Positions 1-64,000 of a stretch of DNA of 64,000 bases are shown here, piece after piece. Source of the DNA: a bacterium OL-1 (GTDB lineage: Bacteria; Actinomycetota; Coriobacteriia; Coriobacteriales; Atopobiaceae); contig LM994625.1 of assembly GCA_000752675.2 (NCBI GenBank), positions 489,940 through 553,939 on the forward strand, written 5' to 3'. The position numbers and the translations under genes were made by a program. How positions within the stretch are numbered: position 1 is the first letter of the stretch; each line of letters begins with the position of its first letter. The notes under the pieces are model-generated. The model saw only the letters and a program-made list of their open reading frames with translations. It made no database searches and had not been told where the DNA came from.

Positions 1-169
1 CCTCGCCGGTCTTCTCGGCGACCATGTTGAAGGCACCGTAGACGATGCGCTCCGCGGTGGCCTTCTTGCCATCGAGGAGGACCTTGTTGATGAGCTGGGT
101 CACGAGGCGGTTGTTGTAGACGGCGTCAGGCTGGACCTCACGACGCACTGCTGCTGCACGACGCGGCAT
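1..169 (-). CDS. rpsG: 30S ribosomal protein S7, 5' part (cut by window edge)
   Basis: Ribosomal protein S7 is the primary assembly protein of the 30S head and contacts the 3' domain of 16S rRNA. Only the first 56 codons are visible. They begin [10 protein letters not shown] and contain [17 protein letters not shown], a block typical of S7. The ATG lies 45 nt after the rpsL stop codon, so rpsL and rpsG form the usual streptomycin operon. The gene continues past the left edge, where fusA would be expected by analogy with other bacteria. Only the 3' part is missing, and nothing suggests damage. Confidence 0.95.
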
Positions 170-214
170 GTTTGTATCTCCCTAGAACAGTTGGCTTGCG
201 TTGCTTGTGATGGT

Positions 215-586
215 TTACTTGCCGCGCTTGGCGCCGTAGCGGGAACGGGCCTTCTTGCGGTTCTGGACGGCAGCGCAGTCATAGGCGCCACGGATGATCT
301 TGTAACGGACACCAGGGAGGTCACGGACACGGCCACCACGGATGAGCACGATGGAGTGCTCCTGCAGGTTGTGGCCCTCGCCGGGGATGTAGGCGGTGAC
401 CTCGATGCCGTTCACGAGGCGCACGCGGGCGACCTTGCGGAGGGCGGAGTTAGGCTTCTTGGGCGTGGTGGTGAAGACGCGGGTGCAGACGCCACGCTTC
501 TGGGGGTTGTGCTGGAGCGCGGCGTTCTTGGACTTGGCCTTGACGCTCACGCGGCTGTGGCGGACGAGCTGGTTAATGGTAGGCAA
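215..586 (-). CDS. rpsL: 30S ribosomal protein S12
   Basis: S12 sits at the decoding centre of the 30S subunit and is the classical streptomycin-resistance protein. The 123-residue product has the normal family length and all conserved blocks, including [13 protein letters not shown] and [10 protein letters not shown]. The start is a TTG, chosen because AAAAGGAGAG precedes it and the protein then aligns from residue 1. Lys43, a common site of resistance mutations, is the ordinary lysine. The residue at position 88 is Arg (codon CGT) instead of the usual Lys. It is the first gene of the str operon, with rpsG behind it. Confidence 0.98.
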
Positions 587-773
587 AGTTCTCTCCTTTT
601 ATACCTATCTACGTGCATGTACACGAATCTTAAGGGCAGCGCAGCACCGTCACCCTGGATTGGCGCGAGGTGATACGTTACGCGCGCCCGCTGCAGTTGT
701 CAAAAAGCCACGGGACCGGGCGTATCCCTTCTTCACGTGACGCACACGCAACTGGGGCGTCTGGGCACGAGAA

Positions 774-804
774 GGGCGGGGGCCACCTGCGTGGCACCCC
801 GCCC
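774..804 (-). terminator. Hairpin downstream of gldA
   Basis: A GC-rich hairpin lies 35 nt past the gldA stop, with arms built on GGGCGGGG and CCCCGCCC and an inner CCAC/GTGG pairing. On the minus strand it is followed by TTCTCGT, a weak U-tract, so it is a likely but imperfect intrinsic terminator. Confidence 0.55.
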
Positions 805-838
805 ATCACCGCAACGCTTGATGGAGCTAGCGTTTCCG

Positions 839-1951
839 CTACTCCTCCTCGTCGTCATCCAGACCGAGGACAGTCCTGCCGATGGCGTCCGTTGCCACGA
901 TGGCTGCATAGAGCTCGTCGGGCGTGACGTCACCTGCCAGGTTGTGGATCGTCTCGCCGGGGACGCAGGCGTTCTTGGCGATGGTGCGAATCTCGTCGTC
1001 GGTGGTGATGCCCAGCTCCTTCAGCGTGACCGGCAGGCCAACCTCGAGGCAGAACTCCTGCACGTCGAGGAACTCCTCCTCCGTTGCGCCCTCGAGCGTG
1101 AGCTGCACCAGGGTGCCAAAGGCCACGCAGTTGCCGTGGGGCACGGTGTGACCACCGAGCGAGGTAAGGCCGTTGTAGAAGGAGTGCGCCGCTGCGCAGT
1201 TGACGTTGTCAGCACCAATGCCGGAGAGGTAGACGTTGGCCTCGATAATGGCGTCCAGGGCAGGCGTCACCACGTGCTTCTCGCACGCGGCAAGCGCCTG
1301 GGTGCCGTAGTCGCGCAGCGTCTGGTAGCAGAGCTTGGCGAGCGCCATGCCGGCACGCGTGATGCCCGTGCCCTCGAGGCTGGGAGACTCGGTGCGGATG
1401 GATGCGCGGCCCTCGAAGTAGGTGCCCAGGGCGTCACCCATGCCGGCGACCAGGAAGCGCACCGGGGCGTTTGCGATGACCTGGGAATCAACCATGACGG
1501 CATCGGGGTTGGTGGGATAGAAGAGGTACTTGTCAAAGCTGCCGTCGTCGTTGTAGATGACCGAGAGACCCGTGCAGGGCGCGTCGGTGGCTGCGACGGT
1601 GGGGATGATCACCACGTGCTTGCCGGTATAGTAGGCCGTGGCCTTGGCGGTGTCGACGGCAGAGCCGCCACCCACGGCCACCACGGCATCGATGCTGTCC
1701 TCCTCGACGATTGCCTTCATCTTGGCAATCTCGCCCTTGCTCGAGATGCCGCCAAAGATCTCGTAGCGACGGTAGTCGCCTGCGTCGCCAAAGCTCTCCT
1801 CAAGCTGGTCATGGCAGGCCTTGTAGCCGCTCTTCGAGCACACGAAGAGCCAGCGCTTGCCCATATAGCCCATCTCGTCCTTGAACTTGAGCAGGGCACC
1901 CTTGCCCTGGACGTACTTCAGGGGCTCACGCATTGCACGCAACAGCTTCAT
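839..1951 (-). CDS. gldA: Glycerol dehydrogenase family protein (iron/zinc-type)
   Basis: The 370-residue protein belongs to the GldA branch of the iron-containing alcohol dehydrogenases, which oxidise glycerol to dihydroxyacetone with NAD. The nucleotide-binding GGGSAVDTAK block is at residues 94-103. The expected metal ligands are present as Asp173, His256 and His272, in the contexts AGMGDALG, AAAHSFYN and HTVPHGN. Length is normal for the family, and the C-terminus ends in an acidic run. It lies downstream of cadA on the same strand, but a hairpin separates them, so co-transcription is uncertain. sn-Glycerol-1-phosphate dehydrogenase is a less likely alternative because the overall pattern fits GldA. 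Confidence 0.85.
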   Translation of the reverse strand: MKLLRAMREPLKYVQGKGALLKFKDEMGYMGKRWLFVCSKSGYKACHDQLEESFGDAGDYRRYEIFGGISSKGEIAKMKAIVEEDSIDAVVAVGGGSAVDTAKATAYYTGKHVVIIPTVAATDAPCTGLSVIYNDDGSFDKYLFYPTNPDAVMVDSQVIANAPVRFLVAGMGDALGTYFEGRASIRTESPSLEGTGITRAGMALAKLCYQTLRDYGTQALAACEKHVVTPALDAIIEANVYLSGIGADNVNCAAAHSFYNGLTSLGGHTVPHGNCVAFGTLVQLTLEGATEEEFLDVQEFCLEVGLPVTLKELGITTDDEIRTIAKNACVPGETIHNLAGDVTPDELYAAIVATDAIGRTVLGLDDDEEE

Positions 1952-2040
1952 GGCGGTTCCCTTCTGTCATTGCGGCCGTGGCCTTCTCCACGGCATACGC
2001 AGTTGACAGTATTCCCATCATGTCAGCCTGAGATAGGCCA

Positions 2041-2072
2041 CCGCCACCGAAAGCGAAATTTTCCGGTGGCGG
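2041..2072 (-). terminator. Hairpin downstream of cadA
   Basis: Nine-bp arms CCGCCACCG and CGGTGGCGG surround a 14-nt A/T-rich loop just past the cadA stop. There is no clear U-tract on the minus strand, so it may act as an mRNA-stabilising hairpin rather than a terminator. Confidence 0.45.
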
Positions 2073-2104
2073 CGAGGTTCAAGCAATGATGTATGTTGGG
2101 CTAT

Positions 2105-4123
2105 CTAGCGCAGAACGCGCATGTCGTTGAGCACACAGAGCACCATGACGCCCACGTCACCAAAGACGGCGAGCCACATGGGGGCGAGACCAACCACGGC
2201 AAGGCAGAGGATGGCGACCTTCACCGCAATGGCAAAGACAATGTTCTGACGGGCGATGCGGATGGCGCGGCGGGCAATACGGATGGCCACGGCAATCTTG
2301 GAGGGCTTGTCATCCATGAGAACCACGTCCGCGGCCTCGATGGCGGCATCCGAGCCCATGGCGCCCATGGCAATTCCCACGTCCGCGCGGGCGAGGACCG
2401 GCGCATCGTTGATGCCGTCACCCACAAAGGCGAGCGTGGCGTCGCCCTCGCGCTCGCCGAGGAGACGCTCAACCTGATCAACCTTACCCACAGGGAGAAG
2501 CTCTGCGTGGTACTCGTCAAGTCCGAGTTCGCGGGCGACGCTTGCCGCAGCATCCTCGCGGTCGCCGGTGAGCATTACGCAGCGGTGGACTCCCTCGGCC
2601 TTGATGTTGGCAATCGCCTCTCGAGAGTCGTCCTTGACCTCGTCGGAGATGTGGATGTGACCGGCATACTCGCCGTCCACGGCCACGTGCACCACAGTCC
2701 CCCCAGCGGTATGGCAGCCCTGCCAGGTGGCACCCACCTCATCCATCAGGCGGTCGTTGCCAACTGCCACCCTATGGCCGTTGACCGTGGCAAGCACGCC
2801 GTGGCCGGCCTCCTCGGTAACGTCAGTCACGGTGCAGCCGTCGTGATCACTGGGATAGGCATCGCGAAGCGCGGCCGCGATGGGGTGCGTGGAGTTGTGC
2901 TCCACATGAGCGGCCAAGTGGAGGAGCTGCTCTTCGGTCAGATGCGACGGGTGGACCGTGGTGACCTTGAAGACGCCCTTGGTGAGCGTGCCCGTCTTGT
3001 CGAAGACAACGGTCTGCGCCTTTGCCAGAGCCTCGAGGTAGTTCGACCCCTTCACGAGGATGCCGTGCTTGGAGGCGCTGCCGATGCCACCAAAGAACGT
3101 GAGGGGCACCGAGAGGACCAGCGCACAGGGGCACGAGACCACGAGGAAGGTGAGAGCGCGCAGGAGCCACTTGGCGAAGTTGGCGCCAAAGTCACCCGAG
3201 ACGAGCGGCGGAAGCACAGCCACTGCAATGGCCAGGTAGACCACGATGGGCGTATAGACCTTGGCAAAGCGCTTGATGAACTTCTCGGAGCGGGACTTAT
3301 TGGAGCCGGCATTCTTGACCATGTCGATGATCTTGCTTGCCGTGGACTCGCCAAAGGCCTTGGTCACGCGCAGGCGAAGCACGCCGGAAAGGTTCACGCA
3401 GCCAGAGAACGCAGCCTCGCCGGGCTTGACGGAGCGCGGCACGGACTCGCCGGTGATGGCGCGGGTGTCGAGGCTTGAGGTGCCTTCAATCACGGTTCCG
3501 TCGAGGGGGATCTTCTCGCCAGGCTTTACCAGGATGACCTCCCCCACCTGCACCGAATTGGGGTCGACAACGGCCACCTCGCCGTTGCGCTCGACGTTTG
3601 CGGTATCGGGGCGGATGTCCAGGAGCTCCTTGATCGAGCGCTTGGAATTGCCCTCGGCGATGCCCTCGAAGAGCTCACCCACCTGGAAGAAGAGCATTAC
3701 GAAGACGGCCTCGGCAAACTGGGGCTCTCCGCCGGGCACAAAGCCAATGAGCAGGGCACCAATGGTGGCGATGGACATGAGGAAGTCCTCGTCGAAGGGG
3801 TGCCCATGCGCCACAGACTCGGCGGCCTCGGCAATCACGCTACCTCCCGCGACCACGTAGGACGGCAGGTAGATGAGGAGCTGCGCCCAGAGCGGCAGGT
3901 CTGTCAGGCGCTGGATGATAACTGCCGCGACGAGAAGCACCGCGGCTACGATGATGCGACGCATGAGGACCGACGGGTCCTCGTCGTCATCGTCCTCTTC
4001 GCCACCGTCACCCTCGCCTTCGAGCGCCTCCTCGTCATCATCGGCGCAGGTAGCGCAGGTGACCTTCTCGTCCTTCTCTTCACCCTCGTGGTGGCAGCAT
4101 GAGCAAGACATCGTGTCCTCCAT
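2105..4123 (-). CDS. cadA: P1B-type heavy-metal (Zn/Cd/Co) exporting ATPase
   Basis: This is a 672-residue P-type ATPase that would pump divalent heavy metals out of the cell. The transmembrane metal site CPC is at residues 331-333, the phosphorylated Asp375 lies in DKTGTLT, and the hinge GDGINDAP is near residue 570. There is no N-terminal HMA ferredoxin-like domain. Instead the first 50 residues hold clustered Cys and His (Cys7, 9, 10, His11, 12, Cys23, 26) followed by a strongly acidic run, a probable metal-binding tail. The protein is shorter than HMA-bearing CadA as a result. An ArsR-type operator lies upstream and the matching regulator gene is nearby. The exact metal cannot be told from sequence; zinc is favoured by the regulator's ligands. 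Confidence 0.92.
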   Translation of the reverse strand: MEDTMSCSCCHHEGEEKDEKVTCATCADDDEEALEGEGDGGEEDDDDEDPSVLMRRIIVAAVLLVAAVIIQRLTDLPLWAQLLIYLPSYVVAGGSVIAEAAESVAHGHPFDEDFLMSIATIGALLIGFVPGGEPQFAEAVFVMLFFQVGELFEGIAEGNSKRSIKELLDIRPDTANVERNGEVAVVDPNSVQVGEVILVKPGEKIPLDGTVIEGTSSLDTRAITGESVPRSVKPGEAAFSGCVNLSGVLRLRVTKAFGESTASKIIDMVKNAGSNKSRSEKFIKRFAKVYTPIVVYLAIAVAVLPPLVSGDFGANFAKWLLRALTFLVVSCPCALVLSVPLTFFGGIGSASKHGILVKGSNYLEALAKAQTVVFDKTGTLTKGVFKVTTVHPSHLTEEQLLHLAAHVEHNSTHPIAAALRDAYPSDHDGCTVTDVTEEAGHGVLATVNGHRVAVGNDRLMDEVGATWQGCHTAGGTVVHVAVDGEYAGHIHISDEVKDDSREAIANIKAEGVHRCVMLTGDREDAAASVARELGLDEYHAELLPVGKVDQVERLLGEREGDATLAFVGDGINDAPVLARADVGIAMGAMGSDAAIEAADVVLMDDKPSKIAVAIRIARRAIRIARQNIVFAIAVKVAILCLAVVGLAPMWLAVFGDVGVMVLCVLNDMRVLR

Positions 4124-4164
4124 TGGTTCAGCCGTACACCTTGGCGCTCATGTGTCTAATCCAG

Positions 4165-4186
4165 TGAACACATGAGCACGTGTTCA
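4165..4186. promoter_or_regulatory. ArsR/SmtB-type operator of cadA
   Basis: An imperfect 22-bp palindrome with outer arms TGAACA and TGTTCA matches its own reverse complement at 18 of 22 positions. TGAACA...TGTTCA is the known core of ArsR/SmtB-family operators. It sits 42-63 bp upstream of the cadA ATG, just downstream of a candidate promoter, where a bound repressor would block initiation. No such site is visible in front of the regulator gene itself. Confidence 0.7.
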
Positions 4187-4191
4187 TACGT

Positions 4192-4220
4192 ACACTACCA
4201 TGTTGGTGCATATGGGTCAA
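4192..4220 (-). promoter_or_regulatory. Candidate cadA promoter
   Basis: On the minus strand TTGACC (4215-4220) is followed after 17 nt by TAGTGT (4192-4197). The -35 is good and the -10 weak, as in many repressed metal-export promoters. The ArsR-type operator begins within a few bases of the -10. Confidence 0.45.
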
Positions 4221-4386
4221 TGGAGGTCCCGCGCCCAGCGCACGGCACTCTTCCCCGCCACCGTTCTTTGCAGGCATATCTGAAACGGACGTAAAGCTTC
4301 CACAGTTCCCCGCTCCCGATTTAGAAAAATGAGACTTTTTCTGCGGCTGGCGTGTGTTCCTTGCGCGTATCCCGCGGTCCTCTCCG

Positions 4387-4466
4387 ATTTATTGCGCGAT
4401 ATTCTTTGCCAAATCTGCGTCATCCCAGTTGGGTGATTAGTCATCAAGGAAATTCGCGCAATAAAT
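4387..4466. repeat. 80-bp nested inverted repeat in the cadA-arsR gap
   Basis: Perfect 13-bp arms, ATTTATTGCGCGA at 4387-4399 and its complement at 4454-4466, extend inwards to 22 bp with three mismatches. The 36-nt loop holds a second small hairpin (TCATCCCA/TGGGTGA). No coding potential was recognised in the rest of the gap between 4221 and 4694. The arms lack flanking target duplications that I could see, so its origin is unknown. Confidence 0.65.
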
Positions 4467-4694
4467 GCGGCGTGGAGGAGAGATTGAGGAGGAGACATCC
4501 ACCTACAGCCAAGCCTCAACGAGCGGCAAAGCGACCCCGCCCGCATCCCTGTTCTTTGTCGGTTTTTGAGAAGTCAGACGGACGATTGCGCAGGTCAAGA
4601 GTATCGCAGTTCTCAGATTCCGCTAGAGAACACCGTTTTGTGTACGGAGGACATCGCTAGGAGACAGCCGAGAGAAACGGCATCTGAGCGTGAC

Positions 4695-5039
4695 CTACTC
4701 CTCGCTGGCACGCACGGGCTCGGCGGCGTGCAGCAGGCCAACGGAGATGAGGGTGGTCACATGTTCGTCTGCCAGCGAGTAGATCACCCGACGTCCGTCT
4801 CGGCGGGCAGTCACCAACCCTCGGTCGCGCAGCAGCCGTAGCTGGTGCGATATTGCCGACTGCGAGACGGCGCAGATCTCCTCAAGGTCAGAGACGCTCT
4901 TCTCGCCCAGCGAGAGCGCCCCCAGAATGCGGAAGCGCGTCAGGTCAGAGAGCGCGTCAAAAATCTGCGTGGCGTCATAGACCACGTCGTCGTTAGAAAG
5001 GTACTCGTCGAGAAGGCCCCTCGAGCACGCCTCATTCAT
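4695..5039 (-). CDS. ArsR/SmtB-family metal-sensing repressor (alpha-5 zinc type)
   Basis: A 114-residue winged-helix repressor. The recognition region is around residues 50-72 (SQSAISHQLRLLRD). The sensing motif is complete: Asp91, His93, His104 and Glu107 follow the pattern D-x-H-x10-H-x2-E of the alpha-5 site of SmtB-like zinc sensors. The alpha-3 CxC site of CadC-type cadmium/lead sensors is incomplete, with only Cys56 there and Cys5 near the N-terminus. The start was placed at the ATG preceded by GGGGAGG; an in-frame upstream GTG-type extension of 11 codons lacks such a site. The divalent-metal ATPase gene 570 bp downstream carries a fitting operator, so this protein probably controls it. 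Confidence 0.88.
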   Translation of the reverse strand: MNEACSRGLLDEYLSNDDVVYDATQIFDALSDLTRFRILGALSLGEKSVSDLEEICAVSQSAISHQLRLLRDRGLVTARRDGRRVIYSLADEHVTTLISVGLLHAAEPVRASEE

Positions 5040-5218
5040 GGGTCCTCCCCCCACCGTTGGCGGCACAATCAACTCTCATTCTGGTTCATGGTACCCGGTT
5101 ACCGCTTGGCTGGCACACGAGCCCATTTGCCGTAGGTCAACAGCACGGCGGGCCAACGCATAAGACCATTATCTTTAGCCCATGGGGAAGATCGCGCTAC
5201 CACACCTATTGAACTTGA

Positions 5219-5593
5219 ATGGCAGAGGAGAGCCCCACGGAGAACGGCCCCCGCTCAAAGGCTGGCTACCACGCCTACGCACAGGCATCGGTTGTCATTG
5301 GAATACTTGCCGCCTCGCTCCCGGCTGGAGTAGCAAAGATCGCGTGTTGGGTCGTCCTTCTCCCCTCCGTGCTCGCCTTCCCTTACATGACAAGAAGGTT
5401 TGACATACCCATGGGCAGCAGGCTTTTCGTGATCACGCATGCCATCTTGTACAGCCTGCTCTGGCTGCTCCTTGGCGCCAACGCACTTGGCGTCCAGCTC
5501 CCCTACGACACGCTGTACGTTGCGTGGATCGTGGTACTTCTTGGCGCAGCCTGTACGCAGGGCTTCATCAAAGCACGCAAGCGCTCGCACACA
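5219..5593 (+). CDS. Small putative membrane protein, 3' end undefined
   Basis: The reading frame from the ATG at 5219 encodes about 125 residues that look genuine. Hydrophobic segments lie near residues 24-57, 68-90 and 98-116, and the stretch ends in a basic tail FIKARKRSHTKR. I do not recognise the family. No stop codon follows: the frame runs through the rpoC terminator hairpin and then antisense to rpoC for more than a thousand codons. The end given here is only where membrane-protein character stops. It may be a gene that lost its stop, or one read to the end of its transcript. No strong ribosome binding site is visible. It converges on rpoC. Confidence 0.45.
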
Positions 5594-5595
5594 AA

Positions 5596-5624
5596 ACGGG
5601 CCCCGACGCGATGCCGGGGCCCGT
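5596..5624 (-). terminator. rpoBC intrinsic terminator
   Basis: A perfect 10-bp stem, ACGGGCCCCG with its complement, encloses a 9-nt loop and is followed on the minus strand by TTTTGTGTG. It sits 45 nt past the rpoC stop and would end the rpoB-rpoC transcript. In the plus direction the trailing sequence TCTATCTATC is only weakly U-rich. Confidence 0.85.
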
Positions 5625-5668
5625 CTATCTATCTGTGCGGCAGGTTCGCCACCTGGCCCGTGCGTGGG

Positions 5669-10114
<4,446 letters not shown>

Positions 10115-10119
10115 AGTCG

Positions 10120-13641
<3,522 letters not shown>

Positions 13642-13693
13642 CAGGCTTTTCCTCCTTCAAAAGGGTGGAAGGCGGCAATTGTCGCAAACTAGT

Positions 13694-13722
13694 AATCTAG
13701 CCAAGGTCAAGACTCTCGTCAA
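13694..13722 (-). promoter_or_regulatory. rpoBC promoter
   Basis: On the minus strand TTGACG (13717-13722) and TAGATT (13694-13699) are separated by exactly 17 nt. This is a good housekeeping sigma-factor match about 55 bp upstream of the rpoB start. It implies that rpoBC has its own promoter in addition to any read-through from rplJL. Confidence 0.75.
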
Positions 13723-13736
13723 CAACAAGTCTTGAC
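13706..13736. repeat. Inverted repeat across the rpoB -35 region
   Basis: GTCAAGACT (13706-13714) and its exact complement AGTCTTGAC (13728-13736) flank a 13-nt spacer. The pair brackets the -35 box of the rpoB promoter, so it could be a protein-binding site. It could also fold only in a transcript that starts further upstream. Confidence 0.55.
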
Positions 13737-14120
13737 TTGCTCAGCATTTTCTATTAGATTCTCCAAGTTTTCACGCGTTTCCCGCAAAATCCCAGAAAGC
13801 TTGTGGAGGAATCATGGGGGATCGGCGAGTCACTGGCACCCATGGGCCGGACGCGGCGCCAGGATATGACGGCTTGCTACCGTTCCATTAAGGCTGCGGG
13901 GCATCAACTGGGCAAATACACCAAAACCTAGACGTGCCGGTAACAACGGTTTGCTGCAACGCACGCTTGTTACCGCCCCGGCAAGGTGCCGCTGAGTTTC
14001 CGCAGTTGAGGGTTTCTCGATCTTCCGTGCCGGTAACAACGAGTCGGGCTAGGCAACCCCTTTACCGGAGCGACGGCAAGCACATAGGCGCTGTTAAGGT
14101 CCCCCGCACCCCGCATACAA
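13737..14120. other. Non-coding gap between rplL terminator and rpoB promoter, with dispersed repeat motifs
   Basis: No convincing gene was found in this stretch of nearly 400 bp. The 15-mer GTGCCGGTAACAACG occurs at 13934-13948 and again at 14027-14041. Between them TTGTTACCG (13967-13975) is the inverted form of its core. The run CTGGGCAAAT just before the first copy is also present near 24815, upstream of another copy of the motif, so the sequence may belong to a dispersed intergenic repeat family. The short open frames across it show no protein-like features. Confidence 0.5.
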
Positions 14121-14150
14121 AAGGGGCCGAGCCATGCGGCCCGACCCCTT
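14121..14150 (-). terminator. rplJL intrinsic terminator
   Basis: A stem of AAGGGG with CCCCTT, continued inward by a nearly complete CGAGCC/GGCCCG pairing, is followed on the minus strand by TTTTGTATG. It lies 33 nt past the rplL stop. Confidence 0.75.
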
Positions 14151-14183
14151 GAACTCAAGCAGAGCGTCCGAGAAAACCCGAAG

Positions 14184-14564
14184 TTACTTCAGGGTGACGG
14201 TGGCGCCGGCCTCCTCGAGCTGCTTCTTGGCGTCCTCGGCGTCCTCCTTCTTGGCACCCTCGAGCAGGACGGTAGGAGCGGACTCCACCTTGTCCTTGGC
14301 CTCCTTGAGGCCGAGGCTGGTGAGGGCACGGACGACCTTGATGACGGCGATCTTGTTGGAGCCGAAGGAGGTCAGCTCAACGTCGAAGTTGGTCTTCTCC
14401 TCCTCCTCGGCGGCAGCAGCGCCAGCTGCGGGAGCAGCGGCAACCGCGACGGGGGCGGCGGCGGACACGCCGAAGACGTCCTCCAGCTCGTGGACGAGCT
14501 CGGAAAGCTCGAGGGCGGGCATCTCCTTGATGGCCTCGATGATCTCTTCCTTGGTAGCAGCCAT
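14184..14564 (-). CDS. rplL: 50S ribosomal protein L7/L12
   Basis: This is the multi-copy stalk protein that recruits translation factors to the ribosome. The 126-residue product has the N-terminal dimerisation helices ([15 protein letters not shown]...), a flexible Ala-rich hinge around residues 36-55, and the globular factor-binding domain with [20 protein letters not shown]. It lies 84 nt behind rplJ in the same transcript, and a triplicated 9-bp repeat occupies the spacer. Length and all conserved positions are ordinary. Confidence 0.97.
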
Positions 14565-14614
14565 GCTAATTCTCCTTTGCGTTGGGGCACCTTGTGTGCC
14601 CTCAGGTTTGTCTG

Positions 14615-14641
14615 GTAGTGCGGGTAGTGCGTGTAGTGCGG
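14615..14641. repeat. Three tandem 9-bp repeats in the rplJ-rplL spacer
   Basis: GTAGTGCG occurs at 14615, 14624 and 14633, exactly 9 bp apart. It is a short tandem array within the rplJ-rplL mRNA, between the rplJ stop and the rplL ribosome binding site. Copy number may vary between strains. Confidence 0.8.
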
Positions 14642-14648
14642 CAGGGCG

Positions 14649-15167
14649 CTAGGCGGCCTGCTTGTCGGCGACCGCCTGGAGCGCGGTGACGAGGCCCCTG
14701 GCGGGACCAGCGCACACCTGCGCAATGCCGGAGAGCGGGCTGCCAATGACGTACACGAGCTTGGCGAGCAGCTCGTCGCGGGACGGGAGCTCGGCGTATG
14801 CGAGAGCCTCCTCGGCCGAAATGGCCTTGCCGTCGGCGATGCCACCCAGGATCTGCATCTTCTTGAGCTTGTCGGCCTCCTGCTTCAGGACCTTGGCGGC
14901 CTCGACAGGATCCTTCTCGTAGAAGACGTAGGCGCAGGTGCCCTTGAGCATGTCGTCGATGTTGGGCATCTCGGCCTCATTGAGGGCAATGCGCACGATG
15001 TTGTTCTTGTAGACCTTCATGTGTGCGTTGGCCTCGCGCAGGGCGCGACGGAGCTCCTGGGCCTCCTTGACGGTGAGGCCGCGGTAGTCGACGACAAAGA
15101 CACCCTTGGAGGCCTCGATTGAACCCTTGACCTTCTCGAGCATGTCGATGTTGGACTGTGCTGGCAT
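14649..15167 (-). CDS. rplJ: 50S ribosomal protein L10
   Basis: L10 anchors L7/L12 dimers to the ribosome and, in many bacteria, represses its own mRNA. The 172-residue product has the typical rRNA-binding start (VFVVDYRGLTVKEAQELRRALRE) and a C-terminal helix for L12 binding. AAGGAGGTG precedes the ATG. An L10-type leader lies upstream, so feedback control of rplJ-rplL is likely. The gene is cotranscribed with rplL and is of normal length. Confidence 0.97.
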   Translation of the reverse strand: MPAQSNIDMLEKVKGSIEASKGVFVVDYRGLTVKEAQELRRALREANAHMKVYKNNIVRIALNEAEMPNIDDMLKGTCAYVFYEKDPVEAAKVLKQEADKLKKMQILGGIADGKAISAEEALAYAELPSRDELLAKLVYVIGSPLSGIAQVCAGPARGLVTALQAVADKQAA

Positions 15168-15234
15168 GTGAACACCTCCTTCTCATGCGTTTCCGGGCAC
15201 GATCCGCCGACGCGGCGGGCCCCTCGCATGAGAG

Positions 15235-15380
15235 GGCCCCGCTTGGCGCAGCCAAACGGGGCCTCATAGGTTCATAGCTGAGACCACCTCGGCAGGCGGG
15301 TTTCCCCTTTGAGCCCTTAGGCACCGGCTGTCTTTGGCAGCGGGACGTGCAACGTGTGCAATGCAGGCTAAAAACCTGCA
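15235..15380 (-). ncRNA. L10 leader, autoregulatory mRNA element of rplJL
   Basis: The 5' untranslated region of rplJL contains CCTGCCGAGGT (complement of 15286-15296), the signature of the ribosomal protein L10 leader family, in which the L10-L12 complex binds its mRNA. It is followed by a 13-bp hairpin at 15235-15263 with arms built on GGCCCCG...CGGGGCC, which could be a terminator or sequester downstream sequence. Upstream hairpin TGCAGG/CCTGCA lies near 15364-15382. Exact ends are estimates. Confidence 0.75.
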
Positions 15381-15386
15381 GCAGAT

Positions 15387-15416
15387 ATTCTCGCACGCTA
15401 GATGCACGCGCGTCAA
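15387..15416 (-). promoter_or_regulatory. rplJL promoter
   Basis: On the minus strand TTGACG (15411-15416) and GAGAAT (15387-15392) are 18 nt apart, upstream of the L10 leader. The -10 matches four of six consensus positions. It implies transcription of rplJL independently of rplKA, whose transcript ends at the terminator at 15506-15529. Confidence 0.55.
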
Positions 15417-15470
15417 GACGCCCAGGCAAGACACGCCATCGACACATAAGCGCCCGGGATTGCATGCGAT

Positions 15471-15498
15471 GAGACAAAGGGACAATCCCCTCGTCTTA
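15471..15498. repeat. Palindromic repeat, copy A (GAGACAAAGGGAC family)
   Basis: GAGACAAAGGGAC followed by an imperfect complement (ATCCCCTCGTCTTA) makes a short hairpin just beyond the rplA terminator. Two further copies lie at 32644-32670 and 36728-36762. This copy is the most diverged, with mismatches in the right arm. Confidence 0.75.
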
Positions 15499-15505
15499 TA
15501 AAAAT

Positions 15506-15529
15506 AGCCCCGCTCGGGTGAGCGGGGCT
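15506..15529 (-). terminator. rplKA intrinsic terminator
   Basis: AGCCCCGCT and its complement form a 9-bp stem with a 6-nt loop. ATTTTTAT follows on the minus strand. It lies 23 nt past the rplA stop and separates rplKA from rplJL. Confidence 0.85.
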
Positions 15530-15552
15530 TGCGTACCACTATGCGGCTGGAG

Positions 15553-16260
15553 CTAGTCCTCCATGAAGTCGCGGGTCTTGGTGGTGTCGACCTTGATGCC
15601 AGGGCCCATGGTGGTGGAAATCACGATGGACTTGACATACTTGCCCTTGGCGCTCGAGGGCTTGACGCGCAGCAGCTCGGTGAGGAGCGCGCCGTAGTTC
15701 TCGACAAGCGCCTTGACGTCGAAGGACGCCTTACCCATGGGGACGTGGCAGATGCCGTAACGATCAGCGCGGTACTCGACGCGACCGGCCTTGAGCTCCT
15801 TGACCATCTTCTCGACATCCATGGTCACGGTACCCAGCTTGGGGTTAGGCATGAGGCCGCGGGGGCCGAGGATACGGCCGAGACGGCCGACCTTGCCCAT
15901 GAGGTTGGGCGTGGCGATGACGGCGTCGAAGTTGATGTTGCCCTTCTGGACCTCCTCGATGAGGTCGTCGGAGCCGACGATGTCGGCGCCGGCAGCCTCG
16001 GCCTCGGCGGCCTTGGCGCCCTCGGCAAAGACGGCAACGCGAACGGTCTTGCCAGTACCGTTGGGCAGCGAGATGGAGCCACGAATGTTCTGATCGGCCT
16101 TGCGGGTGTCGACGCCCAGGCGAATGGCGACCTCGACGGTCTCGTCGAACTTAGCGGAGGAGAGCTCCTTGGCGAGCGTCATGGCCTCCTTGGGCGAGTA
16201 GACCTTGCCAGCCTCAACCTTGGCGGCAGCGGCGTTATAGTTCTTTCCGTGCTTTGGCAT
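15553..16260 (-). CDS. rplA: 50S ribosomal protein L1
   Basis: L1 forms the mobile stalk at the ribosomal E site and often represses the L11-L1 mRNA. The 235-residue protein has the typical blocks ([38 protein letters not shown]). The start was placed at the ATG of MPKHGKNY, which has AGGAGG upstream; an upstream in-frame extension of 13 codons has no support. It follows rplK by 107 nt and ends before a strong terminator. Confidence 0.97.
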
Positions 16261-16367
16261 GTGATACCTCCTGTGGTCAACGGGCTTTGGCCCTCCCACA
16301 TAGTTGGCGGCAAGCCCGCCATATCCTGAGAGGCGCCCCGTAAGGGGCGCATGGTGCCTAGTTGGTA

Positions 16368-16799
16368 CTAGTCCTCGGCGATGGTGACGCCCATGGAGCG
16401 AGCGGTGCCGGCGACGATCTTCTTGGCGGCCTCGATGTCGTTGGCGTTGAGGTCCGGCATCTTGATCTGAGCGATCTTGGTGAGCTGCTCCTGGGTAAGC
16501 TGGCCGACCTTGTCGCGCTGAGGAACGCCGGAGCCGCTCTTCAGGCCAAGCTCCTTCTTGATGAGGTGGGCCGCAGGCGGGGTCTTGGTCACGAAGTCAA
16601 AGGTGCGGTCCTCGTAGACGGTGATCTCGACGGGGATGATGTCGCCGGCCTGATCCTTGGTGGCAGCGTTGAAGGCCTGGCAGAACTGCATGATGTTGAC
16701 CTGGGCAGCACCAAGGGCGGGACCAACGGGAGGCGCGGGGTTGGCTGCGCCAGCCGGAATCTGGAGCTTGATAAAGTGAGTGACCTTCTTCTTGGGCAT
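16368..16799 (-). CDS. rplK: 50S ribosomal protein L11
   Basis: L11 binds the GTPase-associated region of 23S rRNA and is needed for RelA activation and thiostrepton binding. The 143-residue product has the proline-rich start after the N-terminal strand ([21 protein letters not shown]), given here only to residue 37 region, and the C-terminal KMPDLNAND rRNA-binding block. AGGAGGAATATC precedes the ATG. It lies 90 nt behind nusG, in the conserved order secE-nusG-rplK-rplA. Confidence 0.97.
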
Positions 16800-16889
16800 G
16801 ATATTCCTCCTGGAGAGCGTGCTTTGTATCTATCTTCACGCAGGCGCCCGAGAAGCCATCCTCACCGATACGGGACCTGCCAGAAGTTC

Positions 16890-17441
16890 CTAGCTGATGA
16901 CAGAGATCTGGTCAAGCGTGAGCTCGACGGGGGTCTCGCGGCCAAAGATCATGAGCATGACCTTGACCTTGCCTGCCTCGGCGTTGACCTCGGAGACCTG
17001 GCCGTCGAAATCTGCAAGGGGACCAGAGAGAACGCGCACGGACATGCCGGGCTCGATGTTGGTCGAGGTGCGCTTGGGGGTGGGAGTGGCCGCACTGGTG
17101 CGCACGCCACCACGACGCATGATCTTGTCGAACTCGTCGCGACGGAGCGGCGTGGGCTTGCCGTCAAGGCCAACAAAGCCAGTGACGCCGGGCGTGTTAC
17201 GCACGACGGCCCAGGTGTTATCGTCTACCTCCATGCGAACGAGGACGTAGCCCGGGAAGACCTTGGCCTCCTTGGTCTCGCGCTTGCCGCCGTCCTTGAC
17301 TTCGGTGACCTCCTCGGTCGGGATCTGAATGTCCACGACCTTGTCGCCAATGCCATAGGTCTCGATGCGGTGCTCAAGATCGGTCTTGACCTTGTTCTCG
17401 TACCCGGAGTACGTGTGAATGACGTACCAGCGCTTAGCCAT
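16890..17441 (-). CDS. nusG: Transcription elongation/antitermination factor NusG
   Basis: NusG bridges RNA polymerase to Rho or the ribosome. The 183-residue protein has the NGN domain (WYVIHTYSGYENKVK...FPGYVLVRM) and a C-terminal KOW domain with VRVLSGPLADFDGQVSEV. A 20-residue linker rich in Thr, Pro and Arg sits between them (residues about 108-128). It begins 3 nt after the secE stop. No extra domain insertion like that of some Actinobacteria is seen. Confidence 0.97.
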   Translation of the reverse strand: MAKRWYVIHTYSGYENKVKTDLEHRIETYGIGDKVVDIQIPTEEVTEVKDGGKRETKEAKVFPGYVLVRMEVDDNTWAVVRNTPGVTGFVGLDGKPTPLRRDEFDKIMRRGGVRTSAATPTPKRTSTNIEPGMSVRVLSGPLADFDGQVSEVNAEAGKVKVMLMIFGRETPVELTLDQISVIS

Positions 17442-17444
17442 GGC

Positions 17445-17843
17445 CTATGCCCCCAAACTCGTGTAGCCAACGAGCAAGGCCACGATGCCGGTGTCGACAA
17501 GCCAGAGAGCAATGCCAAAGACCACGAGAGAGACGATAACGGCAACAGAGTAGTTGCGGAGCTCGTCCTTCGAGGGCCACACGACACGCTTCATCTCGGT
17601 GCGCACAGCGGCAAAGTAGTTGCTGATGCGCTTGCCAAGACCCGGCTTCTTGTTGCTCGCCTTTGCAGGCTTGTTCTGCTTCTCGGGCGCCTTGGCAGTG
17701 GCAGCAGCCGCCTGCTTACTTGCGCCCTCAGCCTTCTGGGGCTTCGAGGAAGCGGCAGAGGCAGCCTGAGCGGCCTCGCGCTCGGCGCGCTTCTGGGCAC
17801 GCGCCTTGCGGACACTCCTCTTGTTCCTGTCCTTGTTCGGCAT
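17445..17843 (-). CDS. secE: Preprotein translocase subunit SecE with long charged N-terminus
   Basis: SecE clamps SecY in the inner-membrane translocon. The 132-residue product has the conserved amphipathic helix and single membrane span at the C-terminus (MKRVVWPSKDELRNYS followed by a hydrophobic run near residues 103-125). About 70 residues of Lys/Ala-rich sequence precede it, with coiled-coil-like repeats of Ala, Lys and Gln. Such N-terminal extensions are known in actinobacterial SecE. The gene is immediately upstream of nusG. Confidence 0.95.
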   Translation of the reverse strand: MPNKDRNKRSVRKARAQKRAEREAAQAASAASSKPQKAEGASKQAAAATAKAPEKQNKPAKASNKKPGLGKRISNYFAAVRTEMKRVVWPSKDELRNYSVAVIVSLVVFGIALWLVDTGIVALLVGYTSLGA

Positions 17844-17880
17844 CCTCGCGACTCCTAAAAGACTGGCCTTTACATGGAAA

Positions 17881-17906
17881 CCGGCTAACCCCGAAGGGAA
17901 AGCCGG
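17881..17906 (-). terminator. Hairpin between tRNA-Trp and secE
   Basis: CCGGCT and AGCCGG enclose a 14-nt loop, followed on the minus strand by TTTCC. It may be a weak terminator or a processing signal that separates the tRNA from the secE mRNA. Confidence 0.4.
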
Positions 17907-17916
17907 TGGGAAATTC

Positions 17917-17992
17917 TGGCACGCCAGGAAGGACTCGAACCCTCAACACTCGGTTTTGGAGACCGATGCTCTACCAATTGAACTACTGGCGT
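17917..17992 (-). tRNA. tRNA-Trp (CCA)
   Basis: The 76-nt gene folds into a full cloverleaf with acceptor pair ACGCCAG/CTGGCGT, anticodon loop CTCCAAA and encoded 3' CCA. The anticodon CCA reads UGG. It lies between rpmG and secE, as in several bacteria. Confidence 0.97.
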
Positions 17993-18009
17993 GTGTGGAC
18001 CCACCTAGT

Positions 18010-18159
18010 TTAGCGGGTCTCGCGGTGAAGCGTGTGCTTACGGCACCACGGACAATACTTCTTCATCTCAAGACGATCAGGGGTGTTCGCCTTGTTCTTG
18101 GTCGTGGTGTAGTTGCGGCGCTTGCACTCGGTGCATGCAAGTGTAACAAGTGTACGCAT
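18010..18159 (-). CDS. rpmG: 50S ribosomal protein L33, zinc-binding form
   Basis: A 49-residue protein beginning [12 protein letters not shown]. The paired cysteines CTEC and CPWC show it is the zinc-binding (C+) form of L33, which zinc-starved bacteria can replace with a cysteine-free paralogue. AGGAGGATTC precedes the ATG. It is followed within 18 nt by tRNA-Trp and then secE. This matches the Bacillus order rpmGB-secE-nusG. Confidence 0.96.
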
Positions 18160-18218
18160 GAATCCTCCTGAGACACCATGTCACTTCGAGGCCATCCTCG
18201 AAGATGGCGCGGTGGAGA

Positions 18219-18248
18219 ACGTTACCATTACCTAACGCTTCCTGTCAA
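18219..18248 (-). promoter_or_regulatory. Promoter of the rpmG-tRNA-Trp-secE-nusG unit
   Basis: On the minus strand a perfect -35 TTGACA (18243-18248) is followed after 18 nt by TAACGT (18219-18224). The transcribed leader holds an 8-bp hairpin at 18184-18203 (CTTCGAGG with its complement around CCAT), 25 nt before the rpmG start, which may affect translation. Confidence 0.65.
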
Positions 18249-18367
18249 GTTAACGTCCATTCTGTGGATTACCTCACATAACATCCACGCGATAGGTAGT
18301 CCTGCTTGCACGATGGAAGCGCTGAGAAACGCGTGGCCCAGAGCCTTTAGGCGCGAATCTCAAGAGA

Positions 18368-18399
18368 AGGGCCCGACACCCTTGCGGATGCCGGGCCTT
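18368..18399 (-). terminator. tuf terminator-like hairpin
   Basis: A long imperfect stem (AAGGCCCGGCATCC with GGGTGTCGGGCCCTT, loop GCAA) lies 21 nt past the tuf stop. The U-tract is weak (CTTCTCTTG), so termination efficiency is uncertain. Confidence 0.6.
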
Positions 18400-18419
18400 G
18401 AGGTCACTTCAAAGAGAAG

Positions 18420-19625
18420 TTACTCGACAATCGTGGAGACACGACCATCGCCGACGGTGTGACCGCCCTCGCGGATAGCGAAGCGCAGGCCCTCCTCCAT
18501 AGCGATGGGGTGGATGAGCTCGCACGCGATGGTGACGTGGTCGCCGGGCATAGCCATCTCGACCTTGTTGCCATCCTTGTCGGTGAGCTCGGTGATGTCA
18601 CCAGTCACGTCAGTGGTGCGGAAGTAGAACTGGGGACGATAGCCGGAGAAGAACGGGGTGTGACGGCCACCCTCCTCCTTGGTGAGGACGTAAATCTCGC
18701 CGGTGAACTTGGTGTGCGGGGTAACCGAACCGGGCTTGCAGAGAACCTGGCCACGCTCGATGTCCTCGCGCTTGATGCCACGGAGCAGGATGCCCACGTT
18801 GTCGCCAGCCTCGCAGAAGTCCAGCGTCTTGCGGAACATCTCGATGCCGGTAGCGACGGAGGTCTGGGTGGGCTTGATGCCAACGATCTCAACGGGCTCG
18901 TTGAGCTTGAGCTCGCCGCGCTCGACACGGCCGGTAGCGACGGTACCGCGGCCGGAGATGGTCATGACATCCTCGACGGCCATCAGGAACGGCTTCTCGT
19001 TGTCACGAGCAGGCGTGGGAATGTAGGAGTCAACGGTGTGCATGAGCTCGATGATGGAATCAACCCACTTCTGCTCGCCGTTGAGGGCGCCGAGAGCGGA
19101 GCCACGGATGATCGGGGTGTTGTCGCCGTCGTAGCCATACTCGGAGAGCAGGTCGCGGGTCTCCATCTCGACCAGGTCGATGAGCTCCTCGTCGTCGACC
19201 ATGTCGCACTTGTTCAGGAAGACGATGATGTACTTAACGCCGACCTGACGGGCAAGCAGGATGTGCTCGCGGGTCTGGGCCATGGGGCCGTCGGTAGCGG
19301 CGATAACGAGGATGGCGCCATCCATCTGAGCAGCGCCGGAAATCATGTTCTTGACGTAGTCGGCGTGGCCGGGGCAGTCAACGTGAGCGTAGTGGCGCTC
19401 CCAGGTCTCATACTCGACGTGAGCAACGGAGATGGTAATGCCGCGCTGACGCTCCTCGGGAGCCTTGTCGATGTTCTCGAAGGCGGTGTACTCAGCCTTG
19501 CAGCCCTCGGTCTCGGAGAGAACCTTGGTGATGGCCGCGGTCAGCGTAGTCTTGCCGTGGTCGACGTGACCAATGGTACCGATGTTTACGTGCGGCTTAG
19601 AACGATCGAACTTCTCCTTGGCCAT
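18420..19625 (-). CDS. tuf: Elongation factor Tu
   Basis: EF-Tu delivers aminoacyl-tRNA to the ribosome. The 401-residue product starts [19 protein letters not shown] and has the G1 motif [10 protein letters not shown]3 DCPGH, G4 NKCD and G5 SAL. The start was placed at the ATG with AAGGAGGATT upstream; an in-frame extension of 14 codons is ignored. It follows tRNA-Tyr, tRNA-Thr and tRNA-Met on the same strand, which recalls the E. coli thrU-tyrU-glyT-thrT-tufB operon, and likely shares their promoter. Confidence 0.98.
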
Positions 19626-19722
19626 TGCCAATCCTCCTTTTGGAACGAACCTCTCCGGCCATTCCATGGTACAGAAATACGCCTATTTATGCTCAGCGGC
19701 GCCGAAGCGCCGCAGAAAAGCC

Positions 19723-19799
19723 TGGTACCGGTGACTGGATTCGAACCAGTGACATCGCGGGTATGAGCCGCGTGCTCTAACCAGCTGAGCTACACCGGC
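19723..19799 (-). tRNA. tRNA-Met (CAT), elongator type
   Basis: A 77-nt cloverleaf with anticodon loop CTCATAC and 3' CCA. Anticodon stem CGCGG/CCGCG lacks the three consecutive G-C pairs of initiator tRNA, and the first acceptor pair is G-U rather than the initiator mismatch, so it is an elongator methionine tRNA. Confidence 0.93.
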
Positions 19800-19821
19800 A
19801 TGGAGCCGTGCACTTGAAAAA

Positions 19822-19897
19822 TGGAGCCCGCGACCGGATTCGAACCGGTGACCTCTTCGTTACCAACGAAGTGCTCTACCGACTGAGCTACACGGGC
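19822..19897 (-). tRNA. tRNA-Thr (GGT)
   Basis: A 76-nt cloverleaf with acceptor GCCCGTG/CGCGGGC, anticodon loop TTGGTAA and encoded CCA. It decodes ACC and ACU. One nucleotide separates its 5' end from the CCA of tRNA-Tyr, so both must be cut from one precursor. Confidence 0.95.
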
Positions 19898-19898
19898 A

Positions 19899-19982
19899 TG
19901 GTGGGGATGCTTGGACTCGAACCAAGGAACCCAGAGGGAGCGGATTTACAGTCCGCCGCAGTTGCCGCTGTGCCACATCCCC
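19899..19982 (-). tRNA. tRNA-Tyr (GTA)
   Basis: An 84-nt class II tRNA with long variable arm, anticodon loop CTGTAAA and 3' CCA. It is the first tRNA behind the promoter at 20031-20059. Confidence 0.95.
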
Positions 19983-20030
19983 ATTCCGTTTTCAAGTACC
20001 GCACGGGGCGAACCCCCTGCAGCGGAGTGA

Positions 20031-20059
20031 ATAATACGACGTGGAAATAATCCTGTCAA
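20031..20059 (-). promoter_or_regulatory. Promoter of the tRNA-Tyr/Thr/Met-tuf unit
   Basis: On the minus strand TTGACA (20054-20059) and TATTAT (20031-20036) are separated by exactly 17 nt. It is the best consensus promoter seen in the window and sits 49 nt upstream of the mature tRNA-Tyr, as expected for a stable-RNA promoter. Confidence 0.85.
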
Positions 20060-20214
20060 CGCGTACCCCGGTACCGGGCGTATCTACCCCACGATTCCCG
20101 CACAATTCGCGCAAACTCGCAGGTAGATCTAGTGGGCTACATGACTGTCACCGCATGGCGATGGGCCTTGGGAGCACCTTCTTGCACCTGCGGGCCTACC
20201 GCTTACAAAAGAAA

Positions 20215-20245
20215 TTCGGCCGGAGGCAGCTGTCTCCGGCCGGAA
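20215..20245 (-). terminator. Terminator behind tRNA-Thr (TGT)
   Basis: CTCCGGCCG arms around an 8-nt loop are followed on the minus strand by AATTTCTTTTG. It ends the transcript containing tRNA-Thr (TGT), only 7 nt past the tRNA. Confidence 0.8.
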
Positions 20246-20251
20246 GGTTTC

Positions 20252-20326
20252 TGGAGCCGGTAGAGGGAGTCGAACCCACAACCCACGGTTTACAAAACCG
20301 TTGCTCTGCCATTGAGCCATACCGGC
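20252..20326 (-). tRNA. tRNA-Thr (TGT)
   Basis: A 75-nt cloverleaf with acceptor GCCGGTA/TACCGGC, anticodon loop TTTGTAA and 3' CCA. It decodes ACA and wobble codons. It lies 62 nt past the rae1 stop and may be read from the cysS-rlmB-rae1 transcript. Confidence 0.95.
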
Positions 20327-20388
20327 GGTGAGGACATGATAGCGTGTTTGGACCAATCTGGCACGCGAGGGGGACAGAAGGCCTGCCC

Positions 20389-20976
20389 CTACCTACGTCC
20401 GCGCAGCTTGTCCAGCTTGGCGCGCGTCTCTTCGTCGAGCCTGTCCTCCAGGCTCAGATGCGTGTGCGACCCTCGCTCACGCGCCTCTTCAACGCCTTGG
20501 TTCACGATGCTCATGTTCTGGGCGAGAAGCGCACTCGAGACTGTGGTCACCGGAATCCCGCCCACGGTGTAGCGGATGGTGTTGTCCGAGGTCACGAGCA
20601 GCACGTCCCTCTCTGCATGGCGCGCCTCGGTGACCAGGCGCTCTATGACCGTGTCGGCAGACTCTCCCGTGCGCGAGAAGACCACGCGCACGCCCGCCGT
20701 GCTCCAGTTGGGGCGCTCGCTCGAGAGGTTGCCCGCCGCATCGAAGACCACCACGGGTTCGTAACTGCCCTGGGCATAGGCAGCCACGTCGGCGACGAGC
20801 GCCTCGCGGGCGCGGTCAAATGGGTCGTGTCCATAAGGGTCGCGCGAGAGGTGCGCCACGTCTGCCAGTGCGCCGGCGCCTGCGTGCTCGTCGATGAGCG
20901 CGGCATAGCGCGGGGTCCCGTGGACCACGTTGTAGCCGTCGACCACGAGAAGCGCAAGACGCGGGCGCCTAGGCAT
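20389..20976 (-). CDS. rae1: Rae1/YacP-like NYN-domain endoribonuclease
   Basis: The 195-residue protein matches the Rae1 (YacP) family, PIN/NYN-fold nucleases that in Bacillus cleave mRNA on the ribosome. Acidic catalytic-type residues are visible in VVDGYNVV, VVVFDA, FSRTGESADTVIERL and VTSDNTIR. The N-terminus starts directly at the fold, and the last 50 residues are charged helix. It overlaps the end of rlmB by 8 nt and has GAGGGGG upstream within rlmB. The order cysS-rlmB-rae1 is the same as in Bacillus, which supports the assignment. Confidence 0.88.
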   Translation of the reverse strand: MPRRPRLALLVVDGYNVVHGTPRYAALIDEHAGAGALADVAHLSRDPYGHDPFDRAREALVADVAAYAQGSYEPVVVFDAAGNLSSERPNWSTAGVRVVFSRTGESADTVIERLVTEARHAERDVLLVTSDNTIRYTVGGIPVTTVSSALLAQNMSIVNQGVEEARERGSHTHLSLEDRLDEETRAKLDKLRGRR

Positions 20977-21955
20977 CCGAGCGCGCCCCCTCGCTCACGC
21001 GGCGAAGCCACTCGTAGCACATGACCGTGGTTGCCTGGGCAACATTGAGCGACTCAACACGCCCGCGCTGCGGAAGCCTGGCACCAAAGTCGCAGTGGTC
21101 AAGCACCAGGCGGGAGATACCCTCCCCCTCCGAGCCCATGACGAGGGCAAGCCTGCCGTAGACAGGCGCGTGCCACACGTCCTGCTCCGCGTGCTCGGTT
21201 GCGGCGCACGCCCAGAAGCCAGCCTCTTTGAGCTGGTCGATCGCACGGGCAAGGTTGGGGACCTGCGCTATGGGGAGGTGCAGCACCGCGCCTGCTGAGG
21301 TCTTGTAGGCGCCCGGGCCAACCGTGGCGGCGCGCGCATTGGCAACGACCACACCCGCTGCGCCCACGACCTCGGCAGAGCGCACGATGGCACCAAAGTT
21401 GCCCTCGTCCGTCACGTGGTCAAGCACAACCACCAGGGCGTCTCCCTCGCCCGCTGCGGCAATGACGTCCTCGATGGTCGCGTACGAGAAGGGCTTGGTC
21501 CGCACGACGATGCCCTGGTGGGCACCGTGGCTCGAGAGGCGATCTAGGCGGGAGCGCGGGACTACCTCGCACTCCACGCCGGCATCGGCAAGCCTGCGCA
21601 CCAGCGTGTCAAGCGTCTTGTCAGTCCCTTCGGACGAGCCAGCGCCATCCTGCACGTAGGCGGTGCGAATGGGAATGCCAGCGTCAAGCGCCTCTGCAAC
21701 GGCGCGGCGCCCCTCGATGAGGTCGGAGCCAAGCGTCGCAGGACGCTGCTGGTCCTGGCGGTTACCCGCACGCTGCGGGCGTGTAGCGGAACGCTGGGGG
21801 CCGCGCTGGCCGCGGCTCCCCTGACCCTGACGGCCACCGCTTCCACCCGCGCGCTGATCGCGTCCGCGGTACCGGCCGCCACGGCCAGCTTGAGAAGAGC
21901 CCTGCCCCTTGCGGGAGGGGCCGCGGCGTGCGTCGCCTCGTGCCATTCTCATCAC
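20969..21955 (-). CDS. rlmB: TrmH/RlmB-family 23S rRNA (guanosine-2'-O-)-methyltransferase
   Basis: This is a SPOUT-class ribose methyltransferase of the RlmB group, which modifies a conserved guanosine of 23S rRNA. Motif 1 is VVLDHVTDEGNFGAIVRSAE, motif 2 LVMGSEGEGIS and motif 3 ESLNVAQATTVMCYE, forming the C-terminal knot that binds S-adenosylmethionine. The first 75 residues are a low-complexity basic tail rich in Arg, Gly and Gln, probably RNA binding, before the substrate-binding domain (LIEGRRAVAEAL). The ATG follows the cysS stop directly. Confidence 0.9.
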   Translation of the reverse strand: MMRMARGDARRGPSRKGQGSSQAGRGGRYRGRDQRAGGSGGRQGQGSRGQRGPQRSATRPQRAGNRQDQQRPATLGSDLIEGRRAVAEALDAGIPIRTAYVQDGAGSSEGTDKTLDTLVRRLADAGVECEVVPRSRLDRLSSHGAHQGIVVRTKPFSYATIEDVIAAAGEGDALVVVLDHVTDEGNFGAIVRSAEVVGAAGVVVANARAATVGPGAYKTSAGAVLHLPIAQVPNLARAIDQLKEAGFWACAATEHAEQDVWHAPVYGRLALVMGSEGEGISRLVLDHCDFGARLPQRGRVESLNVAQATTVMCYEWLRRVSEGARSDA

Positions 21956-23416
<1,461 letters not shown>

Positions 23417-23491
23417 GGTTTGCTCCTTGGGATGTGTGCACAAGTACTGGCATTGTAGCAGCACACCGGGGAGCAACTGGAGAGGGGCCTC

Positions 23492-24442
23492 CTAGGCGGC
23501 CAAGCCCAGCACACCCGCACCGTACGCGGCCATGGCACCCTGACCCGTGACCGTCGACGCCTCGACGGTGCCCGCGCAGCGCCCTACCAGCGCCTTGGTA
23601 CCGTCGAGCACCTCAAAGCTGGCGGTTGCGGTTCCGCTGTAGCTTCCCGTGCCGGTGACGACGGCAAGCGCGGTGCCCACGGCGTCGTTGCCAACGTAGC
23701 TCACCGTGTAGTCGGTGCCCTCGGTGAGGGTCGCGCCGTCAAGGGTCACCGTTACCTGCGGCGTCACGGTCTGCCCTGCATACACCGCATCCTCTACCGT
23801 GACGGTTGCATTCTGAAGCGAGATGGGGCCGGGCGCCGACACCGGGCTCGCCACGTACCAGTAGGCGTTTGCGTTGGAGACGCGCACGCTCACGCACTCG
23901 TCAAGCGGCGAGGTGGCGCCCGTGAGCGAGTCGTGGGCAAAAAAGGTGCCGGTCTTCTCGTCGTAGCCCAGGAGCGTCACGGCATGCGGGTTACCGGCGC
24001 TCGTGTACAGCACGATGCCCGCGGGATTCTCGTCAAGCAGGGCAAGAAGCTCTGCGATTCTCTCTGCCACGGTCGAGCCCGTGATGTAGCCGTGCTCCAC
24101 GGTGTAGGCGGCATCCTGCGTGCTCACCGAGAAGCTGAAAGGCAGGCCACCGGAAGACGGAATGGAAGAGGTGGTAATCGAGCTCCAGTCCTGGTCGCCA
24201 TTGAGAAGCGCCGCCCGGCGAAGCATGTTGGTGGCGGCATAGATGGTGCATCGCCCGGTGCTGCCAGGCTCGTTCACAAAGACGTCGTCGGCCAAGGTCT
24301 CGTCGAGCGTGGTGGCATGCGCCCTGGTAAGGCCCAGCGAGAGGGCAAGGACGAGCCCCGCGACGAGGGCAACGCATGCGAGAAGCACGCGAGTGGCGCC
24401 AACGGCGCCAGTAGCGGGGAGTTTGCCTGCAGTGATGGACAT
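23492..24442 (-). CDS. Secreted C39-like cysteine peptidase with Ig-like domain
   Basis: The 316-residue product has an N-terminal membrane segment near residues 18-40 ending AHA, consistent with signal peptidase I cleavage, so it is exported. Residues about 50-185 resemble the papain/C39-like fold: Cys65 in STGRCTIYAA, His153 in GNPHAVTLLGYD and Asp171 in FAHDS form a plausible catalytic triad. Residues about 210-290 are an Ig-like repeat with LTEGTDYTVSYVGND. No sorting signal was found, although the C-terminus is hydrophobic. The substrate is unknown; it could cleave cell-wall peptides or act as a bacteriocin-type processing enzyme. It sits between ispF and cysS in place of genes found there in Bacillus. 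Confidence 0.65.
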   Translation of the reverse strand: MSITAGKLPATGAVGATRVLLACVALVAGLVLALSLGLTRAHATTLDETLADDVFVNEPGSTGRCTIYAATNMLRRAALLNGDQDWSSITTSSIPSSGGLPFSFSVSTQDAAYTVEHGYITGSTVAERIAELLALLDENPAGIVLYTSAGNPHAVTLLGYDEKTGTFFAHDSLTGATSPLDECVSVRVSNANAYWYVASPVSAPGPISLQNATVTVEDAVYAGQTVTPQVTVTLDGATLTEGTDYTVSYVGNDAVGTALAVVTGTGSYSGTATASFEVLDGTKALVGRCAGTVEASTVTGQGAMAAYGAGVLGLAA

Positions 24443-24570
24443 GTGCGATTCCTTCCCGGCCGCGCGGGTTGGGGCAATGTCGTTCTGTCGAAGTGCAAAG
24501 GTGCCTAGATCGTGATGTGGCGCGTGGTGCGATGGTGCAATGATTCAAGTGCGTGGTACATCGTGCGCGG

Positions 24571-24627
24571 CCTGTCCAGATACGCGCGGAACGGGAGCCA
24601 TATCCCGCCGCGCGTATGCAGAACAGG
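24571..24627. repeat. 57-nt stem-loop upstream of the secreted peptidase gene
   Basis: Three nested pairings, CCTGT/ACAGG, ATACGCGCG/CGCGCGTAT and CGGGA/TCCCG, give a strong hairpin in the 470-bp gap between ispF and the secreted protein gene. It lies about 130 bp upstream of the start codon and has no U-tract on either side. Confidence 0.6.
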
Positions 24628-24779
24628 GTAACCCCAGGCCTGCGGGGCACACGAAGTTTGCTCAGAGTCTCCCAGAGGCCTGCATCTCATGACCATCAAA
24701 TAAGTACAGGCTTGAATGGCGCCTATAGGAGTTGGTGTGACGCGACGGGCGTCGTGGTATGGCGCAGCAGATGGCACCG

Positions 24780-24853
24780 TTGTTACCGGCCCGCTACGTA
24801 GTCCGGAGGGCCATCTGGGCAAATGCGCCGCACGGCCAACACGCCGGCAACAA
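24780..24853. repeat. Inverted TTGTTACCGGC motif pair
   Basis: TTGTTACCGGC at 24780-24790 and GCCGGCAACAA at 24843-24853 are inverted copies with one mismatch, 52 nt apart. The same core motif occurs three times at 13934-14041. The run CTGGGCAAAT precedes the right-hand copy here and the first copy there at the same distance. The rest of the gap 24443-24912 shows no gene. Confidence 0.5.
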
Positions 24854-24912
24854 GGGCGGAACCGAGAGGCCCAATCGTGCGAGAGGAACTTTCGCACCAT
24901 CCCCGAGGGGAG

Positions 24913-25398
24913 TTACCGGCCATTCTCCTTATCGAGAAGCACCACAGACCAGGCGGCTATGCCCTCCTCGCGTCCCACAAAGCCAAGGTGCTCCGTTGTG
25001 GTTGCCTTGACACCCACCTGTGACACGTCGACACCCATGGCCTGCGCCATGGTCTGGCGCATCTGCTCGCGGTAGGGCGCGAGCTTTGGCGCCTGGGCAG
25101 CAACGGTGCAGTCCGCATCGATAAGCGAGAAGCCCTGCTCGCGGGCAAGTCCCATCACGCACGAGAGCAGGACCATGGAGTCCGCCCCCTCGTAGGCTGG
25201 GTCGGTATCGGGGAAAAGCTGGCCGATGTCACCGGCCCGCATGGCACCCAGGATGGCGTCCATGAGGGCATGTGCCAGAACGTCCGCATCGGAGTGCCCC
25301 GCCAGGCCTCGCTCGCTGGGCACGGTGACACCGCCAAGCACAAGGGGGCGTCCCTCTGTGAAGGCGTGAACGTCGAAGCCATGTCCAATGCGAGTCAT
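24913..25398 (-). CDS. ispF: 2-C-methyl-D-erythritol 2,4-cyclodiphosphate synthase
   Basis: IspF makes the cyclic diphosphate of the MEP isoprenoid pathway. The 161-residue product has the zinc ligands Asp and His of GHGFDVH (residues 5-11) and the later His in AGHSDADVLAHA, and the C-terminal KATTTEHLGFVGRE block. The start was taken at MTRIGHG, with GGAGGTGGG upstream; a 7-codon extension is possible. It lies 152 nt behind ispD on the same strand. Length is normal. Confidence 0.96.
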   Translation of the reverse strand: MTRIGHGFDVHAFTEGRPLVLGGVTVPSERGLAGHSDADVLAHALMDAILGAMRAGDIGQLFPDTDPAYEGADSMVLLSCVMGLAREQGFSLIDADCTVAAQAPKLAPYREQMRQTMAQAMGVDVSQVGVKATTTEHLGFVGREEGIAAWSVVLLDKENGR

Positions 25399-25550
25399 GT
25401 CCGCCCACCTCCGGGGCATGCGCCTGGCTACCTGTCTGTGCAGTGGTCCTTTGCAGAGTGAATCATAAGCATTTTATACGCGAGAGCCGCAGAAACGGGC
25501 CCTTGGGCATCACCACAACGCCGAAGGGCGCCACGCGACAAGAAGGCCAG

Positions 25551-26315
25551 TTACATCAGCAGTCGCTGCTCGAGCGCCGTGCAGGCAATTGCCAGGTCCT
25601 CCGGCACCGTGACCTTGATGTTGTCGCGCGGAGAGTCGTAGCAGCAGACCTTGCCACCGTGGCGCTCCACGAGGGAAGCGTCGTCGGTCCCCTGGTAGCC
25701 CTCCCAGGCGGCAGACTTGTACGCCGAGGTGAGCGCACGGGTGCGGAACACCTGGGGCGTCTGGGCGGCCCAGTAGAAGGAACGGTCTGGCGTGGCGACA
25801 ATCACGCCGTCCTCAACCAGCTTGAGCGTATCCACCGAGCGCGTAGCGCAGATGGCCCCCGCAAGCTTGGGATCTTCTCGCACGCAAGCAATGACGCCCT
25901 CGATGACCTCGGTCTCGATGAGGGGGCGCGCTGCGTCGTGAACGGCTACGAAGTCGTAACCGCGCGGCATGGAGGCAAGTCCGTGCGCAACGGACTGCTG
26001 GCGCGTGTCTCCCGAGGGGGCAAGCGTGACGGGCGTGAGCAGAGTCACACGCGAGAGAACCTCGTCGTTCACCGTGTCAACGCGATCCGGTGCGCACACC
26101 ACCACGATGTGACCAATCGAGGGCGCATGGTCAAAGGCGAGAAGCGGCCAGCACATGAGCGGCAGTCCGCAGAGGTCCACGAACTGCTTGCCACGCGGGT
26201 CGCCAAAGCGCTCGCCCGTGCCACCGGCAACGATAATCGCCACGGTATCGGGATTGTTGCCCTCCTTGCCCACGCGTGCTGCGTCGGCGCAGGCACATGT
26301 CTCGGGGGCGCTCAT
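25551..26315 (-). CDS. ispD: 2-C-methyl-D-erythritol 4-phosphate cytidylyltransferase
   Basis: IspD activates MEP with CTP. After an unusual 25-residue Cys/Ala-containing leader, the nucleotide-binding stretch VAIIVAGGTGERFGDPRGKQF appears, with the conserved HDAARPLI and the C-terminal DNIKVTVPEDL. The ATG overlaps the disA stop in an ATGA, so translation is coupled; an in-frame GTG five codons upstream is less likely. The pair disA-ispD matches the Bacillus order with yacL missing. Confidence 0.95.
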   Translation of the reverse strand: MSAPETCACADAARVGKEGNNPDTVAIIVAGGTGERFGDPRGKQFVDLCGLPLMCWPLLAFDHAPSIGHIVVVCAPDRVDTVNDEVLSRVTLLTPVTLAPSGDTRQQSVAHGLASMPRGYDFVAVHDAARPLIETEVIEGVIACVREDPKLAGAICATRSVDTLKLVEDGVIVATPDRSFYWAAQTPQVFRTRALTSAYKSAAWEGYQGTDDASLVERHGGKVCCYDSPRDNIKVTVPEDLAIACTALEQRLLM

Positions 26316-27388
26316 TCGCTCTGCCCCCACATGCGGTGCAGGCTGTTGGCCAGGGCGTCCGGGTTCTTGACGCCAATCTCGCCCAGCTTGGATGAGTCAT
26401 CCTCGGCCGCCTCTAGAATCTCCTGGAGCGAGCCGTACTCATCCACGATCTTGTCGGCCATGCCCTCGCGCACCACAGAAACGCGCGAGAGGGTGCGCAG
26501 GCCAAGCGGCGTCATGATGGTGTCCTCGCCGTAGTCGTCGTAGCCCAGGATGCGCGCTACCACCTTGGGCGAGCGCAGCTGCGGGTTGGCCATCTCGTGG
26601 AACTGCTTACGAATGGCGCGCGCATGCTCCTCGGAAGAGTCCTTCGCGTAGTCGCGGATCATGAGGTTGTAGGCCTCGTCCATGTCGCCCAAGAACTCCT
26701 CGCGCTGCATCTCGGTGATGCGGCCGGAGGTGCCCAGCTGGACAATGCAGCGGTCAAGCTCGTCACCTGCGGACATAAGCACCTCGAACAGGTAGAAGAT
26801 GTTCGTGATGTCACCGAGGGTGACAAAGTTGTCGAGCTCAAGGCTCGTGAGGTGTTGGAGGCTCCGGTCAAGCTGTGAGCGGGTGTTCTGCATGGCGGCA
26901 GTAAGCTGGTTCACCGTAGACATGATCTCTGCCACGGGGCGAAGCTGGAAGCCCCGGCCGTCCACGTAGACATTGACCACGGAACGGCGCTCGGAGACCG
27001 AGATGACCATGGCCTTGGTGAGCAGGCTCATGCGCGCTGCCGTACGGTGGCGCGTGCCCGTCTCGGTGGTGGGCAGAGAGGGATCGGGGTTGAGATGGTA
27101 GTTGGCGCGCAGGATCTTGGTGAGGTCCTTGTCAACGATGACCGCGCCGTCCATCTTGCAGAGCTCGAACAGGCGGTTTGCGGTGAATGAGACGTCCATG
27201 GCAAAGCCGTCATCCCCAGCGGCAAGCACGTTCTGGGTGTCGCCGACGCAGATGAGGGCACCCAGGTGACCGGCAATGATCATGTCGAGGGCCACGCGAA
27301 GTGCGGTTCCCGGTGCCGTCATCTTTATGGCGCTGTCGATGCGCTGCTGGGTTGTGAGAGCCCCTTTGTCTAGCTCGGCAGGATCCAT
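26312..27388 (-). CDS. disA: Diadenylate cyclase DisA
   Basis: DisA makes cyclic di-AMP from two ATP and scans DNA for damage in Bacillus. The 358-residue protein has the DAC domain with the catalytic DGA (residues 80-82) and RHR (113-115) motifs, a long helical linker near residues 150-250, and a C-terminal helix-hairpin-helix DNA-binding module (LGLRTLSRVSVVREGMADKIVDEYGSLQEI region). Its usual partner radA is not adjacent; clpC is the gene upstream, 105 nt away. Cyclic di-AMP commonly controls potassium and cell-wall homeostasis. Confidence 0.95.
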   Translation of the reverse strand: MDPAELDKGALTTQQRIDSAIKMTAPGTALRVALDMIIAGHLGALICVGDTQNVLAAGDDGFAMDVSFTANRLFELCKMDGAVIVDKDLTKILRANYHLNPDPSLPTTETGTRHRTAARMSLLTKAMVISVSERRSVVNVYVDGRGFQLRPVAEIMSTVNQLTAAMQNTRSQLDRSLQHLTSLELDNFVTLGDITNIFYLFEVLMSAGDELDRCIVQLGTSGRITEMQREEFLGDMDEAYNLMIRDYAKDSSEEHARAIRKQFHEMANPQLRSPKVVARILGYDDYGEDTIMTPLGLRTLSRVSVVREGMADKIVDEYGSLQEILEAAEDDSSKLGEIGVKNPDALANSLHRMWGQSE

Positions 27389-27493
27389 GGCGCCTCCTTG
27401 GACAAGCCGGCCCGCGCGAGGCGGGCCGGTTAATTCTCAAACCTAAAAGCAGTATATGACGAGCGAGGGCGCTTGAATGGCTGCGCCTTGATC

Positions 27494-30091
27494 CTACGCG
27501 CCAGACGCGGCAAGCCCGCCCTCCTGCGGCGACGGCTGCGCGCCGGTATCGGTCGACCAGCGGTCACGTGCCGAAGGCAGGTCCATGTGCTCGTGCTTGC
27601 GCGGAGCGGGAATCTCGCCCGTCCCCTTGGAGAAGACGAGCTCGTCTCCCTTGGCATCGACCTCGATGATGTCGCCGCGCTGCCACTTGCCCTCCAGGAG
27701 CTCCTCCGAGAGCGGGTCCTCGATGAGGGTCTGGATGGCGCGGCGCAGTGGACGCGCGCCGTAGATAGGGTCGGTACCGCGCTTAGCCACGAGGTCACGA
27801 GCGGCGTCGGTGAGGTCGATCGACATGCCATTGGCAATGAGACGATCGCGCAGGTCGGAGACCATGAGCTCCACGATGCCACGAAGCTGCTCGCCCGTGA
27901 GCGACTTGAAGACCACGATCTCGTCCACGCGGTTGAGGAACTCGGGGCGGAAGAGCTTCTTGAGCTCGGAGGTCACGCGGCTCGTAATCTCCTTGTCCGA
28001 GAGGCCAGAGGCCCCGGATGCCGAGAAGCCCATCGTGGTGGTCTGCGCGATGTCACGCGCGCCGATGTTGGAGGTCATGATGATGACCGTGTTGGAGAAG
28101 TCGACGTGACGACCCTGTCCGTCCGTGAGCCTGCCCTCGTCAAGAATCTGGAGCAGCACGTTGAAGACGTCCGGGTGGGCCTTCTCGATCTCGTCGAAGA
28201 GGACCACCGAGTACGGGCGCCTGCGCACGGCCTTGGTGAGCTCGCCGCCCTCGTCGTAGCCCACGTATCCCGGAGGAGCGCCAACGAGCTTGGATACGGT
28301 GTGCTTCTCCATGAACTCGGACATGTCGAAGGTGATGAGAGCCTCTTCAGAGCCAAAGAGGAACTCGGCAAGCGCCTTGGCAAGCTCGGTCTTGCCCACG
28401 CCCGAGGGGCCGAGGAAGATGAACGAGCCACCGGGGCGACGCGGGTCCTTGAGCGGCGAGCGGCTGCGCCTGATGGCGCGGGCGACCTTGGTCACGGCCT
28501 CGTCCTGGCCAATGACACGCTGGTGGAGAACATCTTCGCAACGCAGCAGCTTGGACGCCTCGGCCTCGGTGAGGTTGGAGACGGGCACCCCGGTGATGCT
28601 CGAGACCACGTCGGCGATGTCGTTCTCGTCCACGGTTACCACGTTCTGGGCGAGCTTCTCGCGCCAGGCGCTCTCGAGCTCGTCGCGCTTGCTCACGAGC
28701 TCCTTCTCCTGGTCACGCAGGCGAGCGGCGTCCTCGAACTCCTGGGCCGCAGCGGCCTTGGACTTCTCGTCGCGAACGCGAGCAAGCTCGGCGTCTACCT
28801 GGGCAATCTCGGGGGGCAGCGTGGTCTTGTGGACACGCGTGCGCGCACCCGCCTCGTCAATCACATCGATGGCCTTATCGGGCAGGAAGCGGTCCTGGAT
28901 GTAGCGGTCCGCCAGGGTGACGGCGGCCTTCAGGGCCTCCTCGGTGTAGTGAACGTGGTGGTGCTCCTCATAGCGGCTCTGCAGGCCGTGCAGGATCTCG
29001 AGGGTGTCCTCGGAGCTCGGCTCGCCGATGTTGACCGGCTGGAACCTGCGCTCGAAGGCGGAGTCCTTCTCGATGTGCTTGCGGTACTCCTCGGCCGTGG
29101 TGGCACCAATGACCTGAATCTCGCCGCGCGAGAGGGGCGGCTTCAGGATGGAGGCGGCGTCGATGGAGCCCTCGGCCGAGCCCGCGCCAATGATGGTGTG
29201 GATCTCATCGATGAAGAGGATGTCGTTGGGGTTGTCCTCGAGCTCGGCGACGACCTTCTTCATGCGCTCCTCGAACTCGCCACGGTACTTGGAGCCCGCC
29301 ACGAGCGAAGCCACATCGAGCGTCCAGATCTGCTTGCCACGAAGGATGTCGGGCACGTTGCCGGCCGAGATGAGCTGTGCCAGCCCCTCTACGATGGCCG
29401 TCTTGCCAACGCCTGGGTCGCCCAGGATGAGCGGGTTGTTCTTCTGCCTGCGCGCAAGCACCTGCATGACGCGCTCGATCTCGCGGTCGCGGTCGAGCAC
29501 CGGGTCGAGCTTGCCGGACTCGGCGAGCTTGGTGAGGTTGCGACCGTACTTCTCGAGCATGGAGCCATCGTCGGCAGACGGCTGGCCGCCCATGCCCATG
29601 AAGGCGCCGGGGTCCATGCGCACCTCGGCGGCGGACTGGCTCTCCTCCTCGGTGTTCTTTGAGACAAGCTCGTTCACCGCATTGCGAACCGCGTCCCCCG
29701 ACACGCCCATGGCGCGCAGGGCATCCATGGCGCGGCCGTTGCCCTCGGACACGATGCCCAGAAGCAGGTGCTCGGTGGCAATATAGGTCTGGCCGTGCGT
29801 CATGGTCTCGCGATAGGCAGCCTCAAGCACGCGCTTGGTGCGCGGCGTGAAGGGAATGTGACCACCGGGAACGGGCTCGGTCTCGTCCTGGGAAAGCTGC
29901 TTTACCGTAGCGAGGGTCTCGTCGTACGTGACGTCAAGCTTGGTGAGCGCCTGGGCGGCAATGCCATCCCCCTCCTTGATGAGGGCCAGGAGCAGGTGCT
30001 CCGTGCCCACATACATCTGGCCGAGGCTTCTTGCCTCGTCCTGTGCCAGGCTCATGACCTTCCTGGCCCTGTCAGTGAATTTCTCGAACAT
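27494..30091 (-). CDS. clpC: ATP-dependent Clp protease ATPase ClpC
   Basis: ClpC is a hexameric AAA+ unfoldase that feeds ClpP. The 865-residue protein starts MFEKFTDRARKVMSLAQ with two Clp-N repeats. The first AAA+ module has Walker A GDPGVGKTA and Walker B ILFIDEIH. A UVR-like middle domain follows (EFEDAARLRDQEKEL), then a second AAA+ module with GPSGVGKTE and VVLFDEIEKAHPDV. The start was chosen at the family N-terminus with GAGGAG upstream, discarding 71 in-frame upstream codons. ctsR and mcsAB, its partners in Bacillus, are absent here, and no CtsR or HspR operator was recognised. Confidence 0.97.
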   Translation of the reverse strand: MFEKFTDRARKVMSLAQDEARSLGQMYVGTEHLLLALIKEGDGIAAQALTKLDVTYDETLATVKQLSQDETEPVPGGHIPFTPRTKRVLEAAYRETMTHGQTYIATEHLLLGIVSEGNGRAMDALRAMGVSGDAVRNAVNELVSKNTEEESQSAAEVRMDPGAFMGMGGQPSADDGSMLEKYGRNLTKLAESGKLDPVLDRDREIERVMQVLARRQKNNPLILGDPGVGKTAIVEGLAQLISAGNVPDILRGKQIWTLDVASLVAGSKYRGEFEERMKKVVAELEDNPNDILFIDEIHTIIGAGSAEGSIDAASILKPPLSRGEIQVIGATTAEEYRKHIEKDSAFERRFQPVNIGEPSSEDTLEILHGLQSRYEEHHHVHYTEEALKAAVTLADRYIQDRFLPDKAIDVIDEAGARTRVHKTTLPPEIAQVDAELARVRDEKSKAAAAQEFEDAARLRDQEKELVSKRDELESAWREKLAQNVVTVDENDIADVVSSITGVPVSNLTEAEASKLLRCEDVLHQRVIGQDEAVTKVARAIRRSRSPLKDPRRPGGSFIFLGPSGVGKTELAKALAEFLFGSEEALITFDMSEFMEKHTVSKLVGAPPGYVGYDEGGELTKAVRRRPYSVVLFDEIEKAHPDVFNVLLQILDEGRLTDGQGRHVDFSNTVIIMTSNIGARDIAQTTTMGFSASGASGLSDKEITSRVTSELKKLFRPEFLNRVDEIVVFKSLTGEQLRGIVELMVSDLRDRLIANGMSIDLTDAARDLVAKRGTDPIYGARPLRRAIQTLIEDPLSEELLEGKWQRGDIIEVDAKGDELVFSKGTGEIPAPRKHEHMDLPSARDRWSTDTGAQPSPQEGGLAASGA

Positions 30092-30132
30092 GCGCTGACG
30101 TCTCCTCAATGCCATGCGGGTCGACAAGAAAC

Positions 30133-30154
30133 GCGCGGGCCCGAAGGTCCGCGC
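30133..30154 (-). terminator. GC-rich hairpin between lysS and clpC
   Basis: GCGCGGACC and GGCCCGCGC pair around TTCG (one wobble), followed on the minus strand by GTTTCTTG. It could terminate the lysS transcript, but the clpC start is only about 40 nt further on, so clpC may depend on read-through past it. Confidence 0.5.
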
Positions 30155-30239
30155 GCAGGGTTGCGTGCCCCGCGCTGTCTGCTTGGGTCTCTGTTTACCC
30201 ACGCGCGGGAGCGGGCAAACATGCGGACAAAACGTACGC

Positions 30240-32480
30240 TTATTGCTCGGGGTGGTTCTTGAGCCACTCCTCGCGGTCCGGCGCGATGGAGCGCATGGCC
30301 TCAATCATGCTTGCGAGCAGATCGTCGAGCTCCATATCGTTGAGCTCGGCACCGTGGCGGATAACGTCGCGGCTGCAACCGGCAGCAAAGTGCTTGTCCT
30401 TGAACTTCTTCTTGAGCGACTTGACCTCGAGGTCCATGACCGACTTGCTGGGACGCATGAGAATGGCCGCCTGGATGAGGCCGCTCAGCTCGTCAGCGGC
30501 ATAGAGCACGCGCTCCATTTTGGCCTCGGGCTGGGGCAGCTCCGGGTTGTTGTCGGAGTTGTGCGTCTGGATGGCGTGCACCAGCTCGGGAGTGCCGCCC
30601 TCGGCCTCGATGAGTTCGCCCGCCTTAACCGTGTGCTGCACGGGATCTTGGAACTCCTCCCAGTCAAGATCGTGGAGAAGCCCAACCTGGCCCCAGAAGT
30701 CGACGTTTGCCGGGTCGTACTTCTCGGCGTAGTAGCGCACGAGGCCTTCGAGGGTCTCGGCGTGCTGGATGTGGAAGGGGTCCTTGTTATAGCGCTCGAG
30801 CAGGGCGAATGCCTGGTCGCGCGTGAGACCGGTGGAGAGGGCAGGCGCAGAGGCGTCGCGCGCGGCCTCGTTGGCGGCGCCGTTCTCGGCGTCGTCCGCG
30901 ATCACGTCCACCGACGCGGCGGCGTTGTCGGTCTTCTCGGGAAGCTGCGAGGCGATGTCCGCACGGGTAACGACCTCGGGCTTCATCTGCGGGAAGAGCA
31001 GCACGTCACGGATGGCAGGCTGGTCGCAGAAGAGCATGATCATGCGGTCGATGCCGTAGCCGATGCCACCTGCGGGAGGCATGCCGTACTCGAGCGCGCG
31101 CACGTAGTCGTAGTCGTAGCCCATGGCCTCGTCGTCGCCCATGCCCTTGGCTGCGACCTGCTCGGCAAAGCGGCCGGCCTGGTCAACGGGGTCGTTGAGC
31201 TCGGAGAAGGCGTTGGCGTACTCGTGGCCGCAGATCACGAGCTCAAAGCGGTCCGTGAGACGCGGGTCGTCAGCCTTGCGCTTGGCAAGAGGGCTGACCT
31301 CCTCGGGGTAGTCGCACACGAACGTGGGGTCGACCAGCGTGGACTCGCCCAGCTCGTCGTAGAGCTCGAAGAGGAGCTTGCCGGCGCCCCACCCGTCCTC
31401 GGTCTCGATGCCGTTGGCGCGGCAGAGCTCGCGCAGGTGCTCGATGGGCGTGTCCATGTCCACGTGCTCGCCCACCACCTGCGACGCGACCTCGGAGAGG
31501 GGCACCGAGCGCCACGTGCCGCTCATGTCCACCTGCTGGCCCTGGTACGTGATGACCTCGTGACCCTCCTCGCAGCCGCAGACCTCGCGCGCGATGGCCT
31601 TGAACAGGCCCTCGGTGAGGCGCTTCATCCCGTCGAGATCTGAGTAGGCGCAGTAGGCCTCCATCGAGGTGAACTCAGGGTTGTGCGTGAGGTCCATGCC
31701 CTCGTTGCGGAACTGGCGGCCAATCTCAAAGACGCGCTCCATGCCGCCCACAATGAGGCGCTTGAGCGGCAGCTCGGTGGCAATGCGCAGGTAGAAGTCG
31801 CGGTCGAGCGCGTTGAAGTGCGTGACGAAGGGCTTTGCGTTGGCGCCGCCGAGGATGGCGTGCATCATGGGGGTCTCGACCTCCATGTAGCCGTCGGCCT
31901 CCATGTAACGGCGGATCAGGCTGATGATGGCGCTGCGCTTGCGGAACACGTCGCGGACCTCGGGGTTCATGATGAGGTCGACGTAGCGCTGGCGATAGCG
32001 GACCTCGCGGTCGGTGAGGCCGTGGAACTTCTCGGGCAGCGGTCGCAGCGACTTGGAGAGAAGCGCGAGCTTGGTGGGGGCGATGGAGAGCTGCCCGCGA
32101 CGGGTGCGCAGCACGCGCCCAGTAGCATCGATGATGTCCCCGAGGTCAAGCTGGCGGAGAAGCCCCCAGCCCTCCTCGCCCAGGTCGTTCACGCGGCAGA
32201 AGAGCTGAATCTGGCCAGTGACGTCCTCGAGGACGATGAAGGCAACCTTGCCCTGGCGACGGAGCGCGCGGATGCGGCCGGCGACGGAGACCACGTCCTG
32301 GGTGTCCTCACCGTCGGGAAGGCTTGCGTAGTCCTTCTCGAGCTGCGCCGCGTGGGCCGTGACCTCACTCGCAATGGGATAGGGGTTCACGCCCGCATCG
32401 ATGAGCGCTTGGCGGCGGGCACGGCGCTGGGCCCTCTCGTCATTCGTGTTGTTCTCGCCCGTCTTGGTCTGATCGGCCAT
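30240..32480 (-). CDS. lysS: Lysyl-tRNA synthetase fused to a C-terminal HD hydrolase domain
   Basis: Residues 1 to about 505 are a complete class II lysyl-tRNA synthetase: OB-fold anticodon domain (VAGRIRALRRQGKVAFIVLEDVTG region), motif 2 around FRNEGMDLTHNPEF and motif 3 GGIGYGIDRMIM. An Ala/Asp-rich linker of about 45 residues follows. Residues about 550-746 match the COG2316 HD-superfamily hydrolases, with His573, His603-Asp604 (LLHDLD), His616, His640 (QTHN) and Asp663 (YAADEL), and the family tail RPSKSVMDLEVKSLKKKFKDK (split here as RPSKS and KSLKKKFKDKHFA). The start was placed at MADQTKTG with GGAGCAG upstream. Normal LysRS is about 500 residues, so the second domain is a true addition, with no stop or frameshift between them. 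It lies between greA and clpC. Confidence 0.93.
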   Translation of the reverse strand: MADQTKTGENNTNDERAQRRARRQALIDAGVNPYPIASEVTAHAAQLEKDYASLPDGEDTQDVVSVAGRIRALRRQGKVAFIVLEDVTGQIQLFCRVNDLGEEGWGLLRQLDLGDIIDATGRVLRTRRGQLSIAPTKLALLSKSLRPLPEKFHGLTDREVRYRQRYVDLIMNPEVRDVFRKRSAIISLIRRYMEADGYMEVETPMMHAILGGANAKPFVTHFNALDRDFYLRIATELPLKRLIVGGMERVFEIGRQFRNEGMDLTHNPEFTSMEAYCAYSDLDGMKRLTEGLFKAIAREVCGCEEGHEVITYQGQQVDMSGTWRSVPLSEVASQVVGEHVDMDTPIEHLRELCRANGIETEDGWGAGKLLFELYDELGESTLVDPTFVCDYPEEVSPLAKRKADDPRLTDRFELVICGHEYANAFSELNDPVDQAGRFAEQVAAKGMGDDEAMGYDYDYVRALEYGMPPAGGIGYGIDRMIMLFCDQPAIRDVLLFPQMKPEVVTRADIASQLPEKTDNAAASVDVIADDAENGAANEAARDASAPALSTGLTRDQAFALLERYNKDPFHIQHAETLEGLVRYYAEKYDPANVDFWGQVGLLHDLDWEEFQDPVQHTVKAGELIEAEGGTPELVHAIQTHNSDNNPELPQPEAKMERVLYAADELSGLIQAAILMRPSKSVMDLEVKSLKKKFKDKHFAAGCSRDVIRHGAELNDMELDDLLASMIEAMRSIAPDREEWLKNHPEQ

Positions 32481-32643
32481 TGCTGCTCCTCGTACTCGCG
32501 CGCGCCCATAGGCGCGCATGTTCTCTCCCATGCCTGGCCGGCCAGATGGGGCGGCCGCGGCGCAAACCATTGTACTGTAGCGTTTTGGCCGTTGCGTCGG
32601 TACGTTTATGGCACCACAGCGGTTCCGCTTCTCCGCAAGGGCC

Positions 32644-32670
32644 GAGACCAAGGGACTGTCCCTTTGTCTC
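32644..32670. repeat. Palindromic repeat, copy B
   Basis: GAGACCAAGGGAC and GTCCCTTTGTCTC around a single T. It begins nine bases beyond the greA terminator, after the sequence TTTTTTAT on the minus strand, the same placement as copy A behind the rplA terminator. Confidence 0.85.
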
Positions 32671-32678
32671 ATAAAAAA

Positions 32679-32696
32679 GCCCCTCCGGAGAGGGGC
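32679..32696 (-). terminator. greA intrinsic terminator
   Basis: GCCCCTC and GAGGGGC enclose a 4-nt loop and are followed on the minus strand by TTTTTTAT. It is 25 nt past the greA stop. Confidence 0.9.
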
Positions 32697-32721
32697 CAAA
32701 GTTACGTGATACGAGGCCAGG

Positions 32722-33201
32722 CTAGCGCGTGATGCTCACGATCGTGTAGCTCTTGGTCTTGCCCGCGGGCGTGGTGAACTCCACCTGATCGCCCTTGCCG
32801 CAGCCGATAAGGGCCTGGCCGGCGGGAGACTCGTTCGAGATCTTGTGCTCGAGCGAGTTGGTCTCGGTGGTACCCACGATGGTGAACTTGGTCTTCTTAC
32901 CGCGCTCGTCCTCGAGCTCGACGGTGGTGCCAATGGAGACCCTGATGCCGCCGTGCTGGGCGTCCTCGACGACCCGAGCCACCGAGAGCGTCTGACGAAT
33001 CTCGGCAATCTTGGACTCGTTCTGGGACTGCTCCTCCTTGGCGGCATCGTACTCGGAGTTCTCCGAGAGGTCGCCAAAGGAGCGGGCCTCCTTCAGGCGC
33101 TCGACGATCTCGTCGCGAAGCTCGCCCTCGCGGTACGCCAGCTCGTCGACGAGCTTCTGACGGCCCTCGGCGGTAAGAGTGATTTCCTTGCTGTTATCCA
33201 T
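32722..33201 (-). CDS. greA: Transcription elongation factor GreA
   Basis: GreA enters the RNA polymerase secondary channel and stimulates cleavage of backtracked transcripts. The 159-residue product has the N-terminal coiled coil with the acidic tip GDLSENSEYDAAKEEQ, carrying the Asp/Glu pair that aids catalysis, and a C-terminal FKBP-like globular domain ending with a stretch rich in Thr. GAGGAAAG lies ahead of the ATG. It follows the TatA-like gene by 51 nt and is followed by a strong terminator. Confidence 0.96.
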   Translation of the reverse strand: MDNSKEITLTAEGRQKLVDELAYREGELRDEIVERLKEARSFGDLSENSEYDAAKEEQSQNESKIAEIRQTLSVARVVEDAQHGGIRVSIGTTVELEDERGKKTKFTIVGTTETNSLEHKISNESPAGQALIGCGKGDQVEFTTPAGKTKSYTIVSITR

Positions 33202-33252
33202 GACTCTGCTTTCCTCGTAGTGCGTGGGAGGTACGTGCCCTGGGCGCCTGAG

Positions 33253-33594
33253 TTACTCGCCCAGCTTGGCGCCACACTTCTTGCAGAAGGCGGCGTCGGC
33301 GGCGTTCTCGGCACCGCACTTGGGGCAGAACTGGACGTCCTCCTTGGCCTTCTCGGCGGGGGCATCCTCGACGTCGGCATCATCCTCGTCGGCCACGACA
33401 TCCTCGGCCTCGTCCGCCTTGGGCTCCTCGACCTTCTTGGAGTCCTTCTCGTCGCCCTCCTCCATGCCCTCGCGCACGTTCTTGACGGTCTTACCAAGAG
33501 CGGAGCCAAGCTTGGGAAGGTTCTTGGGCCCAAAGATGATCAGCACAACGACAACGATGATGAGCAGCTCTGGAATGCCAAGTCCAAGAATCAT
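33253..33594 (-). CDS. TatA-like translocase protein with C-terminal zinc ribbon
   Basis: The first 45 residues are a textbook TatA/TatE: a membrane helix at residues 9-21, the FGP turn (FGPKNLPKLGSALGK) and an amphipathic helix. A 40-residue acidic segment of Glu, Asp and Ala follows. Residues 90-107 form a zinc ribbon with CPKC and CKKC (Cys90, 93, 104, 107). TatA proteins normally end in an acidic unstructured tail, so the ribbon is unusual. AGGAGGACC precedes the ATG. No tatC is in the window, but a Tat-type lipoprotein signal is present on the BMP protein encoded at 51070-52167. Function as a Tat pore subunit is likely but not shown. Confidence 0.8.
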   Translation of the reverse strand: MILGLGIPELLIIVVVVLIIFGPKNLPKLGSALGKTVKNVREGMEEGDEKDSKKVEEPKADEAEDVVADEDDADVEDAPAEKAKEDVQFCPKCGAENAADAAFCKKCGAKLGE

Positions 33595-33761
33595 GGTGAG
33601 GTCCTCCTAGATGTGGATGAATGGGGCGAGTACACGTCGCGTACTGCCGCATCCGCTAGTATAGCCGAGGATGTTTCCTACTCACAATAGAAACTGGGAG
33701 TTTGGGTATAGGCACCCGTGCTGTCCGCCCCCGCCGCAATCACACCTCGTTAGGAGCGCAC

Positions 33762-34577
33762 ATGCCAACCTGGCTCATCGTCATAATCGTTATCTCATGG
33801 ATTCTCTTTGCGATTGTCCTTGCGCTTCCGTGGCTGCTCAAGCGCCGCGGCGTCGAAATGCGTCGCACCAAGTTTGGTCCCGCGCTCATCTTTGAGGCAG
33901 CAGACGACGATGGTACGCCCGTGCGCCTGCTCAACGTGAATGGCACCTTCCAGAGCGTCTGCTATCTACCCGATGACCTGCACTTTGAGCTGGCGTGTGT
34001 CTACCATCGCACCATGGCCGAGGTCTGCTACGACCTGCCGGACGCCACCCGCGCGCTGATCATTGGCGGTGGCGGCTACTCCCTGCCCAAGTGGCTTGTT
34101 GCCCACCGTCCCAAGCTCCACGTTGATGCCGTCGAGATTGACCCGCGCGTCACGGTGATTGCCCGCGAGCGCTTCTTCCTCGATGACCTTGTCGAGAAGT
34201 ACGGAAAGGACCGCATCTCGCTGGTTAACAGCGACGGCTGGGATTACCTGCGTCGTGCCGAGAAGCCCTATGACGTCATAGTGAACGACGCGTTCTCGGG
34301 CAACCACCCGCTTGGACAGCTTGGGACCGACGAGGGCGCGCGGCTCATCCGCGAGAAGCTCGCGCCTGGCGGGGTTTACCTTGCCAACTTGCGCTGCTCT
34401 ATGCAGGGGCGTCACGCGCGCATCCTCGAAGAGGTAGAGCGGGCCTTCTCGGCGCAGTTTGCGCACGTGGCCTACGTGCCCGAGTGGCCGGACAAGCCCG
34501 AGGAGCGCGGCAACAACGTGCTCATTGCCACAGATGCCACGCTGACGCTTCCCGATGGCGCCGTAGTCGTGAAGTAG
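33762..34577 (+). CDS. Membrane-anchored spermidine-synthase-like methyltransferase-fold protein
   Basis: The 271-residue protein begins with a hydrophobic segment (residues 4-25, WLIVIIVISWILFAIVLALP) and continues as a Rossmann-type domain. LIIGGGGYSLPKWLV and VDAVEIDPRV match the nucleotide/substrate motifs of the spermidine-synthase family, and VNSDGWDYLRRAEKPYDVIVNDAFSG supplies the aspartate-rich active-site region. Whether it makes polyamines is not clear; many such membrane-anchored homologues lack a known substrate. TTAGGAGCGC precedes the ATG. It is divergent from tatA/greA. Confidence 0.7.
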   Translation: MPTWLIVIIVISWILFAIVLALPWLLKRRGVEMRRTKFGPALIFEAADDDGTPVRLLNVNGTFQSVCYLPDDLHFELACVYHRTMAEVCYDLPDATRALIIGGGGYSLPKWLVAHRPKLHVDAVEIDPRVTVIARERFFLDDLVEKYGKDRISLVNSDGWDYLRRAEKPYDVIVNDAFSGNHPLGQLGTDEGARLIREKLAPGGVYLANLRCSMQGRHARILEEVERAFSAQFAHVAYVPEWPDKPEERGNNVLIATDATLTLPDGAVVVK

Positions 34578-34632
34578 GCGCCGCTCCCAGGAGTGCCGTC
34601 TGTTCGGTCCTTGCCCTCTCGTCACAAGCATC

Positions 34633-34644
34633 TTGTTTAAACAA
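34633..34644. promoter_or_regulatory. 12-bp palindrome TTGTTTAAACAA upstream of the GH13 gene
   Basis: A perfect palindrome lies 77 bp upstream of the glycosidase start. Its TTGTTT half-site resembles the motif repeated in front of the PfkB-like gene (54270-54364). It may bind a carbohydrate-responsive repressor, but no regulator gene is adjacent. Confidence 0.35.
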
Positions 34645-34720
34645 ATATTGCGTCTCGCCACGCGATGGTCCACCATGTGCATCGACCGCACTACCCGGCT
34701 TCTGCCGAGAAGGGACACAT

Positions 34721-36028
34721 ATGGCACAGGACACCAGCACCTCCATCCGCAACCTCGTTATCTACTCTGTCTTCGTGCGCAACCACACGCCCGAGGGCAC
34801 GTTTCGCGCCGTGATTCCCGACCTCCCGCGCATCCACGCGCTGGGAACCGACGTCGTGTGGCTCATGCCCATCCATCCCATTGGCGAGAAAAACCGCAAG
34901 GGAACGCTTGGCAGCCCCTATGCCAACCGCGATTACCGTACGGTCAACCCCGAGTACGGCACGATGAGCGACTTCCGCGCGCTGGTGGACGCCATCCACG
35001 CGGAGGGTATGAAGTGCATGATCGACGTGGTGTACAACCACACCTCCCCCGACTCCGTCCTCTTTGAGGAGCACCCAGAGTTCTTCTTCCGCAAGCCCAA
35101 CGGCGAGCCGGGCAACCACGTGGGCGACTGGTCCGACGTCATCGACCTCGACTACAACGTCTCGGCACTCTGGGACTACCAGATCGAGACCCTGTGCCAG
35201 TGGGCACGCATCGTCGACGGCTTCCGCTGCGACGTTGCCTCCTTCGTGCCCGTGGAGTTCTGGAAGCGTGCCCGCGCTGAGGTTGCCAAGGTGCGTCCAG
35301 GCTGCCTGTGGCTGGCAGAGACGGTCCACCGCTCGTTTGGCGCCGCATGCCGCGCCGCGGGCATGACCTGCGCGCGCGATTCAGAGGCCTTCGAGGCCTT
35401 TGACATGGAGTACGAGTACGACATCCAAGAGGCCTTCGTGCGCTACCTCAAGGGAGAGATTCCCCTCTCGTGCTACCTCGACCTTCTCGACTTCCAGGAG
35501 AACATCTACCCACAGAACTACGACAAGCTGCGCTTTCTCGAGAACCACGACGTGCCGCGCATTGCCTCGCACGTAAAGAGCGAGTCTGACCTGCGCAACC
35601 ACACGGCAATGCTCTACTTCAATAAGGGGACCACGCTCGTCTACGCGGGGCAGGAGGCTGCCTGCTCGCACCTGCCGAGCCTCTTTGACCGCGACACCGT
35701 TGACTGGAACACGGGGGTCGACCTCTCAGACCTCATGCGTCACATGGCCAAGATCAAGCACGAGGAGCTGGACGCGGACGACGCCCTCTTCGTGGCAGCA
35801 GATGACGAGAATGACATTGCCGTCCTGCGCCGCGAGCACGATGGAAGGCGCAAGGTTGGCGTCTTCTCGCTCAAGTCCCGCTCGGCCGAGGTGGAGGTGC
35901 CGCTTCCCGACGGCACGTACGAGAACCTCGTTGACGGCTCGTCGATCACCATGCGGGACGGGAAGCTCGCATGCGCCGGAACCCCCATTGTGCTTGCGGT
36001 GGATGTGGAGCGCGCTTGGGGCGTGTAA
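34721..36028 (+). CDS. Glycoside hydrolase family 13 (alpha-amylase-like)
   Basis: A 435-residue intracellular glycosidase without a signal peptide. The GH13 regions are visible: region I DVVYNH, region II GFRCDVASF with the nucleophile Asp171, region III LAETVH with the acid/base Glu200, and region IV FLENHD with Asp277. The N-terminus enters the TIM barrel directly (IYSVFVRNHT), and there is a compact C-terminal beta domain. Such short cytosolic members usually act on maltodextrins or alpha-glucosides, but substrate cannot be told from sequence. AAGGGACAC precedes the ATG. A hairpin lies behind it. Confidence 0.82.
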   Translation: MAQDTSTSIRNLVIYSVFVRNHTPEGTFRAVIPDLPRIHALGTDVVWLMPIHPIGEKNRKGTLGSPYANRDYRTVNPEYGTMSDFRALVDAIHAEGMKCMIDVVYNHTSPDSVLFEEHPEFFFRKPNGEPGNHVGDWSDVIDLDYNVSALWDYQIETLCQWARIVDGFRCDVASFVPVEFWKRARAEVAKVRPGCLWLAETVHRSFGAACRAAGMTCARDSEAFEAFDMEYEYDIQEAFVRYLKGEIPLSCYLDLLDFQENIYPQNYDKLRFLENHDVPRIASHVKSESDLRNHTAMLYFNKGTTLVYAGQEAACSHLPSLFDRDTVDWNTGVDLSDLMRHMAKIKHEELDADDALFVAADDENDIAVLRREHDGRRKVGVFSLKSRSAEVEVPLPDGTYENLVDGSSITMRDGKLACAGTPIVLAVDVERAWGV

Positions 36029-36058
36029 ACGGCAGCGTATATCCGTGGTCGCGGTAGC

Positions 36059-36098
36059 ATAGGGGCCGGACATCCCACTGCGGGTGCCCGGCCCCTAT
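36059..36098 (+). terminator. Hairpin between the GH13 and Nudix genes
   Basis: Perfect 11-bp arms ATAGGGGCCGG and CCGGCCCCTAT with a partly paired interior lie 31 nt past the glycosidase stop and 24 nt before the Nudix ATG. No U-tract follows (CGTAGAAAGG), so it may be an attenuator or a translational barrier. Confidence 0.45.
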
Positions 36099-36121
36099 CG
36101 TAGAAAGGGAGCGCATTCGCC

Positions 36122-36733
36122 ATGACCGAACCACTCAGGGACAAGAACGGCCTTACCGAGGAGGAGTTCCTAGCAGCCTACAGCCCCAAGGACTACCCGC
36201 GGCCCTCGCTCACGGCAGACAACTGCATCTTTCGCGTTGGTCCAGACGGCACCATCAAGCTGCTGCTCATTCGCCGCGGTGGCCACCCGTTCCTGGGGTG
36301 CTGGGCCCTTCCGGGTGGCTTTGTGAGCCCTGGGGAGACGGCGCTTGAGGCCTCGCGGCGAGAGCTCCTCGAGGAGACCGGCGTGGATGGCCTCGCGCTT
36401 GAGCCGGTGGGTCTCTACAGCACGCCCGGTCGAGACCCGCGCGGATGGACTGTCTCACAGGCGCACATGGCCGTTGACAACCATGGCGTAACCGCGCACG
36501 CCGGCGACGACGCTGCGGCTGCCGCCTGGTTCGACATTGACAGCACGGAGGAGGACGGCCGCACGCAGCTCACGCTTACCTCCGGCGACACTACACTGAC
36601 CAGCAGTTTTTCCGTAGAGGCCGGCGCCGTTACGGGCATCCCGCGTTCAATCGGTATGCAGGGCGAGGGCCTCGCCTTTGATCACGCGCAGATTATCGCA
36701 GACGCCTGGCTGCTGCTGGCGCACAGGAAATGA
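36122..36733 (+). CDS. Nudix hydrolase
   Basis: The 203-residue protein contains a complete Nudix box, GGFVSPGETALEASRREL then LEETGV, in the pattern G-x5-E-x7-R-E-x2-E-E-x-G, at about residues 66-88. The surrounding sequence resembles ADP-ribose pyrophosphatase-like Nudix proteins and the catalytic domain of NrtR regulators, but no DNA-binding domain follows. A substrate among nucleoside-diphosphate derivatives is likely. The stop TGA is part of the palindromic repeat that it shares with the convergent HAD gene. AAAGGGAGC precedes the ATG. Confidence 0.85.
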   Translation: MTEPLRDKNGLTEEEFLAAYSPKDYPRPSLTADNCIFRVGPDGTIKLLLIRRGGHPFLGCWALPGGFVSPGETALEASRRELLEETGVDGLALEPVGLYSTPGRDPRGWTVSQAHMAVDNHGVTAHAGDDAAAAAWFDIDSTEEDGRTQLTLTSGDTTLTSSFSVEAGAVTGIPRSIGMQGEGLAFDHAQIIADAWLLLAHRK

Positions 36734-36762
36734 GACAAAGGGACTGTCCCTTTGTCTCATTT
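36728..36762. repeat. Palindromic repeat, copy C, between convergent genes
   Basis: The most complete copy: 17-bp arms beginning AAATGAGACAAAGGGAC mirror each other around a central T. Both convergent genes end inside it. The Nudix stop TGA is at 36731-36733, and the HAD stop reads TCA on this strand at 36757-36759. Confidence 0.92.
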
Positions 36763-37581
36763 CAGCAGGTAGTCGTAGACTGCCTCGGCGCAGCCGCCGT
36801 GGTTGTTGTCCGCAACCGTCACGTCCGAGGCGTCCACCGCGTCAGGCGAGGCGTTGCCCATAGCAATACCAAGGCCCGCGGCGCGCAGCATCTCAAGATC
36901 ATTGCCGGAGTCCCCCACCGCGATACACCTCTCGATGGGAATGCCGAGAAGCCCGCAGAGGTCCTCGAGGGCGATGCCCTTACTCACGCCCTTGGGCGAG
37001 ATCTCAAGCGAGTTTGCCTGGCTGAAGGCGGCCTCCACCGGGATGTGCTGCTCCCGAATGCGGGCAAGGACGTCGCACGCATCCTCGCCCACGACCGGAT
37101 GCACGATGTACTTTGAGATTGCCGACGCGTGGTTGAGGACCCAGCCCTCGATATCGTCGACCCCGTGGCACACGCGCACGAACGTGTCGTGGAACTCCTG
37201 GAGCCCATAGCGATCGAGGTGATTGAAGCTATCTGCCTCGTCATACGCCTCCGTACCCGAGAAGATCTCGAGCATCACGTCCTTGCCCTTGTGCGTCTGG
37301 AGGAGCTGGGAAATCACTGCCGGATCAAAGGCGCGCTCGGCCAGCAGGCTGTCACGCCGCAGGTCAAGCAGGTGCGCGCCGCTGGTGCAGATGGCGTAGG
37401 AGACATCCGGGAGCAGCTCACGGTACGGCAGCATCATGCTGGGGCTGCGGCCAGTGGCAATGGCCACGACCTTACCGGCACTTGTCGCGGCACGAATGGC
37501 CTCGATTGTCGAGGGGAGCACGTGCTTCTCATCATCAAGAAGCGTACCGTCCATGTCAAAAGCTATGAGGTCAAAGGCCAT
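36757..37581 (-). CDS. Cof-type HAD-IIB family hydrolase
   Basis: A 274-residue HAD phosphatase. Motif I is FDMDGTLLDD (nucleophile Asp8, acid/base Asp10), motif II lies in AIATGRSP, motif III is a Lys in SPKGVSKG, and motif IV is AVGDSGNDLEML. The C2-type cap lies between, as in sugar-phosphate phosphatases such as YbiV and Cof. The start was placed at MAFDLIAFD with GGAAGGGAT upstream, discarding 35 upstream codons. Substrate is unknown. The stop is in the palindrome shared with the Nudix gene. Confidence 0.88.
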   Translation of the reverse strand: MAFDLIAFDMDGTLLDDEKHVLPSTIEAIRAATSAGKVVAIATGRSPSMMLPYRELLPDVSYAICTSGAHLLDLRRDSLLAERAFDPAVISQLLQTHKGKDVMLEIFSGTEAYDEADSFNHLDRYGLQEFHDTFVRVCHGVDDIEGWVLNHASAISKYIVHPVVGEDACDVLARIREQHIPVEAAFSQANSLEISPKGVSKGIALEDLCGLLGIPIERCIAVGDSGNDLEMLRAAGLGIAMGNASPDAVDASDVTVADNNHGGCAEAVYDYLLK

Positions 37582-37955
37582 GCTATCCCTTCCGTGAAAT
37601 CCCCGCAGTCTTCTTGCGACCGCCGTCGAATGTACACCGGGATGGGCAGCCATCAGCCAATCTCCACCGCAGCTGTGCATACGCAAGCCCTACGACACCT
37701 CAAAATGTTAGAAACTACTAACAATATGCAATGTGAATCCAAGCCCCGGCGACGGCAGAACTCGAAAGGCTCACGAGAGGACTTTTGTCTGCGGTGGGAT
37801 ACGTGTGGCTGGCGCTGGACGTCGCTGGCGATGTGCCGCCGTCGTCCGAACGGCCACTTCACTATGGCAGTAGCCTTCTCTCGCAGGCGAGCAAGGCCAG
37901 CGCGCTCGCTTTTGCGTATGCTCAGAGGGCAAGGACATCGGGCGAAGTGAGGCAG
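37582..37955. other. Gap between the HAD gene and the alkyltransferase-like gene
   Basis: Nearly 400 bp between divergent start codons without a recognised gene. A small hairpin GTTAG/CTAAC sits at about 37709-37724. The reading frame of the following gene stays open up to 37785, but the added residues look non-protein-like. Confidence 0.4.
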
Positions 37956-38276
37956 ATGATGGAAGGCAGTGACTTCTTCCAGCGGGCATACGACATTGTC
38001 CGGCAGGTGCCCGAGGGACGCGTTGCCACGTACGGGCAGGTAGCGCGTATGATGGGCGAGCCGCGAAAGGCGCGATACGTTGGGTTTGCCATGCACTCAA
38101 GCCCTGGCATGAAGGGCGGAGTTCCCTGCCACAGGATTGTGTTTGCAGACGGTAGCCTTGCACCTGGCTTTGCCTTTGGTGGTGCCGACGAGCAACGAAA
38201 GATGCTCGAGGCCGAGGGCGTAGGGTTTCTCCCAAATGGCAAGGTGAATCTGCGTCAATATCTCTGGGAAGCGTGA
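37956..38276 (+). CDS. MGMT-like DNA alkyltransferase-family protein
   Basis: A 106-residue single-domain homologue of the O6-methylguanine-DNA methyltransferase C-terminal domain. It has the DNA-recognition helix (VPEGRVATYGQVARMMGEPRKARYVGFAM) in the family order and the active-site motif PCHRI. Because the Cys is kept (alkyltransferase-like proteins often have PWHR), it may be a true methyltransferase, although it lacks the N-terminal domain of MGMT. Its start could also lie upstream at 37785, where the frame is open; the downstream ATG fits the domain boundary. Stand-alone proteins of this size are common in bacteria. Confidence 0.8.
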   Translation: MMEGSDFFQRAYDIVRQVPEGRVATYGQVARMMGEPRKARYVGFAMHSSPGMKGGVPCHRIVFADGSLAPGFAFGGADEQRKMLEAEGVGFLPNGKVNLRQYLWEA

Positions 38277-38334
38277 CCGTGCGGGCGCTTGGAGCAGGTC
38301 GCAAATCGCGTCGCGGACACAGCACACACGAAAA

Positions 38335-38360
38335 AGGCCAGGAGCACACGCTCCTGGCCT
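38335..38360 (-). terminator. Terminator of the veg-ispE-tRNA-Pro unit
   Basis: AGGCCAGGAGC and its exact complement enclose a 4-nt loop, and TTTTTC follows on the minus strand. It lies 11 nt past the tRNA-Pro CCA end. Confidence 0.92.
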
Positions 38361-38370
38361 GCAATTGAGA

Positions 38371-38447
<77 letters not shown>

Positions 38448-38462
38448 TTAGCAGACGACACT

Positions 38463-39353
38463 TTAGCAGACTTGGCCGTCCAAACCAACCGTAAACACAG
38501 CCTTTGCCCACCATCCATGCTCATTTTCCGCAGCCCGCGCAATACGCTCGGCCCCAGAGGCAGACTCGCAAATGGCAAACGAGCAGGAACCCGAGCCTGT
38601 TATCTGCGATGCAATCACGCCCGACTGCTGCGCAAGCCAAGCCGCAGGCTCCCCCATCGCCGGCTTCAGGCGCAGCGCCGCCGGTGCGAGGTTGTTGTAG
38701 AGATGCGCCGCAACGCCTGGGACGTCGCCCCTCGCGAGCGTGTCACACAGTGCGTCGGGACTCTCCGGCGCAGTTGGAACACGGTCGAACTCCTCGTACA
38801 CCTCGCGCGTCGAGCTGGCGCAGTCCGCCGGCATCACCAGCGCAAGGGGCACTCCCCCAAGCACCGGGAACGTGTTTTCGAGCACGTCTCCCGCGCCTCT
38901 CAGCAGCGACGGCACGGGGTTGAGGAAGAACGCAACATCCGCGCCCACGCGCCGTGCGACATCAACAACGCGCTGGTCAAGCGGATCGACATCCCAGCGC
39001 TCCGCAAGCGCGCGAAGAACGGATCCGGCGTCTGCCGAGGAGCTTCCAAGGCCTCCCCCGCTGGGAATGCGACGCTCAATGCGAACAGAGACGCACTCCT
39101 CCACACCCAGCGCCCGCGAGAGGAGCTCGATTGCCCGCTGGGTGGCGTTCCCTCGCACAAGACCATCGAACGAAGGCTCAAAGGCGACGCTGGTCTCGGG
39201 TGCAGACTCAATCGTAATGGTGTTGAAGAGACCAACCGGCACCATGACCGAGTCCACGCGGTGATAGCCGCGCGCGTCCTTCTCGGCATAGATGCCCAGG
39301 TGAAGGTTAATCTTGCAGGGCGCCTGTACGGTCTGTAGGCGTGAGCGCGGCAT
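38463..39353 (-). CDS. ispE: 4-diphosphocytidyl-2-C-methyl-D-erythritol kinase
   Basis: IspE phosphorylates CDP-ME, the MEP-pathway step between IspD and IspF, which lie 13 kb away. The 296-residue GHMP kinase has the N-terminal PCKINLHLGI block, the ATP-binding loop PSGGGLGSSSADAG, and the C-terminal ITGSGSCSFA motif. CCGGAG precedes the ATG. veg is 16 nt upstream, and this neighbouring pair is also conserved in Bacillus. Length is typical. Confidence 0.95.
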   Translation of the reverse strand: MPRSRLQTVQAPCKINLHLGIYAEKDARGYHRVDSVMVPVGLFNTITIESAPETSVAFEPSFDGLVRGNATQRAIELLSRALGVEECVSVRIERRIPSGGGLGSSSADAGSVLRALAERWDVDPLDQRVVDVARRVGADVAFFLNPVPSLLRGAGDVLENTFPVLGGVPLALVMPADCASSTREVYEEFDRVPTAPESPDALCDTLARGDVPGVAAHLYNNLAPAALRLKPAMGEPAAWLAQQSGVIASQITGSGSCSFAICESASGAERIARAAENEHGWWAKAVFTVGLDGQVC

Positions 39354-39369
39354 GCGGTCTCCGGTGGGA

Positions 39370-39669
39370 CTACTCTTCGGGAAGGTCTGCCGTGTAGTCG
39401 AGCAGGCGCTCGCCCGTATTCATGTCGTAAAGCTCGACGGTGCCGGTGAGCACGTCGACGTACTGGTAGGACTGGCGAGCCTTGCGGCCGCGGCGCTCCT
39501 CGACCTCAATCACGAAGAGGGACGGGTGCACGTGAACCAGGGTGCCCGCACGCTCGACAATACGCGAGCGGCCCATATTGGCGCGGACCTTCACACGCTG
39601 ACCCTCGAGGGCCTTGAGCTCCTCGCGGATCTGGTCAATGCGGTTGACTGGCGGAATGTCGTTCTCCAT
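39370..39669 (-). CDS. veg: Veg family protein
   Basis: Veg-type proteins are small conserved proteins; in Bacillus Veg stimulates biofilm formation and interacts with the SinR control circuit. The 99-residue product has the family core GQRVKVRANMGRSRIVERAGTL then HPSLFVIEVE. The start was placed at MENDIPPVN, with GGGAGTC upstream. The order veg-ispE matches Bacillus, which supports the assignment. Its role in this organism is unknown. Confidence 0.88.
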   Translation of the reverse strand: MENDIPPVNRIDQIREELKALEGQRVKVRANMGRSRIVERAGTLVHVHPSLFVIEVEERRGRKARQSYQYVDVLTGTVELYDMNTGERLLDYTADLPEE

Positions 39670-39865
39670 GAGACTCCCAACAGGCCATAGTTGGACCAAG
39701 TATCGAATACACAAAAAGTAATGATACCCAGACGTAACGCCGTTCCTGCAGTTAGGGAAGAAAACAGCACGACAAGACCACGGGCTGGCAGTCATGCGCC
39801 CAGCTGCCGCGCCGACGCATGTCCCAGGTGCTACACTTCCGGCGTCAACGACAAAGGAGGACGCA

Positions 39866-40942
39866 ATGGACGAGACGAGAAGGGCACGGGTGATCGAGAA
39901 CCTGCGCGATATGGGACTCACGCAGGCGCTCATTTCTGATCCCATGTCCATCTACTACCTTACGGGGTACTACACCGAGCCCTACGAGAGGTTCCTTGCG
40001 CTCTACCTCAATGCCAACGGCGCGTCGACGCTCTTTGCGAACCGTCTCTTCCCCGACGCCACCACCGCGTGCAACGACGTGCGGACCTTCGACGACACCG
40101 AGGACCCCGTGCCCATGGTCGCCGAGGTCACAGACCACAGCGCACCGCTGGGCGTCGACAAGAAGCTCGCCGCACGGTGGCTGGTGCCGCTCCAGGAGGC
40201 TGGCGCCGCGTCAGAGTTCAAGCTGGGCTCCGCAGCCGTGGACGACGCCCGCTCTGTAAAGTCTCCGGAGGAGCAGGAGCTCATGTGCACCGCCTCGCGC
40301 ACCAACGACAAGGCCATGGAGTGGCTCGCCGCCCAGGTCCGCGAGGGCGTAACCGAGCAGGAGATTGCCGGCGGACTTCTCGACGTCTATCGCTCGCTGG
40401 GCGCGCAGGACCACTCCTTTGCGCCCATCGTGAGCTTTGGGGCAAACGTAGCCGACCCGCACCACTCCCCCGACGGCACCGTCCTTGCCAAGGGCGACGT
40501 GGTGCTCTTTGACGTGGGCTGCCGGCAGGACATGTACTGCTCGGACATGACGCGCTCGTTCTTCTACGGCGAGCCCACCGAGCACCAGCGGGCGGTCTAC
40601 GAGTGCGTTCTCCACGCAAACGAGGCGGCCGAGGCCATCGTGCGGCCCGGGGTCACGTTTGCCGAGATAGACCGGGCCGCACGCAAGGTCATTGAGGATG
40701 CGGGCTGGGGACAGTACTTCACGCACCGGCTGGGACATCAGATTGGTCTTGAGGACCACGAGCCGGGCGACGTCTCGTCAGCGCACGACGATCCCGTGCG
40801 CCCTGGCCAGTGCTTCTCCATCGAGCCGGGCGTCTACCTCCCCGGCGACGTGGGCGTGCGCATCGAGGACCTGGTCATCGTGACCGAGGACGGCTGCGAG
40901 GTGCTCAACTCGTACCCCAAGGGGCTCACGGTGCTCAAGTAG
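39866..40942 (+). CDS. M24B metallopeptidase (Xaa-Pro dipeptidase/aminopeptidase-like)
   Basis: The 358-residue protein has an N-terminal creatinase-like domain (MSIYYLTGYY) and a C-terminal pita-bread fold with metal ligands Asp216 (FDVG), Asp227 (CSDMT), His291 (RLGHQIG), Glu320 (SIEPGVY) and Glu334 (RIEDL). These five residues are the full dinuclear metal set of M24 peptidases. Aminopeptidase P and prolidase cannot be separated with certainty. AAAGGAGGAC precedes the ATG. It converges on nagB. Confidence 0.92.
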   Translation: MDETRRARVIENLRDMGLTQALISDPMSIYYLTGYYTEPYERFLALYLNANGASTLFANRLFPDATTACNDVRTFDDTEDPVPMVAEVTDHSAPLGVDKKLAARWLVPLQEAGAASEFKLGSAAVDDARSVKSPEEQELMCTASRTNDKAMEWLAAQVREGVTEQEIAGGLLDVYRSLGAQDHSFAPIVSFGANVADPHHSPDGTVLAKGDVVLFDVGCRQDMYCSDMTRSFFYGEPTEHQRAVYECVLHANEAAEAIVRPGVTFAEIDRAARKVIEDAGWGQYFTHRLGHQIGLEDHEPGDVSSAHDDPVRPGQCFSIEPGVYLPGDVGVRIEDLVIVTEDGCEVLNSYPKGLTVLK

Positions 40943-40961
40943 GCTGGCCGCAGAGAAGGAT

Positions 40962-41110
40962 TAGCCCCTCCCGCAAAACCTGTGGGTTAATTGCAGCCCC
41001 CATAGAGGGCACAAGCCATTTACCAGTGCTTCTATCAACAACGCCCCTCCCAAAACTGCAACTAAACCGCAGTTTTGGGAGGGGCCATTTTGCGAGAGGC
41101 AACTCCAACC
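40962..41110. repeat. Foldback sequence between the M24 peptidase and nagB genes
   Basis: The gap contains a strong 17-bp hairpin at 41043-41085 and, outside it, a second imperfect inverted pair (near 40965-40983 and 41086-41108) with the related sequences GCCCCTCCCGCAAAA and its complement. The motif GCCCCTCCC therefore occurs three times. It may serve as a bidirectional terminator, or be a small foldback element. Confidence 0.5.
41043..41085 (+). terminator. Bidirectional terminator hairpin, M24 peptidase/nagB
   Basis: GCCCCTCCCAAAACTGC and its exact 17-bp complement enclose a 9-nt loop. The plus strand continues CATTTTGCG, giving a fair U-run; the minus strand continues GTTGTTG. It lies between the two convergent stops. 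Confidence 0.7.
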
Positions 41111-41145
41111 GGTCTTGTCCAAGGACGAGAAGGCCGGGCGCGAGC

Positions 41146-41880
41146 CTAAGCCTCCGGGCAGAGCGCCAGCGCCTCCTCGTCTGCAATCACGGTGCAGCTG
41201 GTGTGAAGCTGCAGGATGGACGCGGGGCGCTGCGGGGTGACGGGTCCAAAGCACATGTCATAGACTGCCTGGGCCTTCTCCCGGCCAGACGCCAGGATGA
41301 GGATGCTGCGCGCGTACATGATGGTCTGCACACCCATGGTGTAGGCCTGGCGCGGTACATCGTCTGCATTGTCGAAGAGGCGGCTGTTTGCCTGGATGGT
41401 GCTCTCGGTGAGGTCAACGCAGTGCGTGCCCTTGGAGAAGTGGTCATCGGGCTCGTTGAAGCCAATGTGACCGTTGCGGCCAATGCCGAGGAGCTGCAGG
41501 TCAGGATAGCCGGCCTCGCGCACTATGCGATCGTACTCGGAGCATGCCTCGTCCGCGTTGGGGTTGGCGCCGTCGGGCACGTGCGTGTTGGCCAGGTCGA
41601 TGTTGATCTTGTCGAAGAAGTTCTGGCGCATGAAGTAGTGGTAGCTCTGCGGGTCCTCGTGCGTAAGACCACGGTACTCATCCAGGTTGTAGGTGCTAAC
41701 CTGCGAGAAGTCGCAGTCGCCCTTGTGGTTCCACTCGGCAAGCTGCTCGTAGGTGCCAATGGGCGTGGTGCCGGTGGCAAGGCCGAGGACGCTGGTGGGC
41801 TTGAGGATTACCTGGGCCGAGATCACATTCGCCGCCTTGCGGCTCATGTCCCGATAGTCCTTGGTACGGATGATTCTCAT
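41146..41880 (-). CDS. nagB: Glucosamine-6-phosphate deaminase
   Basis: NagB converts glucosamine-6-phosphate to fructose-6-phosphate and ammonia, feeding amino sugars into glycolysis. The 244-residue product has TSVLGLATGTTPIGTYEQL, the catalytic NLDEY (Asp near residue 67) and GIGRNGHIGFNEP. Asn in GRNGH instead of the E. coli Asp is normal in Bacillus-type NagB. AAGGAGG precedes the ATG. nagA is not adjacent, and the gene stands alone. Confidence 0.95.
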   Translation of the reverse strand: MRIIRTKDYRDMSRKAANVISAQVILKPTSVLGLATGTTPIGTYEQLAEWNHKGDCDFSQVSTYNLDEYRGLTHEDPQSYHYFMRQNFFDKINIDLANTHVPDGANPNADEACSEYDRIVREAGYPDLQLLGIGRNGHIGFNEPDDHFSKGTHCVDLTESTIQANSRLFDNADDVPRQAYTMGVQTIMYARSILILASGREKAQAVYDMCFGPVTPQRPASILQLHTSCTVIADEEALALCPEA

Positions 41881-42124
41881 GGGAGTCCCTCCTTCTGCAA
41901 GCGGGTGACCTCCCGTGGCACCCGCCCGTGGCCTTCAAGCCACGCTTGACGTGTGCGGCCACCAGGGCGAGGTCGCGTTTGTTCTGAGAAGGATTCACCA
42001 CGTCGAGGCCCCTGCCCGTCCATGGCGACCTGGGGCACGTGCCCCAGACGGCTTCATTCTACCTGCACGGCATGTAGCAGGCACTCCAAACCAAAAAGAC
42101 TCCGCGAACGAGCCACAGCCTGAC

Positions 42125-42748
42125 CTACAACTTGCGCGCGAGGTCCTCGAGGGCGTGGAAGCGATGCGAGATGGCGTTCTTCTCGGCAGGAGTGAGCTCC
42201 GCCATCGTCTTGCCCGGCGTGTCCGCCGGCAGGAACAGCGGGTCGTAGCCAAAACCGTGGTCACCGCGACGCTCGTGGCCAATCGCGCCCTCGCAGTCGC
42301 CGTCGCCACGCAGGACCTCGTCGCCGCGCACGAGCACCACGGTGGAGTGGAAGCGCGCGCCGCGACGCTCGTCGGGGACATCGGCCATCAGGCGCTCGAG
42401 CTTGTCGTTGTTGGCGTCGTCGTTGCCGTGCTCGCCGGCCCAGCGCGCCGAGAAGACCCCAGGCGCGCCGTCGAGTGCGTCAACGCAGAGCCCGGAGTCA
42501 TCGGCGATGGCCATGGGGAGGCCCGTCTCGGCTACTGCCGCCCGCGCCTTGATGAGGGCGTTCTCAAAGAAATTGGCACCGTCCTCAACCGGATCAGGAT
42601 AATCCCCAAGCTCACCCAGGGCAACAAAGCGCACGTCGGGGAGGGACTTCGAGAGAATCGCCTCAATCTCGGCCACCTTGTGGGGGTTACCCGTAGCCAC
42701 CACTACGGTTCGCTCTTGATCAAGTGCCTTGATGTCGATTGATGCCAT
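42125..42748 (-). CDS. rdgB: XTP/dITP pyrophosphatase (Ham1/RdgB)
   Basis: RdgB hydrolyses ITP, dITP and XTP and so keeps deaminated purines out of nucleic acids. The 207-residue product has VVVATGNPHKVAEIEAIL at the N-terminus, the metal-binding AIADDSGLCVDALDGAPGV and the base-recognition FGYDPLF. AAAGGACAC precedes the ATG. rph is 40 nt upstream; rph-rdgB is a common bacterial pair. Confidence 0.96.
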   Translation of the reverse strand: MASIDIKALDQERTVVVATGNPHKVAEIEAILSKSLPDVRFVALGELGDYPDPVEDGANFFENALIKARAAVAETGLPMAIADDSGLCVDALDGAPGVFSARWAGEHGNDDANNDKLERLMADVPDERRGARFHSTVVLVRGDEVLRGDGDCEGAIGHERRGDHGFGYDPLFLPADTPGKTMAELTPAEKNAISHRFHALEDLARKL

Positions 42749-42788
42749 GCCGGTGTCCTTTCGTCAAGACAGGTCCGCTCCTTGGGGC

Positions 42789-43532
42789 CTAGGCGCCAAA
42801 GCCCGTGACCTCGCGCTGAATCTGGAGGAGTTGGTCGATGCCCTTCTGGCCAAGGTCGAGCAGACGTCCAAGCTGCTCGCGGTCGAAGGTCGCGCGCTCG
42901 CCGGTACCTTGGGCCTCAACAATACGGCCGTCCGATGAGCCCACCAGGTTCATGTCTACGTCCGCATGCGAGTCCTCCGGGTAGTCGAGGTCGAGAAGCT
43001 CGACTCCGTGCACGACTCCCATCGAGATGGCGGCAACCTGTCCCGTAAGGGGAACGCGCTTGATGCGCCCCTTGGAACACGCGGCGGAAAGCGCCTCGTA
43101 GAGCGCTACCCAAGCGCCGGTGATGGAAGCCGTGCGGGTGCCGCCATCAGCCTGGATAACGTCACAGTCAACGGTCACCGTGAACTCGCCCAGGTGACGG
43201 AGGTCGCAGACGGCGCGCAGCGAGCGGCCCACCAGGCGCTCGATCTCCATCGAGCGACCCTTGCGGCCCTTGTACTCGCGGGGCGTGCGACGGTTGGTGG
43301 CAGCCGGGAGCATGGCGTACTCTGCGGTGACCCAGCCATCCCTGCTCGCACCGCGCCACTTGGGCAGGCCCTCCGCGATGGTTGCCGCGCACAGCACGCG
43401 CGTGTCGCCAAACTCCGCCAGACACGAGCCGTCGGCGTTCTTCATAACGTTGGGGGTCAGCGTGACGGGGCGCATCTCGGCAACGGACCTGCCAAAGCTG
43501 CGCTCGGGCTGTACGTCGCTCTCCTGGGGCAT
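42789..43532 (-). CDS. rph: Ribonuclease PH
   Basis: RNase PH trims the 3' ends of tRNA precursors by phosphorolysis. The 247-residue protein has the family blocks RPVTLTPN, GDTRVLCAATI, the phosphate-binding EYKGRKGRSMEIERLVGRSLR (positions about 88-108) and DCDVIQADGGTRTASITGA. The start was set at MPQESDV with GGGAGG upstream; 20 extra codons are possible. It is followed by rdgB. The preceding tRNA-Val lies 85 nt upstream on the same strand. Confidence 0.95.
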   Translation of the reverse strand: MPQESDVQPERSFGRSVAEMRPVTLTPNVMKNADGSCLAEFGDTRVLCAATIAEGLPKWRGASRDGWVTAEYAMLPAATNRRTPREYKGRKGRSMEIERLVGRSLRAVCDLRHLGEFTVTVDCDVIQADGGTRTASITGAWVALYEALSAACSKGRIKRVPLTGQVAAISMGVVHGVELLDLDYPEDSHADVDMNLVGSSDGRIVEAQGTGERATFDREQLGRLLDLGQKGIDQLLQIQREVTGFGA

Positions 43533-43616
43533 GGGGCCTCCCGTCTGCCGGCGCATGTGCCAGCGCTCATGCAACAGGGCCAGCCGGCTCACGCCGACCG
43601 GCCCCGACTCTTCTCA

Positions 43617-43692
43617 TGGTGGGCGATGACGGATTCGAACCGCCGACCTTGTGCGTGTAAGGCACCTGCGCTAGCCGCTGCGCCAATCGCCC
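43617..43692 (-). tRNA. tRNA-Val (TAC)
   Basis: A 76-nt cloverleaf with acceptor GGGCGAT/ATCGCCC, anticodon loop CTTACAC and 3' CCA. The outermost anticodon-stem pair is a G-A mismatch; the rest is complete. It decodes GUA, GUG and by wobble other valine codons. Confidence 0.93.
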
Positions 43693-43771
43693 GTGCTTAG
43701 CGAGTGTACCACGGAACCCGGAAGCGGCACACGCATCGCCCGCACCCGGCGCAGCCCGCGCCCATCTCGCC

Positions 43772-43780
43772 TGCTATACT
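43772..43780 (+). promoter_or_regulatory. Extended -10 promoter of murE
   Basis: TGCTATACT at 43772-43780 fits the extended -10 pattern TGnTATAAT. Only 6 nt separate it from the murE ATG, so transcription should begin at or next to the start codon. No convincing -35 box is present. Confidence 0.5.
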
Positions 43781-43786
43781 TGATGC

Positions 43787-45325
43787 ATGAATACTACACT
43801 CACATCTCTTGCCCAGCTTCTCGACAATGAGGGGCTGCTGGCCACCACAGCAAACATCACCGCCGAAAAGGGCGCCACGCCCATCACCGGGGTCGACTGC
43901 GACTCGCGCGTCGTTGTCCCAGCGCATGTCTTTGTGTGCAAGGGCGCCGCCTTCAAGCCAGCCTATCTCACCTCCGCGCTCGAAAAGGGCGCCGTGGCCT
44001 ACCTTTGCGACAGGGACCGCGCAGCCGAGCTGGCAGACGTTGCCCCCGGAACGCCCGCACTCATCACCACGGACCTGCGCCGCGCCATGGCGTTCTCCTC
44101 GGCCGAGGCCTTTGGCCACCCCGACCACGACCTCGCCGTCATTGGCATCACCGGCACCAAGGGCAAGTCGACGGTGTCCTACATGCTCCGCGCCGTGCTT
44201 GACGGCAACGAGACGCACGCACGTACCGGCGTCATGGGCTCCATCGAGACCTTTGACGGCATCGAGCGCGAGGAGAGCCACAACACCACGCCGGAGTCCC
44301 CGGACCTCTGGCGTCACCTCGCCAACGCCCGCAAGGCAGGCCTTGCCTACATGGATATGGAGGTCTCGAGCCAGGCCCTCAAGTACGACCGCGTCTTGGG
44401 CCTTGACCTTTCCATTGCCTGCTTCCTGAACATTGGGCGTGACCACATCTCGCCCGTTGAGCACCCCAACTTTGAGGACTACTTCCAGAGCAAACTCCGC
44501 ATCTTCGACCAGGCACGCGTTGCCGTGGTGAACCTCGACTCCAACGAGATCCAGACCATCCTCGAACGCGCCCGGCGCTGCGAGCGCGTGGTGACCTTCT
44601 CTGCCAAGGACCGCTCGGCAGACGTCTGGGCCTCGGACATCCAGAGCGCCTATGGCATGGTCTCGTTCACTGCACACACGCCAAGCTGGGAAGGGCCCAT
44701 CTGCCTGGGCATGCCCGGCCTCTTCAACGTGGACAACGCACTTGCGACCATCGCCATCTGCGAGGTCCTGGGCATTGGTCGCGAGAAGATTGCCGAGCCG
44801 CTCTCGCACGCGCGCGTCCCCGGCCGCATGGAGCTTCTCCCCAGCCCCGACCCCAAGGTTGTGGCGCTTGTCGACTATGCCCACAACAAGCTCTCCTACC
44901 AGCGGTTCTTCCCTTCGGTCAAGGAGGAGTTCCCGGGGTATCGCATCATTGCCGTCTTTGGCGCCCCCGGTGGCAAGGCGTACGAGCGTAGACACGAGCT
45001 TCCCCAGGAAGCCGCCAAGTACGCCGACTACCTCATCTACACCGAGGAAGACCCGGCGAACGACCCCGTGGAGGAAATCTGCCAGCAGATGGCGGACGCC
45101 ACGCCGGAGGGCACAGCATACGAGGTCATTCTCAACCGCGAAGAGGCCATTCGCCGCGCCGTCCAGCTGGGTTACGAGGGCGAGGGCCCGGCGATTCTCT
45201 GCCTGCTGGCCAAGGGTGACGAGACGCGCCAGCACGAGGGCAACGAGTTTGTCCCCTGCCGCACAGATGGCGACATCTACGAAGAGGCCGTTCGCAACTG
45301 GCACGCCGCGCATCCCGAGGCCTAG
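43787..45325 (+). CDS. murE: UDP-N-acetylmuramyl-tripeptide synthetase (MurE), likely L-lysine-type
   Basis: MurE adds the third amino acid to the peptidoglycan stem peptide. The 512-residue product has the P-loop GTKGKS at residues 123-128 in ITGTKGKSTV, the HNTTPESPDL block and the C-terminal substrate-selecting segment. In meso-diaminopimelate enzymes the last contains DNPR. Here residues 420-427 read EEDPANDP, closer to the DNPA of lysine-adding enzymes, so lysine (or ornithine) is predicted at position 3. No Shine-Dalgarno sequence precedes the ATG. Confidence 0.92.
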   Translation: MNTTLTSLAQLLDNEGLLATTANITAEKGATPITGVDCDSRVVVPAHVFVCKGAAFKPAYLTSALEKGAVAYLCDRDRAAELADVAPGTPALITTDLRRAMAFSSAEAFGHPDHDLAVIGITGTKGKSTVSYMLRAVLDGNETHARTGVMGSIETFDGIEREESHNTTPESPDLWRHLANARKAGLAYMDMEVSSQALKYDRVLGLDLSIACFLNIGRDHISPVEHPNFEDYFQSKLRIFDQARVAVVNLDSNEIQTILERARRCERVVTFSAKDRSADVWASDIQSAYGMVSFTAHTPSWEGPICLGMPGLFNVDNALATIAICEVLGIGREKIAEPLSHARVPGRMELLPSPDPKVVALVDYAHNKLSYQRFFPSVKEEFPGYRIIAVFGAPGGKAYERRHELPQEAAKYADYLIYTEEDPANDPVEEICQQMADATPEGTAYEVILNREEAIRRAVQLGYEGEGPAILCLLAKGDETRQHEGNEFVPCRTDGDIYEEAVRNWHAAHPEA

Positions 45326-45357
45326 CCCGCACGAAGCAATTTTCAGCCGTCTATGAG

Positions 45358-45399
45358 CGTGCCCCGCAGCCGCGGCAAAAAGCCGGACTGCGGGGCACG
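45358..45399 (+). terminator. murE intrinsic terminator
   Basis: CGTGCCCCGCAG and its exact 12-bp complement enclose an 18-nt loop with internal CCG...CGG pairing, followed by TTTGTACGG. It lies 32 nt past the murE stop. Confidence 0.75.
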
Positions 45400-45425
45400 T
45401 TTGTACGGGAACTCTTAGCCCTCGC

Positions 45426-46751
45426 CTAGGCGAGCCGCTCCACGCCGTTGCGAGTTACGCGCGCGTAGACGAGAGGCTCGGGCTCGGGCTGCTCGTCGCT
45501 AATCTCGTAGGAGTCGCGGAGGATCTGCTCTCCTTCATCGAGCTGGGCCTCGCTCGAGGCGTAAAGCGTTGCGAGAACGTCGCCCTTTGCCACCTTGTCG
45601 CCCGCCTTCTTCTGGAGAACAATACCGGCAAGCGGGTCGATGGAGTCTTCCTTGCGCGCTCGCCCGGCACCAAGCGACACGGAGGCAATGCCAACGCGCT
45701 CGGTGTTCATATGGCGCACCCAACCGTCGCAGTTGGAGTACACGTCACGCACGCAGGCATCGGAGCCAAAGCGGCTGGGATCGCGCACGTAGGACGCGTC
45801 CCCGCCTTGGGCGGCAACCATTTGGGCAAGCTTCTCCATGCCCTCGCCGTTCTCTATCTGCCCGCGGGCCATCGAGCGGCAGGCAGCGATGTCACCCTTG
45901 TCCGCAAGCTCCAGCATGTTTGCTGCAAGCTCCACGCAGATGTCCGTAAGGTCCTGAGGTCCTTTGCCCATAAGGGTTCGCGCGGCCTCCTCCACCTCAA
46001 GGGCATTGCCCACGCAGCAGCCAAGCGGGCGGTCCATGTTTGTGATGAGCGCGGCCGTCGTGCGGCCAACGCCCTCGCCAATGCGGACCATCTCTTGGGC
46101 AAGCGCAATGGCATCGTCAACGGTCTTCATAAACGCGCCGCTGCCGCACTTCACGTCGAGAAGAATCTTGTCGGAACCAGCGGCAATCTTCTTGCTCATG
46201 ACGCTGGAGGCGATGAGCGGCAGCGAGTCAACCGTAGCCGTCACATCTCGCAGCGCATAGAGCTTCTTGTCTGCGGGCACCAGGTTTCCGGTCTGGCCGG
46301 CAACGGCGCACCCAACCTCACTCACAATGGAGAAGAAGCGCTGCTCGTCAATGGAGGTGGTAAGGCCAGGAATGGACTCGAGCTTGTCGAGCGTACCGCC
46401 AGTGTGCCCAAGGCCACGCCCGCTCATCTTGGCAACGCGCACGCCAAGCGACGCCACGATAGGCGCCACCACCAGGGTGGTCTTGTCTCCCACGCCGCCG
46501 GTAGAGTGCTTGTCCACCTTGATGCCGGGAATGGGCGAGAGGTCCACCATGTCACCAGAGTGCGCCATGTCCAGGGTGAGTCGCACGATCTCGCGGTCGG
46601 TCATGCCCTTGTAGAAGATGGCCATGCAGAGTGCGGAGGCCTGGTAATCCGGAATGTCACCCGCCACGTAGCCGTTGACGAAGAAGTCAATCTGCTCGTC
46701 GGTAAGCTCGTGGCCGTCTCGCTTGCTCTCGATGATGTCGTACATTCTCAT
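45426..46751 (-). CDS. pdp: Pyrimidine-nucleoside phosphorylase
   Basis: This enzyme splits uridine, thymidine or deoxyuridine into base and (deoxy)ribose-1-phosphate. The 441-residue product has VDKHSTGGVGDKTTL (phosphate binding) and the family signature SGRGLGHTGGTLDKLESI. A C-terminal alpha/beta domain contains AGIVLQKKAGDKVAKGD. The ATG overlaps the cdd stop in an ATGA, so the two are translationally coupled. It ends the minus-strand nucleoside operon. Thymidine phosphorylase (deoA) is an equally possible name; I favour the broad-specificity pyrimidine form. Confidence 0.93.
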   Translation of the reverse strand: MRMYDIIESKRDGHELTDEQIDFFVNGYVAGDIPDYQASALCMAIFYKGMTDREIVRLTLDMAHSGDMVDLSPIPGIKVDKHSTGGVGDKTTLVVAPIVASLGVRVAKMSGRGLGHTGGTLDKLESIPGLTTSIDEQRFFSIVSEVGCAVAGQTGNLVPADKKLYALRDVTATVDSLPLIASSVMSKKIAAGSDKILLDVKCGSGAFMKTVDDAIALAQEMVRIGEGVGRTTAALITNMDRPLGCCVGNALEVEEAARTLMGKGPQDLTDICVELAANMLELADKGDIAACRSMARGQIENGEGMEKLAQMVAAQGGDASYVRDPSRFGSDACVRDVYSNCDGWVRHMNTERVGIASVSLGAGRARKEDSIDPLAGIVLQKKAGDKVAKGDVLATLYASSEAQLDEGEQILRDSYEISDEQPEPEPLVYARVTRNGVERLA

Positions 46752-47203
46752 GCGGCGTCACCTCCCGTTTCATCCGCCCGATGGTGCCCCAAGTCCTCCG
46801 GCCCAAATCCCTCAGGGAGAAGGTCTCGCAGCAAAAGCGAGCGACGCTCCTCTGGCGAGCGGGCAACGATGATCCTAAATGAGTCCGGGTCGCAGAACTC
46901 GCGCATCACCTGGCGGCATACGCCGCATGGCGTGCACCAGTCCGAGATGGGCTGTCCCTCCGGGCCTCCCACAACGGCAATTGCCGAGAAGTGCCGCTGC
47001 CCCTCGTAGACCGCCTTGAAGAATGCCGTGCGCTCGGCGCAGTTGCAGGGCGTGTACGCTGCGTTTTCGATATTGCATCCCTGGTAGACAGTGCCGTCAT
47101 CAGCTAGAAGCGCCGCTCCAACGGCAAAGTGAGAGTAGGGTACATAGGCATGCTCGCGGGCTTCGAGTGCCCTTCCCACGAGCTGCTCGTCGGTTAGTTC
47201 CAT
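46748..47203 (-). CDS. cdd: Cytidine deaminase
   Basis: Cdd converts cytidine and deoxycytidine to uridine forms, which Pdp then splits. The 151-residue product has the zinc ligands Cys of NCAERTAFF (with the catalytic Glu) and the two Cys of TPCGVCRQVM. The C-terminus is extended by about 20 charged residues with HHRADETGGD. It overlaps pdp by 4 nt and follows the second permease by 29 nt. A weak ribosome binding site (CTCTGAAAAG) precedes the ATG. Confidence 0.95.
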   Translation of the reverse strand: MELTDEQLVGRALEAREHAYVPYSHFAVGAALLADDGTVYQGCNIENAAYTPCNCAERTAFFKAVYEGQRHFSAIAVVGGPEGQPISDWCTPCGVCRQVMREFCDPDSFRIIVARSPEERRSLLLRDLLPEGFGPEDLGHHRADETGGDAA

Positions 47204-47232
47204 GTCTTTTCAGAGGCTCCTTAAGCCGCTTG

Positions 47233-48156
47233 TTACCTGCTGCCCTTGATGTACGGCACGCCGTCAGCCTTAGGCGCAACGGAGCGTCCCACGAAGAACA
47301 CCAGGACGAGGACGGTCATCACGTATGGCAGCATTGCCAGAATCTGCGTGGGCACCACAGAGCCACCGCCCAGCATGACGGTAAGCGCCTGCGTGAAGCC
47401 AAAGAGCAGGCAGGCAAGGTAGGCGCCGTGCGGGGTCCACTTGCCAAAGATCACCGCCGCAAGGGCAATGAAGCCCTGGCCACTGATGGCAGTCTGCGTG
47501 TACTGAGAGATGATGGCCAGCGTCATGGACGCGCCACCAAAGCCTGCGAGTACGCCGGAGAGAATCACGCAGATGTAGCGCGTGCGATAGACGTTGATGC
47601 CCAGGGTCTCGGAGGCCTCGGGGTGCTCTCCCACAGAGCGAATGCGAAGGCCCCACTTGGTCCGGTAGAGCACGAACCACATGACCACGGCGGCAATAAG
47701 GCCGAGAAGCACCGTGACGTCAAGGTTTAGGCTAGCGAGCGGAGAGTCGCCAAAGCCCGAGGTATCGACGAGCTTGGGCAGCGTGTTGACCACAGAGGAC
47801 ATGGCCGCGCCATCAAACATGCGGCGGCAGGCAAAGAGCGCGATGCCGGGGGCCAGTAGGTTGATGGCAACACCCGAGATGGTCTGGTCGGCGTTGAAGG
47901 TAACGGACGCCACTGCGTGGAGCAAGGCGACCAGCCCGCCTGCCAGGCCAGCGCAGAGAAGGCCTATCCAGGGGTTGCCCGAGACGTAGCTTCCTGCAAC
48001 TCCGGCAAATGCGCCGACGTTCATCATGCCTTCGATGCCGATGTTCGTGACGCCGGAGCGCTCGGAGATAACGCCTCCAAGGGCGCCAAAGACGAGGGGC
48101 GTGGAGTACATGAGGGTAATGGAGAGGACGAGCACAAGGTTATCGAGCATCGCCAT
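47233..48156 (-). CDS. Nucleoside ABC transporter permease (NupQ-like)
   Basis: The 307-residue membrane protein is one of two permeases of a BMP-family nucleoside importer. Several hydrophobic helices are visible, with GVTNIGIEGMMNVGAFAG and GFGGASMTLAIISQYT typical of the BPD-transp-2 permease family. The start overlaps the end of the other permease by 17 nt. The position before cdd and pdp suggests it brings in nucleosides for them. In Bacillus this system is NupNOPQ; the same specificity is inferred here. Confidence 0.88.
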   Translation of the reverse strand: MAMLDNLVLVLSITLMYSTPLVFGALGGVISERSGVTNIGIEGMMNVGAFAGVAGSYVSGNPWIGLLCAGLAGGLVALLHAVASVTFNADQTISGVAINLLAPGIALFACRRMFDGAAMSSVVNTLPKLVDTSGFGDSPLASLNLDVTVLLGLIAAVVMWFVLYRTKWGLRIRSVGEHPEASETLGINVYRTRYICVILSGVLAGFGGASMTLAIISQYTQTAISGQGFIALAAVIFGKWTPHGAYLACLLFGFTQALTVMLGGGSVVPTQILAMLPYVMTVLVLVFFVGRSVAPKADGVPYIKGSR

Positions 48157-49444
48157 CAGCCCCCTTCTTCTCACTAGAATCAGTAGGTTCGGCGGCCTTC
48201 GGAGACGCCTCCGCCGGTGCCTTGGGCTCGGCCGCGTCCTCGTCCTTCTGGGAGCCGCTCTCCCCTGCAGCTGCGACAGGAGTTGCCCCAGCCTCGGCGG
48301 CAAGCTTGCGCGCTTGCTCGGCACGCTCGGCGCGAGAGCGCTGGATGTGCTCGGCAAGCATGGGGATAACGCCACCCAGAGCCATGCAGAACACGATGGT
48401 GCCAATCATGATGCTGATAATCTCGGACGGAGCGCCCATGGTCTGCTGCACCGTCTGGCCTCCGTAGATGAGGCCGGCGAAGAGCAGGGACGCCGGGATG
48501 CACGCAACGGGAGAGCAGCCGGCGATGAACGCCACCGAGAGGCCGTTGAATCCGTTGTTCTCAAACGCAGCAAGCGTGGAAATGCCGTGCGGCGAGATGC
48601 CGGTGATGTTGAGGGCGCCGGCAATGCCGCACAGAGCGCCGGAGATGACCATGCAGAGCACAATGTTCTTCTCGACGTTAATACCGGCAAAGCGGGCGGC
48701 GTCCTTGTTGAGACCCACGGCGCGCATCTCATAGCCCATCTTGGTGCGCTTGAGCAACCAGCCAATGAACACAGCGGCCACCACAGCAACAATGATGCCA
48801 ACGTTAACGTCGCAGCGCACCAGGACGTCGCGCAGTACGGGGACGTTCGCCAGTGCCGCCTGTCCCTCGTCAGAGAGCTTCCAGTTGGGGAGGATCATCG
48901 TGAATGCAGTGTCGTGCACCGCATAGGTGCCCGTGGTGTTGGGCTGGTGGAACACGTCGAGCGAGACCACGTAGTTGCAGAGGTAGAGGCTAATCCAGTT
49001 GAACATGATGCTGGTGATGACCTCGTGGATGCCAAACTTTGCCTTGAGCCATCCAATGAGAGCACCAGAGAGCGCGCCCGCAATGGTGCCCGAGAGCACA
49101 ACGAGCGGAATCTCGAGAACGGCGGGGAGGTCGCAGGCGATGCCCACGATGGTCGCAGCGACGGTACCCAGGATGTACTGGCCCTCGGCGCCAATGTTGA
49201 AGAGGCCAACCTTGAAGGCAAAGGCAACGGCAATGCCGCAGAACAGAAGCGGCGTGGCCTTGATAATAACGTTAACTATGTAGCGAGGACGGCCGACCAT
49301 GCCCGAGAAGAGCGCTGCAAACGAGGCACCCGGATCGTATCCTGCGCTGGCAAGAACGATTGCCGCGACTAGAAAGCCAATGAGAATGGCAATGATTGCC
49401 GAGGTGATGGGCTTCCTCAGTACCTTGATGACCGTGTTGTTCAC
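48140..49444 (-). CDS. Nucleoside ABC transporter permease (NupP-like) with charged tail
   Basis: The 434-residue partner permease has hydrophobic helices over residues about 15-360, with the family block FNIGAEGQYILGTVAAT near residue 75. About 70 residues at the C-terminus are rich in Glu, Lys, Ala and Pro and look disordered. It overlaps the ATPase gene by 4 nt and the next permease by 17 nt, so the genes are co-translated. Confidence 0.88.
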   Translation of the reverse strand: MNNTVIKVLRKPITSAIIAILIGFLVAAIVLASAGYDPGASFAALFSGMVGRPRYIVNVIIKATPLLFCGIAVAFAFKVGLFNIGAEGQYILGTVAATIVGIACDLPAVLEIPLVVLSGTIAGALSGALIGWLKAKFGIHEVITSIMFNWISLYLCNYVVSLDVFHQPNTTGTYAVHDTAFTMILPNWKLSDEGQAALANVPVLRDVLVRCDVNVGIIVAVVAAVFIGWLLKRTKMGYEMRAVGLNKDAARFAGINVEKNIVLCMVISGALCGIAGALNITGISPHGISTLAAFENNGFNGLSVAFIAGCSPVACIPASLLFAGLIYGGQTVQQTMGAPSEIISIMIGTIVFCMALGGVIPMLAEHIQRSRAERAEQARKLAAEAGATPVAAAGESGSQKDEDAAEPKAPAEASPKAAEPTDSSEKKGADGDAR

Positions 49445-50970
49445 TGCTTGCCACCCCCAGCCATAAGCAGGCCAACCTTTTCTTCGCTCACCGTTCCCTG
49501 CTTGAACGTGCCCACGATCTTTCCGTGGTGGATGACGGCAATCGTGTCCGCCACGTCCATAACCTCGTCAAGCTCGAGCGAGATAAGCAAAATTGCCGCG
49601 CCGCGATCGCGCTCGCGGATAAGCGCCTTATGGACAAACTCGATGGCGCCCACGTCGAGGCCGCGCGTAGGCTGCACGGCAACGAGAAGATCCGGCTCGC
49701 TCGAAACCTCGCGAGCAATGATGACCTTCTGCTGGTTGCCGCCGGAAAGCCCACCGGCAAGGCTGTCGACGCAATCGGCGGGGCGGATGTCGTACTCCTT
49801 GATGAGGCCGTTGGTAAAGGAGCGGACCTTTCCATAGTCGAGTGTCGCGCCCTTGCCAAACGCCTCCTCCTGGTGCCTCTCGAGAATGACATTCTCGGCA
49901 ACGGTGAAGGGCAGCACCAGGCCAAAGCGCTGACGGTCCGCAGGGATGGTCGCCACCTTGTGGTCGAGCACGTTTCTGGGGACGGTGTTCTGGATTTCCT
50001 CGCCATTCACGGAGATGGTGCCGGAATCCACCTTCGCAAGGCCATCGATGGCCTCTACGAACTCGTCCTGGCCGTTGCCCTCGATGCCGGCTATGCCCAC
50101 GATCTCTCCGGCGCGAACGTCAATGTTGAGCCCGCATACCTGCTCGATTCCACGGGCGTCCTTCACGTGCAGGTCCTTGACCGAGAGAACCGTCTTGCCT
50201 GGGTTGGCAGGCCCCTTCTCGACGGTAAGGCTCACATGACGGCCAACCATCTTGGACGCGAGCTCTTCCTCGGTGGTCTTGCTCACGTCCACCGTGCCCA
50301 TGTACCTGCCACGACGGATGATGGTGCAGGCGTCGGCGGACTCCATGATCTCCTTGAGCTTGTGGGTGATGATGATGATCGTCTTGCCCTTGGCAACAAG
50401 GCCGTGCATGATTTTGATGAGCTGCGTGATCTCCTGCGGCGTGAGGACTGCCGTGGGCTCGTCAAGAATCAGCGTGTCCGCGCCGCGGTAGAGCGCCTTC
50501 AAGATCTCGACGCGCTGCTGCATGCCAACGGTGATGTCCTCGATCTTTGCGTCTGGGTCAACCTCGAAGCCATACTCGTCGACGATCTTCTCGACCTCCT
50601 TTTTGGCACGAGCCATGTCGAGGACGCCCATCGAATGGCAGACCTCATCGCCAAGAATGATGTTCTCAGTGACGGTGAAGTTCTCGACGAGCATGAAGTG
50701 CTGGTGGACCATGCCAATCCCGTGGGCAATCGCGTCGAGCGGGCTTTGGATCTGGACGCTCTGCCCACCGAGGTACACCTCACCCTCATCGGCCTGGTAC
50801 AGGCCGTAGAGCACGTTCATGAGCGTGCTCTTGCCCGCACCGTTCTCGCCAAGGATGGCATGGACCGTCTGCTTCTTCACGTCGAGGTCAACGCCATCGA
50901 GCGCCTTGAACGAGCCGAAGGTCTTCGTGATGCCGTGCATCTGCACGGCATAGTCGGGACTGGCCTCCAT
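49441..50970 (-). CDS. Nucleoside ABC transporter ATPase, two nucleotide-binding domains
   Basis: A 509-residue protein with two ATPase cassettes, as in sugar/nucleoside importers of the CUT2/BMP type. The first has Walker A GENGAGKST and Walker B LILDEPTAVLTP. The second has the degenerate GIAGIEGNGQDE in place of Walker A, the signature LSGGNQQKV and LVAVQPTRGLD. The degenerate second P-loop is normal in this group. AGGGAGGTG precedes the ATG. A terminator-like hairpin separates it from the binding-protein gene upstream, which would give more binding protein than ATPase. Confidence 0.92.
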   Translation of the reverse strand: MEASPDYAVQMHGITKTFGSFKALDGVDLDVKKQTVHAILGENGAGKSTLMNVLYGLYQADEGEVYLGGQSVQIQSPLDAIAHGIGMVHQHFMLVENFTVTENIILGDEVCHSMGVLDMARAKKEVEKIVDEYGFEVDPDAKIEDITVGMQQRVEILKALYRGADTLILDEPTAVLTPQEITQLIKIMHGLVAKGKTIIIITHKLKEIMESADACTIIRRGRYMGTVDVSKTTEEELASKMVGRHVSLTVEKGPANPGKTVLSVKDLHVKDARGIEQVCGLNIDVRAGEIVGIAGIEGNGQDEFVEAIDGLAKVDSGTISVNGEEIQNTVPRNVLDHKVATIPADRQRFGLVLPFTVAENVILERHQEEAFGKGATLDYGKVRSFTNGLIKEYDIRPADCVDSLAGGLSGGNQQKVIIAREVSSEPDLLVAVQPTRGLDVGAIEFVHKALIRERDRGAAILLISLELDEVMDVADTIAVIHHGKIVGTFKQGTVSEEKVGLLMAGGGKQ

Positions 50971-50992
50971 AGTCCACCTCCCTATGAAAAGC

Positions 50993-51010
50993 GAGGGGCC
51001 AGAGCCCCTC
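50993..51010 (-). terminator. Attenuator hairpin between the BMP and ATPase genes
   Basis: GAGGGGC and GCCCCTC pair around a 4-nt loop, followed on the minus strand by GCTTTTC. It lies 60 nt past the BMP stop and 23 nt before the ATPase start, a common position for partial termination that favours the binding protein. Confidence 0.7.
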
Positions 51011-51069
51011 AGCGATCAAACCAAGAGAGGGTGCCCGACGCGCGCGCCAGGCACCCCCTAACTGCGCGT

Positions 51070-52167
51070 CTAGAGGCTGGCGACAAACTTGTCGTAGTCA
51101 TCAGAGGTCGCAGGCGGCACGATGTCGCCGGACTTGATGAGCTCCTCCACAGCAAGGGCGTCGTTGTAGACGTCCTCCCCCATGAGGGAGTAATCCTCGG
51201 GGATGCCCACAGCGTCGTCGGAGAGACCCAGGGTGATGTTGGAGCCACCCTTGAGGTCGCCGGAGAGAAGGCGCTTGGAGACATCCACGATAGCGACGTC
51301 GACCTCCTTGAGGGCGGAGGTGAGCACCGTGCCCTCGGCAAGGTAGGACTGGTCCATGTCGGCGCCGATGGCGTAGATGCCGGCGTCCTTGCAGGCGTTG
51401 ATGACGCCAACGCCGGTGCCGCCCGCTGCCTGGAACACAACGTCGCAGCCGTCGGAAACCATGCGCTGCGTGATGGAGCTGCCCTTGGCGGCATCGCCAA
51501 AGCTCTCGGCGTACTGGGACTCGCACTGAACGTTGAGGCCCTTCTCCTTGTTGGCATAGGCAACGCCGGCCTTGTAGCCAAACTCGAACTGGCGCAGGAC
51601 GTCGCTCTCGACGCCAAGCACGTTGCCAACCATGCCGGTCTTGCTCACGCAGGCGGCAATGTAGCCAACGATGAACGACGACTCCTGGGCACGGAACTGA
51701 ACGCCGGTGATATTGGAGGCGTCGGTGGGGTTGGCGTTGTCGATGATGCCAAACTGGACGTTGGGGTTGGCTTTGGCCGCGTTGCCCACAGCGTCTGCCA
51801 TGGCAAAGCCAATTGCCCAGATGAGCTCTGCGTCATCGTCAACTGCCTTGTCGAGGTTGGTAGCGTAGTCGGACTCCTGCTTGGACTCGAGGTAGCTGAC
51901 ATCCCAGCCCTCTTCCTGCTGGAGCCGCTGGAGGCCGGACCACGAAATCTGGTTGAACGACTGGTCGTTAACGCCACCGGTATCGGTAACCATCTCAACC
52001 TTGTGCGTGGTCCCGGACGTGGCGGTACTGCTGGAGGTGTCGCTGCTGGAAGACGAGTCGCTGGACGAACCGCCGCACCCTACGAGTGCTCCGGTGGCGC
52101 CCAGTGCGCATGCGCCAGCAAGGCCCTTCAGGAAGCCACGCCGAGTAAAGCTGCTCTGATCTGGCAT
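51070..52167 (-). CDS. BMP-family nucleoside-binding lipoprotein with Tat-type signal
   Basis: The 365-residue substrate-binding lipoprotein of the importer. Its signal contains the twin arginines of FTRRGFLKG (Arg9-Arg10) and a lipobox ending at Cys31 (LVGC), so it is probably exported folded through the Tat pathway and lipidated. A Ser-rich spacer of about 20 residues follows, then the BMP fold (MVTDTGGVNDQSFNQISWSGL). The start was placed at MPDQSSF with AAAGGGGACAG upstream. In Bacillus the homologue NupN/BmpA feeds the NupOPQ transporter. Confidence 0.9.
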   Translation of the reverse strand: MPDQSSFTRRGFLKGLAGACALGATGALVGCGGSSSDSSSSSDTSSSTATSGTTHKVEMVTDTGGVNDQSFNQISWSGLQRLQQEEGWDVSYLESKQESDYATNLDKAVDDDAELIWAIGFAMADAVGNAAKANPNVQFGIIDNANPTDASNITGVQFRAQESSFIVGYIAACVSKTGMVGNVLGVESDVLRQFEFGYKAGVAYANKEKGLNVQCESQYAESFGDAAKGSSITQRMVSDGCDVVFQAAGGTGVGVINACKDAGIYAIGADMDQSYLAEGTVLTSALKEVDVAIVDVSKRLLSGDLKGGSNITLGLSDDAVGIPEDYSLMGEDVYNDALAVEELIKSGDIVPPATSDDYDKFVASL

Positions 52168-52263
52168 TTCTGTCCCCTTTCTCCGCCCCGTCCTCTCCCG
52201 AACAGGGCACCCCATGGAGCCAAACTTCCTATCGACAGAGGGAGACTCTCCCTCGTGTTGCCG

Positions 52264-52992
52264 CTACGCCCTTGGGTCCGGCGCTGCAAGGCTTAGTGCG
52301 ACCTCCATCATCTGCGTGAGGCTCTCTTGGCGCTCCTCTGCCGTGAGGGCCTCGCCGCGAGAGACAACGTCCGTCACGGTGAGAATCGTGAGTGCGCGCT
52401 TGCGAGCGCGCATGGCGTTGAGGTAGAGCGCCGCCGATTCCATCTCCACGGCAAGGACGCCCATCTTTGCCCAGCGCTCGGAAGCCGTGGGATCCTCGTC
52501 GTAGAAGACGTCTGACGAGAGCACGTTGCCAACGCGAACGGGATAGCCAAGGCGCTCCGCGGCGTCTGCCGCGCGGCGCAGGAGGCCAAAGTCAGCGATG
52601 GGGGCAAGCGTGCCCGGCGCGTTGAACTGGTGTGCGTAGTTGGAGTCCGTGCAGGCGCCCATGCCAAGCACGATGTCGCGCAGGCGCACGTCCGGGGCAA
52701 CGCCCCCTGCGGTGCCAATGCGCACGATCGACTCGACGCCATAGAAGTTGTAGAGCTCGTACGAGTAGATGCCAATGGAGGGCATGCCCATGCCGCTGCC
52801 CATCACCGAGACGGGATTACCCTGGTAGGTTCCGGTGTAGCCCAGCATGTTGCGAACGCCGTTGAACTGCTCGACGTTCTCGAGGTAGGTCTCCGCGAGA
52901 CGCTTAGCGCGGAGAGGGTCGCCCGGCATCAGGACGAGCGGGGCAATCTGGCCCGCGACGGCCTCGTTGTGCGGCGTAGGGGTTCGTGCCAT
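52264..52992 (-). CDS. deoD: Purine-nucleoside phosphorylase, DeoD type
   Basis: DeoD-type phosphorylases split purine (deoxy)nucleosides to base and pentose-1-phosphate. The 242-residue product has [10 protein letters not shown], the phosphate/sugar-binding [17 protein letters not shown] and the substrate-binding [12 protein letters not shown]. The deoB stop, 2 nt upstream of the ATG, provides the binding site GGAGG. A 96-nt gap separates it from the BMP gene. Uridine phosphorylase is a related family, but the pattern is the hexameric DeoD type. Confidence 0.93.
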
Positions 52993-52994
52993 AG

Positions 52995-54185
52995 CTATGC
53001 CTCCAGAATCTGATCGAGGTGGGACGTGCCGTTGGGAAGTGCGGGTGCGCCAAGGTAGTCGAGAACCGTTGCCGAGACGTCCGCGAACGTTGGCCGCGTG
53101 CCCAGGTCAACACCCTTACGCACGCGCGGCCCGCATACGAGCCACGGAACGTACTCGCGTGAGTGGTCCGTCGAGGGGGTTACAGGGTCGCAGCCGTGGT
53201 CTGCCGTAATCATGAGCAGGTCATCGTCACGCAGGCCCGCCACGATGCGCGGGAGCTGGCTGTCAAAGTAGCTCAGGGCGCGCGCATAGCCGGGCGCGTC
53301 GTTGCGGTGGCCGTAGACCATGTCGAAGTCCACAAGGTTGGTGTAGCAGAGGCCGGTGAAGTCGCGCTCTGTGGCCTCGACGGTTCGCTCGATGCCCTCG
53401 TTGTTGCCCGAGGTGAAGACGTGTTCCGTGATACCGCGGTGGGCAAAGATGTCGTAGATCTTACCGATGGAAAGAACGTCCTGGCCGGCGTCCTTAAGGA
53501 CGTCGAGCATCGTGGTGCCCGTGGGTTCCAGAGAGAAGTCGTGCCGACGCGGGGTGCGCACGTAGTTTGGCCACTCCCCCGTGTAGGGGCGCGCAATGAC
53601 GCGGGCAACGCCGTGCTCGCCCGTAAGGATCTTGCGTGCGATGCGGCAGTACTCGTAGAGCTGCTCGGGCGGCACCATGTCCTCGTGCGCAGCGATCTGG
53701 AAGACGCTGTCGGCCGAGGTGTAGACGATGAGCTTGCCCGTCTCGAGCTGCTCGCGGCCGTAGTCCTTGATCACCTGCGTACCGGAGTACGGCTTGTTGC
53801 AGAGAACCCCACGGCCCGTCTGGCGCTCGAACTCGTCCAATATCTCCTGGGGGAAGCCGTTGGGGTATGTGGGGAAGCGCTTGGGCGAGATGACGCCCGC
53901 CATCTCCCAGTGCCCAACCGTTGTGTCCTTGCCGGCAGACGCCTCGCGAAGGCGGGCAAACGCGCCGGTGGGCGAGGCGACCGGCTTGAGGTCTGCGTCG
54001 TAGGGTGACTCAAGCGCGCCCTCAATGTTGAAAAGGCCGAGAGACGCCATGTTGGGAATGTTGAGCTCGCCCGTAGTGGCACAGGCGCACAGGGTGTTGC
54101 TCCCCTCGTCGCCCCACTCCGCAGCATCTGGCTCGGCACCGATGCCAAAGCTATCCAAGACAATAAGAAACACGCGCTTGCCCAT
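52995..54185 (-). CDS. deoB: Phosphopentomutase
   Basis: DeoB converts (deoxy)ribose-1-phosphate to the 5-phosphate, the substrate of DeoC. The 396-residue product has the alkaline-phosphatase-type N-terminal metal site [16 protein letters not shown] (Asp near residue 10), the phosphoacceptor region [11 protein letters not shown] and the C-terminal [19 protein letters not shown]. The start was placed at MGKRVFL with GGAGGGAGC upstream. It is the promoter-proximal gene of the nucleoside operon, facing the PfkB gene. Confidence 0.96.
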
Positions 54186-54269
54186 GGTCGCTCCCTCCGC
54201 AGGCATCTCCCCGACGCCGCTGCGTAACGCCATAACAAATGACAAGTCGAAACTATCGACATGACTAGT

Positions 54270-54364
54270 ATTGTTTGGCCGCTAGCAAAGCGGCGGAAAA
54301 GCGGGGCAGCCGGTACAAACAATTCGACAAGCGGCAAATGCTTAGTAACAATAAATAATTGTTT
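54270..54364. promoter_or_regulatory. Repeated TTGTTT/AAACAA sites in the deoB-PfkB divergent region
   Basis: ATTGTTTG (54270-54277), CAAACAATT (54316-54324) and the palindrome AACAATAAATAATTGTT (54347-54363) share one core in both orientations. They lie between the divergent starts of deoB and the DNA-binding kinase gene. The arrangement looks like operators for a nucleoside- or sugar-responsive regulator. Confidence 0.5.
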
Positions 54365-54404
54365 AGAATTGCGATGCAAGGCGGCGCACGAGAGAGGGGA
54401 CGCA

Positions 54405-55520
54405 ATGCTCACCGAGAGAGAACAGCAGATCCTGGGATGGATCCGCGCAAACCCCTCCATTTCCCAGCAGGAGATTGCCAGCCGCGCAGGTATCTCGCGC
54501 TCGTCCGTCTCTGTCCATATTTCGAACCTCACCAAGAAGGGCGCGATTCTCGGCAGGCAATACGTGCTTGCCGACACACCTTATGTCGTTGTGGTGGGAG
54601 CCACCAACATGGATGTGGTGGGCAAGCCGGGCGGGGTTCCCACCCCGCGCGACGTCACGCCAGGCACCATTGTGGTCTCCCCAGGCGGCACCGCGCGAAA
54701 CGTGGCGCACAACCTCACGCTACTTGGAACCAGCACCAAGCTGGTAACCGCCTTTGGGGAAGACGTGCGCGCGCGGGGGCTCTCCGAGGGGTGCGTGGAG
54801 ATGGGCATGGACCTCGAGGGATCGGTGACTGTTCCCGGTGGAACCACCTCTACCTGCGTCTTTATCCTGGATGAGCATGGCGACCTCTCGCAGGCCATCG
54901 CCGACATGGGCATTCTCGACAGCCTCACCCCCAGCGTGCTTGAGCGCAGGCTCGACCTCATCGATCGAGCCACGGCATGCTTCGTCGACACCAACATCTC
55001 CCGCGAGAGTCTACGCTTCCTTGCCGAGCACGTAAGCACCCCCCTGTTCTGCGACCCCGTCTCAACCTCCAAGGCGACAAAGCTCTCTGGGCTGCTTGGG
55101 CATTTCCATGCCATGAAGCCAAATGCCCTTGAGGCCGAAGCGCTGACGGGAGTCACCATCCACGACGAGAAGAGCCTTGAGCTGGCAGCCAAGAAGCTTC
55201 TCGATACCGGGCTTGAACAGGTGTTTATTTCACTTGGGGCCGACGGGCTTCTCTGCGCGGGGCAAGACGGGATGCTTCGGCTTCCCAGCTACAGCGCAGA
55301 CGTGGTGAGCGCGACTGGGTCGGGCGACGCCATGATGGGGGCAATCATCTGGGCGCACCTGCAGGGGGAAGACCTCGAGGGTGCCTGCGCCGCCGGTCTT
55401 GCGGTTGCCGCCATCTGCACGGAATCCGCCTCCACCGTTAACCCCAACCTCACTGCCGAAGCCGTAAGGCAGCGCATGGCAGAAGCGGGCGCGACAGGAA
55501 AGGTTCTCTCGGCAAACTAG
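54405..55520 (+). CDS. PfkB-family kinase with N-terminal winged-helix domain
   Basis: The 371-residue protein joins a helix-turn-helix at residues 1-50 (LTEREQQILGWIRANPSISQQEIASRAGISRSSVSVHI region) to a PfkB/ribokinase domain. The kinase part has the ligand-binding GGTARNVAHNL and the catalytic ATGSGDAMMGA. Such fusions often act as pseudouridine or nucleoside kinases that may regulate their own cluster. AGAGAGGGGAC precedes the ATG. It faces the deoB operon and precedes the Crp-YjjI-YjjW set. The substrate is not certain: ribose, pseudouridine or a nucleoside. Confidence 0.85.
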   Translation: MLTEREQQILGWIRANPSISQQEIASRAGISRSSVSVHISNLTKKGAILGRQYVLADTPYVVVVGATNMDVVGKPGGVPTPRDVTPGTIVVSPGGTARNVAHNLTLLGTSTKLVTAFGEDVRARGLSEGCVEMGMDLEGSVTVPGGTTSTCVFILDEHGDLSQAIADMGILDSLTPSVLERRLDLIDRATACFVDTNISRESLRFLAEHVSTPLFCDPVSTSKATKLSGLLGHFHAMKPNALEAEALTGVTIHDEKSLELAAKKLLDTGLEQVFISLGADGLLCAGQDGMLRLPSYSADVVSATGSGDAMMGAIIWAHLQGEDLEGACAAGLAVAAICTESASTVNPNLTAEAVRQRMAEAGATGKVLSAN

Positions 55521-55672
55521 CATCTGCGCTCATAGCCAAGGCCACTTGGACCCAAGCATGCGCCATCCACCGACAAGTGGACATGGGTATCTCATAAAGT
55601 GGACAAATGTCCTTTTATTGCTGAGGCGCTCGGCCTTAGCATGCACCCAAGGATCTGGGGAGAGGAGGGGAC

Positions 55673-56410
55673 ATGGACACGCTTGGTTACCTCGACACCT
55701 TGGATGCGGAGGTTCGCGACAGGCTCACCCCTTGGGCTGGTCGAATTCCCGCTGCCCTTCTCAGCAGATGCGCGCTCGTAAAACTGGACAAGGGCGACGA
55801 GCTCGTGCACGAGTTCGACCGCTTTGGTTCTGTCTACGTCCTCACGCGCGGTGTCATCGCCTCTACCAGCCCGCTGCTTGACGGCGGCACGTACGTGATA
55901 GACGAGTTCCATGCGCCGGCGGCCTTTGGTGAGATGGAGGCCATTGGCGCTAGCCCCTTCTACCACAGCTCGCTCATGGCTGCCACAGATGCCGAGCTTA
56001 TCCGCGCCTCCGGTAGGGACTACCTTGCGTGGCTCTCCGGAGACGCCGACGCCCTGCTTGCGCGCTCGCGCTGGGTTGTCCAGCGCCTTGCAAGCCAATC
56101 GAGCCACGAGCGCTCCCTGCTTGCATGGACTGGCGAGAAGCGCGTTGCCTACGCACTCTGCCAGCTCTATGGAGAGGCCGGAGGGGAACGCCTGGTAGTG
56201 CCGCTAACGCGCGCGCAGCTGGCGGAACGCGTGGGCGTAAGCACCAAGACAGTGAGCCGTTCCATAGCTTCGCTTGGAGATGCCGGGATGGCGCGCCTTG
56301 AGGGCAGAAGAATCGTGATTGACCGAGAGGCATTTGAGCTTCTCGAAGACATGCTCCGCGACGAGCTTGGTCAAAGCGCGTGCGGAAGAGAAGGGAGTGC
56401 ACGTTCATGA
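55673..56410 (+). CDS. Crp/Fnr-family transcriptional regulator
   Basis: The 245-residue protein has a cNMP-binding beta roll (residues about 30-120, VYVLTRGVIASTSPLL) and a C-terminal winged helix with LAERVGVSTKTVSRSIASL. There is no N-terminal Fe-S cysteine cluster, so it is not a classical Fnr. The small-molecule ligand is unknown. GAGGAGGGG precedes the ATG. It overlaps the yjjI start by 4 nt (ATGA), so it is likely to control the glycyl radical enzyme. Confidence 0.87.
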   Translation: MDTLGYLDTLDAEVRDRLTPWAGRIPAALLSRCALVKLDKGDELVHEFDRFGSVYVLTRGVIASTSPLLDGGTYVIDEFHAPAAFGEMEAIGASPFYHSSLMAATDAELIRASGRDYLAWLSGDADALLARSRWVVQRLASQSSHERSLLAWTGEKRVAYALCQLYGEAGGERLVVPLTRAQLAERVGVSTKTVSRSIASLGDAGMARLEGRRIVIDREAFELLEDMLRDELGQSACGREGSARS

Positions 56411-57921
56411 AGACCATCGACAACACCCAGGAGTTCTACGACATCTGCACGGCGAGTAACCTCACGTACAAGCAGAAGCTGCTGCACCTGGCGCAGGCAG
56501 CCGAGAACAGCATCGACCCCATCGAGCGCCCCAAGGAAGCGGACTACTTCTTCGAGCACGGCGGCATTGACTACATGTGTGAGGGCAACGCGCCCTACCG
56601 CCCGCGCTACATCTGCCCGGACTACGGCAAGTTCCTCGCCCAGGGGAGCGAGTTCTTGCGCCTTAAGCCAGCGGAGACTCTGGACGATGCGCTTTGGAAC
56701 CTTGCGATGGTCTACGACAACGTGCCCTCGGTCACCAGCCGCCCCGTCTATGTGGGCCAGCTTGACCGCATGCTCGATCCCTTCCTCGACGGCTATAGCG
56801 ACGAGGAGGTAAAGGCGCGTCTGCGTCGCTTCCTCAACTACATTGACCGCACCGTTGCCAGCGGTTACTGCCATGCAAACATTGGCCCCGAGGAGACGCG
56901 TGCCGGCCGGCTGCTCATGGAGGTTGAGCAGGAGCTTGCCAACGCGGTACCCAACTTCACGCTGAAGTACGATCCGGCAATAACACCCGATGACTTTGCC
57001 CGTCTCGCCGTGAAGACCACGCTCACCTGCGCCAACCCCGCCTTTGCAAACGACCGCATCCACCGCGAGACCTATCCTGGCGACTACACAGTGGTGAGCT
57101 GCTACAACGTGCTGCCCATGGGCGGCGGCGCCTACTGCCTTGATCGCCTGCTGTTCCCGCGCCTTGCGGACATGGCGTCAAGCGTAGACGACTTCATGGA
57201 CAACATCCTCCCGTCTGCCACGGGCGCGCTTCTCGAGTACATGAACTCCCGCATTAAGTTCCTTGTCGAGAAGTCGAACTTCTTCGAGACCTCGTTCCTC
57301 GCCAAGGAGGGCCTCATCAGCCGCGACCGCTTCTGCGCGATGTTTGGCGTAGCCGGCATGAGCGAGTGCGTGGCCAAGCTGCTTGGCCTTCACGACGGCC
57401 GCGCCTACGGAACAGATGACGAGGCCAACGACCTTGCCGATCGCATCATGTGCCAGGTCTACAAGCAGGTTCTGGAGTTCCCGGCAGTGTACTCGGAGGT
57501 CTCTGGCAACCGCTTCACGCTGCATGCGCAGGCCGGCTTCTCCGACATGCCGGGCGTGACGCCGGGCGTGCGCATCAAGGTTGGCGACGAGCCCGAGGTC
57601 TTCTACGACCACATTCGTCACAGCGCTCGCATGCACCGCTTCTTCAACGCCGGTGTCTCTGACATCTTCCCCGTTGAGCCCACGGCCAAGTCCAACCCCG
57701 ACGCCGTCCTCGACGTTGTAAAGGGCGCCTTTGCCATCGATGACAAGTACCTCTCGTTCTACTCGTCCAATGGGGACCTGGTTCGCATTACGGGCTTCCT
57801 GGTGAAGCGTTCTGAGATGGAGAAGTTCGCCCGTGGCGAAGCAGTGCTCGCCGATACCTCGCATGACGGCGAGGGCAACTGGCGGGCAAACGACCTTGCA
57901 GACCGCAAGGTCCGCCTGTAG
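56407..57921 (+). CDS. yjjI: YjjI-family glycyl radical enzyme
   Basis: The 504-residue protein resembles E. coli YjjI, a glycyl radical enzyme of unknown function. The C-terminal radical loop reads LVRITGFLVKRSEM, with Gly463 as the radical site. A second likely active-site Cys is Cys232 in VVSCYNVLPMGGG. The protein is shorter than pyruvate formate-lyase and lacks its N-terminal part. The start was placed at MKTIDNTQE, overlapping the Crp gene. Its activase YjjW follows. In E. coli yjjI-yjjW also lie next to deoCABD, as here next to deoC and nucleoside genes. No substrate is proposed from sequence. Confidence 0.85.
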   Translation: MKTIDNTQEFYDICTASNLTYKQKLLHLAQAAENSIDPIERPKEADYFFEHGGIDYMCEGNAPYRPRYICPDYGKFLAQGSEFLRLKPAETLDDALWNLAMVYDNVPSVTSRPVYVGQLDRMLDPFLDGYSDEEVKARLRRFLNYIDRTVASGYCHANIGPEETRAGRLLMEVEQELANAVPNFTLKYDPAITPDDFARLAVKTTLTCANPAFANDRIHRETYPGDYTVVSCYNVLPMGGGAYCLDRLLFPRLADMASSVDDFMDNILPSATGALLEYMNSRIKFLVEKSNFFETSFLAKEGLISRDRFCAMFGVAGMSECVAKLLGLHDGRAYGTDDEANDLADRIMCQVYKQVLEFPAVYSEVSGNRFTLHAQAGFSDMPGVTPGVRIKVGDEPEVFYDHIRHSARMHRFFNAGVSDIFPVEPTAKSNPDAVLDVVKGAFAIDDKYLSFYSSNGDLVRITGFLVKRSEMEKFARGEAVLADTSHDGEGNWRANDLADRKVRL

Positions 57922-57932
57922 GGAGCGCTACG

Positions 57933-58772
57933 GTGTCCGTTCACATACCCATTAACAACATCATCCCGTTTTCACTGGTGGACGGGCCTGGCTCGCGATG
58001 CTCAATCTTTGTCCAGGGTTGCAATATCCACTGCGCGTACTGCCACAACCCGGAGACGCAGCGGCTCTGCGTTGGCTGCGGGGCCTGTGTGCGGGCGTGC
58101 CCGGCGGGGGCCCTCAAGATGGTGTGCGGCGCCGTCGAGTGGGACCAAGGCGCATGCGTGAAGTGCGATACGTGCATCCACGTGTGCCCCAACCACTCGT
58201 CGCCCCGCATCCTCTACCTCGACGCAGAGCAGGTCTTTGAGCGCGTGAAGTCGTACATGCCCTTCATTAGGGGAGTCACCTGCTCGGGTGGCGAGTGCAT
58301 GCTCTACCCCGAGTTTCTCTCCGAGCTCTTTGGGCTGTGCCGGGGCGTTGGGCTTGGTTGTCTCATCGACTCCAACGGCACGGTAGACTTTGCCGAGCAT
58401 CAGGACCTCCTTGCGCTGTCCGATGGCGTGATGCTCGACCTCAAGTGCTGGGATGATTCGTGGTTTGTCTCGCTCACGGGAACCGACGGAAAGACCGTCC
58501 GCAAGAACCTCGCGTTTCTTGCGGAGCAGGATAAGCTGGCTGAGCTTCGCGTCATTGTGACCGTGGACCGCAACGACCCCGAAGCTGCAGTACGCGGAGC
58601 AGCTGGTGTGCTTGGGGAGAGAGTGGCCTCCACGCGTCTGAGGCTCATGCGCTTTCGCCACTTTGGTGTCCGCGGGGAAATGGAGGGAGCGCCCTCCCCT
58701 ACTGACGAGCGCATGGACGCCATGGAGGAGCTTGCGAGGTCGTTGGGATTTGGCACCGTTGTGGTGAGCTAG
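57933..58772 (+). CDS. yjjW: YjjW-family glycyl radical enzyme activase
   Basis: A 279-residue radical SAM enzyme that would place the radical on YjjI. The catalytic CxxxCxxC is Cys30, Cys34 and Cys37 in FVQGCNIHCAYCHNP. A ferredoxin-like insert with two four-cysteine clusters follows at Cys46-56 and Cys75-85. GVTCSGGECM completes the SAM-binding region. The start is a GTG with AGGGAG upstream, 11 nt past the yjjI stop. Confidence 0.88.
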   Translation: MSVHIPINNIIPFSLVDGPGSRCSIFVQGCNIHCAYCHNPETQRLCVGCGACVRACPAGALKMVCGAVEWDQGACVKCDTCIHVCPNHSSPRILYLDAEQVFERVKSYMPFIRGVTCSGGECMLYPEFLSELFGLCRGVGLGCLIDSNGTVDFAEHQDLLALSDGVMLDLKCWDDSWFVSLTGTDGKTVRKNLAFLAEQDKLAELRVIVTVDRNDPEAAVRGAAGVLGERVASTRLRLMRFRHFGVRGEMEGAPSPTDERMDAMEELARSLGFGTVVVS

Positions 58773-58796
58773 CTCGGCGTATATCGACGAGGGCAA

Positions 58797-58835
58797 ACGG
58801 CCGGCCTGGCACGGATTGTGCCGGACCGGCCGTTG
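58797..58835 (+). terminator. Bidirectional terminator, yjjW/deoC
   Basis: AACGGCCGG...CCGGCCGTT arms continued by GGCAC/GTGCC make a long stem between the two convergent genes. The U-tracts are short in both directions (GTT, TTTGCC), so both ends could be formed here. Confidence 0.65.
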
Positions 58836-58864
58836 TAGTAAGGCGGCTTCTATGGAGCTAGGCG

Positions 58865-59506
58865 TTAGCCCTCGACAATCTTGATGCCTGCACTGCAGCC
58901 AAGGCGGTCGGCTCCCGCCTCCACCATGGCAAGCGCTTCCTCCTTGGTGTGGATGCCACCCGCTGCCTTGACCTTGCAGCGATCGCCGACGGTCTTGCGC
59001 ATGAGCGCCACGTCGTGCACCGTGGCGCCTCCCGTCGAGAAGCCGGTGCTGGTCTTCACGAACGAGGCTCCTGCGGCAACCGCGTCCTCGCAGGCGCGGA
59101 CGATCTGCTCGTCATCGAGGAGGCAGCACTCCAGAATGACCTTCACGGGGTGGCCCTGGGCAGCCCTGACGACGGCTGCTATGTCATCGATGACGTACTG
59201 GTCGTCGCCAGCGACGAGGTGACCGCCATTGACCACCATGTCGATCTCTGTGGTCCCGTCCGCCACGGCCTGGGCGGCCTCGGCGGCCTTCGCCTGCGTG
59301 GAGCAGGCACCCAGAGGGAAGCCGATGCAGGTGGTCACGCCCACGCCGGTGCCCGCAAGGCGCTTGGCAGCCATCGCCGTCCAGCACGAGTTGATTGCAA
59401 CCGTCGCGAAGTGGTACTTGGCCGCCTCGTCGCACAGGCGCTCGATGTCTGCCTGCGTCGCGTTCTGCTTGAGATTGGTGTGATCGATGTAGCCATTGAG
59501 TTCCAT
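58865..59506 (-). CDS. deoC: Deoxyribose-phosphate aldolase
   Basis: DeoC splits deoxyribose-5-phosphate to acetaldehyde and glyceraldehyde-3-phosphate. The 213-residue product has the Schiff-base Lys151 (SFVKTSTGFSTGG), the conserved Lys180 (VKAAGGIH) and Asp89 (EIDMVVNGG). The start was placed at MELNGYIDH with GGGAGTATG upstream, discarding 121 in-frame codons that run into the intergenic repeat. It is the last step of the nucleoside pathway served by the pdp-deoB genes. Confidence 0.95.
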   Translation of the reverse strand: MELNGYIDHTNLKQNATQADIERLCDEAAKYHFATVAINSCWTAMAAKRLAGTGVGVTTCIGFPLGACSTQAKAAEAAQAVADGTTEIDMVVNGGHLVAGDDQYVIDDIAAVVRAAQGHPVKVILECCLLDDEQIVRACEDAVAAGASFVKTSTGFSTGGATVHDVALMRKTVGDRCKVKAAGGIHTKEEALAMVEAGADRLGCSAGIKIVEG

Positions 59507-59669
59507 AACATACTCCCGTCTTACGAAGACCCTCCCATAGCTTCCAGCCCACACCTTGGCACAAACAAGATGCTGACGCAATGAGCGCCTCGGCAGCCGT
59601 ATGGCATCCCACTCATCACTGACGGCTACACACAGACCCAGGTGAGGCCTAGTTCGCCCAATACTGATT

Positions 59670-60020
59670 CCTGGCATCAATTGACGGTTGGGATACGGTT
59701 TATCGGGCACCCACTGAGTACAAACTGGTTCGAGATTTGTTAAACACCTGGTAGACGAATTGCCATCATGACGATTACATATCATTATTGAAACCAAAAC
59801 TGCTGCCAACCGGAAGTCGCCTTTTGCATCAGTACAAGCGCTCGGATTCCAAGGGGCGCCGAGGGTCATCGCACTTCCGGTTGGCAGCAGTTATTGTTCA
59901 AGTCTTTATATATCATTATGCATATCGCAATTCTTTGACCTGCGCTTTAACAAACTTCGAACCATTTGATGCTTGGGGGTACCCTCAAAAACCGCATCCC
60001 AACCAGAAATTCTTGCCAGG
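59670..60020. repeat. Large imperfect inverted repeat (arms 148 nt) upstream of deoC
   Basis: The left arm (59670-59817) and right arm (59873-60020) are inverted copies that align without gaps over 148 nt, with 103 identities by my hand count. The innermost 20 bp are perfect (AACTGCTGCCAACCGGAAGT and its complement), enclosing a 55-nt loop. Conserved blocks include GGTTGGGAT, TGGTTCGA, TTTGTTAAA and GAATTGC. No gene was recognised. It lies between the deoC start and the alcohol dehydrogenase stop. Confidence 0.85.
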
Positions 60021-60071
60021 CAGGGGCGAGGAACCAGCCCACAGCTCTGCGGTTAGCCAAAGGAAAAGAGA

Positions 60072-60093
60072 GACGGAGCCAAAAGGCTCCGTC
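60072..60093 (-). terminator. Alcohol dehydrogenase terminator
   Basis: GACGGAGCC and GGCTCCGTC enclose TTTT on the minus strand and are followed by TCTCTTTTCC. It lies 38 nt past the dehydrogenase stop. Confidence 0.85.
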
Positions 60094-60130
60094 CCTCGGG
60101 TGGTAACGCCAATGCTACTTGGGGCAAGAA

Positions 60131-61357
60131 CTAGAAGTTCACCGGCTCGTCGTAGTAGCAGCACTTGAGAATCTTCTCGAAGTCCTCTGCCTTGGTTTCG
60201 CGCGGGTTCTCGGGCGTGCAGGCATCCTGGACTGCGTTGGCAGCAATGGTGGGCAGCTTCTCGAGGAACTCCTTCTCGGAGACCATAACGGGCTCGCCGG
60301 TCTCGTCTGCCTTAACGCCACCGTTGGCGTAGTTGTTGATGCTCTGCGGGATGTGCAGCTCGTCGTTCATGCTGCGAATCTTCTCCACCAGAGAGTCGAT
60401 GAGCTGGTCGTCGGTGGTGCCAGGAAGGTGCAGGATCTCCTTGGCAACATAGGCATAGCGCTCGTGAGCGCGCGGGTCCTTGGAGTTCCACTGGATGGCC
60501 TTGCCCAGATACATGGCATTGGCGGCACCGTGAATGATGTGGCCGTTCTCAAACGCAGCGCCAGTCTTGTGGGCCATGGAGTGCACGATGCCAAGCAGAC
60601 CCGAGGAGAAGGCCAAGCCGGCCAGGCACTGGGCCTCGTGCATGTGCTTGCGGCCCTCATGATCGCCGGTGTAGGAGACGGGCAGCCACTGCGTAATCTC
60701 ACGGATGCCGTGCAGCGCGTCGGCGTCGGTGAACATGGAGGCTGCTGTCGAGACGTACGCCTCGAGACAGTGCGTAAGGGCATCCATACCGGTGTGTGCG
60801 CAGAGCTTCTGAGGCATGGAGTAGGTGAGCTCGGGGTCGACGATGGCAACGTCAGGCGTGATGTTGAAGTCTGCCAGCGGGTACTTAATGCCATGCTCGT
60901 AGTCGGTAATGACCGAGAAGGCCGTTACCTCGGTAGCGGTGCCGGAAGTGGAGCTAATAGCGCAGAAGTGAGCCTTGTGGCGCAGCTCGGGGAACGAGAA
61001 CGGCTGAATGATGTTATCGAACTTCTCGTCGGGATACTCGTAGAAGACCCACATGGCCTTCGCGGCGTCGATAGGCGAGCCTCCGCCGATGGCAACAATC
61101 CAGTCCGGGCCAAAGTCCTGCATGAACTTGGCGCCCTTCTGCACCGTCTCGATGGACGGGTCGGACTCGACGCCCTCGAACAGCTTGACCTCAAAGCCAG
61201 CATCCTCCAGGTCCTTCTGAACGTCCTGCAGGAAGCCGCCGCGACGCATGCTGTGGCCACCGGAGACGATGACGGCCTTCTTGCCCTTGAGGTTCTTCAC
61301 CTCGTGGCGAGCGCCCTCACCAAAGTACAGGTCACGCGGGTTGGTAAAACGTCCCAT
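60131..61357 (-). CDS. Iron-containing alcohol dehydrogenase
   Basis: A 408-residue group III alcohol dehydrogenase. It has the NAD(P)-binding GGGSPIDAAKA and metal-binding regions around HTGMDALTHCLEAYVST and GIVHSMAHKTGAAFENGHI. These enzymes reduce aldehydes such as acetaldehyde or butyraldehyde. The gene follows deoC on the same strand across the repeat and could reduce acetaldehyde made by DeoC, but the substrate is not shown. GGAGGATG precedes the ATG. Confidence 0.87.
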   Translation of the reverse strand: MGRFTNPRDLYFGEGARHEVKNLKGKKAVIVSGGHSMRRGGFLQDVQKDLEDAGFEVKLFEGVESDPSIETVQKGAKFMQDFGPDWIVAIGGGSPIDAAKAMWVFYEYPDEKFDNIIQPFSFPELRHKAHFCAISSTSGTATEVTAFSVITDYEHGIKYPLADFNITPDVAIVDPELTYSMPQKLCAHTGMDALTHCLEAYVSTAASMFTDADALHGIREITQWLPVSYTGDHEGRKHMHEAQCLAGLAFSSGLLGIVHSMAHKTGAAFENGHIIHGAANAMYLGKAIQWNSKDPRAHERYAYVAKEILHLPGTTDDQLIDSLVEKIRSMNDELHIPQSINNYANGGVKADETGEPVMVSEKEFLEKLPTIAANAVQDACTPENPRETKAEDFEKILKCCYYDEPVNF

Positions 61358-61674
61358 AGCACATCCTCCAATTCACCGGCCGCCACCGATGGCGGCAAAT
61401 GCCTGAGAAGACCCCTCGGCCTTCCCTGATGCCCTACCTGGAACAACTTGAAGCCGGACGAGCAGCAAAAAACGCACCGCCAGTCCGAACCTGAATGCGG
61501 CCCCATCCTATCAGATAGACGCCAGCGAGAGGCCACTTACGGCAGGCGGCTTCGCGCAGGAACAAGGCCGTATCCCTGCTCCACCGACGTCCATACCCTT
61601 GGTCTTCTCCGACACCCCGCTGTGACTAAAACTACATATTTTCATCACATTTTGAAGCAGGAGGAATACGGGAA
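61358..61674. other. Non-coding gap upstream of the alcohol dehydrogenase
   Basis: Just over 300 bp with no recognised gene, RNA or long repeat. The dehydrogenase promoter must lie here, but no strong -35/-10 pair stood out. Confidence 0.5.
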
Positions 61675-61705
61675 GGGCGTCCGATGCCACCGGCACCAGA
61701 CGCCC
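61675..61705 (-). terminator. cstA hairpin terminator
   Basis: GGGCGTC/GACGCCC with an inner GGTGCC/GGCATC pairing makes a two-part stem 26 nt past the cstA stop. The following TTCCCGTATT is only a weak U-tract. Confidence 0.6.
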
Positions 61706-61731
61706 AGCCAAACACTCTGCGAGAACCCGCC

Positions 61732-63588
61732 TTACGCAGTGACCTCGGTCTTGGTGTCCACCGCAACGTCGCGCTTGGACTCCTCAACGTGCTTGCGGCC
61801 AAGCTCAGACCACTCGGGCTCCTCGTCGGGAATGGAGCCAGGCTTCTTGGTGAAGAGCTCCTTCAGGCAGTTGTACGCCACGATGACACCCAGGACCACA
61901 ATCAGGATGGCGATTACGAGCTGCAGACCCTTGGTCGCGATCACCGCAAAAGACTGGTCGGCGGCAACGGCAGTCCAGCAGCCATAGATGCTCATGCCAA
62001 GCGACGTGAAGGTGCATGCGAGCAGGAATGCCACGGGCACGTAGAGCATCCAACCCTTGCGACCAGTGCACTTGCAGAAGACGGCGAGAGTGATCATGGT
62101 CATGCCGCCAAGCAGCTGGTTGGAAGCGCCAAACAGCGGCCAGATGTTGAGGTAGCCGCCAAAGCACAGGGCGATGCCCAGGACCAGCGTGACAGCGATG
62201 GAGAAGGCCGTGTTGGTGACGACCTTGCGGGCACCGGACTGCTCGGAAGAGCGGGAGGCGGCGTCGTTGGTCTCGTAGAAGAACTCCTGCCAGCTGGTGC
62301 GACCAATACGGGCAACGGCATCAACGGAGGTGAGTGCCAGCGCAGAGACGTTCATGGTCATGAAGACCGTAGCAAACGTGGCGTTGAAGCCCATGAGCTC
62401 CATACCGCGAGCAACGCCGGCGGCGAAGATCTGGAACGGCGTTGAAGCGGTGCCAGCGTTGAGGGCGCCCGTGCCGGCGGTATTCATGTCACCAAACATG
62501 ATGCCAGCGGTCACGATGGCAAGCACGCCCACAAAGGACTCGAGGACCATGGCGCCGTAGCCAACGGGAAGCATGTGGGTCTCGTTGGAAATCTGCTTAG
62601 AGGAGGTGCCGGAAGAGACAAGGCTGTGGAAGCCGGACAGGGCACCGCAGGCAACAGAGACGAACAGAACCGGGAAGAGGTAGTTGCCCTTAGCTGCCAG
62701 GGCGTCGAGCGTCTCGGAGCTCACAACCATCGGCGCCGTTATAGTGGCCTGGCCATTGATGCCCAGCGCGATGATGCCGAGGACGGCGCACGCGATCATG
62801 GCGACCATCATGATGGTCGTAAGGAAGTCACGTGGGGTCTTGAGCGTCTGGATGGGCATGGCGCTTGCGAGAATCAGGTAGAGCGTCACGACGGCAATCC
62901 AGCCAGTGGCGTTGAGGTAAATCGGGAACACCATGCCAAGCGCAAAGGGAACCGCGATGCACGCAAGGGCAAACAGGAACTTTGCAACGCCCTTGAGGTC
63001 CCACTTGCGGCACGCCCACCCAAAGAAGATGGCGGAGAAGGTGAGCAAGATGGAGATGGTACCCGCGCAGCCACCGGCGTAGGACTTGGCGAAGTCAACG
63101 GAACCATCGGCAGCAGCGGTGGTAGCAAACGTGCCCGCCACCATCGAGACGAACGCAGCGATGACAATGCAGCAGAACAGCCACGAGAAGGCCAGGAACA
63201 GATGGCGACCGGTCCTGCCAATGTACTTCTCGATAAGCTGGCCAAGCGACTTGCCGTTGTTCTTGACAGAAGCATACAGGGCACCAAAGTCATGAACGGC
63301 GCCAAAGAAAATGCCGCCAACAAGGACCCAGAGAAGCACGGGGAGCCAGCCAAACATCATGGCGACAATGGTGCCCGTGACAGGGCCTGCGCCACAAATC
63401 GAGGAGAACTGGTGGGCAAACACGGAGAAGCGCTGCGCAGGCGAGAAGTCCTTGCCGTCCTCCATGCGGACCGCAGGGGTGAGGACCTCGGGATCGACGC
63501 CCCATGACTTAGCTAGCCAGCGCCCGTACCCGAGGTAGCCAATAATCAGGACCACCGCACTTATCAAGATGATCGTGATGCCATTCAT
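61732..63588 (-). CDS. cstA: CstA-family transporter (carbon starvation protein)
   Basis: CstA proteins are multi-spanning importers; the E. coli protein takes up pyruvate and also peptides. The 618-residue product has many hydrophobic helices, with the conserved N-terminal blocks RFSVFAHQFSSICGAGPVTG and GAVHDFGALYAS. The cytosolic C-terminus is charged and ends with KTEVTA. AAGGAGGTAAG precedes the ATG. A repeat-rich regulatory region lies upstream, shared with a plus-strand gene beyond the window. No btsS/btsR two-component system was seen nearby. Confidence 0.94.
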   Translation of the reverse strand: MNGITIILISAVVLIIGYLGYGRWLAKSWGVDPEVLTPAVRMEDGKDFSPAQRFSVFAHQFSSICGAGPVTGTIVAMMFGWLPVLLWVLVGGIFFGAVHDFGALYASVKNNGKSLGQLIEKYIGRTGRHLFLAFSWLFCCIVIAAFVSMVAGTFATTAAADGSVDFAKSYAGGCAGTISILLTFSAIFFGWACRKWDLKGVAKFLFALACIAVPFALGMVFPIYLNATGWIAVVTLYLILASAMPIQTLKTPRDFLTTIMMVAMIACAVLGIIALGINGQATITAPMVVSSETLDALAAKGNYLFPVLFVSVACGALSGFHSLVSSGTSSKQISNETHMLPVGYGAMVLESFVGVLAIVTAGIMFGDMNTAGTGALNAGTASTPFQIFAAGVARGMELMGFNATFATVFMTMNVSALALTSVDAVARIGRTSWQEFFYETNDAASRSSEQSGARKVVTNTAFSIAVTLVLGIALCFGGYLNIWPLFGASNQLLGGMTMITLAVFCKCTGRKGWMLYVPVAFLLACTFTSLGMSIYGCWTAVAADQSFAVIATKGLQLVIAILIVVLGVIVAYNCLKELFTKKPGSIPDEEPEWSELGRKHVEESKRDVAVDTKTEVTA

Positions 63589-63694
63589 GTCGTCTTACCT
63601 CCTTAGGGTAGGGCGCTGCGGACCGTTTCCGCTGTTTGCGCTCGGTGGGCGGCATGGTACAACCTTGAGATGAAATTGAATGTCTGTCTAACGC

Positions 63695-63895
63695 CAATAA
63701 TTATTGGATATTTTTTACAGAATCTGGATATTTTTGGATATCTTTCAAATAAATTCTCTTGTTATTGGATATTATTCGCTAGTTCAAAAAACCGTTCGCA
63801 ATAGCGCTCCCTGGAAACATTCTCCAAGATGTAATCGTTAGGGAACTCGTTTCGAAACATTTTTCAACCGTTCACCGTATTTTGATAACCGTTCA
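63695..63895. promoter_or_regulatory. A/T-rich divergent regulatory region with phased repeats upstream of cstA
   Basis: A perfect 14-bp palindrome CCAATAATTATTGG (63695-63708) is followed by four copies of GGATAT at 63707, 63727, 63737 and 63768, spaced 20, 10 and 31 bp. The 12-mer TTATTGGATATT occurs twice, 61 bp apart. AACCGTTC appears at 63790, 63866 and 63887, the last two 21 bp apart, and GTTTCGAAAC at 63849-63858. The window ends with CGAAAGGAGG, a ribosome binding site for a plus-strand gene that starts outside. Confidence 0.65.
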
Positions 63896-64000
63896 AAGCA
63901 TTTGAGAGATTGCGATTATCGAATGCGGGCAGGTTGGCAAGTTACCCGTGGCGTCCTTGTCGTGCCACGCATGGGATACCATGAGAGCGACGAAAGGAGG

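Follow-up and report, generated by a model that had tools for sequence, protein, structure and literature searches.

The inverted repeat upstream of deoC consists of two complete copies of a 143/144-nt palindromic element that is non-coding, intergenic and dispersed, and the two copies face each other head-to-head between a terminator-like hairpin of an alcohol dehydrogenase gene and deoC. Here, the window is the whole 64,000-nt stretch analyzed, positions 489,940 to 553,939 of contig LM994625.1 of the Atopobiaceae bacterium OL-1. In our best reading, which is drawn from sequence comparison, the copies belong to a new family of intergenic palindromes resembling ERIC and CIR, now predicted to act as a double-stranded protein-binding site, and the element looks like working candidate protein-binding DNA, not junk or structured RNA.

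The two arms (59668-59817 and 60022-59873) align ungapped over 150 nt with 104 identities around a 55-nt loop (59818-59872), and the inner 20 bp of both arms are perfect (AACTGCTGCCAACCGGAAGT at 59798-59817 and ACTTCCGGTTGGCAGCAGTT at 59873-59892). This agrees closely with the initial annotation, where 148 nt and 103 identities had been counted. The repeat is real, as its gapped local score was 75 and the maximum in 300 shuffles was 23, and the DNA fold of 59668-60022 gave -81.6 kcal/mol versus -41.3 ± 3.9 in shuffles (z = -10.3). The left copy (59672-59817, minus strand) has its outer end, TGGCA, at 59672 and its inner end, GGAAGT, at 59817; it is of the 144-type and measures 146 nt when two extra inner bases are counted. 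The right copy (59873-60018, plus strand) begins with the inner end ACTTCCGG at 59873 and terminates with the outer end TTGCCA at 60018. The inner terminal arms, at 59798-59817 (minus) and 59873-59892 (plus), match each other perfectly and are the conserved family end. The outer terminal arm of the left copy is located at 59672-59695 (minus, reading TGGCATCAATTGACGGTTGGGATA on the plus strand) and that of the right copy at 59999-60018 (plus), the latter switching by subfamily jointly with the inner arm.

Both neighboring genes, named as in the initial annotation, are on the minus strand. The start codon of deoC (deoxyribose-phosphate aldolase, 58865-59506) at 59506 is 165 bp from the left copy, and the 3′ end of the alcohol dehydrogenase gene (60131-61357) is 112 bp from the right copy. 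An intrinsic-terminator-like hairpin of the dehydrogenase gene (60068-60097, minus strand) lies between this gene and the pair, with 0.8 such sites expected from shuffles. The pair occupies much of the space between the two genes. A promoter scan gave two weak sigma-70-like matches within the left copy, where 0.8 were expected. The region adjoining deoC (56380-58772) carries a large enzyme gene and then a gene with a cysteine-rich, radical-SAM-like start, and we take this gene order, by eye, to resemble yjjI-yjjW-deoC of E. coli.

When a sequence-only profile built from eight copies (R1) was used for the search, about 11 near-full copies plus fragments were found in the own genome, and 9-39 matches per genome in all 8 genomes of the genus Tractidigestivibacter/Olsenella. 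Each arm matched several other places singly in the own genome; the initial annotation had proposed to look for single copies there and in relatives. The exact 19-mer CTTCCGGTTGGCAGCAGTT occurred in genome contigs mainly of Tractidigestivibacter montrealensis, T. scatoligenes, Olsenella sp. kh2p3 and two metagenome assemblies. It was also found singly in five unrelated bacteria (L032, L037, L045, L033 and L050), and the first three, all Pasteurellaceae, perhaps represent one conserved gene. A distant-mode search of a plasmid collection with the region gave no match.

In the genus as a whole (eight genomes), 113 copies could be extracted in full, of which 63 measure 143 nt, 41 measure 144 nt and the remainder are within 3 nt of these lengths. 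The mean identity of copies within a genome was 68%, with diverged intervals, yet hardly any indels were present. The 143-type subfamily has the matching ends TGACGGTTGGTGGCAGTTT and AAACTGCCACCAACCGTCA, the 144-type has TTCCGGTTGGCAGCAGTTTT and AAAACCGTAGCCCAACCG, and the two ends of an element tend to switch subfamily jointly. The conserved ends are TGGCA and TGCCA or TGACGG, and the inner conserved blocks lie around TTATRTGA, GCAAWTCNCTGACCTGCGGTTYATCAAA, TCGAACC and TACTYGGGG; the four or five conserved blocks remarked on previously in the window are those of the dispersed family. None of the 113 copies overlapped a gene predicted by a home-made gene finder. According to the extracted sequence stretches, from which neighboring pairs were read as well, 60 copies were between tandem, 33 between divergent and 16 between convergent genes, and 4 were at contig ends.

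Relatives have not conserved the window pair at deoC, and the content of this site differs among species, with flanks too diverged for a clean empty site. Only the outer ends are kept upstream of deoC in G003, now as a palindrome with arms of about 30 bp, which looks like a former head-to-head pair. Four other genomes (G002, G004, G005 and G007) have a 94-nt element of a separate family there, and G006 has neither the 143/144-nt pair nor the 94-nt element. Conservation of the palindrome in close relatives, on which the initial annotation had made its idea of a selected structure depend, is therefore restricted to the collapsed remnant in G003 and is otherwise absent at this site. The separate palindromic family, likewise dispersed in the genus, is exactly 94 nt long in 19 of the 21 copies, with ends AACCTCACACGTGTTATTTC and centre CAACTGGG; its locations include L273, L274, L275 and L276, upstream of deoC, and C2:25934, C2:187403, C2:495417, C2:612459 and C9:205383 in the own genome.

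For the analysis of constraint, block columns were defined on the paralogs of G006 and then scored on orthologous copies in other species. Divergence was 0.089 at block columns, 0.241 at interval (variable) columns and 0.168 in alignable flanks, with evolution at orthologous sites about 2.7-fold slower in block than in interval columns. Gap bases numbered 2.4/kb in elements versus 326/kb in flanks, the flank value being inflated by poor alignability. With one pair per locus, the expected direction was observed in 12 of 15 loci (sign test, p = 0.035; Wilcoxon, interior columns, p = 0.006), several of which have few differences and two of which include a copy from G006, so that their independence of the column definition is incomplete. 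These results indicate that selection acts on the element copies where they sit, and such slow block evolution with almost no indels in resident copies is not expected of idle mobile-element copies.

Neighboring copies less than 2.5 kb apart were inverted in 28 of 28 pairs and direct in none, which amounts to about 20 loci once orthologs are grouped. Spacers shorter than 200 nt were found in 22 pairs, 10 tail-to-tail and 12 head-to-head. Using one spacer per locus (16 loci, with one tail-to-tail value estimated from profile coordinates), the best period in the range of 5-20 was 10.3-10.4 bp (R = 0.80), and 0 of 20,000 jitter trials were as good, in a test devised after the pattern had been seen in the same data. 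The tail-to-tail pairs alone gave R = 0.96, with 6 of 8 loci at 67-68 nt, and carry most of the phasing signal. Constraint on blocks, length and spacing is found for the element family, whereas head-to-head phasing alone was not significant and is only suggestive (p = 0.07); the spacer of the window pair, 59 nt by family boundaries, deviates from the preferred phase by about 0.2 turn. The 66-68-nt tail-to-tail spacer sequences were mostly no more alike than shuffles, with the possible exception of the loci G006 203 and 598 (reverse spacer identity 0.66 versus 0.54 in shuffles), which may share descent.

Two further arrangements of inverted copies were observed. In three species (L092:1919-3449, L093:1683-3237 and L094:1945-3473), two copies separated by about 1.25 kb enclose a gene of about 337 aa whose codon usage is atypical, and identity of the two copies is 100% in G003, 99% in G004 and only 83% in G001, which suggests conversion between them. 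Related tail-to-tail pairs at L230 and L231 (G006) and L166 (G001) have the elements in swapped order with the orientation of the spacer kept, as if the spacer had been inverted via recombination between the copies.

We give about an even chance to the explanation that the family is a double-stranded DNA binding platform for a putative protein, with copies paired in inverted orientation. The putative protein or proteins would bind at both terminal arms and at the inner conserved blocks, with two adjacent inverted copies brought together in one complex. Such a complex would account for the strictly inverted arrangement of neighbors and for the tendency of short spacers to differ in length by whole turns of the helix. 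We favor double-stranded binding on two grounds: a constant length, constant distances between blocks, inverted pairing and helical spacing are features of DNA complexes, and no internal RNA helix is supported. The elements are intergenic and most lie upstream of one or more genes, so their likely effect is on transcription or on the local architecture of the DNA. The family probably began as an ERIC/CIR-like (MITE-like) repeat and may have been mobile at first.

A MITE family proper, that is, non-autonomous selfish copies moved in trans by a transposase recognizing the terminal inverted repeats, with a facing pair due to chance insertions or to one insertion beside another, is a rather unlikely explanation, although several properties fit it. 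The elements are shorter than 200 nt, non-coding and bounded by terminal inverted repeats, they are dispersed in unrelated intergenic places in both orientations, they are AT-rich compared with the flanks (GC 0.48 versus 0.64), several element families coexist, and the deoC site holds different elements or none, depending on the species. On the other hand, no flank k-mer match in 113 copies was clearly above permuted pairs, so there is no signal of the target duplications by which the initial annotation would have recognized a plain MITE, and the TA dinucleotide was not found at the element termini. A terminal-repeat pattern scan of G001, G003, G006 and G010, and of G000, G002 and G005 for one arm type, found no autonomous element with the same ends; in the former four genomes the terminal repeats occurred almost only as ends of short units and never around a long element. 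In addition, neighboring copies are inverted only, and resident copies are constrained and almost indel-free, as idle MITE copies would not be expected to be. Of the foldback mobile-element relic suggested at first, the terminal inverted repeats and the dispersal therefore stand, while an autonomous partner and target duplication are missing and the copies appear to be selected in place.

Mobilization of the REP/RAYT type was considered and rejected, since the RAYT-like gene of the own genome is flanked by different hairpins and no homolog was found in G006, the element-richest genome of the genus. This gene (252 aa, L136:1371-2296, own genome C10 about 281.2-282.2 kb) scored 73.8 bits with REP_Tyr_transpos, for which the NCBIfam cut-off is 80, and its homologs are widespread in the family Atopobiaceae. 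Its own hairpins, CGGGATT..CTCCCCGGCAATGG, lie on either side, and gene and hairpins form a REP/RAYT pair unrelated to the 143/144-nt element.

That the copies are operators of the regulon of a single transcription factor is improbable. Most copies are upstream of at least one gene (33 divergent and 60 tandem, with 16 convergent), and some sites recur across the genus, such as the glnA-like/amino-acid-transporter-like and phosphoketolase-like/LacI-like intergenic gaps (names by eye). Nevertheless, an operator of 143 nt would be very long, the distance to the start codon varies widely among copies, the neighboring genes are without obvious common function, and 16 of the 113 copies are between convergent genes. 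The initial annotation had also considered two facing copies of a regulatory region; each arm is indeed a full repeat found singly elsewhere, whereas no association with one gene type was evident among the neighbors of the copies.

Palindromic elements of related form were found outside this family. Genome G010 of a second genus contains about 17 elements, mostly of 124-127 nt, bounded by CGGTTGTCAGYGGTTTTT and centred on the related CATTTYTCTACCTGCGG, and the profile made from them (R2) matched in 43 of 129 genomes of the Atopobiaceae overall, namely in many genomes of the second genus and, as a second class of elements, within the genus of the window. In the 126-nt class, a suspected short ORF on the reverse strand was judged by eye not to be conserved and was discarded. 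In this wider superfamily, the terminal arms vary among loci and species yet remain complementary, which could also reflect a nucleic-acid fold.

This complementarity, together with the excess of A-C over G-T arm mismatches (39 versus 17, counts that are not phylogenetically independent) expected if the reverse strand were RNA, speaks for a multicopy small RNA or structured RNA family with the arms as terminal stem, but the large structured RNA proposed in the initial annotation has little probability, given that in 7 of 8 folds a single unit was no more stable than its shuffles, that no internal helix covaries among 86 non-redundant copies (the covariation present tracks subfamilies), that an Rfam search of the region gave only a chance-level miRNA match far below the cut-off, that the 113 copies have no orientation preference relative to genes, and that RNA does not predict the helical phasing of pairs.

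Among published elements, ERIC, CIR and Correia come closest: they resemble the present family in size, palindromic form and intergenic location, while the TA ends, target duplications and autonomous partner of a MITE were not found for it in the copies and genomes scanned. ERIC (IRU, RU-1) of enterobacteria, a short, palindromic, dispersed, non-coding intergenic element of 127 bp, has TA at its termini, a terminal repeat of 7 bp and target duplications, and occurs inside genes as well (PMC2229807). The present family is likewise short, palindromic, intergenic, dispersed and non-coding; compared with ERIC as described, it has arms of 20-30 bp and inverted-only pairing, and has no TA ends, duplications or copies in genes. 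The Caulobacter methyltransferase-associated intergenic repeats (CIR, about 110 bp) are strictly intergenic, palindromic and conserved between species, and their mobility is unproven (PMC2229807). All four properties hold for the present element, but CIR is made up of two distinct stem-loops and carries a GANTC methylation motif, whereas the present element is one overall palindrome. Correia/NEMIS of Neisseria (107 and 155 bp, with 24-bp terminal inverted repeats and a protein-binding site in the long form; PMC2229807) is similar in having size classes and terminal inverted repeats, and differs in its TA termini and target duplications, neither of which was seen here. As in REP/BIME, the units are intergenic, neighbors are inverted and a nucleoprotein role is possible, but REPs are far shorter. 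No earlier description of the 143/144-nt family was found in the literature searched, the coverage of which is incomplete.

Intergenic repeats in bacteria are mostly known as mobile sequences whose use is unclear. The apparent selection on resident copies, the near-invariant length and the inverted pairing rule make the usefulness of such repeats to the host testable in culturable gut and rumen bacteria. A broader and doubtful proposal is that Atopobiaceae have several families of fixed-length palindromic DNA platforms spread across the chromosome, bound as helically phased inverted pairs by a putative DNA-bridging protein whose specificity changed between lineages, and that these are a new kind of chromosome-organizing or regulatory site. 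Should such a bridging protein exist, it would represent a new chromosome-organizing or regulatory factor.
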